From a virus: DNA of 39,482 nucleotides. Under the pieces are notes generated by a model, which was not told where the DNA came from, did not search any database, and worked only from the letters and a program-made list of their open reading frames with translations. Below, piece by piece: positions 1-39,482 of the stretch; within the stretch, counting starts at the first letter, position 1, and every line of letters starts with the position of its first letter. The translations under genes were made by a program, and so were the position numbers. Location of the stretch: the IMG/VR virus record IMGVR_UViG_3300012005_000022, positions 1-39,482 of that record; one strand, 5' to 3'.

Positions 1-2
1 CC

Positions 3-377
3 AAGATCTACCAGAACGGCGCGTGGGTATCGGCTGCGACCGTGGCCGACACGGGCTGGATCAACGCCGGGTTCACCGCCGCGTCCGGGTTCACCATCAC
101 GAGCCAGGTCGCGCGCCGCCTCAACGGGGTCGTGTCCGTGCAGCTCAACATGGTGACAACCTCGGCGATCGCGGCCGGGAACATCACGAACGTCGCCGTC
201 GTCAACATCCCCGTCGGATGGGACCCGGCACAGTCGAACGGGCATCTCGGAGGCGGCCCGTCCTCCGGTGGACACACGTCCTACGCGTCGACCGCTGGCA
301 CGATCGTCATGACCGCGACCGATACGGGGTTCGGCGCGGGCGTAGGGTTCTACGTCCTCGGCATGTGGATGATCTAG
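3..377 (+). CDS. Tail protein, 3' end only (carbohydrate-binding-like C-terminal domain)
   Basis: The reading frame is open from the window edge, so this is the C-terminal 124 residues of a longer protein. A later ATG at 42 exists but gives no natural domain start. The visible part resembles the small beta-rich module that ends many actinophage tail fibres and minor tail proteins: a DTGW motif, an RRLNGVVSVQ strand and a PVGW motif near the end. It stops one base before the ATG of the next tail gene. Its place just before the Tal-like gene suggests it is the tail of the Dit-like or another distal tail protein. The Dit start at the right edge does not join to it in frame. The exact role is inferred. 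Confidence 0.7.
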   Translation, partial: KIYQNGAWVSAATVADTGWINAGFTAASGFTITSQVARRLNGVVSVQLNMVTTSAIAAGNITNVAVVNIPVGWDPAQSNGHLGGGPSSGGHTSYASTAGTIVMTATDTGFGAGVGFYVLGMWMI

Positions 378-1535
378 ATGTTCGAGGTGTACGCGACCTC
401 GTGGAGCGACCCTCACCCGATCGAGCAGATCCCCGCTACTGGTTTGGAAATGTCTTTTCCCCTGTCGGATCACGGCGAGTGCAGCTTCTCCGCGACGGTC
501 GAGCCCGGCCGATCCTTCTGGCGTCCCGCATTGTCGGCCGCCATGTCCGGGGTACTCATTTGCAGCGACGGTGTGCCCGTGTGGTCCGGTCAGATGATGT
601 CCGAAAGCCAGTCCGGGCCGCGGACCTTCGACTTCACGTTCGCCGAATGGGGCTCATTCTTCGAGCAGATCCCGGCGAAACCGCTGACCCTGGCGAACAC
701 CAACGACCACGACCTGTTCCGGCGGTTCATCACTGACGCGCAAGCCGTCGCTGGGCAGGACTGCGGCATCATCCTCGGGTCGTCGCTCGGCGCGTCAGTC
801 TCCGACCTGACGATCCACGCATGGGACTCGACAACCGTCGAGGAAGAGTTCCGTCGGCTCGCCGACGCAGAGAATGGCCCCGAATGGTATTTCGCCACGG
901 GCGGGACCCTCGACGCTCCGACACGCAACCTCGTCCTCGGTGACCGTCTCGGGTCCGTCTCTCCCGTCGCGGTGCTGGAGTATGTCGAAGACACGCAGGC
1001 ATATGTGGCGCCCGAGTCGCCGCCGACCCTGACGTTGTTGGGCAGCCTGTTCCCCGGCGCTCAGCCCTACGCGGTGATCGGCGGCCGACGGGGCGGGAAC
1101 ATCATCGCGCACCCGGCCCGACAGGTAACCCCCGGTGTCACCGCGGTCATCGCGGTCGGCGCCGGGCAAGAGTCCGCGCAGCTCCGCCGGACGGCTACCG
1201 CCACGGCGCTCCTCACCGCCGGTTACCCGTTGAAGACGAAGACGGTTCAGTACAACGACGTCAGCATCCCGGCGACGTTGCAGAAGCATGCGAACGCTGA
1301 CCTGGCCGCCGCGTCGGGCATGACGACGGCCTTCACGATCAGCACGTTCGGGTCCGACCCGGACTGGTCGCAGATAGCCCGAGGAGACACGGTCCGCGTA
1401 GAGCTCGACACCGACGTCTACGCGACCGAGCGGCCATGGATTTTCACCAGCCGGGTCCTCGGGATCTCGGTCCACGTCCCCGACACCGGGCAACTCGCCG
1501 TGAACTATTCGATCGCCGCGGTCCAAGATTATTGA
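378..1535 (+). CDS. Minor tail protein, Tal/baseplate-hub-like
   Basis: This 385-residue protein follows the preceding tail gene with no gap. Size, position after the Dit-like protein and overall character (beta-rich, with a conserved-looking FTFAEWGSFFEQ segment near residues 75-87 and a C-terminal segment describing a line of strands) match the tail-tip hub proteins of actinophages, annotated as minor tail or Siphovirus ReqiPepy6 gp37-like protein. Such proteins form the tip below the tape measure and contact the host envelope. No enzymatic motif is obvious. Assignment rests on gene order more than on motifs. Confidence 0.75.
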   Translation: MFEVYATSWSDPHPIEQIPATGLEMSFPLSDHGECSFSATVEPGRSFWRPALSAAMSGVLICSDGVPVWSGQMMSESQSGPRTFDFTFAEWGSFFEQIPAKPLTLANTNDHDLFRRFITDAQAVAGQDCGIILGSSLGASVSDLTIHAWDSTTVEEEFRRLADAENGPEWYFATGGTLDAPTRNLVLGDRLGSVSPVAVLEYVEDTQAYVAPESPPTLTLLGSLFPGAQPYAVIGGRRGGNIIAHPARQVTPGVTAVIAVGAGQESAQLRRTATATALLTAGYPLKTKTVQYNDVSIPATLQKHANADLAAASGMTTAFTISTFGSDPDWSQIARGDTVRVELDTDVYATERPWIFTSRVLGISVHVPDTGQLAVNYSIAAVQDY

Positions 1536-1547
1536 GCGGGGGTTGAC

Positions 1548-2135
1548 GTGAGCAAACTGCCCACTACCAGCTTCTCGCTCGCTCGGTATCTCCGCGCCCA
1601 GGCCCGGACGCAGCAGCGGCTCGTCCAGGCCTCCGCTTTCACCAGCTCCGGGATCTCCGTGACAGCGGATGGCGTGTCGACGGTCGACGGGTCGCTGGTC
1701 CTCCCCGCGGGTTCGATCCCTGACGGTGCCCTGGCCAACCCGTCCGTCCGTGCGGCCGCCTATCTGACCGCTACCGGGTTCGCGCCGACCGCGGCGTGGG
1801 TTGAGGTCGCCGGGGTCGATCTGATCTGCCCACCGGACATGTCCCGGCTGCTCGTCGCGGCGACCGCCTGGGTGTATGCGGTCAACAACACGGCCGCAGC
1901 GGACGACCTGCATGTGCGTGTTTCTCTCGGCCCGCTTGACGGTCAAGCGTTCCTGATCCCGCTCGCGGTGGCCGGGTACGGGACGGTCTCTGCTGGGTTG
2001 GCGACGCTCGCGGAGGCGCTGGCCGTGGGGTCGACGATCCGGCTCTCAGCGGCGGTCCAGACGACGACGGGCACATGGACGGCCGACGCGGCGAACACCA
2101 CGTGCCTGTCCGCGTCGTTGACGTGGGTGCCGTGA
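1548..2135 (+). CDS. Minor tail protein (195 aa)
   Basis: The gene starts with GTG 12 bases after the hub gene, behind a GGGGG purine run that could act as a ribosome binding site. The protein has a short helical N-terminus rich in Arg and Gln (residues 10-28), then an alanine- and threonine-rich beta-type region without cysteines. Composition and location between the tail hub and the tailspike suggest a virion component that decorates or adapts the tail tip. I see no known catalytic motif and no transmembrane segment. Function is inferred from context. Confidence 0.7.
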   Translation: MSKLPTTSFSLARYLRAQARTQQRLVQASAFTSSGISVTADGVSTVDGSLVLPAGSIPDGALANPSVRAAAYLTATGFAPTAAWVEVAGVDLICPPDMSRLLVAATAWVYAVNNTAAADDLHVRVSLGPLDGQAFLIPLAVAGYGTVSAGLATLAEALAVGSTIRLSAAVQTTTGTWTADAANTTCLSASLTWVP

Positions 2136-2248
2136 TGGCAGCGCCGATCCCGGACGCCGGTAACGCGCCCGAAGGCGTCCTCACGCCACCTGTGCCGACA
2201 CCCGACCCCCCGCCTGATCCCCCTAACCTCCTGGAGGCCGCATCGTGA
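2135..2248 (+). CDS. Small proline-rich protein (37 aa)
   Basis: A short frame whose ATG overlaps the stop of the preceding gene (GTGATG) and whose TGA overlaps the GTG of the tailspike gene, so it sits exactly in the coupled tail operon. The peptide is acidic and proline-rich, with runs of PTPDPPPD type in the middle. It may be a linker-like virion peptide or only a coupling ORF that carries ribosomes from one tail gene to the next. An in-frame GTG three bases upstream is an alternative start. The perfect junctions on both sides are the main support. Confidence 0.55.
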   Translation: MAAPIPDAGNAPEGVLTPPVPTPDPPPDPPNLLEAAS

Positions 2249-4110
2249 CCTACCACTACACCGGTGCCGTCGCGTGGGATGTGCTCGGGACGTCGGTGCG
2301 GATCGCCGGCGGCCTCCGCTCGCTCACCGTCATCGACCCGGCGACGTTGGCGATCCCGACGAACCTGGTCCAAGCCGGTGTCGCCGTCTCCTGGATCACC
2401 GTGGACTCTCGCGGCCGGTATTCGTTCCAGTGTGACCCGCCGTCCGTCGTGGTCGACTTCGGTGCGGGTCCGTGGGACCTCGCCGCCGACGAGGTCCCGG
2501 CGATGACGGCCGCGTTCGCGGTTTCGTCCGACAGCGCCACCGCCACCATCTTCGGTAACCCGGCCACGGCCTCCCGTGTCGTCACGGACGCGCTCTACCC
2601 CCCGATCGCCATCAAACCGCTGGCCCCTGCCGCGACCGGCACAGACCTGACCGCGCTGCAAGCGTTCCTGACCGCCAACACCGGCAAGTCCGTCGCACTG
2701 CGCCAGGGTGCCGCCTACACGATCAGCGGGACACTGAACGTCGGGGCGGGGACACGGATCGACTGCCAGAACGCGACCATCACGCAGGCCGCGAACCTGA
2801 CCCCGATCTTCACTGCTACCGCGATCGACGGTTTCACTGTCCGTGATGGCAGGTTCGTCGGCAAGACCACCGACTACGCCGACACCACCGCCACCTACCC
2901 CTCAGCCGTCATCCGGGCCACCACAGGGTCCAAAAACATCCGCCTGCTCGACTGTGATGTGCGCGGGTTCGCCGGGCCCGCCGTGTACGCCTCCGGGGTC
3001 ACCGGCCTGGTTGTGTCTGGCAACAAGATCATCGGCGTCGGCAACGGTGGCGGCGCCGGAACGTACGTGTTCGTGGCTGCCGTGTCGAAAGACAACGCCG
3101 GGATCATCATGGACGGCGCCACCGCCACGACGTGGATCACCGACAACGACATCAGTTGGACCTGCCAGGGCATCCTCGGCGGACTCGGCACCGACATCCA
3201 CATCAACGAGAACCAGATCCACGACATCGGCGGCCAGCACGGCATCTACCTGAACAACACCCTCGGCCTACACATCACCGGCAACATCATCCGCCGCACC
3301 GCAGCCCAAGGCATCAAGATTCAACTGTCCACCCCCGGTAACGGCGACTGCACCGACGTCATCATCTCCGAGAACATCGTCAACACGGTCGTCGGGTCCG
3401 CGGTCCACCTCGTCGTCGGGTCCACCTCAGGGACGGACAGGTTCCGGCGCGTCAAGGTCATCGACAACGTGGGCTACGGCACCGCCGACGGGATCACCGT
3501 TCAGCTCGCCGACGGCTTCGAGGTTCGCGGCAACACGGTCCGTAGCTGCACCGGCGCCGGGGTCCGTGTCGAGGACTGCGTCAACGGCGTCGTTGCGGAC
3601 AACCACACCCGAGACACCGCGAACCAAGGCGTCATGGTCAACGGGTCCGTCACCATTGCAGTCATTCCCGGCGCCAACATTCGAGTCGCCCGCAACCGAA
3701 TGATGGAGCCAGCAACCGCCAACGGCAGCACCTCCGAGTTCGGCATCTCCACCTCCGGATGCTCGGACATGAGGTTCGAGGACAACTGGATCACCGACGC
3801 GAACGGCAACATGCGTTACGGGATCTACGTCGCGGGCGGCACCCAGACCACCATGGACTTCATCGACAACAGGGTGACCGGGGCCACCGACTACGGCTTC
3901 CGAGGTGTCGCCTCCACCGCCTGCCGTGCGTTCCGGGGCAACTCCTTCTCTGGCACGCTCGGGCCGATCTTGAACCTGCCCACCGGTTTCGCTGCGATCG
4001 CTGCCCCGACCGCGCCCTCTGCCGCGTATGTACAGGCGGAGGCGGCGTCGATGAAGACCGCGATGGACGCAATCCGCGCTGTCCTGACCGCCAACAACCT
4101 GACCGTCTGA
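2245..4110 (+). CDS. Tailspike with right-handed beta-helix (621 aa)
   Basis: A receptor-binding or polysaccharide-degrading tailspike. After an N-terminal attachment region (about residues 1-130) comes a segment like ALQAFLTANTG that often opens pectate-lyase-like spikes. Roughly residues 165-590 are then a series of short beta-helix rungs with repeated V.DN, I.GN and I.DN patterns, for example SGNKI, ITDNDI, INENQI and ISENIV. Proteins of this kind trim or bind host surface glycans as trimers. No catalytic residues can be assigned by eye. It starts at a GTG overlapping the preceding stop. A second beta-helix protein lies at 6292-7386, so this phage carries two spikes. Confidence 0.85.
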   Translation: MTYHYTGAVAWDVLGTSVRIAGGLRSLTVIDPATLAIPTNLVQAGVAVSWITVDSRGRYSFQCDPPSVVVDFGAGPWDLAADEVPAMTAAFAVSSDSATATIFGNPATASRVVTDALYPPIAIKPLAPAATGTDLTALQAFLTANTGKSVALRQGAAYTISGTLNVGAGTRIDCQNATITQAANLTPIFTATAIDGFTVRDGRFVGKTTDYADTTATYPSAVIRATTGSKNIRLLDCDVRGFAGPAVYASGVTGLVVSGNKIIGVGNGGGAGTYVFVAAVSKDNAGIIMDGATATTWITDNDISWTCQGILGGLGTDIHINENQIHDIGGQHGIYLNNTLGLHITGNIIRRTAAQGIKIQLSTPGNGDCTDVIISENIVNTVVGSAVHLVVGSTSGTDRFRRVKVIDNVGYGTADGITVQLADGFEVRGNTVRSCTGAGVRVEDCVNGVVADNHTRDTANQGVMVNGSVTIAVIPGANIRVARNRMMEPATANGSTSEFGISTSGCSDMRFEDNWITDANGNMRYGIYVAGGTQTTMDFIDNRVTGATDYGFRGVASTACRAFRGNSFSGTLGPILNLPTGFAAIAAPTAPSAAYVQAEAASMKTAMDAIRAVLTANNLTV

Positions 4111-4122
4111 TGACGTTGGGCG

Positions 4123-4203
4123 GTGATTGAAATCGCTCCGTTCACGCAGTCCCACGGCGGTCCGATCCGACGGCGGATCCTCGACCTCATCAGACGAAAG
4201 TAG
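4123..4203 (+). CDS. Possible tiny basic peptide (26 aa)
   Basis: A GTG-started frame filling the gap between the tailspike and the coiled-coil protein. It encodes a basic C-terminus ending RRRILDLIRRK. A weak GG-rich element precedes it. Its stop lies six bases before the next GTG start, which fits a coupled micro-gene, but the length is too short for coding statistics. It could equally be spacer sequence. Listed because it fills the otherwise empty interval exactly. Confidence 0.3.
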   Translation: MIEIAPFTQSHGGPIRRRILDLIRRK

Positions 4204-4209
4204 GCCACC

Positions 4210-4677
4210 GTGACGGAAACCAATCCGCCGAACTACGTCCTCGGCCCACCGGCGACGGCGGCCGAAGCGATGGCCGTCACGCTCGGCCGCATTGATATCA
4301 GGGTCGGCTTCATCCTCGAAAAGGTCCGCGACGTGCAGGCGGAAGTGGTCCTACACCGGGACGCTATCGGTGTCCTGAGGTCGGACGTTCAGCAGCTCCA
4401 GTCAGATCAGCGGGCTGCCAACAGCAGCCTGGAACTCGCGAACAAAGCGCGCGAAGAAACGGCACTAGCCTTGGAGAAGCAGACCAAGGATGCGGTCGAT
4501 AAGGCCAAGGACGCGGTGGATTCGGAAGCGCGTCAAACTGCGGCTCTGGGCGTGAAGACCGTAACGACGTGGGCACCCCGCAACTTCGGAATCGCTCTCG
4601 CGATGCTCGTCGTCGCAACCCTGGCCGCCTACGCCGCGTTCAAGTTCGGCGCGTCCACCCCGACACCGGTCAGGTGA
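4210..4677 (+). CDS. Coiled-coil protein with C-terminal membrane anchor
   Basis: The 155-residue product has a helical heptad-rich middle (about residues 35-115, with many Ala, Glu, Lys and Gln, including the QQLQSDQRAA region) and one strong hydrophobic segment near residues 123-145 followed by a short tail. This build, placed just upstream of endolysin and holin, is common for lysis-accessory or second-holin-like membrane proteins of actinophages, though it could also be a tail-tip coiled coil. The start is GTG. Its 3' end overlaps a convergent reverse-strand gene by eight bases. Confidence 0.7.
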   Translation: MTETNPPNYVLGPPATAAEAMAVTLGRIDIRVGFILEKVRDVQAEVVLHRDAIGVLRSDVQQLQSDQRAANSSLELANKAREETALALEKQTKDAVDKAKDAVDSEARQTAALGVKTVTTWAPRNFGIALAMLVVATLAAYAAFKFGASTPTPVR

Positions 4678-4828
4678 CCGGCTCGTCCGTGTCAGTGGCC
4701 AAGGTTTCAGCGACGACCCCGAGCGTTGCCTCGATCCTGTCTAGCTGATCGAGGATCGGCCTGTTCTGGTCTTCGACCAGTCGCGCGCGTTCTAGTTCCG
4801 GGTCTTCGTCATCGGTGGGCTGCGACAT
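4670..4828 (-). CDS. Small acidic reverse-strand protein (52 aa)
   Basis: On the reverse strand an ATG is preceded by an excellent ribosome binding site (AAAGGAGGGG about five bases upstream). The frame runs 52 codons to a TGA inside the 3' end of the coiled-coil gene. The peptide is highly acidic at the N-terminus (DDEDPELE) and helical in the middle (the ILDQLDRIEATLG region). Nothing in the forward frames of this interval looks coding, which supports it. It is transcribed divergently from the endolysin gene and convergently to the coiled-coil gene. I do not recognise the family. An acidic helical peptide here could be a lysis regulator or a small lysogeny-expressed gene, but that is speculation. 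Confidence 0.6.
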   Translation of the reverse strand: MSQPTDDEDPELERARLVEDQNRPILDQLDRIEATLGVVAETLATDTDEPVT

Positions 4829-4947
4829 CTCGACCCCTCCTTTGCCAAACCCAGAGTGCCCCGCGGCACCCCCTGATACAACCCCCGCGCATCGAGCTAC
4901 CCGACCAACCGGCCGGGCGATCCGCCACGCTCAGAAGGGACCGACCC
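4829..4947. promoter_or_regulatory. Divergent intergenic region upstream of endolysin
   Basis: This 119-bp spacer separates two divergent genes, so it should hold at least the start signals for the reverse gene. The endolysin start is preceded by AGAAGGGA in the last 20 bases, a good ribosome binding site. I see no clear -35/-10 pair on either strand. Confidence 0.4.
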
Positions 4948-5847
4948 ATGATCGAAGGCAAAGACATCGCGAGCTTCCAACCCAACTTCTCGCCCGCCGC
5001 GACCGATGACTTCGTGTTCATCAAAGCCAGCGAGGGCACCGGCTACCGCAACCCCGACGCAAACGCACAGGCACAGCGGTCCCGCGTCGGTGGCCGCGTC
5101 ATCGGCTGGTATCACTACCTCCACAGAGGCGGGATCCAGGCACAAGCCGACTACTTCGTCGCCTCGCCGGGCATCGTGGACGGCGACCTGCTGTTCTGCG
5201 ACTGGGAAGGCTCCGCGATCCCCACGGTGGCTGAGATGATCGAGTTCATCAAGACCGTGAAGGTGCTGAGGCCACACAGCAAGGTGGGCATGTACTGCAA
5301 CACGTACACCTGGAACAACGTCAACACCTCGAAGTACGCGGGCGACTTCCTCTTCATCGCCGACTACAACAAGCCGGTCCCCACGTCCCCGTGGACGATC
5401 TGGCAGTACAGCGACGGTGGCGGCCAACTCGACCACGACCGGGCGAAGTTCGCCAGCCGCGCCGCGATGCTGGCCTGGTCACGCGGACTCATCCCGCAGC
5501 CGCCTAAGCCGCCTATCTTCAAGTTCATCCCCTACTGGCTGTCCCTGCTGCTCGAGGCCCGCAAGAAGGACATTCACGCGCCACGGACCGTCTGCACGCA
5601 CAAGGCGACAACCCTCGCCGTCGAGCGTGCGCTGAAGGTGTGGGGCTGCCCGGTGCCGCTCCTCGTCGACGGCCACTACGGCACGTCCACCGACGACGCC
5701 GTGCGCTGGTTCCAGACGAAGGTGTCAGGCACCAAGAGTCCTGATGGCATCCTCGGCCCGCTCGAATGGGCGCGCCTCGCCGCCGGGCCGGCCGGGCGCC
5801 GGCTATTCGCTCCCATGCTCGGCAACTACAAGAGGTGGATCGCATGA
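4948..5847 (+). CDS. Endolysin: GH25 muramidase with C-terminal peptidoglycan-binding domain
   Basis: This enzyme cleaves the beta-1,4 bond between N-acetylmuramic acid and N-acetylglucosamine in host peptidoglycan at the end of the lytic cycle. GH25 hallmarks are the N-terminal DIASFQP (Asp6), the WYHYLH strand near residue 54, the catalytic D-W-E triplet at residues 85-87 and the late WQYSDGG motif. After a proline-rich linker (QPPKPP), residues about 215-290 carry a peptidoglycan-binding repeat with the typical VDGHYG and AVRWFQ features. The ATG has a good AGAAGGGA ribosome site; upstream in-frame codons add a non-conserved leader and were rejected. No signal peptide is seen, so release depends on the holin, whose gene overlaps the stop. 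Confidence 0.93.
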   Translation: MIEGKDIASFQPNFSPAATDDFVFIKASEGTGYRNPDANAQAQRSRVGGRVIGWYHYLHRGGIQAQADYFVASPGIVDGDLLFCDWEGSAIPTVAEMIEFIKTVKVLRPHSKVGMYCNTYTWNNVNTSKYAGDFLFIADYNKPVPTSPWTIWQYSDGGGQLDHDRAKFASRAAMLAWSRGLIPQPPKPPIFKFIPYWLSLLLEARKKDIHAPRTVCTHKATTLAVERALKVWGCPVPLLVDGHYGTSTDDAVRWFQTKVSGTKSPDGILGPLEWARLAAGPAGRRLFAPMLGNYKRWIA

Positions 5848-6098
5848 CCACCAACCTCAAGACCTGGGCGCTCGACGTCGCCGTCCGCGCAGTCAAAACC
5901 GCCGCACAGACCGCCGTCGCCGCGCTCGCCGTCAACGCGTCGGGACTCCTAGCTATCGACTGGGCCGCGGTCGGCTCCCTCGCAGGGCTCGCCGCCATCA
6001 CGAGCATCCTGCAAAACCTCGCCACCATCGATGTCGGAAGCGTCCCGCCGATCGTCGTGGCACCCGTCGTCGAACCGGACCCTCCGCCAGTCGCATGA
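5844..6098 (+). CDS. Holin, phage r1t type
   Basis: This 84-residue inner-membrane protein starts four bases inside the endolysin stop. An amphipathic N-terminus (KTWALDVAVRAVKTAAQT) leads into two hydrophobic stretches, about residues 18-36 and 40-58, the second ending in the ITSILQNLA motif common in r1t-type holins of actinophages. The proline- and valine-rich C-terminus is probably cytoplasmic. Holins pore the membrane at a set time so that the signal-less lysin reaches the wall. The gene pair and motif together make this call strong. Confidence 0.88.
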   Translation: MTTNLKTWALDVAVRAVKTAAQTAVAALAVNASGLLAIDWAAVGSLAGLAAITSILQNLATIDVGSVPPIVVAPVVEPDPPPVA

Positions 6099-6295
6099 AC
6101 CGCACGGCGGCCGACGAGCTCGGCGAGATGCGCCAAGCAGTCGGCTGGTACCAGACGCGCATGGCCGAACGCGAGGCCCTGCACAAGGCCGCCCTCGATG
6201 CTCTCGAGCTCGTCAACCTGCGACTCCGGGGACTCCTCCACTCGTGCGGCATGGACGACTCACAGATCGACCTACGCATCGGAGGCACCCCGTGA
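6095..6295 (+). CDS. Small helical protein of the lysis cassette (66 aa)
   Basis: The ATG overlaps the holin stop and the stop overlaps the second tailspike GTG. The protein is a single long amphipathic helix in the middle (EMRQAVGWYQTRMAEREALHK region) without a membrane segment. Its place after the holin suggests a lysis-associated or chaperone-like role, for example modulation of the holin, or assembly help for the tailspike encoded next. I do not recognise a family. Confidence 0.7.
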   Translation: MNRTAADELGEMRQAVGWYQTRMAEREALHKAALDALELVNLRLRGLLHSCGMDDSQIDLRIGGTP

Positions 6296-7386
6296 CGACC
6301 ATCAGCGACCAACTCGCCGTGATCGGCGGCCAGGCCGACGCGACCATCACCGCCCTCAACGACCGGATCAGCGTCCTCGGAGGCCAGGCGACCCTCGACG
6401 ACGCAACCATCACCGCGCTCACGGCCGCACTCGACGCGTGCGCCGCCGCACTCATAGCGACACGGACGCGGAGCCTGCTCGTGCCCGGCGACTACCGGCC
6501 CGACGCGTCCACCACCGGCGTCCTACCCGGCTCGACCCTGGACGTCGTCACCAGCCACATCCCCGTGACCGGGCAGACCTACCACGACCTCGACGTGCGA
6601 TGCGCCGTGACACCCGGCCCGACCGTCGGCAACGTCACCTACATCAACTGCATCTTCCGCGGCCCCGCCACCGCACCGACAGGCACCAGCTCGCTCTACA
6701 CGATGTACCGGCCGCATCAGCGCAGCTTCACCTTCGTCGACTGCACGTTCGCCCCGCAGACACCGAGCCCGTGGTGGGTCGGTTTGCAGGGCTACGGATT
6801 CCGGCTGCTCCGCTGCGACCTCTCCGGGCTCGTCGACCAGCTCGAAGTGTTCAACACGAACGCCGGCGAGGCCGACGGCCCATCCGACGTCTCCGTCGAG
6901 CAGTGCTACTTCCACGACTCCGCCTACTGGGCGCCGGGCGTCAACGGTGAGGTCAGCCATGACGGCTCACACTCCGACGGCATCCAATGGGAAGGCACGA
7001 CCGGCCTCGTCGTCCGCGGCTGCTACTTCACCGGGCAGTTGGCCCCCGCCTACCAGCCGAACCGCGTCGGCGGCACCCAGACCAACTCGGCGATGATGAT
7101 AAAACCCGACGTCGGCAAAATCGCGGGCGCCATCATCGAACAGAACTGGTTCGGTGGCGGCGCCGTCACGATCAACGTGGCCGACGCGCCCGCCAAAAAC
7201 CGGGTCATCGACAACCTGGGGTCGCTGTCCCGCAACCGCTTCTCCCGCGACCAGTTCTACGCCCCGACCGCGATCCTGGTACAGGTCGCCCCCGCACTGC
7301 ACGCCGTCATCGGCGGGACCTTCGACGGCGACGTCTTCGACGACACCAGCGCGACCGTCCCCGTGGTCCGCAGAGACCTCAAGTAG
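6292..7386 (+). CDS. Second beta-helix tailspike/fibre protein (364 aa)
   Basis: A GTG start overlaps the preceding stop. Residues about 1-60 form an alanine- and threonine-rich helical region that includes a near-duplicate of VIGGQAD/VLGGQAT about 18 residues apart, probably a trimerisation stalk. From about residue 75 the chain shows pectate-lyase-fold character: YINCIFRG, FVDCTFAP, LLRCDLSG, VEQCYFHDS and VRGCYFTG are successive rungs each carrying a cysteine stack. A segment SHDGSHSDGIQWEG (residues about 223-236) is typical of glycan-acting beta-helix proteins. Its position after the lysis genes, separate from the first spike, is unusual. Receptor specificity cannot be read from the sequence. 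Confidence 0.82.
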   Translation: MTTISDQLAVIGGQADATITALNDRISVLGGQATLDDATITALTAALDACAAALIATRTRSLLVPGDYRPDASTTGVLPGSTLDVVTSHIPVTGQTYHDLDVRCAVTPGPTVGNVTYINCIFRGPATAPTGTSSLYTMYRPHQRSFTFVDCTFAPQTPSPWWVGLQGYGFRLLRCDLSGLVDQLEVFNTNAGEADGPSDVSVEQCYFHDSAYWAPGVNGEVSHDGSHSDGIQWEGTTGLVVRGCYFTGQLAPAYQPNRVGGTQTNSAMMIKPDVGKIAGAIIEQNWFGGGAVTINVADAPAKNRVIDNLGSLSRNRFSRDQFYAPTAILVQVAPALHAVIGGTFDGDVFDDTSATVPVVRRDLK

Positions 7387-7425
7387 GTGAACGACATGAC
7401 CCGCACCTGGGATTGGTGGCGCTAG
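7387..7425 (+). CDS. Possible tryptophan-rich micropeptide (12 codons)
   Basis: Directly after the tailspike stop, a GTG (or an ATG nine bases later) opens a 12-codon frame ending TWDWWR, three tryptophans in five residues. A ribosome could reach it by re-initiation from the overlapping TAGGTGA junction. No separate ribosome site is seen for the GTG. It may be a leader peptide for the next transcript or simply chance, as such a short frame has no statistical support. Confidence 0.25.
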   Translation: MNDMTRTWDWWR

Positions 7426-7478
7426 GCCCACCGCACGACCTCTAACCACTCGACACGACCGACCCACAGGGGAGCGCG

Positions 7479-7799
7479 ATGAGCATCGAGCTCGGCACGA
7501 CACCGGAGTTGCTCACGGTGAGCCTGACTCGTGGCGCCGACTTCATCCAAACCCTGTCGTCGACCGATGCCGCTGGGACACCGGTGGACTGGGTTACCGG
7601 TGAGGTCGTGTCGCTCGTGTTCGACATGACCGCGCCGACAACCTGGGTGGCGACCATCACTGGTCCTGACGCGGTGTGGAACGTCGACAAGGCAGTCGTG
7701 ACGGCGCTCCTCGATGCGGGTGTGCGACACGCCAACCTGATCTACACGGCCGGCGACGTCGACCTGGTGTGGGCACGGGGCAGCGTGAGTAGCCGATGA
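7479..7799 (+). CDS. LtfC/Gp6-like beta-sandwich virion protein (106 aa)
   Basis: The ATG follows a clear GGGGAGCG ribosome site. The chain begins [19 protein letters not shown], a pattern I associate with the LtfC/p132/Gp6-like beta-sandwich family found in tail regions of mycobacterial, gordonial and corynebacterial phages, thought to be a small virion or fibre-associated component. It has no cysteine and no membrane segment. Its stop overlaps the start of the collagen-like fibre gene, so the two products probably act together at the tail tip or fibre base. Family naming is from memory of the motif and should be treated as likely rather than certain. Confidence 0.72.
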
Positions 7800-8935
7800 C
7801 GATCATCCTCGGCGACCGTCAGATCACCGTCGTGAAGCCGGTCCCGTCGCTGCTCGCTGTGGTGCCCGCACGGGGCACTATCCCCGGCGCTACAGGCGCC
7901 ACGGGCGCCACTGGCGCGACAGGACCGACCGGCTCTACTGGCGCGGCGGGCGCAACGGGCGCCACTGGCGCTGCGTCCACCGTCCCCGGCCCTACGGGAC
8001 CGACCGGCGCGGCGGGGAGTGCCGGACCTGCTGGTGCCGACTCGACAGTCCCCGGTCCAACCGGTGCTACTGGGCCGACCGGCCCCACTGGCACGACGGG
8101 CGCGACTGGACCCGCTGGCACAGACGGCACGAACGGTGCGACAGGCGCCACAGGAGCAACCGGGCCAACGGGAGCCACCGGTAGCACTGGCCCAACGGGC
8201 CCGAGCGGGGTCGTCAGCGCGACCGCGCCCGCAACCTACGACTCCGGTACGCAGGCCATCGGCGTCACCCTCGGCACGAGCGGCACCACCGCGGCCGCTG
8301 GCAACGACACCCGACTGTCCGACGCGCGTACACCCACTGCGCACGCGAGCACACACGCGGCGGGCGGAAGTGACACGTTCATCCCCGCTGGGTACGCCGA
8401 CCCGCACACCATCGGCACCTACCTCGCATGGACGATCGACCCCGCACAATGCGGGACCGGCCTAGCCCAGTTCGCCAGCGGCAAGCCCCTCTCTGGACTG
8501 ATCCCGATCAACGCGCCCCTGACTGCGACCTACCTGAGCATCATCCTGGGGACGGCAGGATCGGCCGCGACGTGGACTTCAGGGCAGAACTTCCTCGTGT
8601 TGAAGGACTCGTCTGGGACGGTCATCGCACAGACCGCTGACATCTCGACCGCGTTGGCAAGCGTGGCGATCAACACTGTGCTCAAGGTTGCCGTCATCAC
8701 CCCCGTCGCTCTCAGCGTCGGTGTCTGCTACGGCGAGATCCTGTTCACCTGGTCGGCCGGAACCGCGCCCCAGGTGGTCGCCGCGAAAGGGCTCGGCGGG
8801 GCCGCAGTCAACGCCGGGTCCGCGTCGTCACTCCCCCGCACCGCGTTCGACCCCACCGTGCGCACCTCGCCCACGAACCGGGCACCATCGGGACTGACGC
8901 TGAACCAGGCCCTCGCGTTCGTCGCCATCACGTAG
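7796..8935 (+). CDS. Collagen-like tail fibre (379 aa)
   Basis: Residues about 25-140 are an almost continuous Gly-X-Y triplet tract (mostly GAT, GPT, GST) with a few short interruptions that each contain an STVPGPTG unit. This builds a collagen-type triple helix as a stiff fibre. A short N-terminal beta domain would attach it to the virion. The C-terminal 200 residues start with a [13 protein letters not shown] motif often found just before phage fibre head domains and end in a jelly-roll-like region. The DNA of the tract is itself repetitive and may expand or shrink by recombination. It is the last gene of the tail module. Confidence 0.88.
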
Positions 8936-8936
8936 C

Positions 8937-8952
8937 ACCCGGCCAGCCGGGT
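8937..8952. repeat. Short perfect inverted repeat after the fibre gene
   Basis: ACCCGGC and GCCGGGT flank a two-base centre one base after the fibre stop codon. With so short a loop it is more likely a protein-binding palindrome or part of a 3' mRNA structure than a stand-alone terminator. The main terminator lies 80 bases downstream. Confidence 0.4.
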
Positions 8953-9030
8953 AGGATCAGCACTGCCGTTCGGGGTGACCCGATCTGAGCATCGCAGACC
9001 GGTTCCTAGGACGTCCGGCCCGCACATCAC

Positions 9031-9070
9031 GAAGCCCCTCGCTTGGCCTACCGGCTGAGCGAGGGGCTTC
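9031..9070. terminator. Bidirectional hairpin terminator
   Basis: A perfect 13-bp stem (GAAGCCCCTCGCT paired with AGCGAGGGGCTTC) with a 14-base loop. No long T-run follows, which is normal for actinobacterial intrinsic terminators. It separates the rightward tail/lysis module from the leftward four-gene cluster, so it can stop both transcripts. Confidence 0.85.
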
Positions 9071-9106
9071 GCTTGCGTTCAGGGCTCGGTCGGCCAAGCC
9101 GCGAGG

Positions 9107-9364
9107 TCAGTCATCGGAGGTCACCAGCCGCGATCGGCGTGCCGCGCGCCTGTCAGCAGCCTTGACTGCATCGGCGCACGGCCAGTCCACCCACCGTCTG
9201 TGATAGGAGCACATGGGACGCGGGTGCGAAGGATCGTCCGACACGTCCGTCGGGGCATGGAGGTGCTGGATCCACTCGTCGGCGCGCTCCGCCAGCAGCA
9301 ACGGCAGATGTCTCACCATCCACGCCAACTGCCGCACCGTCTCCCTCATCGCCACATCATCCAC
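9107..9364 (-). CDS. Small reverse-strand protein, last of four-gene cluster (85 aa)
   Basis: The GTG start overlaps the end of the gene upstream on this strand by eight bases; an in-frame ATG 15 bases later is the alternative. The longer frame upstream runs through the neighbour and was rejected. The N-terminal half looks helical (RETVRQLAWMVRHLPLLLAERADEW). The C-terminal half has CSYHRRWVDWPCADA, a possible metal site with two cysteines and a histidine, followed by a basic tail. I do not recognise the family. The gene ends 36 bases before the terminator hairpin. Confidence 0.6.
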   Translation of the reverse strand: MDDVAMRETVRQLAWMVRHLPLLLAERADEWIQHLHAPTDVSDDPSHPRPMCSYHRRWVDWPCADAVKAADRRAARRSRLVTSDD

Positions 9365-9566
9365 CCGACGGCCCGTCGAGGATCTCGAGGATGCGGTCGC
9401 GGAGGATCCGGTCGGCCCACGGCTCAACCTCAGCACGGATCGCGGCCAGCTTCGCGCGCGACGCCTCGACCTCGGCGGTCAACGCGTCGATCTCGTCTTG
9501 AGTGGGAGCGAACCCCTCCGCGAGGAGCGCCACATCGGCGTCCGACAGCGTGACCTTCATCGCCAT
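9357..9566 (-). CDS. Small coiled-coil protein (69 aa)
   Basis: The start is the ATG that overlaps the stop of the upstream basic peptide gene. The protein has an acidic helix rich in Ala, Glu and Leu spanning about residues 8-62 (the ADVALLAEGF and EIDALTAEVEASRAKL regions), so it is likely a coiled coil. No cysteine or membrane segment is present. It sits third in the leftward cluster between attP and the terminator. Genes at this place may be expressed from the prophage, but nothing in the sequence proves that. Confidence 0.68.
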   Translation of the reverse strand: MAMKVTLSDADVALLAEGFAPTQDEIDALTAEVEASRAKLAAIRAEVEPWADRILRDRILEILDGPSGG

Positions 9567-9715
9567 AGCCGGTTCAGCAGCGGGCCGACGACCTTGCGCG
9601 TGACCTTGCGGCGGACGACGCGCTTGACGAGACGCTGCGGACCACGGCGACCCGACACCACCTCCGCGTCACGAGTGGTTCTCGATGCGAGGTACAGCAG
9701 CTTCGACAGCTTCAT
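9557..9715 (-). CDS. Small very basic protein (52 aa)
   Basis: A 52-codon reverse-strand frame that starts with ATG overlapping the stop of the membrane peptide upstream and ends overlapping the next start. The product begins MKLSKLLYLASRTTRD, a hydrophobic helix, and continues with a strongly basic stretch rich in Arg, Lys and Val (QRLVKRVVRRKVTRKVV). It could bind nucleic acid or lie on the membrane surface. The tight overlaps on both sides are the main support. Confidence 0.62.
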   Translation of the reverse strand: MKLSKLLYLASRTTRDAEVVSGRRGPQRLVKRVVRRKVTRKVVGPLLNRLWR

Positions 9716-9831
9716 CCCAGCCTCCGCACACCGCGACGAGCCAGCCGGCGCGCACGACGGACGAACGCGATGTCGACGACCAGGAACACGGCGAGGACGA
9801 CGTAACCGACGAGCTGGGCGAGGGACATCAT
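9712..9831 (-). CDS. Single-pass membrane micropeptide (39 aa)
   Basis: Reverse-strand frame starting at an ATGATG pair. Residues about 3-22 form one transmembrane helix (LAQLVGYVVLAVFLVVDIAF) followed by a basic Arg-rich tail, which predicts the tail in the cytoplasm. The stop overlaps the next ATG. There is no convincing ribosome site, but the start overlaps the end of an even shorter frame, suggesting coupled translation. Function unknown; small phage membrane proteins near attP include superinfection-exclusion factors, but that is only a possibility. Confidence 0.58.
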   Translation of the reverse strand: MMSLAQLVGYVVLAVFLVVDIAFVRRARRLARRGVRRLG

Positions 9832-9890
9832 CGGAGGGACCGAATTTCAGCGATCTTCGGCGCGTTCATGAGAAGCATGGGGCAGTTCTA
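9828..9890 (-). promoter_or_regulatory. Candidate leaderless promoter and 16-codon leader ORF of the reverse cluster
   Basis: On the reverse strand a TAGAAC -10-like box (9885-9890) lies six bases before an ATG at 9878, the spacing expected of a leaderless actinobacterial mRNA. The ATG opens a 16-codon frame whose TGA overlaps the ATG of the membrane peptide. No good -35 box is seen, so the call is tentative. Confidence 0.35.
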
Positions 9891-9913
9891 CCACGCCTGA
9901 TACACGTTTGACC

Positions 9914-9929
9914 TGTTGGCCAGCCAACA
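9914..9929. promoter_or_regulatory. Putative integrase arm-type site, inverted pair
   Basis: TGTTGGC and GCCAACA flank a two-base centre, a perfect palindrome of the same heptamer that occurs three times in direct orientation on the other side of the attP core. This is the pattern expected for arm-type binding sites of a tyrosine integrase, or an operator for the reverse-strand cluster. Confidence 0.5.
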
Positions 9930-10022
9930 ATCTTCGACGAGTTTCGGCGGGATCGGGCTAGGCGCGGCTAGACAGGCAACCGGCTGACCTGCGGATACAC
10001 TCTCCGATGCAGGTCACGGCTA

Positions 10023-10059
10023 TGGGGTGAGACGGGTTCAAGTCCCGTCACTCACCCCA
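10023..10059 (+). other. attP: attP core: copy of a tRNA 3' end (probably tRNA-His)
   Basis: Bases 10032-10059 read as a tRNA 3' end: T-stem ACGGG, T-loop TTCAAGT, T-stem CCCGT, acceptor strand CACTCAC, discriminator C, then CCA. A C at the discriminator position is the hallmark of tRNA-His. Integration would replace the host tRNA 3' end with this copy and keep the gene functional. There is no 5' half of a tRNA here, so it is not a tRNA gene. The core also lies inside a longer palindrome (TGGGGTGAG and CTCACCCCA). The integrase starts 110 bases downstream. The strand-exchange point cannot be set without the host attB. Confidence 0.8.
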
Positions 10060-10095
10060 CGAAAGGCCAGGTCAGAGGGGGTGTGCCACTCTCTA

Positions 10096-10125
10096 GCCAA
10101 CGCTAGCCAACACTAGCGGCCAACA
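10096..10125. repeat. Putative integrase arm-type sites, three direct copies
   Basis: Three direct copies of GCCAAC(A/G) begin at 10096, 10106 and 10119, the first two within a longer CTAGCCAAC repeat. With the inverted pair at 9914-9929 they flank the core, resembling P and P' arms of known actinophage attP regions. Spacing of 10 and 13 bases is close to one DNA turn, so bound proteins would share a face. Confidence 0.5.
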
Positions 10126-10168
10126 GTCCAGACGAGGTTACGGGAGTCCGAACGATCGTGAGCAACTG

Positions 10169-11311
10169 ATGGCGAGCATCCAGGTACGCAAGCGACGAGA
10201 CGGCTCACCCGTCTTTCGCGTCCTGTTCCGCCACGGCGGCCAGCAGACGACGGAGACGTTCGACAGCTTCGAAGGCGCTGAGGGGTTCAAGGACTCCATC
10301 GACGTCATCGGTCTCGAGCCCGCTCTGGCGCGGCTCGCCGCCCGCAAAGCTGGGCGCATCAGCACCATCCCGACGCTCGCGGAGTACGCGCGCCGCCACG
10401 TCGAAGGGCTCTCGGGCATCGAAGAGGGCACCCGCGTCGACTACCTCACCTACATCACCCGCGACCTCGAACCGACCGTCCTCGGCCAGACACCCGTCGA
10501 CACCGTCACCCGGCAAGACATTGCCACCTGGGTCACCTACCTCCACCGCGAACGAGGGCTCGCCGGCAAGTCGATCCGCAACCGACACTCCCTCGTATCG
10601 TCCGCGTTCACCGCAGCAGTCATGGCCGAGGTGCGCCCCGCGAACCCATGCATCGGCGTCAGGCTCCCCCGCACCGAGTCACACGCCGAGATGGTGTTCC
10701 TCGACGGCTCCGAGTTCGCCCTGTTCCTCGGCACGGTCGACGCGTTCTGGCAGCCGCTCGTCACGTTCCTCTACTCCACCGGCGCACGGTTCGGCGAGGC
10801 GACAGCGCTGAGGGTCCGCGACGTCGACCTCGGCTCCACGCCGCCGACCATCCGGATCAACATGGCCTGGAAGCACACGGCGAGCAAGGGTCACAAGCTC
10901 GGCCCGCCGAAGACGTTCAAGGGCCGGCGCACGATCGGCCTCACACCGCAGATGGTGGGCATCCTGCGGTCACGCGTCGAGGGCCGCGGGCGGGACGAGT
11001 ACGTGTTCGTCAACCACCACGGCGACCCGGTCCGACACAACAACTTCTACGACAACGTGTGGAGCAAAGCCCGCAACCAGGCCGAGCCGCTCATCCACAA
11101 GCGACCACGGATCCACGACGCGCGTCACAGTTGCGCGTCGAACCTGATCCGCGCGGGCGTCCCGCTGAACATCGTGCAGCGGATCCTCGGGCACGAGTCG
11201 ATCCAGACGACAGTCGACCTCTACGGGCACGTCGCGGGTGACGCGATCAGTGTCGCTGCGCAGGCGGCGGCGATGTCTCTCGTCGAGGCGTACCCCGAGC
11301 TCGAGCAGTAG
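10169..11311 (+). CDS. int: Tyrosine-type integrase
   Basis: Site-specific recombinase that inserts the phage at the host tRNA gene. The 380 residues are the usual length. Residues 1-60 form the small arm-binding domain with an FRVLFRHGG strand; about 70-165 the SAM-like core-binding domain; about 170-370 the catalytic domain. The catalytic set is complete: Arg207 (in STGARFGE), a lysine near 249-252, His316 and Arg319 (in HDARH), His342 (in GHES) and nucleophile Tyr352 (in LYGH). The ATG is the first in frame; no strong ribosome site precedes it. Beside attP, as is usual. The reverse-strand repressor gene lies downstream, convergent with it. Confidence 0.96.
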   Translation: MASIQVRKRRDGSPVFRVLFRHGGQQTTETFDSFEGAEGFKDSIDVIGLEPALARLAARKAGRISTIPTLAEYARRHVEGLSGIEEGTRVDYLTYITRDLEPTVLGQTPVDTVTRQDIATWVTYLHRERGLAGKSIRNRHSLVSSAFTAAVMAEVRPANPCIGVRLPRTESHAEMVFLDGSEFALFLGTVDAFWQPLVTFLYSTGARFGEATALRVRDVDLGSTPPTIRINMAWKHTASKGHKLGPPKTFKGRRTIGLTPQMVGILRSRVEGRGRDEYVFVNHHGDPVRHNNFYDNVWSKARNQAEPLIHKRPRIHDARHSCASNLIRAGVPLNIVQRILGHESIQTTVDLYGHVAGDAISVAAQAAAMSLVEAYPELEQ

Positions 11312-11314
11312 CGG

Positions 11315-11485
11315 TCAGCGCGTTGCGCGACGGAACCCGTCGGAGACGACGGCTAGGAAGGCCGTGACCACCGCGGCGAGAACGATCGTCAGGCGCCGAC
11401 GGCGGTCGATACCGAGCTGCGCCCCGTCAACGAGACCCTGCGCGTATGAACGGGACGTCTTACTGACAACGGAAGCACAGCACAT
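11315..11485 (-). CDS. Possible small membrane protein downstream of the repressor
   Basis: A reverse-strand frame between repressor and integrase. From the ATG chosen here it encodes 56 residues with a basic RRRR followed by a clear hydrophobic helix (LTIVLAAVVTAFLAVV). A GTG-started longer form (from 11560) would overlap the repressor 3' end by 20 bases. A weak GGAAC/GGGGAC purine stretch lies upstream. It could be a lysogenically expressed membrane protein such as a superinfection-exclusion factor, by position only. Evidence is modest: one hydrophobic segment and gene order. Confidence 0.4.
   Translation of the reverse strand: MCCASVVSKTSRSYAQGLVDGAQLGIDRRRRLTIVLAAVVTAFLAVVSDGFRRATR
11328..11342. 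terminator. Weak hairpin after the integrase
   Basis: CGACGG and CCGTCG flank a three-base loop 17 bases beyond the integrase stop. The stem is short and may only slow transcription where the two convergent transcripts meet. It also lies inside the possible small membrane protein gene. Confidence 0.25.
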
Positions 11486-11540
11486 CTGACGTCCCCGCGT
11501 TCCGGTTGGCTGGTCTGGAAGTTCCGCTAAATATAGGGCA

Positions 11541-11936
11541 TTACGGACGGTTCGCGCCACTACCCCTGCGTAACAATTGGGCTTGGAGCTCCGCGTCCGT
11601 GGCAGCGGCGAGGGTGTGCGACGTCGGATCGCGCAACGTCGGCTGTGTCGCCGGCGCGTCCCCGCGTGCGGCCTTCAACTGCCGCAGCGGCACGCCCTCA
11701 CGGATCAGCGCCAACCAGCCGATGTCCCAGCCCAGCGCCATCTCCAGCCGAGCACGGGTCGCACGCCGCGGCCACGTCGCCCCCTTCGCCGCCGTCTCCA
11801 CCGTCCCCCGGTCGAGCGGCTTCCCGTTCTTGCCCGACGCGGCCGTCGCCATTCTCAGGTCGACCAGATTCCATGTTCGGGCACCGAGCTCCTCGTCGAA
11901 CGCTCGCTCGATCTGCGGCAGGTTGACACGTGGCAT
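11541..11936 (-). CDS. Immunity repressor, HTH DNA-binding protein (131 aa)
   Basis: Reverse-strand gene placed like the immunity repressor of temperate actinophages, divergent from the excisionase-like gene. The ATG chosen is preceded by AGAGAG about eight bases upstream; the longer frame upstream has no such site. Residues about 20-75 look like a helix-turn-helix unit in which GKPLDRGTVETAAKGATWPRRATRARLEMALGW-type spacing gives recognition and support helices, as in XRE-like repressors where a trailing W.....L segment follows. The C-terminal third is Ala/Arg-rich and short, with no LexA-type protease motif, so SOS self-cleavage is not expected. It should bind the inverted repeat in the adjoining control region. 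Confidence 0.75.
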   Translation of the reverse strand: MPRVNLPQIERAFDEELGARTWNLVDLRMATAASGKNGKPLDRGTVETAAKGATWPRRATRARLEMALGWDIGWLALIREGVPLRQLKAARGDAPATQPTLRDPTSHTLAAATDAELQAQLLRRGSGANRP

Positions 11937-12126
11937 CAGGGTTTCATCTCTCTGCGACTCCGTTCCGGTATGGGTCGGGCAAGTGTGACCGAGTTGCCCT
12001 CGATGTGAACATTGCGCCACTTCGCACAGCATGGAGGACGATTACAGGCCGTAGATACACGGAGTGCCTGAATTACACGGCGCGTATTTCCCCCAACTTC
12101 TCCTCACATGCGCTAACGTCACCTCT
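11937..12126. promoter_or_regulatory. Divergent lysogeny/lytic control region
   Basis: The interval between the repressor and the HTH gene holds a perfect inverted repeat GGGCAA/TTGCCC with an 11-base spacer (11977-11999), the best operator candidate. On the reverse strand a TTCACA (12004-12009) and a CACACT (11982-11987), 16 bases apart, could form the repressor promoter, so the repeat would overlap it and allow autoregulation. On the forward strand an extended -10 element TGCGCTAACGT ends seven bases before the GTG of the HTH gene, predicting a leaderless lytic transcript. All boxes are read by eye. Confidence 0.5.
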
Positions 12127-12369
12127 GTGCCCCCTACATCGCAGCCACCCGGTGACCACTACACCGAACGGCAGATCGCCGAGAAGCTCGGAATCTCCCG
12201 CTACTGGGTAGCCGAACAGGCCAAGGCCAGACGCCTCCCGCACCTGAAGATCGGCAACCGGCGTAGGTACACCGAGGACCAGTACCAGCAGATCCTCGGG
12301 ATGCTCAGCGTCCCCGTCGTCGACCCGCTCGCGCGCTCCCCGCGGTCCCGCAAGGGCCGGGCCGCGTAA
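12127..12369 (+). CDS. Excisionase/Cro-like MerR-type HTH protein (80 aa)
   Basis: A small winged-helix DNA-binding protein. Residues 11-50 read HYTERQIAEKLGISRYWV, then a basic turn and LKIGNRRRYTEDQYQQIL, the standard layout of MerR-like excisionase and Xis/Cro proteins: HTH, beta-wing, then helix. The GTG start is preferred because it stands seven bases behind a TAACGT -10 box, as in leaderless messages; an upstream ATG at 12064 would add a poorly conserved leader. Divergent from the repressor, it is likely the first lytic gene and either blocks repressor synthesis or directs excision. Confidence 0.78.
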   Translation: MPPTSQPPGDHYTERQIAEKLGISRYWVAEQAKARRLPHLKIGNRRRYTEDQYQQILGMLSVPVVDPLARSPRSRKGRAA

Positions 12370-12803
12370 TGGCCGCCCGCAAGAGTCCAGCGTCTCGGTT
12401 CGCAGCCAAGTACGTCGTGCAGCCGAACGGGTGCTGGGAGTGGGTCGCCGCACGCAACAACGGCGGCTACGGGAAGTTCACCATCAGCCGCACCGGGTGG
12501 ATGCTCGCTCACCGCTGGTCCTACCTGCACTACGTCGGCCCGGTGCCTGATGGTCTGCAATTGGACCACCTCTGTCGGAACCGTGCGTGCGTCCGACCGG
12601 ACCACCTCGAGGCCGTCACGGCCCAGGTAAACCTGCTGCGAGGCAAGACCGTCGCGGCATCCAACGCCGCGAAGACTCATTGCCCCCGCGGTCACGAATT
12701 GGCCGGCGCGAACCTCTACCGCCGATCTGACGGACGTCGCGAGTGTCGCGCGTGTATTGCTCTCCTGACCGCGGCCCGAGCCGCACGCCTGGTCGCGGCA
12801 TGA
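12369..12803 (+). CDS. HNH endonuclease (HNH_3 type)
   Basis: A 144-residue HNH nuclease of the homing-type family. The core is LDHLCRNRACVRPDHLE: Asp66-His67 as catalytic His pair member, Asn71, Cys74 and His79. An upstream GCWEWVAARNNGGYGKF segment is typical of the HNH_3 family found free-standing in phages. A C-terminal zinc knuckle uses Cys105, His109, Cys126 and Cys129. The ATG overlaps the stop of the HTH gene by one base. Such genes often are selfish passengers, but packaging HNH proteins also exist; this copy is far from the terminase genes, so the first is more likely. Confidence 0.88.
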   Translation: MAARKSPASRFAAKYVVQPNGCWEWVAARNNGGYGKFTISRTGWMLAHRWSYLHYVGPVPDGLQLDHLCRNRACVRPDHLEAVTAQVNLLRGKTVAASNAAKTHCPRGHELAGANLYRRSDGRRECRACIALLTAARAARLVAA

Positions 12804-12925
12804 GCGCCTGGTTCCAGATCCCCGCGTGGGAGATCGCCCTATGCATCGCGCTGATCGCCGCGGTCATCGTCGGCCTGGTCGGCGTCGTCCGTGATATCCG
12901 CCGCGACATCGAAGACCCGCCCTGA
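12800..12925 (+). CDS. Single-pass membrane peptide (41 aa)
   Basis: The ATG overlaps the HNH stop (GCATGAG). Residues about 9-30 make a strong transmembrane helix (WEIALCIALIAAVIVGLVGVV), followed by an alternating basic/acidic tail DIRRDIEDPP. A longer frame starting at 12743 would run through the HNH gene and was rejected. Small membrane peptides of this type are frequent in early regions of actinophages; function unknown. Confidence 0.65.
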   Translation: MSAWFQIPAWEIALCIALIAAVIVGLVGVVRDIRRDIEDPP

Positions 12926-13056
12926 TCTCGAGGCGGCGCGTGTTGACGCCCCGGCAGGCCTCCCCGCCGTCTCGAGCAAGCCCCCGCAAGACACAGCAAC
13001 GCGGCGCCTCAAGCCCGTCCAGAGCGAAGCGCCGCGTCCCTACAGAAAGGATAACC
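12926..13056 (+). promoter_or_regulatory. Leader of the 10.5-kb early gene chain with two hairpins
   Basis: This 131-bp gap holds two consecutive stems: CTCGAGGCGGCG against CGCCGTCTCGAG (12929-12979, one G-T pair) and ACGCGGCGC against GCGCCGCGT (about 12998-13039, perfect). The first could end the upstream transcript and the second lies just before the AAAGGAT ribosome site of the next gene, so it may act in the mRNA leader. A TTGACG sits between the arms of the first stem, but no matching -10 box is evident. Confidence 0.5.
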
Positions 13057-13524
13057 ATGAACCGATCTGAGGTTGCGCGGCTCGTCGCCGAAGCGGCCGC
13101 GGACATCAAGGCTGAGGTTGACCTCGAGGCCGAGGTTGACCTGTACGCGGAGCACAGCGCCGGGCAGGCGTGGGCCGAGCCGGTCGACCTGACGCCGTTC
13201 ATCGATCGTCTCCGCGCCGGCGGGATCAACGTCGAGGTGGCCCGCATCGAGTCCGACGGCACGCAAGGCGATCCGCCTGCCGACCGTTGCCCGACGCACC
13301 TCGGGAATCTCCACGGTGAGCGATGCATCCTCCCGGTAGGCCACAACCCAACCAACCATGACTGGGGACGCGCGCTGCCCGCTCCGGTCACCACTTCACG
13401 GGTCCTCGACTGCGCTACCTGCGAGGGCCCGCAGCCCGTCACCGACACGACGCGCGTCCTCGGCGGGCAGCACCTCCGCCTTGCCTGCGGTCACACCGTC
13501 CGCGACTGGAACGGCGCGTCGTGA
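13057..13524 (+). CDS. Early protein with cysteine-rich C-terminal half (155 aa)
   Basis: First gene of the long coupled chain. The ATG has an AGAAAGGATAACC ribosome site; the upstream frame is non-conserved and crosses the hairpin leader. The N-terminal helix contains a repeated EVDLEAEVDL unit. The second half has C..H..C and C.TC..C/H spacing (CPTHLGNLHGERC and DCATCEGPQ...ACGH) suggesting two zinc-binding knuckles; the first is similar to small phage proteins that contact host factors. Function not recognised. Confidence 0.7.
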   Translation: MNRSEVARLVAEAAADIKAEVDLEAEVDLYAEHSAGQAWAEPVDLTPFIDRLRAGGINVEVARIESDGTQGDPPADRCPTHLGNLHGERCILPVGHNPTNHDWGRALPAPVTTSRVLDCATCEGPQPVTDTTRVLGGQHLRLACGHTVRDWNGAS

Positions 13525-13718
13525 CCCTCGACGAGGCTCGCGCCCGCATCGGTGACGGCGTGATCTATGCCCGCCCATATGGCGCTCGCGAAACGGGTGT
13601 CATCACGTCGGTCGGCAGTCGCTGGATATACGTCAGCTACGACGACAAGCCGTACGGGAAAGCCACGGCAGCGGCCGACCTCACATTCATCTCTCCTACC
13701 CCGGGAAGTGCCGCATGA
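13521..13718 (+). CDS. Small early protein, SH3-like beta barrel likely (65 aa)
   Basis: A GTG start overlaps the preceding stop by four bases. After an N-terminal helix (LDEARARIG) the sequence shows alternating strands GDGVIYARPYG, ETGVITSVGSRWIYVSYD and ATAAADLTFISP, a pattern seen in very common small actinophage proteins of unknown role that resemble SH3-type barrels. No cysteines. It is followed by the next gene with an ATGA overlap. Confidence 0.7.
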   Translation: MTLDEARARIGDGVIYARPYGARETGVITSVGSRWIYVSYDDKPYGKATAAADLTFISPTPGSAA

Positions 13719-14467
13719 CCACCGAGGATCTCAGCGGCACGACGTGGCTGGGACCGCGAGGCGGCACACGCAAGGTGATCTCTCGCGATGACGCGTACCT
13801 CGGCAACGTGTGGATGGTCCGGATCGAGGGATACAGCGTGCTGGTTCCGTACCGGGCCGAGGATATCCGCTCCTGGACCCGCGTCGACGAGAAGGCCGAA
13901 CCGACCGAGGACGAGGACAAGAGCTACCCAGTCGGCGCAGTCCGTCACGTCGAGCACCCTTCGGAAACCGTTGTGGCAGCGAAGGCCAGGGCCAAGGAAG
14001 CGGTCGATGCAGCAAAGAATGCCCGCACGCCCGCACTGTCCGCCCCGATCCTGCCGTCCGACGTGCACGATGGTGACCTCCTGACCGGGGCCCTGTACGG
14101 CAACCCCTTCACCGACTGGCCCGTGAGCCGCATCGGCGAGGGCCTTCGGTGGACGAAGGGCCTTCAGTACTTGACCAACGAAGCTGACGCGGCGGTAACC
14201 ATCTGGCGCAAAGAGGTCACGGTCACCGCCCGCAGGCCCGCCCCGTCCCCGCCGCTGCCGTGGGAGGAGCCCGACGCGGCTCCGTACTGGCGGCACGCGC
14301 GGAGCGGCGGTGTCTCACGACACGGGACCATGCAGGGCTCCGATGGCTGCGACCCCGACGAGTGGCAGGGCGGCTACTTCATCCCCGCCGACCTCATCGA
14401 ACGGCTGCGGACGGAATCGCCGCTGGCTGTGCTCGGAGCCATCCTCGACGCTGCGGGCGAATCATGA
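13715..14467 (+). CDS. Early protein of unknown function (250 aa)
   Basis: The N-terminal 50 residues again look like a small beta barrel (TTWLGPRGGTRKVISRDD then WMVRIEGYSVLVPYRAEDI), echoing the gene before it. The middle is charged and helical (residues about 75-110). The C-terminal region is proline-rich (PAPSPPLPWEEPD) and ends in a short helix. I do not recognise any enzyme motif. Its coupled position suggests a host-interaction or regulatory gene. Confidence 0.65.
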   Translation: MTTEDLSGTTWLGPRGGTRKVISRDDAYLGNVWMVRIEGYSVLVPYRAEDIRSWTRVDEKAEPTEDEDKSYPVGAVRHVEHPSETVVAAKARAKEAVDAAKNARTPALSAPILPSDVHDGDLLTGALYGNPFTDWPVSRIGEGLRWTKGLQYLTNEADAAVTIWRKEVTVTARRPAPSPPLPWEEPDAAPYWRHARSGGVSRHGTMQGSDGCDPDEWQGGYFIPADLIERLRTESPLAVLGAILDAAGES

Positions 14468-14637
14468 CCGGCGCAGGTTTCGCGTTGCTGGTGGTCATCT
14501 TCTACGTCGTCGTGGCCGTGATGATCGCCTGCGAGATGCACGCCGCCGACCCCGTCGATCAACTCACCGATGACGAGGTCGAGCAGGACTGGGTTGATAT
14601 GCGGATCGCTGAGCTAGAGAAGGACGTGAACCTGTGA
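14464..14637 (+). CDS. Membrane-anchored acidic small protein (57 aa)
   Basis: The ATG overlaps the previous stop. Residues about 4-24 form one hydrophobic helix (GFALLVVIFYVVVAVMIAC), then comes an acidic cytoplasmic tail (DQLTDDEVEQDWVDMRIAELEKD). A longer frame starting further upstream lies inside the neighbour and was rejected. One membrane helix plus an acidic helix suggests an anchor for a protein partner. Family unknown. Confidence 0.68.
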   Translation: MTGAGFALLVVIFYVVVAVMIACEMHAADPVDQLTDDEVEQDWVDMRIAELEKDVNL

Positions 14638-14864
14638 ACCCCGTCGCGTGGATCGAAACCGACGAGTCGCTGATCGTCTGCGCAGGCTGCCCACATCCGC
14701 TCGCGGAGCACGTCGAGGCGACTGTCGGCGGTTGGTGGCCATGCCTCAACGATGACTGCCCGTGCCCGAACTTCACCGACGCCAACGGGTGCACCTACTG
14801 CCACGGCAAGCGGTGGGTCACCGACGAGAACGGCTACGAACACAACTGCGGGATGTGTTCCTGA
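14634..14864 (+). CDS. Zinc-ribbon protein with ten cysteines (76 aa)
   Basis: GTG start overlapping the stop before it. Cysteines at 16, 19, 37, 42, 44, 53, 56, 72 and 75 make CxxC pairs (CAGC, CTYC, CGMC), so two zinc-ribbon folds are likely; the last part resembles the C..C...W.....G.....C..C pattern of small rubredoxin-like phage proteins. The stop is one base into the next gene's ATG. Possible role as an adaptor to host RNA polymerase or DNA, not provable here. Confidence 0.7.
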   Translation: MNPVAWIETDESLIVCAGCPHPLAEHVEATVGGWWPCLNDDCPCPNFTDANGCTYCHGKRWVTDENGYEHNCGMCS

Positions 14865-15094
14865 TGCGGCTCCCGCTGTGGCTCCATTACGTCGATGACC
14901 GGACGGTTTCTCTGGCCGTCTGCCCAAACTGCGGCAAGGTCAAGGTCAACAGCGACCCCTGCGGATTCGACCACCTCGCTGCACTCATCGAGTTCGAGTG
15001 GCAGACCGTCGAGCGTCGCACCCTTTCCGTCGCCGATCAGGCCGAGGTCCTCGCCGAGATGGCTGCCGAAGCAGACGGAGACGTGAACCGATGA
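14864..15094 (+). CDS. Small protein with CPNC zinc knuckle (76 aa)
   Basis: ATG overlaps the preceding TGA by one base. The N-terminal strand RLPLWLHYVDDRTVSLAV leads into a CPNC knuckle, then another cysteine and histidine 12-16 residues later (PCGFDHLA), consistent with one metal site. The rest is helical and acidic. It shares zinc-binding with its upstream neighbour and is read into the exonuclease gene by an ATGA overlap. Function unknown. Confidence 0.66.
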   Translation: MRLPLWLHYVDDRTVSLAVCPNCGKVKVNSDPCGFDHLAALIEFEWQTVERRTLSVADQAEVLAEMAAEADGDVNR

Positions 15095-15954
15095 CCGAGA
15101 TCACGGAGTCCGTCGTCCGTGGGCTCGATGAGCGCGAATACCACGCTGCGGCAGGGCTTTCCGCTACCGGCATGAAGTGGCTGCTGCGCTCACCGAAGCA
15201 CTACCGGCAGATGATGGATCAGCGCGTCGAGAAGGCCGCGTTCGATCTCGGCCATGCTGTTCACGGCAAGGTCCTAGGTGTCGGCCTCGATGTTGCTGTC
15301 ATTCCCGAGGACATCCTGGCGTCGAACGGTGCCGCGTCCACGAAGGAAGCGAAGGCGTTCATCGCGGCCGCTCGCGCCGAGGGGCTCGTGCCGGTCAAGG
15401 CTGACGTACTCACGCAGGTCGGCGCGATCGCTGAAGCTGTGCTGGCGAATCCGAAGGCCCGCACGCTTCTGTCGCTCGACGGCGACACTGAACTCAGCAT
15501 CTTCGCCGACGACCCCGACACCGGCGTCCCTCTGCGTGGGCGGCTCGACCGGCTCGGCGAACTGTCCAGCGGCCGGCTCGTCAACATCGACCTGAAGACC
15601 ACCAGCGACGTACGCCGTCACAAGATCATCCGCACCATCGAGGACTTCGGCTACGACATCCAATCCGAGGTGTACAAGCACCTGATCCGCCTTACTCACA
15701 AAGAGGATGTCGCACCGACACATCTCATCTTCGTCGAGGTGGATCCACCCCACGACGTGCGTGTCGTCCAACTCGCGCACGAGGATTGGGTCGACGGTGG
15801 CCAGCGGAAGATGCGCCGGGCGATCGACATCTATGACCACTGCACTGCGACCGGCCTATGGCTGGGCGACGACGACACCCCCGGCCCGGCTGAAGCAATC
15901 GAGCCGCGCCCCTACTACCTAGACAACCTAGACGAAGAAGAGATGGTGATCTGA
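15091..15954 (+). CDS. RecE-like exonuclease (PD-(D/E)XK family)
   Basis: A 287-residue phage 5'-3' exonuclease of the RecE/Cas4-like group that makes 3' single-stranded tails for annealing recombination. Signs: YHAAAGLSATGMKWLLRSPKHY at the start, GHAVHGK (His55/His58), the acidic D153 in RGRLDRLG, the metal-binding core NIDLKTT (Asp167-x-Lys169) and the QSEVY helix motif (Gln191, Tyr195). The order H, D, DxK, QxxxY is that of the RecB nuclease fold. Residues before this start are not conserved and belong to the neighbour. Its usual partner follows two genes later, making a phage recombination pair. Confidence 0.86.
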   Translation: MTEITESVVRGLDEREYHAAAGLSATGMKWLLRSPKHYRQMMDQRVEKAAFDLGHAVHGKVLGVGLDVAVIPEDILASNGAASTKEAKAFIAAARAEGLVPVKADVLTQVGAIAEAVLANPKARTLLSLDGDTELSIFADDPDTGVPLRGRLDRLGELSSGRLVNIDLKTTSDVRRHKIIRTIEDFGYDIQSEVYKHLIRLTHKEDVAPTHLIFVEVDPPHDVRVVQLAHEDWVDGGQRKMRRAIDIYDHCTATGLWLGDDDTPGPAEAIEPRPYYLDNLDEEEMVI

Positions 15955-15955
15955 G

Positions 15956-16255
15956 ATGAACATCGAGCAGGCGCGTGCTGCGATCGAGGCCATCGTTGCG
16001 GCGATCGACGACGACGAACTCCCCGAATTCGACAAGGTCGAGCAGGACCGTGACGGCGGAGTCATCGTGTGGTGGGGAAGCACAGGCCAGCATCTCGGCA
16101 GTGCCAAGCGTGGAGGCAAACGCGACCCCCTGAACTATCGCCGTCGCGGTTCGTGGCACGCGATCGAGATGGAGATGACGTACCGCGCCGACCGTCGCCT
16201 GCTGGACAACGGTGACGACCCGACCGGCGTTCATCTCGCCAAGAAAGCCGTCTGA
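15956..16255 (+). CDS. Small protein between exonuclease and its partner (99 aa)
   Basis: The ATG lies one base past the exonuclease stop. An acidic N-terminal helix (AIEAIVAAIDDDELPEFD) is followed by a strand pair (GGVIVWWGSTGQHLGS) and a basic middle (KRGGKRDPLNYRRRGS). No metal site or membrane segment. It occurs in the recombination block, so a role in DNA binding or in regulating the nuclease is possible; I do not recognise the family. Confidence 0.65.
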   Translation: MNIEQARAAIEAIVAAIDDDELPEFDKVEQDRDGGVIVWWGSTGQHLGSAKRGGKRDPLNYRRRGSWHAIEMEMTYRADRRLLDNGDDPTGVHLAKKAV

Positions 16256-16256
16256 G

Positions 16257-17102
16257 ATGGACCTAACCGAGAGCATCATCCCCAAGAGCGATCAGCTCAA
16301 CGCCGACGACCTCATCAGCGGGCCGGTGACCGTGACGATCGCCAAGGTCTCCGCAGGGTCCGCGGAGCAACCGGTCGACGTACACCTCACCGAGTTCCCC
16401 GGCCGCGCATTCAGGCCGAGCAAGAGCATGCGGCGAGTCATGGTGTCAGCCTGGGGAGTCGAAGCCAGCGCGTACACGGGGCACCGCATGACGCTCTACC
16501 GCGACCCGACTATCCGCTTCGGTGGCATGGAAGTCGGCGGCATCCGAATCAGCCACCTCAGCCACATCGACAAGAGCTTCGCGCTCGCACTCACCGTGAC
16601 CCGCGGCAAGCGCTCGATGTTCACCATCGAACCGCTCGCCGACCCTGTGCCCGCCCAGTCTGATCCCACTGCCGAGCAGGTTGCCGCGTGCTCAGACCCC
16701 GAAACGCTCCGGACATGGTGGCGCGCTTCCAGTGCTGGAATGCGTCCAGTGATCGAAGCGCGCGTTGCTGAGACCCGCGCCATCCCCGTCACACCACCAG
16801 CCAGCAACCCCGGTATCTCTGACCGCACCCGCCGGCAGATGTTCGCCGTGTTCGGTGAGCTCGACATCGAAGACGCACAGCACCAGCGCGACGAGATCAC
16901 CTTCATCATCGGCCGGACGATCGCATCACGCTCGGAGGTCACTGAGGCCGAGGCGCTCGCCGTCATCGCGGACCTCCAGCAGCGGGTACGGACAGCCGCA
17001 GCCACCACGCAAGGCAGCGAATACGCGGATCCGCCCGCCGGCGACGAGTCGGCCCTCTTCGACCCGACGACCGACCCAGCATGGGGTGGCGACCATGGTT
17101 AA
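16257..17102 (+). CDS. Recombination-associated protein (partner of the exonuclease, 281 aa)
   Basis: The ATG follows the previous stop by one base; a longer frame beginning at 16212 would enter the neighbour. The N-terminal 150 residues contain conserved-looking segments SDQLNADDLISGPVTVTI, EFPGRAFRPSKSMRRVM and MTLYRDPTIRFGGMEVGGIRISHLSHI, which I have often seen next to phage RecE-like genes in actinophages. The C-terminus (GISDRTRRQMFAVFGELDIED and the EAEALAVIADL helix) resembles a small helical domain also found in annealing proteins. A single-strand annealing or DNA-binding role is the natural inference, as no RecT, Erf or Sak family gene is otherwise present. Confidence 0.6.
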   Translation: MDLTESIIPKSDQLNADDLISGPVTVTIAKVSAGSAEQPVDVHLTEFPGRAFRPSKSMRRVMVSAWGVEASAYTGHRMTLYRDPTIRFGGMEVGGIRISHLSHIDKSFALALTVTRGKRSMFTIEPLADPVPAQSDPTAEQVAACSDPETLRTWWRASSAGMRPVIEARVAETRAIPVTPPASNPGISDRTRRQMFAVFGELDIEDAQHQRDEITFIIGRTIASRSEVTEAEALAVIADLQQRVRTAAATTQGSEYADPPAGDESALFDPTTDPAWGGDHG

Positions 17103-17505
17103 CCGCAGCAAGGCGACAGGCACAGCGGCAGAGTCCGCGGTCGTCAAGTACCTGCGCGAGAATGGGTTCGGCAACGCGGAGCGGCGTGCACTCCACGGCT
17201 CCACCGACCTCGGCGACATCACCGGCATCCCTGGCGTCGTCATCGAGGTCAAGGCGGGCAAAGCCGCTGAGACGGCATCGGACGGGCTCGTGAACGCGTG
17301 GCTCGCGGAGACGAACATCGAGCAGCGCAACGCGAAAGCCGCCGCGGGTGTGCTCGTCCTCAAGCGCAAGGGCAAGGCGACGGCGGGCGACTGGTGGGCC
17401 ATCTGCCGGGTACGCCGCTCCGACCACCAGCACATGCCCGTCCGCTACCTGTTCAAGGACTACGTGATGGGCCTCCGTGAATCCGGCTACGGAGACCCGC
17501 TGTGA
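17095..17505 (+). CDS. Holliday junction resolvase-like nuclease (Hjc fold)
   Basis: 136 residues of the archaeal Hjc-like PD-(D/E)XK fold, which cuts branched DNA before packaging. Key residues: Glu13 (in GTAAESAVVKYLRE), Asp41 (in GSTDLGDITG), and Glu51-x-Lys53 (in VVIEVKAGK). RRALHG before the first Asp is typical. The ATG overlaps the end of the preceding gene by eight bases. It completes the recombination set with the exonuclease and its partner. Length and motif order fit, so confidence is good. Confidence 0.83.
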   Translation: MVNRSKATGTAAESAVVKYLRENGFGNAERRALHGSTDLGDITGIPGVVIEVKAGKAAETASDGLVNAWLAETNIEQRNAKAAAGVLVLKRKGKATAGDWWAICRVRRSDHQHMPVRYLFKDYVMGLRESGYGDPL

Positions 17506-17741
17506 TGCGCTGCGGCTGGTGTGGCCGGTTCGTTGCCGCCACCACGACGATCACCTGTTGGCGCGTAGCTGTGGGGCGCATGGGACGACAGATCCCCCGC
17601 TCGCAGTGGAACTACTGGTGCCGGATGCTCTGTCCTGACTGTGCGACGAGTGTGGACGGCGGCGTGTGGAAGTCGGTACCGCCGTCGCTGGTCGTGAAGC
17701 GGCGTCCCGAGCTCGCTGCCGAACGTGGGTGGACCGCATGA
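17502..17741 (+). CDS. Zinc-ribbon protein (79 aa)
   Basis: Starts at GTG or the adjacent ATG, overlapping the resolvase stop. Two CxxC pairs, CGWCGRF near residue 4 and CPDC near residue 44, bracket a basic WRVAVGRMGRQIPRSQWNYW segment, so a single zinc ribbon is likely. The shape resembles small phage DNA- or RNA-binding ribbons. Stop overlaps the next ATG. Function unknown. Confidence 0.68.
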   Translation: MMRCGWCGRFVAATTTITCWRVAVGRMGRQIPRSQWNYWCRMLCPDCATSVDGGVWKSVPPSLVVKRRPELAAERGWTA

Positions 17742-18073
17742 CCACCACGAAGCCAGCCAAGCCGTCCACCTACCGCTCAGGCTGGTGTACGACCGGCGCG
17801 GCGGCATGGTCACACGCCAAGTGCAGCGGCACCTACGGCCACCCGCCATACGAGGCGACGTGTGGATGCACCTGCCACGACCTCGCCGGCGTCATGCTCG
17901 ACGCTGCGTTTGACCTCGCCAAGGCCACCGTCCACGACATCATCGACGGCAATCAAATCCGCGTCGGCGTCTGGTTCCGCCGGCAGGTTGGCCCCGATCT
18001 TATGGCCAACCTCCACGCCATCTACCCCGACCTGTGGGACGTGGCCATCGAGCCCGTGGCGGTGCCGCTGTGA
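17738..18073 (+). CDS. Early protein with N-terminal Cys/His cluster (111 aa)
   Basis: ATG overlaps the preceding stop; the longer frame upstream was rejected. Residues 15-50 carry C, C, C, C and H in a pattern C...HAKC...CGCTCH that can bind zinc, as in small DUF families of actinophages. The C-terminal half is helical, with FDLAKATVHDIIDG and a final FRRQVGPDLMANLHAIYPDLW. No catalytic motif. It lies directly before the methyltransferase and may be part of the DNA-modification sub-block. Confidence 0.65.
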   Translation: MTTTKPAKPSTYRSGWCTTGAAAWSHAKCSGTYGHPPYEATCGCTCHDLAGVMLDAAFDLAKATVHDIIDGNQIRVGVWFRRQVGPDLMANLHAIYPDLWDVAIEPVAVPL

Positions 18074-18714
18074 AACCCCGGCTGCTCGACCTGTTCGCTG
18101 GCGCCGGTGGCGCGTCGATGGGCTACCACCATGCGGGCTTCGACGTCACCGGCGTCGACCTGTTTCCGCAGCCGCACTACCCGTTCCGCTTCATCCAAGC
18201 CGACGCTATCCACTACCTCGCCGAACACTGGCAGGAGTACGACGTGGTCCACGCATCGCCGCCGTGCCAGCGGTGGTCGCAGATGTCGAAGTGCCGTCCT
18301 GAGATCGCCGAGAAGTACCCGGATCTCATCGCACCGACACGTGCGCTCCTCGACCTGACCGGCCTGCCCTACGTCCTCGAGAACGTCCCCGGCGCACCGC
18401 TACGTCCCGACGTGACGCTCTGCGGGCGCATGTTCGGTCTCAAGCTCTACCGGCACCGCGTGTTCGAGGCGAACTTCGACATCGGGCAGCCGAAGCACCC
18501 GAGGCACCTGACCCCCGGCGGGCGTGCCGGACACTGGCGGCCTGGTGAAATCATCAGCGTATCGGGACATTGCTCACCGATCGCGCTCGCCCGAGAAGCG
18601 ATGGGCATCGACTGGATGAACCGGCACGAGCTCGCGGAGAGCATCCCACCCGACTACACCGTATTCGTTGGGCACATGCTCCAAGACCACTTGATGGTGG
18701 TGGCTGCCGCGTGA
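18070..18714 (+). CDS. DNA cytosine-5 methyltransferase
   Basis: A short (214 aa) C5 methyltransferase that transfers methyl from S-adenosylmethionine to cytosine in DNA. Motif I is DLFAGAGG (residues 7-14); motif IV is SPPCQRWS with nucleophile Cys66; motif VI is ENV at 104-106; motif VIII is the YRHRVFE region near 128; the last motifs appear as SIPPDYTVFVGHML. A large target-recognition domain between motifs VIII and IX is nearly absent, so specificity may be short or come from a partner. The GTG overlaps the previous stop. No cognate restriction enzyme is visible, which fits an anti-restriction methylase. Confidence 0.9.
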   Translation: MKPRLLDLFAGAGGASMGYHHAGFDVTGVDLFPQPHYPFRFIQADAIHYLAEHWQEYDVVHASPPCQRWSQMSKCRPEIAEKYPDLIAPTRALLDLTGLPYVLENVPGAPLRPDVTLCGRMFGLKLYRHRVFEANFDIGQPKHPRHLTPGGRAGHWRPGEIISVSGHCSPIALAREAMGIDWMNRHELAESIPPDYTVFVGHMLQDHLMVVAAA

Positions 18715-19082
18715 CCGCCGACACGTCACTGTGGACGCGAGCGGCCTGCGCCGGGCTCTACGACCTCTATGAGCTGGCCGACACGGGCGACCGGCAGGCG
18801 CAGCGCGACTGCCTCGCCCTCTGCCACAGCTGCCCCGTCATCGCGGAATGCCTTGAGGCGACGCTGCGGTACGAGGCCAAACCGGGCGCGGCGGTCACCC
18901 TCATTTGCGGCGGACTCACAGCGGCGGAACGGGCGAAGTTGCTCGGGAAGCGACGGCCTAGCGACTACATGAAGACGTGGAAGGCGAACGCCAGCACCGA
19001 CACACCGGAGTGCGCCGAACGCCGAGATGCACTCAACGCCGACATGGAAGGCCACGGACGGCCACGCAGGGTTGCGACGTGA
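18711..19082 (+). CDS. WhiB-family transcriptional regulator
   Basis: An iron-sulfur cluster protein that binds the host sigma factor and redirects RNA polymerase. The four-cysteine set is Cys13 (AACAG), Cys38, Cys41 and Cys47 (CHSCPVIAEC), with an extra Cys34. The turn normally reading GVWGG is LICGG here (64-68), so the sigma-contacting tryptophan is replaced by cysteine. A basic tail (LLGKRRPSDYMKTWK) follows and would contact DNA. Phage WhiB proteins of mycobacteriophages can repress host whiB genes. Starts at GTG overlapping the C5 methylase stop and ends inside the next methylase start. Confidence 0.9.
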   Translation: MTADTSLWTRAACAGLYDLYELADTGDRQAQRDCLALCHSCPVIAECLEATLRYEAKPGAAVTLICGGLTAAERAKLLGKRRPSDYMKTWKANASTDTPECAERRDALNADMEGHGRPRRVAT

Positions 19083-19813
19083 GCGTGTACTACCAGGACG
19101 AGTGGGTGACGCTGCACCTGGGTGACTGCTTGCAGGTCATGGAAAGCCTCGGTGATCTCAGCGTCGACACGGTGCTCACAGATCCGCCGTACAGCAGTGG
19201 TGGCCGCCGCGAGAACTCCAAGAGTCTCCGGAAGTCGATGACACGCACGATGGAGGACGAGGACTGGATTCGCGGCGACGCGATGAGCACGCCCGGCTTC
19301 ATCTATCTGCTACGTGAGTGCGGCGTGCAGTGGCGGCGCGTGCTCCGTCCGGGCGGGCACGTCCTCTGCTTTATCGACTGGCGCATGTCAGCCAACCTCG
19401 GCGCTGCGCTCGAGACTGCGGACCTGCGACAACACCCGACACTCGTCTGGGACAAGTGCAAGATGGGCATGGGTGCGATCTTCCGCAACCAACACGAGTT
19501 CATCGCGCATATGAGCGCAGGCACGCCGACGGATCCGCTGCGGCGTGACACCCCGAATGTGCTGCGGTACCCGTCGATCCGCGGTGGTGACCACCCGACG
19601 GAGAAGCCGACGGCGCTCTTGCAACGCCTCTTGTCGGTCGTCTCTCCGCTCGGCGGACTGGTCCTCGATCCGTTCGCCGGGTCCGGATCGACACTGACCG
19701 CCGCTGCCGTCACCGGGCGTCACGCGATCGGTATCGAGGCAGACGAGCGGTACTGCGAGATCGCGGCAAAACGACTCTCGCAAGGCGTCCTCGACTTCGG
19801 AGAGCCAGCATGA
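19079..19813 (+). CDS. DNA N4/N6-amino methyltransferase (beta class)
   Basis: Adenine-N6 or cytosine-N4 methyltransferase of 244 residues. The catalytic DPPY is at 35-38, and the SAM-binding FAGSGST follows at 199-205, so the motif order IV-then-I marks the beta class; HPTEKP at 172-177 is the usual motif X neighbour. The N-terminal LHLGDCLQVMESL opening is typical. The missing restriction partner and the neighbouring C5 enzyme suggest the two protect phage DNA from host restriction. GTG start overlaps the WhiB stop. Target sequence cannot be deduced by eye. Confidence 0.9.
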   Translation: MSVYYQDEWVTLHLGDCLQVMESLGDLSVDTVLTDPPYSSGGRRENSKSLRKSMTRTMEDEDWIRGDAMSTPGFIYLLRECGVQWRRVLRPGGHVLCFIDWRMSANLGAALETADLRQHPTLVWDKCKMGMGAIFRNQHEFIAHMSAGTPTDPLRRDTPNVLRYPSIRGGDHPTEKPTALLQRLLSVVSPLGGLVLDPFAGSGSTLTAAAVTGRHAIGIEADERYCEIAAKRLSQGVLDFGEPA

Positions 19814-20016
19814 CCCGCGCGTGCTTCTACACCGGGCAGACCGTCCCGTGCGACGACTGCACCTGCACCGACGCAGGGACCGGCGACGCCTACGCCGGCA
19901 CCCTCGTCGACCCAATCGGGCAAGTCATGGTCCCCGTCAAGCGACCACGAGCCCGAGACGACGACGCCGAAGTACACCCCGACGACCGCTACGTCACGCT
20001 GAAAGCAGCCGACTAA
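19810..20016 (+). CDS. Small cysteine-rich early protein (68 aa)
   Basis: ATG overlaps the methylase stop. Four cysteines near the N-terminus (CFYTGQTVPCDDCTC) could bind one metal or form a knuckle. The remaining sequence is acidic and ends on a short helix; a VDPIGQVMVPVKRP strand is present. The stop shares a base with the next ATG. I do not recognise a family. Confidence 0.62.
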   Translation: MTRACFYTGQTVPCDDCTCTDAGTGDAYAGTLVDPIGQVMVPVKRPRARDDDAEVHPDDRYVTLKAAD

Positions 20017-20381
20017 TGGCACGCATCCGCACGATAAAGCCGTCGATGTTCAGCAGTTTGACGGTCTGCGCGTGGCCGATCGACGTCCGGTGGACGTTCG
20101 CCGGCCTGTTCACCTACCTCGACGACTACGGGCGCGGCCTCGACGAGCCCCGACTTATCAAGGCCGAGATCTACCCGCTCGACGACAAGATGACCGTCCG
20201 CAAGATCATCAGCCAACTCGAACTGTTCGTCGCCAGCGGGCCACTTTGCTGTTACGCCGTTGAAGGTCACGACTACATGCACATCACGTCGTGGTCCGAA
20301 CACCAGCGCGTCGCGCACCCGACAGCTTCACGAATCCCACCCTGCCCGATACACGACAAGGACGGAGAGATTCCCGAATGA
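20016..20381 (+). CDS. Replisome organiser N-terminal half (possible split gene)
   Basis: The first 110 residues match the N-terminal winged-helix domain of phage replication initiators/replisome organisers: ARIRTIKPSMF, then WTFAGLFTYLDDYGRGLDEPRLIKAEIYPLDDK and a late ITSWSEHQRVAHPTASRIP motif. These proteins load the host helicase at the phage origin. Family members are commonly longer and continue with a low-complexity basic stretch; here the frame stops after residue 121 at GAATGA, and the missing-looking low-complexity part follows in the -1 frame as a separate ATG-started ORF. Either the gene is naturally split with coupled translation, or it has a frameshift. Start ATG overlaps the prior stop. 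Confidence 0.83.
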   Translation: MARIRTIKPSMFSSLTVCAWPIDVRWTFAGLFTYLDDYGRGLDEPRLIKAEIYPLDDKMTVRKIISQLELFVASGPLCCYAVEGHDYMHITSWSEHQRVAHPTASRIPPCPIHDKDGEIPE

Positions 20382-20533
20382 TTCCGGAGCCGCTCGCGAA
20401 TCTCTCCCGAACGATTCCACGGCCTCGCGCGCGTGCGCGGAAGGGAAGGGAAGGGAAGGGAAGGGAAAGTACTAAGAACGATGGTTCTGAAGTCATTCAT
20501 CTACAGCCTGTACCGAGCGGAGGAAAGCCATGA
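20378..20533 (+). CDS. Basic 51-aa ORF, likely 3' part of the replisome organiser
   Basis: Begins at an ATGA overlap with the end of the replisome organiser and ends at an ATGA overlap with the next gene. Residues about 18-32 are a low-complexity RARARKGREGKGRE tract encoded by the AAGGG repeats, followed by a short tail. Such lysine- and glutamate-rich stretches usually form the C-terminal linker of this initiator family, so this ORF is best seen as the detached tail of the gene before it. Translation depends on coupling or on a frameshift. Confidence 0.5.
   Translation: MIPEPLANLSRTIPRPRARARKGREGKGRESTKNDGSEVIHLQPVPSGGKP
20441..20465 (+). repeat. Pentanucleotide repeat AAGGG x5
   Basis: Five perfect copies of AAGGG, followed by AAAG, sit inside the 51-aa ORF. 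Because the unit is five bases long, gain or loss of one copy shifts the frame, so the tract could act as a slippage site. The purine run also contains many Shine-Dalgarno-like AGGGA elements, though it lies too far (about 65 bases) from the next start to serve as its ribosome site. Confidence 0.85.
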
Positions 20534-21000
20534 ATGACCAACGAACCTCACAGGACGACGTGCGCGTCATCGCCGACTGGGTCCACCAGATCAGACCCAC
20601 CTGGGACCAGCACGGCATCCTCGCTGCGCTCGCCAAACGCCGGGACGCACAACCGGCCCGGCTCGCACTCGCAGCCCTGGCCGCCGCCGCGAACCTCGAC
20701 AACCGGACGCCCGCGATCATCGCCCTCGACGGATCGCACTGGCGCATCGGCAAGACCACAGAAACCGAAGCCGACCGGCATCCGTCGAACGAGGACGTCC
20801 GCACCCTGTGCGTCGAGTGTTACAAGCCGAAGCGCCGTCACCCGTGGATCGGCTGCCCCGGCTACGTCGCCAAGCCGGCACCAGCGGAGAACATCTACGA
20901 CCTCCTCGCCGCATCCCGCGCCGAGGCTGCACGCGGCGCACGAGCCCGCATGGAAGCCGAACTCGCCACCGCCGCAGCGAAGGAAGGAACGACGCCATGA
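20530..21000 (+). CDS. Early protein next to replisome organiser (156 aa)
   Basis: ATG overlaps the preceding stop, after a GAGCGGAGGAAAG ribosome site. The N-terminal 60 residues show a helical VRVIADWVHQIRPTWDQHGILAAL and ARLALAALAAAANLDNRTPAIIALDG arrangement common in hypothetical actinophage proteins downstream of replication initiators. A CVECYKPKRRHPWIGC segment (about 98-113) can hold one zinc. Charged helical C-terminus. A role in helicase loading is conceivable from position but is not shown. Confidence 0.67.
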   Translation: MNDQRTSQDDVRVIADWVHQIRPTWDQHGILAALAKRRDAQPARLALAALAAAANLDNRTPAIIALDGSHWRIGKTTETEADRHPSNEDVRTLCVECYKPKRRHPWIGCPGYVAKPAPAENIYDLLAASRAEAARGARARMEAELATAAAKEGTTP

Positions 21001-21545
21001 ACGATGCCAGCATCATCAACGAGGTCGAAGGCCACTACCGGAACTACCTGGCTGACGAAGCGGAGCGGGAGTGGAAATGCGCCGGGTGCGGCCAGCTGTG
21101 GCCGTGCACCACGCAGCAGCTCATCGAGGAAATGCGGCGGCTGCGCGGAAAGCTCGCCGACACGCCCCGGTCGGAGGTCATCTACCCGGCCGCACTCGCT
21201 GTCGACGCGATCCGCAGCGTGCTCAGCACGTGGTTGACCCTCGTCCTCGACGTCGGCAGCGACGGTCCGACGACCTGCGACCTCCTCGCACTCCGTGAGT
21301 GGATCGACGGTGGCTGCGTTGGTGAACCACCATGGCCCGGCGGGGATGCCCCCAGCGGCGATTCTTTGCCGTCCAGGACGGCCGAACGCACCACACCGGG
21401 CACCGGAAGCCACCCCGATGACTTCAACCCGTCAGGACGGCTGTGGGCGCTCACCACACCCGACGTGATCCGGCGCAACCACGACAACGCCACAGCCGAC
21501 CCTGAGGGCGACGTCCAAGCCATGATCGACGGGGCGCAGGAATGA
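20997..21545 (+). CDS. Early protein, unknown function (182 aa)
   Basis: ATG overlaps the previous stop. An N-terminal helix is followed by a CAGCGQLWPC knuckle (about residues 28-37), then a helical stretch QLIEEMRRLRGKL. The middle is helical (AALAVDAIRSVLSTWLTLVLD) and the C-terminus is loose and rich in Pro, Gly and Ser. Unrecognised. The ORF is read directly into the next gene. Confidence 0.64.
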   Translation: MNDASIINEVEGHYRNYLADEAEREWKCAGCGQLWPCTTQQLIEEMRRLRGKLADTPRSEVIYPAALAVDAIRSVLSTWLTLVLDVGSDGPTTCDLLALREWIDGGCVGEPPWPGGDAPSGDSLPSRTAERTTPGTGSHPDDFNPSGRLWALTTPDVIRRNHDNATADPEGDVQAMIDGAQE

Positions 21546-21775
21546 GCGCCGCCGTGCACGTCACACCGCAGGACGACCTCGTCGCGCACGACACGATCAG
21601 CGACGGCGAATGCGTCTGTGGACCAACCGAACAGGCGCACAAGACGAACGACGGGCGGGTCGTGTTCTGGTACGTCCACCACTCGCTCGACGGTCGCGAA
21701 TCGACCGAAGCGGATGCGCTCCGCGACGTCCTCGACGGCAAGCCCGACGACGGGCCCGAGCGGAGGCAGGGATGA
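21542..21775 (+). CDS. Small early protein (77 aa)
   Basis: ATG overlaps the preceding stop. Features: a CVCGPTEQAHKT segment that might hold a half-knuckle, a strand FWYVHHSLDGR, and a charged helical end. No known family or membrane part. Confidence 0.62.
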   Translation: MSAAVHVTPQDDLVAHDTISDGECVCGPTEQAHKTNDGRVVFWYVHHSLDGRESTEADALRDVLDGKPDDGPERRQG

Positions 21776-22011
21776 GCGACAAAGACGAGACGTGCAGCCT
21801 GCGTCTGTGCGGTGTGCGCTGTTCCTGCGGCGGCAAGCAGAGCGGGCACCCGACCATCGCCCAGCGCGAAGCTGAACTCAAGCAACGTCTCGTGAACCTG
21901 CTGGACGACATCGACGCCAAGACGCGGCTACCAGGCGAACCGAGCCTGCGCGAAGCCGTCGCCGCGCAAGCCCAGGAACGACTCGGCGAGATGCGCAGGC
22001 CGACCCCGTGA
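21772..22011 (+). CDS. Small Cys-rich N-terminus, helical C-terminus protein (79 aa)
   Basis: ATG overlaps the preceding stop. Four cysteines lie in the first 22 residues (CSLRLCGVRCSCGG), a compact metal or disulfide cluster. The rest is one long amphipathic helix (AQREAELKQRLVNLLDDIDAK region). Unrecognised; build suggests a zinc knuckle plus oligomerising helix. Confidence 0.62.
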   Translation: MSDKDETCSLRLCGVRCSCGGKQSGHPTIAQREAELKQRLVNLLDDIDAKTRLPGEPSLREAVAAQAQERLGEMRRPTP

Positions 22012-22148
22012 CCGCTTATGTGTCGACTGCCCGGCGGCTCCGATGGTGGCTGCTCGACGTCGCCAGGACGCGCAGGCGGATCAAGGCGCGGTGTGAGATC
22101 GCACGCCGACTGGCCGCACAGTTGGCCGCCAAGACGGAGGACGAGTGA
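22008..22148 (+). CDS. Small arginine-rich helical protein (46 aa)
   Basis: GTG start in an overlap with the upstream stop, TGA overlapping the next ATG by one base. The product is a basic amphipathic helix (STARRLRWWLLDVARTRRRIKARC) with two adjacent tryptophans and an acidic last few residues. It could bind nucleic acid or the membrane surface. The precise junctions support expression. Confidence 0.55.
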   Translation: MTAYVSTARRLRWWLLDVARTRRRIKARCEIARRLAAQLAAKTEDE

Positions 22149-22303
22149 TGCCCGCCCCGATCGAACCGGCAGCCGACATCAGGCAGATGGCGAACGCGCT
22201 ACGGCAGGTGTTCCTCGCGCTCATGGCCGAGGGATTCACCGAGCAACAGGCCCTCGTCATCATCGGCCAGATCCTCGCCACCAACAACCAGGGGGACAAG
22301 TGA
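22148..22303 (+). CDS. Small helical protein (51 aa)
   Basis: ATG shares one base with the preceding TGA; TGA overlaps the next GTG by four bases. Two helices (ADIRQMANALRQVFLALMAEG and EQQALVIIGQILATN) separated by a FTEQQ turn form a helix-turn-helix-shaped hairpin that is frequent in tiny actinophage proteins. Function unknown. Confidence 0.6.
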   Translation: MPAPIEPAADIRQMANALRQVFLALMAEGFTEQQALVIIGQILATNNQGDK

Positions 22304-23142
22304 GCGACGAAGGCCCGCCGATCCGGCTGTGCATCGTCTGCCAGGAAACCGAGCTCGCGATCACGCAGCGGCAGACGTGCACCGGTTGCTTGAACAGGAC
22401 CCGCATCGACCTCAACGCCATCGTTGACGGCTACGCGCTCCTGCCGATGCACCTCCACGCCTACGCGACGCGATCACCCGGCGCCGGCGAGGGTGGCTCA
22501 CGCGACGCCGAGACGCCGCTGATGGGCGGCGACGTGCTCAGCCTCATCGGGTACGGGTCGATGGGCGCTAGCCAGAAGCTCGGCAAGTACGTCTACCACT
22601 GGCATTCGATGGAGTGCGAGAAGCGCAACGATGAAGGGTTCCGCGTCCTCGACGACAACGGGCTACCGACCCTGACGTGCGCAGGTGAGCGCTGGTTCTG
22701 GCAAGGCCCTGACCACGCGCAGGACCAACTGCCCGCCGACACCCCGTCGATCCTCTTCGAGTTAGAACGCTGGGAAGCGGACTGGCGGTTCACTCGCGGG
22801 ATTGCAGCGGCACAGACGAAGGCGACCATCAGCAACGTCACGAGCTACCTCCACACCAACCTCGGCTGGGCGGCAGCGGAACACCCCGCGTTCGACGAGT
22901 TCGCTGGGGACATGCGTCGATTGCGCGGGCACGTTGAGCGGGCGCTAGGCACGGTGGATCGGCCCGTGTTCGCGAACTGCGGGTGCATCGACTGTGGTGA
23001 ACGGCTCGCGCGCAGGTGGACAGCCTCGGGCCTCGAGGACGACTGGACGTGCCTCGGGTGCAGGCGGACCTACACTGAGAGCGACTACTACCTCGCCGTC
23101 GAGGAGCACCAGATGCAGGCTCAGAAACGGGGGACAGCGTGA
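22300..23142 (+). CDS. Two-zinc-finger early protein (280 aa)
   Basis: GTG start overlaps the stop before it. An N-terminal ribbon CIVCQETELAI...CTGC (about residues 11-30) and a C-terminal ribbon CGCIDCG...CLGC (about 228-252) enclose a long helical middle with conserved-looking GSMGASQKLGKYVYHWHS. This two-ended zinc architecture is a known conserved hypothetical in actinophages. The middle has no catalytic signature I can name. DNA or RNA binding is likely, the exact role unknown. Confidence 0.7.
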   Translation: MSDEGPPIRLCIVCQETELAITQRQTCTGCLNRTRIDLNAIVDGYALLPMHLHAYATRSPGAGEGGSRDAETPLMGGDVLSLIGYGSMGASQKLGKYVYHWHSMECEKRNDEGFRVLDDNGLPTLTCAGERWFWQGPDHAQDQLPADTPSILFELERWEADWRFTRGIAAAQTKATISNVTSYLHTNLGWAAAEHPAFDEFAGDMRRLRGHVERALGTVDRPVFANCGCIDCGERLARRWTASGLEDDWTCLGCRRTYTESDYYLAVEEHQMQAQKRGTA

Positions 23143-23336
23143 GCGCTTGGCGGGACCAATGCGTTGCTGATGGTGAGGACGAACCACGCACTGAAACGCG
23201 AGCCCCATGGACTGCGGCGAACCTGGCCGACGCAACCATGACGGTCACCCTCGATGGTCAACCGGTCGAGTTCCTGCCATGGCCAACAGCGACAACGTCG
23301 TCGGGATACGCCATCACGTTCACGTCGCCGAAGTGA
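23139..23336 (+). CDS. Small early protein (65 aa)
   Basis: GTG overlaps the preceding stop. The chain is short and shows only a C-terminal beta pair (ATMTVTLDGQPVEFLPWP then GYAITFTSP), possibly a small barrel. The stop overlaps the GTG of the HTH gene next to it. Not recognised. Confidence 0.58.
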   Translation: MSAWRDQCVADGEDEPRTETRAPWTAANLADATMTVTLDGQPVEFLPWPTATTSSGYAITFTSPK

Positions 23337-23533
23337 GGATCTTCGAGCTCAGCCCGTGGGTGCCGCCCGCAGTAGCGGCGCGGAAGTTCGGCTGTCCCGA
23401 CCAGACCGTTCGGACGTGGATGCGGCGAGGGCAGGCCGCGTCGCTGTGCCTGATGAACGGGACGCTGCTCGTCTGCTGGCACGACGTCCGCAGGCTCAGT
23501 GTGGCGCGGCGTGTCGAGGTCGACGCGGCTTGA
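23333..23533 (+). CDS. Small HTH protein (66 aa)
   Basis: The GTG chosen overlaps the previous stop; an ATG at 23279 would lie within the previous gene. Residues about 8-34 (PWVPPAVAARKFGCPDQTVRTWMRRGQ) form a helix-turn-helix of the MerR/excisionase or homeodomain-like type, followed by a strand pair (ASLCLMNGTLLVCW). It is the last gene in the coupled early chain and may regulate the switch to late transcription. Confidence 0.72.
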   Translation: MRIFELSPWVPPAVAARKFGCPDQTVRTWMRRGQAASLCLMNGTLLVCWHDVRRLSVARRVEVDAA

Positions 23534-23558
23534 CGCAGGGTGTTGAATAAGAACCGCC

Positions 23559-23592
23559 GAGCGACTGCATGCCCACCGGGTAGCAGTCGCTC
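23559..23592 (+). terminator. Hairpin closing the early gene chain
   Basis: A perfect 10-bp stem GAGCGACTGC/GCAGTCGCTC with a 14-base loop, 25 bases after the HTH stop and 19 bases before the next start. It is the first interruption of the chain after about 10.5 kb and probably a terminator or processing site. A GGAGGAGA ribosome site follows for the next gene. Confidence 0.7.
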
Positions 23593-23611
23593 TACTCGTG
23601 GAGGAGACGAC

Positions 23612-23749
23612 ATGCTCACCGTTGTGCTCTTGATCCTGGGTGCGATCTTCTTCATTCTCGCCGCGATCGGCGTGCCGCGCTTCAACTGGGTCGCCCTCGG
23701 CCTACTCGCGTGGGTGCTGACGTTGTTGATCCCAGCGATGCAGCGGTAG
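23612..23749 (+). CDS. Two-helix membrane peptide (45 aa)
   Basis: Excellent GGAGGAGA ribosome site before the ATG. The whole chain is hydrophobic with two helices (TVVLLILGAIFFILAAIGV and VALGLLAWVLTLLIPAM) joined by a short PRFNW turn; both termini probably on the same side. Similar hydrophobic micropeptides occur near terminase genes in actinophages; function unknown. Confidence 0.68.
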   Translation: MLTVVLLILGAIFFILAAIGVPRFNWVALGLLAWVLTLLIPAMQR

Positions 23750-23759
23750 GACGCACAGC

Positions 23760-23954
23760 GTGAGCGAGATGTGCGAATACTGCAATCGCGAAGACGTCAC
23801 GCTGTACGCGTGGCACGGTGACATATGGTGCGCCGACTGCGTGAAGCGCAACCTGCCCTTCCTCGCTATGACAGGAACCCTGGAAGACGCGCCTGTTGGA
23901 CGCCCCGACAACCCCACCTACGAACAACCCTGGATAATCCAGGTCGCGGAATAG
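23760..23954 (+). CDS. Zinc-finger protein (64 aa)
   Basis: GTG start 10 bases after the membrane peptide. Two CxxC pairs, CEYC at residues 5-8 and CADC near 24-27, with a YAWHGDIW loop between them, define one treble-clef or LIM-like zinc site. The C-terminal 35 residues are unstructured-looking. Function unknown. Confidence 0.66.
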   Translation: MSEMCEYCNREDVTLYAWHGDIWCADCVKRNLPFLAMTGTLEDAPVGRPDNPTYEQPWIIQVAE

Positions 23955-23991
23955 CCATGCCTGCGCGTCTGGTGAGAAGTAGGATGGCGGA

Positions 23992-24231
23992 ATGAGCGAG
24001 CTCGATGAACGGAACCGCTTTGCGGAGAAGCGTGACCCCGATCCATCGAAACGCCTCGGGATCAGCCTTCCGCCGTCGCCCGATCAGTGTCCGACCTGCT
24101 ACGGGTGGGGAACGATCGCGGGCGACGTGACGCCATACCCGTTCTGCCCTGACTGCCACGGGTGGGGGACACTGCCGCTTGCTGAGTTCACCCGTGGCTC
24201 GAGTACCGATGCCAGCACGTCTACGCACTGA
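23992..24231 (+). CDS. DnaJ-type zinc-knuckle protein (79 aa)
   Basis: A paired CPTCYGWGT and CPDCHGWGT (residues 33-41 and 52-60) is the CxxCxGxG knuckle of DnaJ, here with G-W-G in place of G-x-G. In phages such proteins are small zinc-knuckle hypotheticals. ATG is preceded by GGATGGCGG. Its 3' end overlaps the next gene. Role unknown. Confidence 0.72.
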   Translation: MSELDERNRFAEKRDPDPSKRLGISLPPSPDQCPTCYGWGTIAGDVTPYPFCPDCHGWGTLPLAEFTRGSSTDASTSTH

Positions 24232-24496
24232 CCCCAACAGGCAGCAGAAGCGGCGCAAACAACTACTACCCTCAGCACTCGACACCTACTGCCCATGTGG
24301 CATGGCAGGGTGCACACACAGATGTGACGGGTGGATGACTGACCCACGACGCATGGACTGCGACCACACCGTGCCCGTCGTACTCGGTGGAGGCGCAACA
24401 CCAGGCGACAGGATCATCTGCTCACCATGCAATCGCTCGGCTGGTGCCACGTTAGGCAACCAACTACGTGGCAACAGGGCATCACGCGACTGGTGA
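24209..24496 (+). CDS. HNH endonuclease, short (95 aa)
   Basis: A compact HNH nuclease, of the size found next to terminases in cos phages, where it assists cos cleavage. Core: DHTVPVVLGGG (Asp52-His53), then GDRIICSPCNRSAGATLGNQL with Cys71, Cys74 and Asn75. A second metal site uses cysteines near 28-39. The ATG overlaps the DnaJ-like gene; a start at 24179 lies deep inside that gene. It is upstream of the non-coding block that may hold cos, so a packaging role is more likely than homing, but both are possible. Confidence 0.82.
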   Translation: MPARLRTDPNRQQKRRKQLLPSALDTYCPCGMAGCTHRCDGWMTDPRRMDCDHTVPVVLGGGATPGDRIICSPCNRSAGATLGNQLRGNRASRDW

Positions 24497-24506
24497 CACA
24501 CACATG

Positions 24507-24554
24507 AGTTACGCGTGTAGTTACGCCTGAAGTTACGCCTTCGATTACGCCTAG
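24507..24554. repeat. Four 12-bp iteron-like direct repeats
   Basis: Four units at exact 12-bp spacing share the core (A/G)(G/A)TTACGC(C/G): AGTTACGCGTGT, AGTTACGCCTGA, AGTTACGCCTTC and GATTACGCCTAG. The unit length is close to one turn of DNA. This could be a binding site for the terminase, the HNH or a replication protein. It lies at the start of a 366-bp non-coding block. Confidence 0.75.
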
Positions 24555-24811
24555 CCACTACCCCTGCCCACCCATGCCAACCCCTGCCATGGCACGGGTA
24601 GACACCCCCCGCCAAGACACCCCCCGAACTGACCCCCCACGGGGGTGGGGTGGGGGTGGTGCCTGATTCGTGCAGATTTGCGCTGGATTCGCTCGATTTC
24701 TGGATATATAGGCAGGCGAAAGACCCCGCTGCTCACAACTTCTGTCCCTACCGGCGTCGGTCCCGTGACCGACCGCTACCCATAAGCAGCCCCGACTTGC
24801 TCTCGGGGTTA
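24555..24811. other. Non-coding block, candidate cos region
   Basis: No convincing gene. From 24558 a near-perfect 11-bp inverted repeat (CTACCCCTGCC against GGCACGGGTAG, one mismatch, 22-base loop) is followed by three GAC-C-run elements at 15-base spacing (near 24600, 24615 and 24630). Next come a C-run/G-run hairpin (24632-24646) and a G-rich tract with runs of 5, 4, 5 and 2 G up to 24659, able to form a two-tier quadruplex. An A/T-rich TATATAG lies near 24704-24712. Position between two HNH genes and just before the terminase genes makes cos likely; the cut site is not identifiable. Confidence 0.45.
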
Positions 24812-24862
24812 GAACGGCCCGGCATCCAAGGTGTCGGGCCGTTCGCATCCCTTGGAGAAGAA
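24812..24862 (+). promoter_or_regulatory. Hairpin leader of HNH gene, homologous to the leader at 31153-31205
   Basis: A 9-bp perfect stem GAACGGCCC/GGGCCGTTC (24812-24820 with 24836-24844), followed by CGCATCCC and a TTGGAGAAGAA ribosome site five bases before the ATG. The Endo VII-type gene elsewhere in this window has the same arrangement with an AT to GC pair change on both stem strands. It may prevent read-through into the HNH gene or regulate its translation. Confidence 0.7.
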
Positions 24863-25468
24863 ATGCCACGCAGACCTGACGTGCCATGCAACCGTTGCGG
24901 TGAACTGATGTGGCGCGGTGAAGGGTCCCGTCCTGAAGGCCAGTCACGTTGCCGAACATGCAGGGGTATCGAGGCGCAGCCGTACGGGCCACGTCCGGGG
25001 AGCGTACGGCCCCGTCCCGCAGTTCGTCTGACGATCTGTCCGTGGTGTTCGACGGAGTTCGTAGGGCGCAACAAGTGCTGCAGTCGCAAGTGCGCGTGGG
25101 CAAGCGCAGGTGAGCAGCAACGTGTGCGCGCTCTGGATAGCCCGCACCAACGCCGCTGTGACCGCGCCAAGTCCGCACTCGGGCTCAGCAGTTCCGAGCG
25201 GTCGAACCTGCTCGCGCGGTGGATGCGGCAAGGCAAGTCGTGCGCTTACTGCGACGCGCTGGCTACGACCGTCGATCACGTCATCCCGCTGGTTCGGGGC
25301 GGCACGAACTACGAGGGCAACCTCGTCCCTGCCTGCCGCTCCTGCAATTCACGCAAGGCGGCCCGCTTGGTCATCGAGTGGCGCATGGGCAGGAAGGCGC
25401 GAGGGAGGTCCAGCGATGCAACGCAACTGCGCATCGTGCGGCGTGCTCTACGACGCGAAGCGGCCTAA
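24863..25468 (+). CDS. Zinc-finger/HNH endonuclease (201 aa)
   Basis: The ATG has a GGAGAAG ribosome site; the longer frame upstream crosses the G-rich tract and was rejected. Two N-terminal zinc fingers (Cys9/12/30/33 and Cys59/62/73/77) are followed by a helical linker and the HNH core: CAYC at 127-130, DHVIPLVRGG at 138-147, then NLVPACRSCN with Cys158, Cys161 and Asn162. It ends inside the terminase small-subunit gene. The same zinc-finger-plus-nuclease build and the same leader are seen in the Endo VII-type gene at 31206. It may be a homing endonuclease or a packaging HNH. Confidence 0.85.
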   Translation: MPRRPDVPCNRCGELMWRGEGSRPEGQSRCRTCRGIEAQPYGPRPGSVRPRPAVRLTICPWCSTEFVGRNKCCSRKCAWASAGEQQRVRALDSPHQRRCDRAKSALGLSSSERSNLLARWMRQGKSCAYCDALATTVDHVIPLVRGGTNYEGNLVPACRSCNSRKAARLVIEWRMGRKARGRSSDATQLRIVRRALRREAA

Positions 25469-25808
25469 CTCGAAGTACCACAACGACACGTGTCGTAAGC
25501 GCGCCCAACGTGCTCCCGTCAAGCCTGCCGAGATGCCGCCGCCACCACTGCTACTCGGAAACGCGCCGCTGACGGCCGCGGTCCGCAGTGAGCTCACCGC
25601 GGCAGCCCGTCTGGACTCAATGCTCGGTCAGGCCGCGCTCGCCCTGGCCGGGCGCATCGATTCGCCGCACGAGTCGGGCGCCTCGGTGGCGTCGCTGGTC
25701 AAGCAGTTGCGGGAGACGATGGTCGACGCGCTGAAGGGTGCGGAGAAGGCCGCCGATGTGCTGGACGAGATAAGGGCGCGACGTGACCTCAAGCGATCTG
25801 CTGGTTAG
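25416..25808 (+). CDS. Terminase small subunit (zinc-finger N-terminus)
   Basis: 130 residues. An N-terminal FCS-like finger (Cys5, Cys8, His22, Cys26) precedes a helical C-terminal domain: AAVRSELTAAARLDSMLGQAALALAGRID, then SVASLVKQLRETMVDALKG and a final DVLDEIRARRDLKR, the pattern I associate with small terminase subunits of actinophages. It recognises the packaging site and recruits the large subunit. GAGGGAGGT ribosome site upstream of the chosen ATG; start inside the HNH gene and 3' end inside the large terminase gene. Confidence 0.72.
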   Translation: MQRNCASCGVLYDAKRPNSKYHNDTCRKRAQRAPVKPAEMPPPPLLLGNAPLTAAVRSELTAAARLDSMLGQAALALAGRIDSPHESGASVASLVKQLRETMVDALKGAEKAADVLDEIRARRDLKRSAG

Positions 25809-27249
25809 GCCGGCGTTCTACTCGGGTCCGGCATACACACGGACCCTCGGGCCTGAGGTTGGCGAGTTGTGCGACCTGATCGGGTTCGGGCCGGACGCTG
25901 AGCAGCAGATGCTGCTCGATGACATCTTCGCTCTGGACTCGCGCGGCATGTCCGCGGCGTTCGAGACTGCGGTGATCGCGTGCCGGCAGAACTTGAAGAC
26001 TGGCCTGTTCAAGCAGGCGACGCTCGGGTGGTTGTTCGTCACGGATCAGCGGCTGGTCGTGTGGTCGGCGCACGAGTTCCGCACGTCGCAGGAGGCGTTC
26101 CGGGACATGGAGCAGCTGATCGCGGGTACCCCGATGCTCGCGAAGCGGGTGAAGAACATCTATCGGGGCAACGGTGACGAGGCGATCGAGCTTCACTCCG
26201 GTTCGCGGCTCATCTTCAAGGCCCGCACGAAGGGCGGCGGGCGCGGCCTGACTGGGTCGAAGGTGATCCTCGACGAGGCGTTCGCTCTGAAGCCTGAGCA
26301 CATGGGCGCGTTGTTGCCGACGCTGTCCGCGGTACCGGATCCGCAGGTGCTGTACGGCTCGTCCGCGGGTAACGCCGATGCGGCGGTGTTGCGGGCGATC
26401 CGTGACCGTGGCCGCAAGGGTGATCCGCGAATGGCTTACGCGGAGTGGTGCGCACCGCAGGATTCGTGCGCGTCGACCGGTTGCGACCACGCGCTGGACA
26501 CGCCGGGTTGCGCCCTCGACAACGTCGCGTTCTGGTATATGGCGAACCCGACGTTGGGGAAGCGGATGACGGTGGCGCACATCACTGCTGAGCGTCGCGC
26601 GATGCCACCTGAGGAGTTCGGCCGCGAGCGGCTGGGGTGGTGGGATGAGGCTTCGGGCCAGATGGTCGTGCCGACTGCGGCGTGGGCGTCGTGCCTGGAC
26701 CTCAAGAGTCAGATCGTGTCGGCTCCGTGCTTCGCTTTGGACGTGTCGCCGGCCCGGTCGTGGGCCGCGATCGGTGTCGCTGGCATCCGTGCCGACGGTC
26801 TGCCGCACATCGAGATCACCTCGACCAAGGGTGTGGTCGATCACCGGCCTGGTGTCGACTGGGTTGTCCCCCGATGCGTCGAGCTACGCGAACGCTGGTC
26901 GGGGATGACGTTGACCATCGCATCGGGTTCGGCCGCTGAGTCACTGGTCCCGGCGCTTGTCCAGGCAGGTTTCGACCTGGTGTTCGTCAAGACCGGCGAC
27001 GTCGCCGCAGCGTGCGGCATGGTCTACGACAAGGCGACCACGCAGGGCCTGCGTCACATCGGCCAGTCTGAGCTGACCATGGCGCTGGAGTCCGCCCGGA
27101 AGAACATCGACGACGGCGAAGGCGCATGGCGTTGGGGTCGCAAGAAGTCCGGTGAGGACATCTCGACCCTGTACGCCGCCACGTTGGCCCTCTGGTCAGC
27201 GATCGCTGCGCTCGACAAGTCCATGGACCCCGCGAACAACGTGTGGTGA
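25783..27249 (+). CDS. terL: Terminase large subunit
   Basis: Packaging motor ATPase and headful/cos nuclease of 488 residues, normal length. N-terminal ATPase: P-loop-like ACRQNLKTG (residues 66-74), adenine-binding upstream region, and Walker B with catalytic Glu in VILDEAF (161-167). The C-terminal nuclease domain carries DVSPARSWAAIGVAG with an aspartate for metal binding and later acidic residues near the end (KKSGEDISTLYAATLALWS). GTG start, chosen because it follows the small-subunit overlap. The gene is convincingly complete. Confidence 0.95.
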   Translation: MTSSDLLVRPAFYSGPAYTRTLGPEVGELCDLIGFGPDAEQQMLLDDIFALDSRGMSAAFETAVIACRQNLKTGLFKQATLGWLFVTDQRLVVWSAHEFRTSQEAFRDMEQLIAGTPMLAKRVKNIYRGNGDEAIELHSGSRLIFKARTKGGGRGLTGSKVILDEAFALKPEHMGALLPTLSAVPDPQVLYGSSAGNADAAVLRAIRDRGRKGDPRMAYAEWCAPQDSCASTGCDHALDTPGCALDNVAFWYMANPTLGKRMTVAHITAERRAMPPEEFGRERLGWWDEASGQMVVPTAAWASCLDLKSQIVSAPCFALDVSPARSWAAIGVAGIRADGLPHIEITSTKGVVDHRPGVDWVVPRCVELRERWSGMTLTIASGSAAESLVPALVQAGFDLVFVKTGDVAAACGMVYDKATTQGLRHIGQSELTMALESARKNIDDGEGAWRWGRKKSGEDISTLYAATLALWSAIAALDKSMDPANNVW

Positions 27250-27260
27250 GAGGGGTTCGC

Positions 27261-27401
27261 GTGTATCGCAAATGGATCACGACGGCCCTTGAGGTCACCG
27301 GTATGGCGCTGATCGTGGCGGGTGTGACGATCCTGCTGCCTGTCGCCGGTCTGATCGCTGCTGGGATCGCTCTGGTCTTGATCGGGGTGTTGTCCGCGTG
27401 A
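27261..27401 (+). CDS. Two-helix membrane peptide between terminase and portal (46 aa)
   Basis: GTG start 11 bases after the terminase stop, TGA overlapping the portal GTG. After a basic RKW start, two hydrophobic helices (EVTGMALIVAGVTILLPVAG and LIAAGIALVLIGVL) are joined by a short turn, so it is an integral membrane protein. Such a gene between terminase and portal is unusual; possible roles include anchoring assembly at the membrane, but there is no evidence beyond position. Confidence 0.66.
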   Translation: MYRKWITTALEVTGMALIVAGVTILLPVAGLIAAGIALVLIGVLSA

Positions 27402-28627
27402 GCCTGTTCCGTCGCTCAGTGCGTGCCGCGTGGTCTGGTGAGCCGATCATCCCGCCGTTCCCTGGCGCTGCCGGGTTCGGTGGCAGCAACGCGGCGCCGA
27501 GCATGGATCAGGCCATGCAGGCATCGGCCGTCTGGGCGTCCGTCTTCCTCGTCGCCGACACGGTGAGCATGATGTCTCTCGACGCCTACACGAAGCGTGC
27601 TGGCGTCCGAGTGCCGACCCCGAACCCACCACTGCTAGATCGCCCGTCCAGTGATGCGCTGATGCCTGACTGGATCTCGATGATCGTGGTGTCAATGATG
27701 CTCCGCGGCAACAGTTACGGGCACATTCTGGGCTTCGATCGTGATGGCTACCCGAACGAGATCGAGATCATGGACCCTGACGTCCTGCGGGCGCGCATGG
27801 ATCGGTCCACCGGCAAGATGGTGTACCAGAACCCCAATGGCAGCGTGATCCCCAATAACCGGATGTGGCACACGAAGGCGTACCGGCTGCCGGGTCGCCC
27901 CTTCGGGTTGTCTCCGATCCAATACGCGGCCACCCAGATCAACACCGACAAGGCGATCAGCACGTTCGCGCTCGGCTACTTCCAAGACGCACCTCATCCG
28001 TCGAGTGTCCTGACCTCGGACCAGTCGATCAACCAGGAGCAGGCGCGCACGATCAAGGAACGGTTCCTGTCGTCCGTGAACGGCCGTGAGCCGTTGATGC
28101 TGGGCGCCGGCCTGAAGTTCCAGAACCTGTCTGTGAGCCCCGAAGAATCACAGTTCCTGGCTACACAGAAGCTGGGTATCGCAGGTATCGCCCGGATCTT
28201 CAAAGTTCCCCCGGAGATGATCGCGGCCGAGGCGGGGAACTCGATGACCTACGCGAACATCGAGTCGAAGGGCATCGACTTCCTGACCTACTCGATCCAG
28301 CCGTGGCTGACCCGCCTCGAAGCCTCGATCTCCGCGCTGATGCCCGGAAAGCACCATGCACGCTTCGACCCGTCCGTGCTGGTCCGCACTGACCTTGCGG
28401 AACGGACGAAGGCCGGTGCGATCGCGATCGCATCGAAGCAGCAGACGCCGGACGAGGTTCGTGCGTGGTCTGATCTGCCGCCGTTGACCGATGAGCAGAA
28501 GGCGTGGCTGAAGATTGTTCCGCTGGCCGTCAGCCCGACCGGGCTACCGAAGGCGCTCCCGGGCGCGATGGCTGCCGCTTCGACCGCCGCTGACCCCGTT
28601 GATACGCAAGGAGACCCGACACCATGA
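27398..28627 (+). CDS. Portal protein (HK97 type)
   Basis: Forms the dodecameric DNA gateway at the capsid vertex. 409 residues, typical. Conserved-looking elements are the opening AMQASAVWASVFLVADTVSMMSLDAY, DWISMIVVSMMLRGNSYG, LRARMDRSTGKMVYQ, HTKAYRLPGRPFGLSPIQYAA (near 155-178) and the clip/stem region with LGIAGIARIFKVPPEMI. GTG start overlapping the membrane peptide stop. The C-terminus ends DTQGDPTP, mirrored at the end of the next gene. Confidence 0.94.
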   Translation: MSLFRRSVRAAWSGEPIIPPFPGAAGFGGSNAAPSMDQAMQASAVWASVFLVADTVSMMSLDAYTKRAGVRVPTPNPPLLDRPSSDALMPDWISMIVVSMMLRGNSYGHILGFDRDGYPNEIEIMDPDVLRARMDRSTGKMVYQNPNGSVIPNNRMWHTKAYRLPGRPFGLSPIQYAATQINTDKAISTFALGYFQDAPHPSSVLTSDQSINQEQARTIKERFLSSVNGREPLMLGAGLKFQNLSVSPEESQFLATQKLGIAGIARIFKVPPEMIAAEAGNSMTYANIESKGIDFLTYSIQPWLTRLEASISALMPGKHHARFDPSVLVRTDLAERTKAGAIAIASKQQTPDEVRAWSDLPPLTDEQKAWLKIVPLAVSPTGLPKALPGAMAAASTAADPVDTQGDPTP

Positions 28628-28839
28628 GCTTTGAACTCGACGCTCTTGAGGCCTACGTCGCTCGCACCGGCGACACGGTGATCCTCAACTATCCGAACCG
28701 TGAAGTGTCGATGGAGATAGCGGAAGTCATCAAGAAGAAGGCCATGGCTGTCCTACCTAAGGGCGTCAAGGTTTTGATCGTTTCCGGTGCTCAAGTCCTC
28801 ATCGCCCGAGGCGACACCGAAGGAGACCCCACACCATGA
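28624..28839 (+). CDS. Small protein between portal and protease (71 aa)
   Basis: ATG overlaps the portal stop. An acidic helix (ELDALEAYVARTGDT), a strand pair and a basic helix (EIAEVIKKKAMAVLPKGVKVLIVSG) make a compact alpha/beta fold. The last residues (GDTEGDPTP) and the preceding DNA repeat the end of the portal gene and its ribosome site, so the ORF looks inserted within a duplicated start region. Function unknown; could be a small head accessory protein. Confidence 0.68.
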   Translation: MSFELDALEAYVARTGDTVILNYPNREVSMEIAEVIKKKAMAVLPKGVKVLIVSGAQVLIARGDTEGDPTP

Positions 28840-29600
28840 GCAATTTCGGACTGCACGAGCGCCGGATGGCCGTCGAGAGCTTGGAGATCCGCGAAGAAAG
28901 CGACTCCCTGACCCTGTCCGGGTATGCGTCCACCTTCGACGAGCCCTACGACATGGGCTGGTACACCGAGACCGTCGACCGGGGCGCATTCGCCCGCACA
29001 CTGGGCACCAAGCCCGATGTGCGCCTGCTCATCAACCATGGCGACCTTCCGTTGGCCCGTACCGCCTCAGGGACGCTCACCCTGGACACGGACAGCCGCG
29101 GCCTGCGGGTGAGTGCCAACCTCGACCCAACGGATCCCGACGTGGCGCGCATCGCGCCCAAGATGCGCCGCGGTGACCTGAACCAGATGTCCTTCGGATT
29201 CCGCACGAACGAAGACGAGTGGTCCAAGGACATGAGCAAGCGGACCTTGCGCGCCCTCGACCTCGCCGATGGTGACGTGTCCGTGGTCACCTACCCGGCG
29301 AACAAGGGCGCGATGGCCGCGCTGCGCGGTGCCGGGATCGCGGTCGACGCCATCGCCTCCGCGCTGCGCTCGCTCGAGTTCCGTAGCGCATCCGCCGAGG
29401 ACATCGCCTCGGTCCTGACCCGTGCCCTCGCCTACTTCACCGCGGTCGACCTGATCGTCGACGAAGCGCAAGAGGACATCGCCGAGGCCCTGAACATTCC
29501 GAACCCCGACGACGAAACCGACGACGCGCCGATGCCCGGCATGGCGTCCGCGGTCGCCTACCACGAACTCCGTGAGCGCATCCTCGCGCTCATCGGCTGA
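28836..29600 (+). CDS. Prohead maturation protease (HK97 gp4 type)
   Basis: Serine protease that cleaves the scaffold domain of the capsid protein before DNA packaging. His68 (in LLINHGD) and Ser119 (in QMSFGF) are the catalytic pair of the S78/U35 family, in the normal order and spacing, and SLTLSGYASTFDEPYD is the typical entry. Residues about 160-254 form a divergent, helical, acidic tail. Ribosome site AAGGAG before the ATG, which overlaps the previous stop. 254 residues, normal for actinophages. Confidence 0.92.
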   Translation: MSNFGLHERRMAVESLEIREESDSLTLSGYASTFDEPYDMGWYTETVDRGAFARTLGTKPDVRLLINHGDLPLARTASGTLTLDTDSRGLRVSANLDPTDPDVARIAPKMRRGDLNQMSFGFRTNEDEWSKDMSKRTLRALDLADGDVSVVTYPANKGAMAALRGAGIAVDAIASALRSLEFRSASAEDIASVLTRALAYFTAVDLIVDEAQEDIAEALNIPNPDDETDDAPMPGMASAVAYHELRERILALIG

Positions 29601-29636
29601 AGTACCAGCACTTCCCGCTCACCAGACATACCGACG

Positions 29637-29670
29637 CACCAGACGCGCCCCGCAACGGCGCCCGCTGGTG
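29637..29670 (+). terminator. Hairpin between protease and major capsid genes
   Basis: CACCAG/CTGGTG outer arms and GCGCC/GGCGC inner arms make a stem with small bulges in the 134-bp gap ahead of the capsid gene. It could attenuate upstream transcription or mark an mRNA processing site so that capsid mRNA is separately abundant. A CAGGAAGG ribosome site follows for the capsid. Confidence 0.5.
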
Positions 29671-29734
29671 ACTCGCCGATGCCTGCGGAGAGGCCAGAAC
29701 ACACCACCAATCCTCCTCACAGGAAGGCACCATC

Positions 29735-31087
29735 ATGCTTGAAGCAGTCAGGGCGCAAAGGAAGGCCCTCAAGGCCCACCTCGAAGCTCTCAACAAGGGC
29801 GCAGTCGACGACAAGGGCGAAGCCCGCGCCATGACCGACGCCGAGAACACCGAGTTCGACGCCGGGATCGTACGGATCAAGGCCCTCGACGAACGCGAGA
29901 CCGAGCTCGTCGAGCTCGAGGCCCGCGAGGATCGCGCCGCCGCGCACCGGGTCGAGACCGGCCTCGTGCCGGTCGGTGACGGTGTCACCCACGAACCGAA
30001 CCCGGTCTACCGGCAGGGCGACCACACCACGTCGTTCTTCCGCGACCTCGCCATGTCTCAGCTCAACACGAGCATCGGCAACGGCTCCGTCACCGAGGCT
30101 CGTGGCCGTCTGGCCCGCGCGCAGGAGACCCGCGCCGGGGACATGACGACCGCCACCGGCTCCGGTGGCGCATTCGCACCGCCGCTGTGGCAGGTCGAGA
30201 ACTTCATCGCCCTGGCCCGTGCGGGTCGGGTCACCGCGAACCTGGTCCAGTCCGAGGTGCTGCCCTCGGGTGTCTCCTCGATCAACCTCCCGAAGGTTTC
30301 CACGGGAGCGTCGGTTGCGGTTCAGGCCACCCAGAACACGGCACTGTCCGACACGGCGATGACCACGACGAGCGTGTCCACCGGCATCACCACCGTCGGC
30401 GGCAAGCAGATCATCTCCATGCAGCTGCTCCAGCAGTCCGGGATCCCCTTCGACCGGGTCATCCTCGGTGACCTCGCCAAGGCGTACGCCATCCAGGTCG
30501 ACACGCAGGTGCTGTACGGGGCGGGTTCGGGTGGCGAGGTTTCCGGTCTCGTTGGTGTCGCCGCGAACACGGCGTTCACCTCCGCGGCCCCGGCGCCGTC
30601 GTCTGTGACGAACGCGAACAGCCTGTACTACGCGATCGCGAAGGCTGCGGCGGCTGTGCAGACGGCGATCTTCGAGGTGCCCGACGCGATCGTCATGTCC
30701 CCCGCCCGGTGGGCGTGGGTCGTCGGTTCCGTCGACACCGCTGGCCGTCCGCTGGTCATCCCGAACGGGGCGAACTTCAACCCGCTCGGCACCACCGGCG
30801 TGCAGGTCGCACAGGGTCTGGCCGGCTACTTCGGCTCGTACCCGGTGTACACGGACCCGAACATCTCGGGTGCGGCCAACTCGGCCACCAACCAGGACGA
30901 GATCTACGTCCTGAAGCGGGACGAGGTGTGGCTCTACGAGTCGGCAGTGCAGACCGAAAGCTTCACGGCAACGTACGCGGACAACGCTTCGGTGCTTTTC
31001 CGCATCTTGGGATACATGGGTCTGATTGCGAACCGTTATACCGGGGCGGTCGGGTCGATTCGCGGGACAGGACTTGTCACGCCTTAG
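29735..31087 (+). CDS. Major capsid protein (HK97 fold) with scaffold domain
   Basis: 450 residues. Residues about 1-70 are a long helical, charged region typical of the delta scaffold domain removed by the protease (LEAVRAQRKALKAHLEALNK onward). The main body begins near residue 90 with DHTTSFFRDLAMSQL. The segments ITTVGGKQIISMQLLQQSGIPFDRVILGDLAKAYAIQVD and ANSLYYAIAKAAAAVQT and the P-domain strands are the classical HK97-fold features. AGGAAGG ribosome site upstream of the ATG. It is separated from the next gene by 118 bp holding a hairpin leader. Confidence 0.94.
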   Translation: MLEAVRAQRKALKAHLEALNKGAVDDKGEARAMTDAENTEFDAGIVRIKALDERETELVELEAREDRAAAHRVETGLVPVGDGVTHEPNPVYRQGDHTTSFFRDLAMSQLNTSIGNGSVTEARGRLARAQETRAGDMTTATGSGGAFAPPLWQVENFIALARAGRVTANLVQSEVLPSGVSSINLPKVSTGASVAVQATQNTALSDTAMTTTSVSTGITTVGGKQIISMQLLQQSGIPFDRVILGDLAKAYAIQVDTQVLYGAGSGGEVSGLVGVAANTAFTSAAPAPSSVTNANSLYYAIAKAAAAVQTAIFEVPDAIVMSPARWAWVVGSVDTAGRPLVIPNGANFNPLGTTGVQVAQGLAGYFGSYPVYTDPNISGAANSATNQDEIYVLKRDEVWLYESAVQTESFTATYADNASVLFRILGYMGLIANRYTGAVGSIRGTGLVTP

Positions 31088-31097
31088 GTAACGGTTT

Positions 31098-31205
31098 CTG
31101 ATAAACCGGACCGGCTTATCAGGCAGGAATCCGCGTCTAATTAACGCGGCTAGGACGGCCCTGAGTCTCCTGGCTTGGGGCCGTCCGCATCCCCAGGAGG
31201 AAACA
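31098..31205 (+). promoter_or_regulatory. Three-hairpin leader after capsid, before Endo VII gene
   Basis: Three stems in a row: CTGATAA/TTATCAG (31098-31122), CCGCGT/ACGCGG with a 7-base loop (31131-31149), and GGACGGCCC/GGGCCGTCC (31153-31161 with 31178-31186). The last is followed by CGCATCCC and AGGAGGAAACA, five bases before the ATG. This last part is homologous to the leader at 24812. The first stem likely stops the abundant capsid transcript. Confidence 0.72.
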
Positions 31206-31745
31206 ATGAATACGTGCCAGTGTTGTGGAATCGAATACATGCGCCATGTCGGCAAAGGGCGTCCTAGTCGGTTCTGCTCGCGCAGTTGTCAGGGGCGAGC
31301 GCTGTATCTAAGTAACCAGGCCGCTGCGGGGATTGTGCGAATGGCTCGATCGTGCGCACAATGTGGCGAACTGGTCTCTGATTCGGCGCGAACGGACGCT
31401 ATATACTGCTCGATTAGGTGCCGAGAGCTGTTCAATTACAACAAAACCGGCGCAACTCAGCGTCTCCGTAAGTGGGGCCTGTCGGTCGCTGACTATGACC
31501 GAATCCTTGCAACACAGGGTGGCGCCTGTGCGGTAGACGGTTGCACTGTTTCAGTCAACGAGAACGGCCGCCGCCTGCACGTCGACCACGACCACGCATG
31601 CTGTCCAGGCAACAACAGTTGCGGCGCCTGTATCCGTGGCCTGCTCTGCGGCCAGCACAACGTCGGGATCGGAATGTTCAACGACGATCCCAGGATGCTC
31701 AGGGCCGCAGCCGAGTACCTGGAACGAAGCCGGGTGTCAGCATGA
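31206..31745 (+). CDS. Endonuclease VII-like HNH endonuclease (179 aa)
   Basis: The C-terminal half fits the recombination endonuclease VII (T4 gp49-like) family: HVDHDH at 125-130, cysteines near 132 and 139, IRGLLCGQHN at 143-152 and the helix ending DPRMLRAAAEYLE. Members resolve branched DNA or act as homing nucleases. The N-terminal half carries two zinc fingers (Cys4/7/24/28 and Cys50/53/68/72). The GC content looks lower than in neighbours, and the gene sits alone behind a hairpin leader between capsid and tail-joining genes, so a mobile insertion is likely. Ribosome site AGGAGGAAAC. Confidence 0.85.
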   Translation: MNTCQCCGIEYMRHVGKGRPSRFCSRSCQGRALYLSNQAAAGIVRMARSCAQCGELVSDSARTDAIYCSIRCRELFNYNKTGATQRLRKWGLSVADYDRILATQGGACAVDGCTVSVNENGRRLHVDHDHACCPGNNSCGACIRGLLCGQHNVGIGMFNDDPRMLRAAAEYLERSRVSA

Positions 31746-32359
31746 GCACCTATCCCAACTGGTTCGGCTGCTACGCGGACCGTTTCTTCGCCCATCACCT
31801 GTCGCCGCTCGCGGGCCGTGCTGGTCGGCGGTTCTTGCAGATCGGGGCGTTCACGGGTGACGCATCGGTATGGCTGTTCGAGCACATCCTGACCGGCCCG
31901 AATGCGACGCTCGTCGACGTTGATACGTGGACGGGCTCGGATGAGCAGGCGCACGAAGCCCTCGACTTCGCGGACGTCGAACGGGTCTATGACGAACACA
32001 CGTCGGGGCTAGTCGAGTCTGGGCGTCTGCGTAAGTTCAAGGGATCAAGTTCGTCCTTCTTCCGATCGAGAGCAGCTCTTGAAGGACTCTTCGGGCTCTT
32101 CGACTTCATCTACATCGACGGGGACCACACAGCGGTCGGCGTCCTGTCCGACGCGGTCCACGCCTACGAGTTGCTGAAGGTCGGCGGCCTGATCGCGTTC
32201 GACGACTACCTGTGGAAGTCCGGCAAGGGCCGCCTGCACGATCCCAGCCCGGCGATCGACGTGGTGGCTGACCTCTACAGCGACCGGCTGGAAACGCTCG
32301 ACAACCCGCAGATGCCCGGCCAGAGCCCTTTGCAGGTCTGGTTCAGGAAGACCCGATGA
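31742..32359 (+). CDS. SAM-dependent methyltransferase (capsid-region, 205 aa)
   Basis: Class I methyltransferase with a Rossmann motif FLQIGAFTGDASVW (residues 31-44) and a FDFIYIDGDHTAVGVLSDAV motif (about 121-140) followed by VGGLIAFDDY, as in the Methyltransf_24-type families. There is no DNA-methylase DPPY, so a small molecule or sugar is the more likely substrate. The ATG overlaps the Endo VII stop, and the stop overlaps the glycosyltransferase start, so the three form a coupled unit. Possible role: building or capping a glycan on the virion (inference). Confidence 0.8.
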   Translation: MSTYPNWFGCYADRFFAHHLSPLAGRAGRRFLQIGAFTGDASVWLFEHILTGPNATLVDVDTWTGSDEQAHEALDFADVERVYDEHTSGLVESGRLRKFKGSSSSFFRSRAALEGLFGLFDFIYIDGDHTAVGVLSDAVHAYELLKVGGLIAFDDYLWKSGKGRLHDPSPAIDVVADLYSDRLETLDNPQMPGQSPLQVWFRKTR

Positions 32360-33045
32360 GAACCAAAGACCAGGTCTCGATCGGCTGGATCGACCCCGGC
32401 GTAGTAGACGGAATGTTCGCCCTGTCCATCGCGAACGTCTACGCGAACCGGATGGACCGGATCGACGCGCTCATGCGGGTCGAAGCGGGCGGTTTGCTCA
32501 GTCGCGGCCGCAACGAGCTCGTAGATCGGTTCATGACGACCAGCACCGCGGAATGGCTGCTGATGATCGACTCCGATGAGCAACTGTCGTTGGAGGCGTT
32601 CGACAAGCTCGTCGCCGCGGCACACGACAAGGCTCGGCCGATCGTGGCGGGCTTGTATTTCGGGGCATGGCCGGGCGAGTTCTATCCGACCGCGGTCCCG
32701 TTGATCTTCCGCCGGGTCCCTGACACGACCACGTTCCGGTCGATCACCGATTATCCGCCCGACAAGGTCATCAAGGTCGATTCGGCGGGCACGGGCTGCC
32801 TGCTGATCCACCGCAGCGTGTTCGAGGCGTTCCAGGTCGAAGCGTCGCCGCATGAGGGCAAGCAGTGGTGCTGGTTTCGGGACATGCCCGTCAACGGCGC
32901 CTGGTTCTCCGAGGACCACTTCTTTTGCGCTCGCGCGATCGAACTGGGCTTCCCCATTCACGCGCACACGGGCGCGACCCTGCCGCACCGTAAACGGTTC
33001 TGGCTCACCGAGGCGCACCACTTAGCGAGCAGGGAGGCGACGTGA
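32356..33045 (+). CDS. Glycosyltransferase, GT-A fold (capsid-region, 229 aa)
   Basis: An atypical GT2/GT-A-like glycosyltransferase. The metal/nucleotide-sugar-binding DSD is at residues 72-74 (in WLLMIDSDEQ), preceded by LSRGRNELVDRFMTT. SEDHFFCARAIELGFPI late in the chain is the acceptor/catalytic ED motif common to these enzymes. It follows the methyltransferase without a gap. Phage glycosyltransferases near capsid genes are known to decorate virions in some mycobacteriophages; that is the leading idea here but the acceptor is unknown. Confidence 0.82.
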   Translation: MRTKDQVSIGWIDPGVVDGMFALSIANVYANRMDRIDALMRVEAGGLLSRGRNELVDRFMTTSTAEWLLMIDSDEQLSLEAFDKLVAAAHDKARPIVAGLYFGAWPGEFYPTAVPLIFRRVPDTTTFRSITDYPPDKVIKVDSAGTGCLLIHRSVFEAFQVEASPHEGKQWCWFRDMPVNGAWFSEDHFFCARAIELGFPIHAHTGATLPHRKRFWLTEAHHLASREAT

Positions 33046-33170
33046 GCATCGAGGAACTACGACAGGAGCTCGCCGCCGCGATCAAGGCCCGTGACGTGCC
33101 CCGGCAGCAGGCCATCCGTGCGCTGCTCGACCGCATGGTCGGCCCGAAGGCTGAGAAGGAGACCCGCTGA
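33042..33170 (+). CDS. Small helical protein (42 aa)
   Basis: GTG overlaps the glycosyltransferase stop; TGA overlaps the next ATG. A single amphipathic helix (EELRQELAAAIKARDVPRQQAIRALLDRM) and a basic/acidic tail. It sits immediately ahead of the head-tail connector, so a small head accessory or assembly factor is possible. Too short for family assignment. Confidence 0.58.
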   Translation: MSIEELRQELAAAIKARDVPRQQAIRALLDRMVGPKAEKETR

Positions 33171-34033
33171 TGGCGATTGACGTCGGCGACGTCTACCAGC
33201 TGACCTTCGCTGTCACTGACGCCGGGGGTGCCCCAGCGAACGCGACGGCCTGCACCGTCACCGTCACCCTCCCCGACCTGACGACCGTGACCCCTGCCGT
33301 GACGAACGCGGTGATGGGCACCTACACGGCGACCTACCCGACGACGATGGCGGGTCGTCACACGGTCCTCTGGGTCGCCACCGGTACCAATGCCTGCGCC
33401 GGGGATGACGATTTCAACGTCCTGACGCCCGGCCGGATGCTCATCAGCCTCGCTGAGGCCAAGGCGGGACTGGGCGTCACAGGAACGGCCAAGGACGAGG
33501 ACATTCGCTCCGTCATCGAAGCCGCGACCCCGATCATGGAAGACATCTGCGGCCCGCTCCTACGCCAGACGCGGGTCGAGTCCTACGACGGCGGCGTCTC
33601 GCAGATCAACCTCCTGTGGTCCCCGATCGTCAGCGTCACGGGCATCATCGAGACCTATGGCAGCAACTACACGCGTCCGCTGACACAGCAGGACATTTTC
33701 TCCGGTAGTGGCCTCGACGCGTTCGGGTTCACCGTGGATCTGGTGACCGGGATCGTGACGCGGCGTGCGATCGGTGCGGCGATCAACTTTGCCAGCGGGA
33801 AACGCAACATTCAGATCACCTACGTGTCGGGGCGTGCCGCGATCAGCGGCAACATTCTCCTCGCGACACGACGGTTGATCCGCCACCTGTGGAGCCAGGA
33901 GCAGCAGTCGTTCCGCCCGAACGTGCTGGCCGCACCTGACCCGAACATGACTACATCCCCGGCGGGGTTCGCTGTTCCCCGTGCCGTGGTCGAACTGTGC
34001 GCGGACTCCACTCGTGCCCCCGGCCTCGCCTGA
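33170..34033 (+). CDS. Head-tail connector with N-terminal Ig-like domain (287 aa)
   Basis: Residues about 1-88 form a beta-sandwich, seven strands without cysteine (VGDVYQLTFAVTDAGG, then ACTVTVTL and HTVLWVAT), typical of Ig-like phage domains. From about 91 the HK97 gp6-like connector begins with LISLAEAKAGLGVTGTAKDEDIRSVIEAATPIMEDICGP, and a final RLIRHLWSQEQQ helix. The fused extension is not in the classical connector, so it may project outside the virion. ATG overlaps the previous stop. Confidence 0.8.
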   Translation: MAIDVGDVYQLTFAVTDAGGAPANATACTVTVTLPDLTTVTPAVTNAVMGTYTATYPTTMAGRHTVLWVATGTNACAGDDDFNVLTPGRMLISLAEAKAGLGVTGTAKDEDIRSVIEAATPIMEDICGPLLRQTRVESYDGGVSQINLLWSPIVSVTGIIETYGSNYTRPLTQQDIFSGSGLDAFGFTVDLVTGIVTRRAIGAAINFASGKRNIQITYVSGRAAISGNILLATRRLIRHLWSQEQQSFRPNVLAAPDPNMTTSPAGFAVPRAVVELCADSTRAPGLA

Positions 34034-34476
34034 TGGCCGCTCAATGGCCGCTCATCGTGGCCCGCTTGCTCGCTTTACTGCCCACGCTGTCCGGGTGGTC
34101 CGGGGTGACTGTCATCGACGGCCCGCTTATCTCCGCTGACGTCCCCACCGACTACATCACGGTCGGATACGTGGCCGACGACCAGGCGGGAACGGGTAAC
34201 ACGACGCAGGATCCAAACGGGTTCCAGTATGTCGAGATAGGCACCGTCCGCAGCCAACTCAACTGCGAGACCGGCGACTCGGACGTGGCTGGGATGCGCG
34301 CCCGCGTATTTGCTCTATACAACGCCATTGATGCCGCGGTGCGTGCGGATCGCACCCTCGGCGTCTTGTCCCCTGCCGGCACGTCAGAACTTGGATACGA
34401 GGTTCTGTCGGCGCAGAACGCGAACGGCACAGCCCAATCGCTCGTGATCACCCTGCTGTACCAAACGGTCACCTAG
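34033..34476 (+). CDS. Tail terminator/head-tail joining protein (147 aa)
   Basis: ATG overlaps the connector stop. Beta-alpha pattern WPLIVARLLALLPTLSGW, VTVIDGP and then DYITVGYVADD, with a DVAGMRARVFALYNAIDAAVRAD helix, is that of tail-terminator proteins that cap the tail tube below the connector. Length is normal. Placed directly upstream of the major tail genes, consistent with the order in many actinophages. Confidence 0.78.
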   Translation: MAAQWPLIVARLLALLPTLSGWSGVTVIDGPLISADVPTDYITVGYVADDQAGTGNTTQDPNGFQYVEIGTVRSQLNCETGDSDVAGMRARVFALYNAIDAAVRADRTLGVLSPAGTSELGYEVLSAQNANGTAQSLVITLLYQTVT

Positions 34477-34489
34477 AGAGGACCACGCA

Positions 34490-34699
34490 ATGTCGGATGT
34501 TGAGGACTTCGCTGCCGCACAAGCAGCCGAGTACGCGGCCTACGTGGCCACCGCGACGATCCTCGTCGATGGTGCCCGCGCATACAACGTGGGCGATCCG
34601 GTGCCCGCGTCGAACGTCGAGCGTCACGACTACCTCACGCGGGGCGTGGTCAAGGCCAGCGACCCAGCACCCACCACCACCACCACCACGGAAGGCTGA
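34490..34699 (+). CDS. Small protein before the major tail protein (69 aa)
   Basis: Ribosome site AGAGAGGACC before the ATG. An alanine-rich helix (DFAAAQAAEYAAYVA) is followed by a DGARAYNVGDPVPASNVERH strand-turn element typical of small head-tail or tail-tube accessory proteins, and a Thr-rich tail (TTTTTTEG). Function not shown. Confidence 0.66.
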   Translation: MSDVEDFAAAQAAEYAAYVATATILVDGARAYNVGDPVPASNVERHDYLTRGVVKASDPAPTTTTTTEG

Positions 34700-34705
34700 C
34701 CTGTC

Positions 34706-35287
34706 ATGGCAAACCCCGCTCTCGTTCTCCCGGAGCTCCTCACCGACCCCGGATACCTGTACTGGGCACCGTTGGGTACCGCGCTGCCCACCGCCGTCTC
34801 GACCGCGTCGGCGTTCTCCGACACGTGGCCGGTCGCGTGGATCCCGCTCGGCATGACGGTGTCCGGGACGGATTTCGACCCGAACACGACCGTCAGCCCG
34901 ATCGACGCTGCCGAGATGATCGACCCGATCACCTACCGGACCACCGCGCGCACCGGGACGATCTCGTTCAACTTGCTGAGCGTGACGGCGACCAACCTCG
35001 CCCGTGCGTTCAACGGTGCGACCCTGACCGTGACCGGTACCACTGCGACCACGATCACGCAGTTGGATCCGCCCGTGATCGGCACCGAGGTCCGCGCCAT
35101 GCTCGGCTTCGAATCCCTCGACAACACGTTCCGGTGGATCGCCTACCAGGTGTTCAACTCCGGCAGCCTGAAGATGTCGTTCAACAAGGCGCCGGCCACC
35201 GCCAGCATCCCGTGGACGGGCATGTTGGAGAAGCCCGCCTCCACTCAGCCGTGGTCCATGTGGACCGCCGGTGCGGCGCGCGCCTGA
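34706..35287 (+). CDS. Major tail protein (tail tube)
   Basis: 193 residues, beta-rich, with ALVLPELLTDPGYLYWAPLGTALPT and WIPLGMTVSGTDFDPNTTVSPIDAAEMID typical of actinophage tail-tube proteins, then a run of antiparallel strands (RTGTISFNLLSVTATNLARAF, TVTGTTATTITQLDPP). Position before the frameshifted chaperone pair is the standard place. Polymerises around the tape measure to make the tail tube. Ribosome site GGAAGG nine bases upstream. Confidence 0.87.
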   Translation: MANPALVLPELLTDPGYLYWAPLGTALPTAVSTASAFSDTWPVAWIPLGMTVSGTDFDPNTTVSPIDAAEMIDPITYRTTARTGTISFNLLSVTATNLARAFNGATLTVTGTTATTITQLDPPVIGTEVRAMLGFESLDNTFRWIAYQVFNSGSLKMSFNKAPATASIPWTGMLEKPASTQPWSMWTAGAARA

Positions 35288-35694
35288 TGGCGTCCGTCGA
35301 GTTCTTCGGCGAGTCGTACGGCCTCAATGCGGGCATGTCCGAATTCGCTCTCATGGAGTTCGCGGAGGCCGCCGACAGTGGCATCGAGCAGAACGGCATG
35401 GCCGCGATGGCCGCGATGCTGCGCCTCATCAAGACGTGCATCGTCGAGGCCGATCTGCAGCGATTCCTCGCGTCGGCGCGGAAGAATCGGCCGACGTCTG
35501 ACGATCTGATCGCCGTCCTGGATGCGGCTGCGAATCAGGTGACGGAGCGCCCTACTTCGCTGCCCGCCGACTCCTCGGCTGGGCAAACGATCATCGCGCC
35601 GAGTGTCGCGTCGAGCTCCGCAGACAAGGGTTTGGATCTGCTGCGTGGCCGACCCGACCTGCAGTTGGCGGTGCTGCACACGCGGGCCGGGTGA
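35287..35694 (+). CDS. Tail assembly chaperone G (short product)
   Basis: 135 residues, ATG overlapping the major tail protein stop. Early helix EFALMEFAEAADSGIEQNGMAAMAAMLRLIKTCIVEADLQRF and the C-terminal Ser/Ala linker match the usual chaperone G. A GGGTTTG slippery heptamer at 35628-35634 is in the right phase, so a -1 shift yields the longer G-T product with the next ORF. It binds the tape measure during tail assembly. Confidence 0.87.
   Translation: MASVEFFGESYGLNAGMSEFALMEFAEAADSGIEQNGMAAMAAMLRLIKTCIVEADLQRFLASARKNRPTSDDLIAVLDAAANQVTERPTSLPADSSAGQTIIAPSVASSSADKGLDLLRGRPDLQLAVLHTRAG
35628..35634 (+). promoter_or_regulatory. Programmed -1 frameshift site GGGTTTG
   Basis: In the G frame the heptamer is read AAG GGT TTG, i.e. 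G-GGT-TTG, the X-XXY-YYZ form for -1 slippage. After the shift the frame is open, with no stop, into the T ORF; the fusion is about 211 residues. No clear pseudoknot was seen by eye. Confidence 0.8.
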
Positions 35695-35921
35695 GCCTGC
35701 TCGACCTGTGCGACACCGCGTATGTCCTGCTCGTCGAGCAGCTCGAGCGACGGACCCTCACCGAACGGCACGTCACTGCGGTACTGCGAGCGGCTGGCGC
35801 TGAGGACGTTGAAGAGCCGGACTGCGACGAGAAGCGTGCCCAGTTCGACGCGGCGCTGGTCGCTGCGCCTGTCCCTGAGTCACCGAACGCACGACTGCTG
35901 CGGGAATTGGGGGTTGGCTGA
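35691..35921 (+). CDS. Tail assembly chaperone T (frameshift extension, 76 aa from its own GTG)
   Basis: The -1 frame ORF after chaperone G. Its own GTG overlaps the G stop, but the expected product is the G-T fusion made by slippage at 35628. The sequence LLDLCDTAYVLLVEQLERRTLTERHVTAVLRAAG is a typical chaperone T helical region. The stop overlaps the next gene by one base. Confidence 0.83.
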   Translation: MSLLDLCDTAYVLLVEQLERRTLTERHVTAVLRAAGAEDVEEPDCDEKRAQFDAALVAAPVPESPNARLLRELGVG

Positions 35922-36379
35922 TGGCTGTTGTCGCTGGCACGGGTTCGGCCCAGCTCGCCGCGCTCGCGGTGCGGTTGAAGGTCGCCGGTGACAAGACGTT
36001 GCGCACCGAACTCCTGCGCGGGTTGAAGTCTGGCGCCGATCCGCTGGTCAAGGCCGTCGCTGAGGCCGCCCGCAACCAGCTGCCCAAGCGGGGCGGGCTG
36101 AATGAGCAGGTCGCCGGCCAGAAGGTCAAGGTTCAGGTCCGCACGGGTGCCCGCACTGCGGGTGTGCGCCTGACCACGGACGCGCCGGACACGAAGCAGA
36201 CCGACTCGGGGTTCGTGCGTCATCCGGTCTTCGGTCACCGCGACAGGAAGTGGCCTACCCAGCAGATCCCGGCCGCTAAGGGCTGGTGGTCCAAGACGCT
36301 CGCGAATGGAGCCCCTGACGTGCAACCCGAGCTGACGGCCGCGATGGAACGTGTCGCAGCCCAGATTCAGGTGCCCTGA
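35921..36379 (+). CDS. HK97 gp10-like head-tail protein (152 aa)
   Basis: ATG overlaps the chaperone stop. A basic helical N-terminus (QLAALAVRLKVAGDKTLRTELLRGLKSGADPLVKAVAEAARNQLPKRGG region) and GFVRHPVFGHRDRKW...PAAKGWWSKTLA, the HxVFGxR.K W and GWW pattern of the HK97-gp10_like family. In HK97 this protein lies before the tail terminator; here it is between the chaperones and the tape measure. The family assignment is good; the position is unusual. Confidence 0.8.
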   Translation: MAVVAGTGSAQLAALAVRLKVAGDKTLRTELLRGLKSGADPLVKAVAEAARNQLPKRGGLNEQVAGQKVKVQVRTGARTAGVRLTTDAPDTKQTDSGFVRHPVFGHRDRKWPTQQIPAAKGWWSKTLANGAPDVQPELTAAMERVAAQIQVP

Positions 36380-39234
36380 TGGCCGGACCCCTCGCGCTCG
36401 TCTGGGACCTGATCGCGACTGATAACGCGTCGGCGACGTTCCAGCGGGTCGGCAAAGAGGCTGGTGCGGCCGGGAAAGAGACCGAGAATCTCGGATCGAA
36501 GTTCTCCAAGTTCGGCGGCGTCATCGCCCTGGCGGGGGCTGCCCTGACTGTCGTCGCGGCCAAGATGGCCGCGGATATGCAGGAGACGACGGCGAAGATT
36601 CAGGGCAACGCCAATATCACACAGAAGGCCGCCGTCGGCATCGGCGACGCATTCCTCAAGACCGCAGGCCACTCCACCTTCTCAGGTAAGGCGATGGCTG
36701 ACGCGTTCGCCCCTATCGCCGGGGTCGTACAGACCCTCGCCGGTCACACCCTGACCGCGTCGGATGCGATGAAGATCATGGCCGCATCCACCACTCTCGC
36801 GGAAGCGTCCGGGCTGCCCCTGTCGAACACCACCGCCGACTTGGCTGCGGTGATGCAGAACTATGGCATGAAGCTCGGGGACGCATCCGGCGCCTCCAAT
36901 ATCCTCTTCAACGCGTCGAGGCTGACGAACATCAACCTCGATACCTTGACTTCGACGGTGGACAAGCTGCACGGCAAGTTGGGTATTGCATCGCCAACGC
37001 TGAAAGACACGGCTGGGCTGATGGTCGACCTGGCCAACCACGGGATCTCCGGGTCCAAGGGCGTCTTGGTGGTCAACTCCGGGCTAACGACGCTGCTAGG
37101 CGGGTCGAAGGCAACGTCGGCTGAGCTGAAGACGCTAGGCGTCCACGTGTTCGATGCGTCGGGCAAGTTCGTCGGGATGCAAGGCGTCCTCGCCCAGTTG
37201 ACGCCGAAGCTGAAGGGCATGACCGACCAGCAGCGGCTCTCGACTGAGAAGGCGCTGTTTGGATCGCTCGCGGGGAAAGCACTGAACTCGACGATCCTGG
37301 CCGGTGTCGACGGCTACGCGAAGGCGACCAAGGCAGTGACCCAGCACGGCGCCGCCCAGTCCGCGGCGAAGGCCGCGTCGGAAACCCTCGGCGGCCAACT
37401 GAAGACGCTGAAAGCAGCGTTCTCCGACGTGATGGTGATGATCGGGGAGAAGGTCATCCCCGTCGTCATGGACGTGGTCGGCTGGCTGGAGAAACACCGG
37501 GGTGTCGCCGAGGCGCTGGCTGCGGTGATCGGCGGCGTGATGGTCGCCGCGATGGTGGCGTTTGCCGCGTCGGCGGTCGCGGCTGCGTGGCCGATCCTTG
37601 CTGTGATGGCTGCCATCGCGCTCCTGGTCGCCGGGGCCATCTATGCCTACAAGCACTTTCAGGGCTTCAAGGACGCCATCGACGGGATCACGAAGACCAT
37701 CAAGGGCCTGGTCACAGCGTTCCAGAAAGGTGGAATCTCCGGGCTGGTCACGAAGCTCGGAGAGGACATCAGCAAAGCGGTCCCGGTCATCAAGGCGAAA
37801 CTCCTTGAGTGGGGCAAGGAGTTCATCGCCTGGGTCGGCCCGGCTGCGCTGCACCTCCTGGTTGAGATAGGCAAGCTCCTCCTCAAGTTCGATCTGTGGC
37901 TCTACGGTGTCGCGCTACCTGCGATCGGTAAGCAGCTCGCCAAGTGGGCGGTTGCATTCATCGAGTGGGTTGGTCCTGCCGCGCTGAACCTGCTCGTCGA
38001 GTTGGGCAAGCTGCTGAACAGGTTCACGCTGTGGATGTGGAACACCGCGCTGCCGTCGATCGTCCTCCATTTGGCGACGTGGGCGGGCGAGTTTTTCCGC
38101 TGGGTCGGTCCTGCCGCGGTGAGCCTGATCGCGGAGTTGGTCAAGCTCGGGGTGAAGCTCTTCTACTGGCTCGGTACGACGGCTCTGCCGAAGATCGTCG
38201 GAGAGGTTGGTAAGTGGGCGCTCGCGCTGGTGAAGTGGATTCCCGGTGCTGCGCTGGCGCTCGTGCGAGAAGGCGGGAAGCTCACCGATGGCCTGCTGCA
38301 GGGGCTGCGGGCAGCCCCCGGCAAGATCTTCGACGCGATCAAGGCTGTTGGTGGCCTCATCATCCAAGCCGTGAAGAACTTCTTCGGGATCAAGTCGCCG
38401 TCGACCCTCATGGCCGGACTCGGTGGGCACATCATCGGCGGCCTGATCCAAGGCATCATCAAGAACAAGGATCAGGTTCCGAAGCTGCTCGGCAAGATCT
38501 TCGGGGACGTCAAGGGCGGTATCGGCGGCGTCCTCGGATGGCTCGGATCGCAGGGCAGCGGACTCCTCGGGAAAGTCCTCGGTGGCGCCGGGAATCTCGG
38601 TAAAGCATTCGGGTCGCTGTTCACCGGCGGTGGTGGCGGCGGCGGTAATGGTGGCGGCGGTGCGATGGAGTGGATGCCGCAGGTCAGTCAGGTTTTGACG
38701 ATGCTCGGCCAGCCCCTGTCCCTCGCGGCCGGCGTGCTGCGCCGGATCATGTTCGAAAGCGGCGGCAACCCGAACGCGATCAACCGCACCGACGCCAACG
38801 CACTCGCGGGTCATCCCAGCCAAGGGCTGATGCAGGACATCCAGTCGACGTTCGACGCGTACGCGGGACCATTCAAGTCCCTGGGAATCATGAATGGGAT
38901 GGCGAACATCTTCGCCAGCCTGCGCTACGCGATCGCCCGCTACGGGAGCATCGCGGCGATTGACCCACTGGTCATGCCCAGCGGGTACGACACGGGCGGA
39001 ATGCTCAACCCTGGCGCGTCTGGCCGGAACTTCGGCAAGCTCCCCGAGCGGGTCCTGTCCGGCACGCAAACGCAAGCATTCGAGCGGCTCGTGGTCTCAC
39101 TCGAGCGTGGCGGCGTGGCTGGTGCGATCGACTACGACCGGCTCGCGCAGGCGATGGCACGCGTCCACATCGACCTCGACGGCAGGAACGTCGCCCGGTC
39201 CGTCGACCACAGGATCGGGTTGGCGCTGGCATGA
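36379..39234 (+). CDS. Tape measure protein with C-terminal lysozyme-like domain (951 aa)
   Basis: Long, mostly helical scaffold that sets tail length; at about 0.15 nm per residue it predicts a tail near 140 nm. The N-terminal region (1-60) and a conserved tape-measure core (about 85-330, with AMADAFAPIAGVVQTLAG and DLANHGISGSKGVLVVNSGLTTLLGG) are followed by two membrane-like helices (near 380-425), an imperfect 45-residue repeat block and a Gly-rich linker near 753-765. The C-terminus (about 775-880) carries an SLT/lysozyme-like fold: MFESGGNPNAINRTDANA with candidate catalytic Glu793, QGLMQDI and ASLRYAIARYG. That domain can locally open the wall during DNA entry. Confidence 0.93.
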   Translation: MAGPLALVWDLIATDNASATFQRVGKEAGAAGKETENLGSKFSKFGGVIALAGAALTVVAAKMAADMQETTAKIQGNANITQKAAVGIGDAFLKTAGHSTFSGKAMADAFAPIAGVVQTLAGHTLTASDAMKIMAASTTLAEASGLPLSNTTADLAAVMQNYGMKLGDASGASNILFNASRLTNINLDTLTSTVDKLHGKLGIASPTLKDTAGLMVDLANHGISGSKGVLVVNSGLTTLLGGSKATSAELKTLGVHVFDASGKFVGMQGVLAQLTPKLKGMTDQQRLSTEKALFGSLAGKALNSTILAGVDGYAKATKAVTQHGAAQSAAKAASETLGGQLKTLKAAFSDVMVMIGEKVIPVVMDVVGWLEKHRGVAEALAAVIGGVMVAAMVAFAASAVAAAWPILAVMAAIALLVAGAIYAYKHFQGFKDAIDGITKTIKGLVTAFQKGGISGLVTKLGEDISKAVPVIKAKLLEWGKEFIAWVGPAALHLLVEIGKLLLKFDLWLYGVALPAIGKQLAKWAVAFIEWVGPAALNLLVELGKLLNRFTLWMWNTALPSIVLHLATWAGEFFRWVGPAAVSLIAELVKLGVKLFYWLGTTALPKIVGEVGKWALALVKWIPGAALALVREGGKLTDGLLQGLRAAPGKIFDAIKAVGGLIIQAVKNFFGIKSPSTLMAGLGGHIIGGLIQGIIKNKDQVPKLLGKIFGDVKGGIGGVLGWLGSQGSGLLGKVLGGAGNLGKAFGSLFTGGGGGGGNGGGGAMEWMPQVSQVLTMLGQPLSLAAGVLRRIMFESGGNPNAINRTDANALAGHPSQGLMQDIQSTFDAYAGPFKSLGIMNGMANIFASLRYAIARYGSIAAIDPLVMPSGYDTGGMLNPGASGRNFGKLPERVLSGTQTQAFERLVVSLERGGVAGAIDYDRLAQAMARVHIDLDGRNVARSVDHRIGLALA
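37822..38280 (+). repeat. 45-residue tandem repeat inside the tape measure gene
   Basis: Three full 135-bp units start at 37822, 37957 and 38092, followed by a partial unit from 38227. Each encodes a version of F-x-x-W-V-G-P-A-A-x-x-L-x-x-E, then a helix and an ALPxI turn, then xxWA. Units diverge by many substitutions, so this is old duplication rather than recent slippage. It adds about 20 nm of tail per three copies. Confidence 0.85.
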
Positions 39235-39482
39235 GCGTCGGCTGGCCCAACGTCTGCACCCTCGGCGGCATCACGCTCGACCTCGCCGACGGCTCATCGC
39301 TGCGAGCGGTCACAGGCATGCCCGGCTGGGATGATGCACCGGCCGCCCGCACCAGCCTGCAACCCAGGATGCAGCAGGACGGTGCGTGGGATGCTGCGGG
39401 CTTCTCTGACGCGCGAGTGGTCACCATCAACGGTTTCATGCGGGAGGCGAACTCGGCGGCGGCTCGCACGGTGCTGCGTCTG
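39231..39482 (+). CDS. Distal tail (Dit-like) or minor tail protein, 5' end only
   Basis: ATG overlaps the tape measure stop; only the first 84 residues are in the window. The chain starts SVGWPNVCTLGGITLDLADGSSLR and continues AARTSLQPRMQQDGAWDAAGFSDARVVTINGFM, the typical N-terminal strand set of distal tail proteins that form the ring at the tail tip. The rest, and its C-terminus, lie outside the window; the first bases of the window do not continue it in frame. Confidence 0.78.
   Translation, partial: MSVGWPNVCTLGGITLDLADGSSLRAVTGMPGWDDAPAARTSLQPRMQQDGAWDAAGFSDARVVTINGFMREANSAAARTVLRL

Follow-up and report, generated by a model that had tools for sequence, protein, structure and literature searches.

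Probable masking of ribosome-binding sites by RNA structure

The genes of T4-type homing endonucleases have ribosome-binding sites that are masked by hairpins until a late promoter gives a short transcript (PMC2988022, PMC3014915). The leaders described here, two of which lie in a viral record from IMG/VR that was analysed over its whole length of 39,482 bases (the window), resemble those hairpins (I-TevI/II/III, segB and Aeh1 mobE) in that an RNA structure, here predicted in silico, masks the Shine-Dalgarno sequence (SD) of a nuclease gene. They are also alike in the proposed logic, which is that a selfish nuclease is kept quiet on long transcripts. However, the T4-type structures are simple hairpins that work with an internal late promoter, whereas the leaders here combine a pseudoknot, formed between the loop of a hairpin (P2) and the SD, with an extra hairpin (P1). 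Unlike the T4-type hairpins, they form one homologous family that stands before unrelated nucleases and other genes in actinobacterial phages. No promoter was called at either leader of the window by a scan for sigma70-type promoters, which phage-specific promoters would escape.

A pseudoknot in a phage mRNA leader has been linked to translational control in gene 32 of T4 and T2 (PMC3014915), but that pseudoknot, some 67 nt upstream of the start, serves to nucleate gp32 binding without itself pairing with the SD, and it has no sequence relation to the leaders. Conserved elements with inverted repeats at actinobacteriophage translation starts have been described as the SAS and ESAS of cluster K (PMC3203893). 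These are the nearest described start-associated repeats in actinobacteriophages and consist of the 13-bp GGGATAGGAGCCC and of 17-bp inverted repeats upstream of it. The SAS/ESAS motif is absent from the leaders, and the SAS is nearly invariant within a genome whereas the SD side of the leaders varies and covaries. In TM4 no stretch within the 60 nt upstream is complementary to the SAS over more than 4 bp, and a search with the R1 model gave no convincing match there. The SAM-II, preQ1-II and SAM/SAH riboswitches contain a pseudoknot in which the SD is the 3' strand, and the leaders are like them in acting at the level of access to the ribosome-binding site. Unlike these riboswitches, the leaders have no Rfam riboswitch match, no metabolite logic in the genes downstream, and a much longer P2. 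At the gathering score Rfam 15 gave no match in the window or in eight relatives, relaxed Rfam searches gave only chance-level matches far below threshold, and no description of such a leader was found in the open-access literature in PMC. Thus, the leaders are apparently an undescribed RNA family that works like known structures masking ribosome-binding sites.

The two leaders of the window

The window codes for an integrase, DNA methyltransferases, a terminase, a portal protein, a head protease, a capsid protein and a tape-measure protein. Its relatives are temperate phages of actinobacteria, and we assume the same of the window; a search for near phages by DNA similarity to the window found almost nothing. 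Leader 1, upstream of the ATG at 24863, reads TAGAACGGCCC...GGGCCGTTCGCATCCC and is flanked by a small HNH gene upstream and a zinc-finger HNH gene downstream. Leader 2, upstream of the ATG at 31206, reads TAGGACGGCCC...GGGCCGTCCGCATCCC. The parts of the two leaders and the genes around them are as follows.

24788 to 24810, plus strand: hairpin P1 of leader 1, an 8-bp stem with the 7-nt loop CTTGCTC (24796-24802); the P1 pairs covary in relatives
24812 to 24844, plus strand: hairpin P2 of leader 1, a 13-bp stem (24812-24824/24832-24844) with the apical loop TCCAAGG (24825-24831); compensatory changes are found in the stem
24845 to 24849, plus strand: linker L3 of leader 1, GCATC, between P2 and the pseudoknot strand
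24850 to 24856, plus strand: predicted pseudoknot 3' strand of leader 1, CCTTGGA, which overlaps the SD TTGGAG and pairs with 24825-24831
24863 to 25468, plus strand: putative regulated gene 1, a 201-aa zinc-finger HNH nuclease (Pfam HNH, 1.9e-10)
25110 and 25783: downstream neighbours of gene 1, a TerS-like gene and the terminase large subunit gene, respectively
29735 to 31087: major capsid gene (phrog_2263, 7.9e-46), directly preceding leader 2 and gene 2
31131 to 31149, plus strand: hairpin P1 of leader 2, a 6-bp stem with the 7-nt loop CTAATTA (31137-31143)
31153 to 31186, plus strand: hairpin P2 of leader 2, a 13-bp stem (31153-31165/31174-31186) with the loop strand CTCCTGG (31167-31173)
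31187 to 31192, plus strand: linker L3 of leader 2, GCATCC
31193 to 31199, plus strand: predicted pseudoknot 3' strand of leader 2, CCAGGAG, which covers the SD AGGAG and pairs with 31167-31173
31206 to 31745, plus strand: putative regulated gene 2, a 179-aa Endo VII-type nuclease with N-terminal zinc fingers (Pfam Endonuclease_7, 5.7e-18)

Leader 2 is followed by the Endo VII gene, a methyltransferase-like gene, a glycosyltransferase gene and a head-tail adaptor gene. An earlier note on this DNA had placed hairpin leaders before the genes at 24863 and 31206, and they are present there. It had described a 9-bp stem with a loop of 15-16 nt; the hairpin is real but its stem is 13 bp long and the apical loop has about 7 nt. 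The pair that is A-T in one copy and G-C in the other is a true compensatory change, and many more such changes were found across the family. That the two loops differ in sequence is also correct, but it had been overlooked that each loop is complementary to its own SD: TCCAAGG is the exact complement of CCTTGGA, which includes most of the SD of leader 1, and CTCCTGG is the exact complement of CCAGGAG in leader 2. Since the loops are complementary to their own ribosome-binding sites, their sequence is not free to vary. In both copies the 13-bp stem together with the loop/SD pairing is predicted to make an H-type pseudoknot, with 6 nt between it and the start codon. Both leaders fold much better than shuffled sequence (z = -5.8 for leader 1 and -4.0 for leader 2), and they score 71 and 81 bits, respectively, with a covariance model that was derived from relatives and has both of them in its training set. 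No further exact copy of the 3' block was found in the window. These results confirm that the two leaders are real and homologous.

Relatives and conservation of the pairing

A protein search with the HNH nuclease gave 17 viral loci, among which six entries have the same leader anatomy; two of these, L094 and L095, are duplicates and were counted as one, so that there are five distinct leaders. The loop and the SD mostly differ from one of these relatives to the next, for example TCCCTAGG/CCTAGGGA and CTCCCGG/CCGGGAG. Other leaders were found by DNA pattern scans that were independent of the protein, a scan of GTDB genome contigs, BLAST against phage records and a covariance-model search of genomes. 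In total there are about 95 distinct leaders from IMG/VR, actinobacterial genomes and named phages; the final detector lists 101, a few of which are chance matches. Named carriers include Dante and other F1 mycobacteriophages and the Arthrobacter phages Persistence, Hestia, Phrank15 and Anekin. Of the genomes sampled, the model matched strongly in 13 of 395 from one actinobacterial class and in 18 of 201 from one order; on inspection of the loci roughly half of the genome matches were real, the weak ones being mostly due to chance. The GTDB contig scan gave mostly unrelated chance matches, and only L221 and L227 of Spongiactinospora were recognised as real. Among many Endo VII loci searched with the model no leader adjoined the matched gene, the single match (L043) being elsewhere in its locus, and in Streptomyces phage Xkcd426 there is a P2-like hairpin without a pseudoknot or a nearby start. 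One copy per record is usual; the window, L270 and G948 have two each. The copies of G948 occupy the same two places as those of the window, one before a zinc-finger HNH gene and one before a glycosyltransferase gene, which is itself preceded by what is probably a capsid gene.

The order common to the family is P1, P2, a linker, the pseudoknot strand on the SD, and the start codon. P1 is a hairpin of 5-9 bp whose loop typically has 7 nt. A spacer of 1-3 nt, the last of which is A, leads to P2, where 10-14 bp are compatible with the pseudoknot. The linker has 4-7 nt, mostly 4-6, and is usually GCAU plus 1-2 nt, GCAT being nearly invariant. The pseudoknot strand makes 6-9 bp, covers on average 72% of the SD core, and ends mostly 4-9 nt, most often 5-7 nt, before the ATG or GTG; L108 is an exception in that its paired strand is upstream of the SD and not on it. 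Compensatory changes are present in 17 of the 18 P1/P2 pairs. A rough A-form model gives about 37 Å along the surface as the distance needed to span P2, by which a 6-nt linker would just span a P2 of 11-14 bp while one of 4-5 nt would be strained unless P2 frays. Given such short linkers and long P2 stems, some members are expected to have frayed pairs at the bottom of P2 or to form the pseudoknot only in part.

The loop and the SD are complementary over a mean of 7.8 bp in 45 leaders (44 after one chance match was dropped). When loops and SDs were exchanged between members the mean was 4.7 bp, with a maximum of 5.2 in 200 swaps, and with shuffled loops it was 3.7 bp. In 1,490 other hairpins before an SD, used as decoys, the distribution peaks at 3-4 bp (mode 4 versus 8 in members), and some of the high-scoring decoys are family members absent from our list. 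Complementarity of at least 7 bp is found in 90 of the 101 listed members. Two cautions apply to these figures, namely, that the covariance model and the pattern scans favour GGAA/TTCC stems, and that detectors requiring a run of at least 6 bp cannot prove that run. For these reasons the argument rests on the swap and decoy controls, on an alignment with a fixed register, and on sister pairs. The alignment comprises P2 and the pseudoknot, without gaps, in 22 rows that form one large group of equal length, with the register fixed for all rows; the fixed register counts some true members as broken, so the test is conservative. In it 14 pairs are changed on both sides, 5 of the 7 pseudoknot pairs covary, and the covariation score is 0.455, a value that none of 500 shuffles reached, as against at most 0.137 in slid registers. 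Among the sister pairs, the 47 nt of P2, linker and pseudoknot in Persistence and Hestia have only two differences, and these are pseudoknot partners (U-A to G-C); in both L258/L272 and L265/L271 a pseudoknot pair changes from C-G to T-A. Compensatory changes thus show, at the level of sequence comparison, that P1, P2 and the loop/SD pairing are all conserved across some 95 leaders from phages and prophages of actinobacteria.

The covariation also bears on a rival reading close to the terminator suggestion of the earlier note, by which P2 would simply serve the gene before it as an intrinsic terminator or insulator, its nearness to the ribosome-binding site being incidental. The stem is GC-rich and lies between genes, in several loci behind a highly expressed capsid gene, and some actinobacterial terminators do not have long U-tracts. 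However, the two leaders have no U-tract, the tail being GCATCCC, neither a forward terminator nor a promoter was called at either of them, and a terminator would need neither the covariation of loop and SD, which it leaves unexplained, nor the conserved spacing to the start codon. The relatives, moreover, are not generic stems lacking the conserved CGCAT before random genes. We therefore regard a terminator as quite unlikely.

Downstream genes and proposed function

Among 78 downstream proteins the Pfam matches are HNH in 57, HNH_3 in 4, Endonuclease_7 in 2 and T5orf172/MUG113 in 2, these families overlapping. The HNH nucleases belong to unrelated subfamilies, GIY-YIG types are also present, and L492 has a LAGLIDADG_3 match below the cut-off. 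The feature that the nucleases best share is a series of CxxC fingers at the N-terminus, ahead of the nuclease core; the CxxC...C(S/T)xxC fingers pointed out earlier in the two proteins of the window are indeed shared and are general among the downstream nucleases. Other genes are found behind the leaders as well: phrog_34859 glycosyltransferases (L108, L292, L317 and L329), 80-aa connector-like proteins (L263, L288 and L270), what is likely to be a terminase large subunit (L342) and a putative HTH protein (L359), both named from their sequence only, and some unknown proteins. Thus, the expectation in the earlier note that all such leaders would lie upstream of HNH or Endo VII genes did not hold, while its view of a structured, homologous 5' element that probably controls nucleases gained from the further covariation and from the fact that most leaders do precede such genes. 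The leader is not specific for nucleases, and control of nucleases is a majority rule only.

Identical or near-identical leaders stand before unrelated proteins (L265/L271, L133/L203, L278/L112 and L109/L164), which indicates that leader and gene are exchanged separately and agrees with the earlier proposal that the leader recombines as a module. This arrangement resembles an exchange junction and, together with loop cores that are often palindromes (GATC, AGCT, AATT), could point to an element that works as DNA, such as an insertion target, a recombination junction or a nuclease site at the cassette edge, with RNA structure being secondary. But the stems change freely in sequence without loss of pairing, and loop/SD pairing at a fixed distance from the start codon follows the logic of RNA and translation, so that an element working as DNA appears very improbable. 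Still more remote is the idea that the RNA acts in trans and serves the HNH protein as a guide or small RNA, comparable to the omegaRNA of IscB. A structured RNA directly 5' of a small HNH nuclease would fit such a role, but the element overlaps the SD, the same leader precedes genes that do not code for nucleases, the proteins are of about 150-330 aa with only HNH or Endo VII-type domains and zinc fingers and no RuvC part, and there is no Rfam match, HEARO included.

We consider it quite probable that each leader folds into an RNA pseudoknot and thereby, acting in cis, covers the ribosome-binding site of the next gene. Pairing of the P2 loop with the SD would block 30S subunits for as long as the pseudoknot holds, and the nuclease or other protein would be made at a low level or only once the pairing opens. 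The pseudoknot duplex is predicted to be stronger than the pairing of the SD with 16S rRNA in 77 of 81 leaders. The leader would very probably hold down the production of the downstream enzymes, and its most likely function, judged from the conserved pairing, is that of a default-off translational brake acting in cis. Such a brake would suit freshly inserted and potentially harmful nucleases in heavily transcribed late operons, that is, after a capsid gene, as in several loci, or before a terminase gene. Translational coupling from the upstream gene was also considered and is unlikely, as 66 nt separate the capsid stop at 31087 from P2 and the distance from stop codon to leader differs greatly between loci.

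The leading possibilities for opening the pseudoknot are a factor that acts via P1 and competition of the upper part of P2 with the pseudoknot. The latter leads to a refinement of the pseudoknot brake that does not contradict it, namely, a two-state translational switch in which apical P2 leaves the SD free (ON), the pseudoknot masks it (OFF), and the equilibrium between the two depends on a ligand, a protein or temperature. Extension of P2 to 14-16 bp is possible in many members with bases that the pseudoknot uses as well, the upper P2 pairs covary too (columns 47-49 with 62-64), and the constrained 7-nt loop of P1 would fit a recognition element. Against this, the loops of L110, L127 and L173 are long enough for the pseudoknot to form free of competition from P2, and the P1 loops differ between the copies of one genome (the window, L270 and G948), which makes a single phage factor reading the P1 loop sequence unlikely. 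We hold the two-state switch to be possible but doubtful.

The commonest P1 loop is CUGAUCC, partly since one scan required it; in unbiased sets CUGAUCA, UUGAUCC, CUAGCUA, GUAGCUC, CCAGCUA, CUAAUUA, CUCGCGG, CCGUACA and others are found, and the loop CTAATTA of leader 2 also occurs in Persistence and Hestia. Positions 3-6 of the loop are self-complementary in all classes except UUGCUC (13 of 14 pairings), and none of 20,000 permutations was as palindromic, the classes having been chosen after the data were seen. There are six palindromic cores unrelated in sequence (GAUC, AGCU, AAUU, CGCG, GCGC and GUAC) in a U-turn-like (YUNR) loop. Kissing homodimers occur in viral dimerisation loops. The P1 loop could, in the same manner, be a self-complementary kissing loop through which dimers of leader RNA open or lock the pseudoknot, so that translation would follow the amount of phage mRNA; we regard this as unlikely, although if true P1 would be a copy-number sensor, an RNA dosage switch passed among phage genes that are unrelated to each other. 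Since P1 loops differ between copies in one genome, such copies would not pair with each other. A role of the loop UGAUCC as a standby site for docking of the 16S rRNA 3' tail was rejected as a general one, since only the loops of the UGAUC type fit that tail and the AGCU, AAUU, CGCG and GUAC loops do not.

To our knowledge, the control of free-standing actinobacteriophage nucleases has hardly been studied. The leaders would tie these nucleases to one translational mechanism through a widespread RNA family and make it testable how selfish nucleases stay quiet within late operons. The leader could also be put to use for controlling translation in laboratory actinobacteria, and its position corrects deposited gene starts, for example those of Persistence gp89 and Hestia gp91.

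Insertion places of the leader cassette

The two places at which the leader cassette stands in the window recur in an independent phage, G948, whose genome also carries two copies of the leader.

24194-25468 and 31087-33045, window: leader-cassette places
C1:24471 and C1:34839, G948: leader-cassette places
32356-33045, window: glycosyltransferase gene of family phrog_34859, two genes 3' of the Endo VII gene

In both phages the first place is 5' of a zinc-finger HNH gene and the second is between a probable capsid gene and an Endo VII or glycosyltransferase gene. In other phages (loci L108, L292, L317 and L329) phrog_34859 glycosyltransferase genes are immediately 3' of the leader.

Gene starts and coding regions behind the leader

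In two deposited phage genomes the HNH gene is annotated to start about 500-600 nt too far downstream, and a much longer zinc-finger ORF is found immediately 3' of the leader and its SD.

L207 1559-2272: gp89 of Arthrobacter phage Persistence
L500 from 1297 onward: gp91 of Arthrobacter phage Hestia

At another relative locus, L492, the leader stands 5' of an ORF of 149 amino acids, and its protein, with a weak, sub-threshold match to LAGLIDADG_3 (E 0.023), may be a further type of homing nuclease behind the leader.

P1 loops and leader variants

24796-24802 and 31137-31143: P1 loops of the window leaders
L108 from 3271 onward: leader 5' of a glycosyltransferase gene
L499 13-53: P2-like hairpin GGAAGCCCC...GGGGCTTCCGCAT, extreme left end of Streptomyces phage Xkcd426

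Among the leaders listed, those of the window included, the four bases in positions 3-6 of nearly every 7-nt P1 loop are palindromic (GATC, AGCT, AATT, CGCG, GCGC or GTAC; the non-palindromic TGCT is the exception), which suggests, from sequence, that the loop could be self-kissing. In the L108 leader the loop (TTGGGATG) has as its pairing target a stretch upstream of the SD and not the SD itself. The Xkcd426 hairpin, at the genome end 5' of the terminase genes, is without loop-SD pairing and without a start codon close by. Leaders with the stems GAGA(G/C)CCC...GGG(C/G)TCTCGCC form a subfamily (L353, L355, L356, L359, L373, L414, L448, L451 and L489) from viral contigs and from chromosomes, the latter as prophage-like loci; the genes 3' of them are small and unknown or HTH, and HNH genes adjoin them in several loci.

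A hairpin at an unrelated Endo VII locus

A different hairpin is found at an unrelated, AT-richer Endo VII locus (L032 2771-2850). Its loop (TGTGAGGGGT) is complementary to the 10 nt immediately upstream of the SD, and in a second pairing TACCTAA, at the start codon, is matched by TTAGGTA; it is possibly a convergent start-masking leader.
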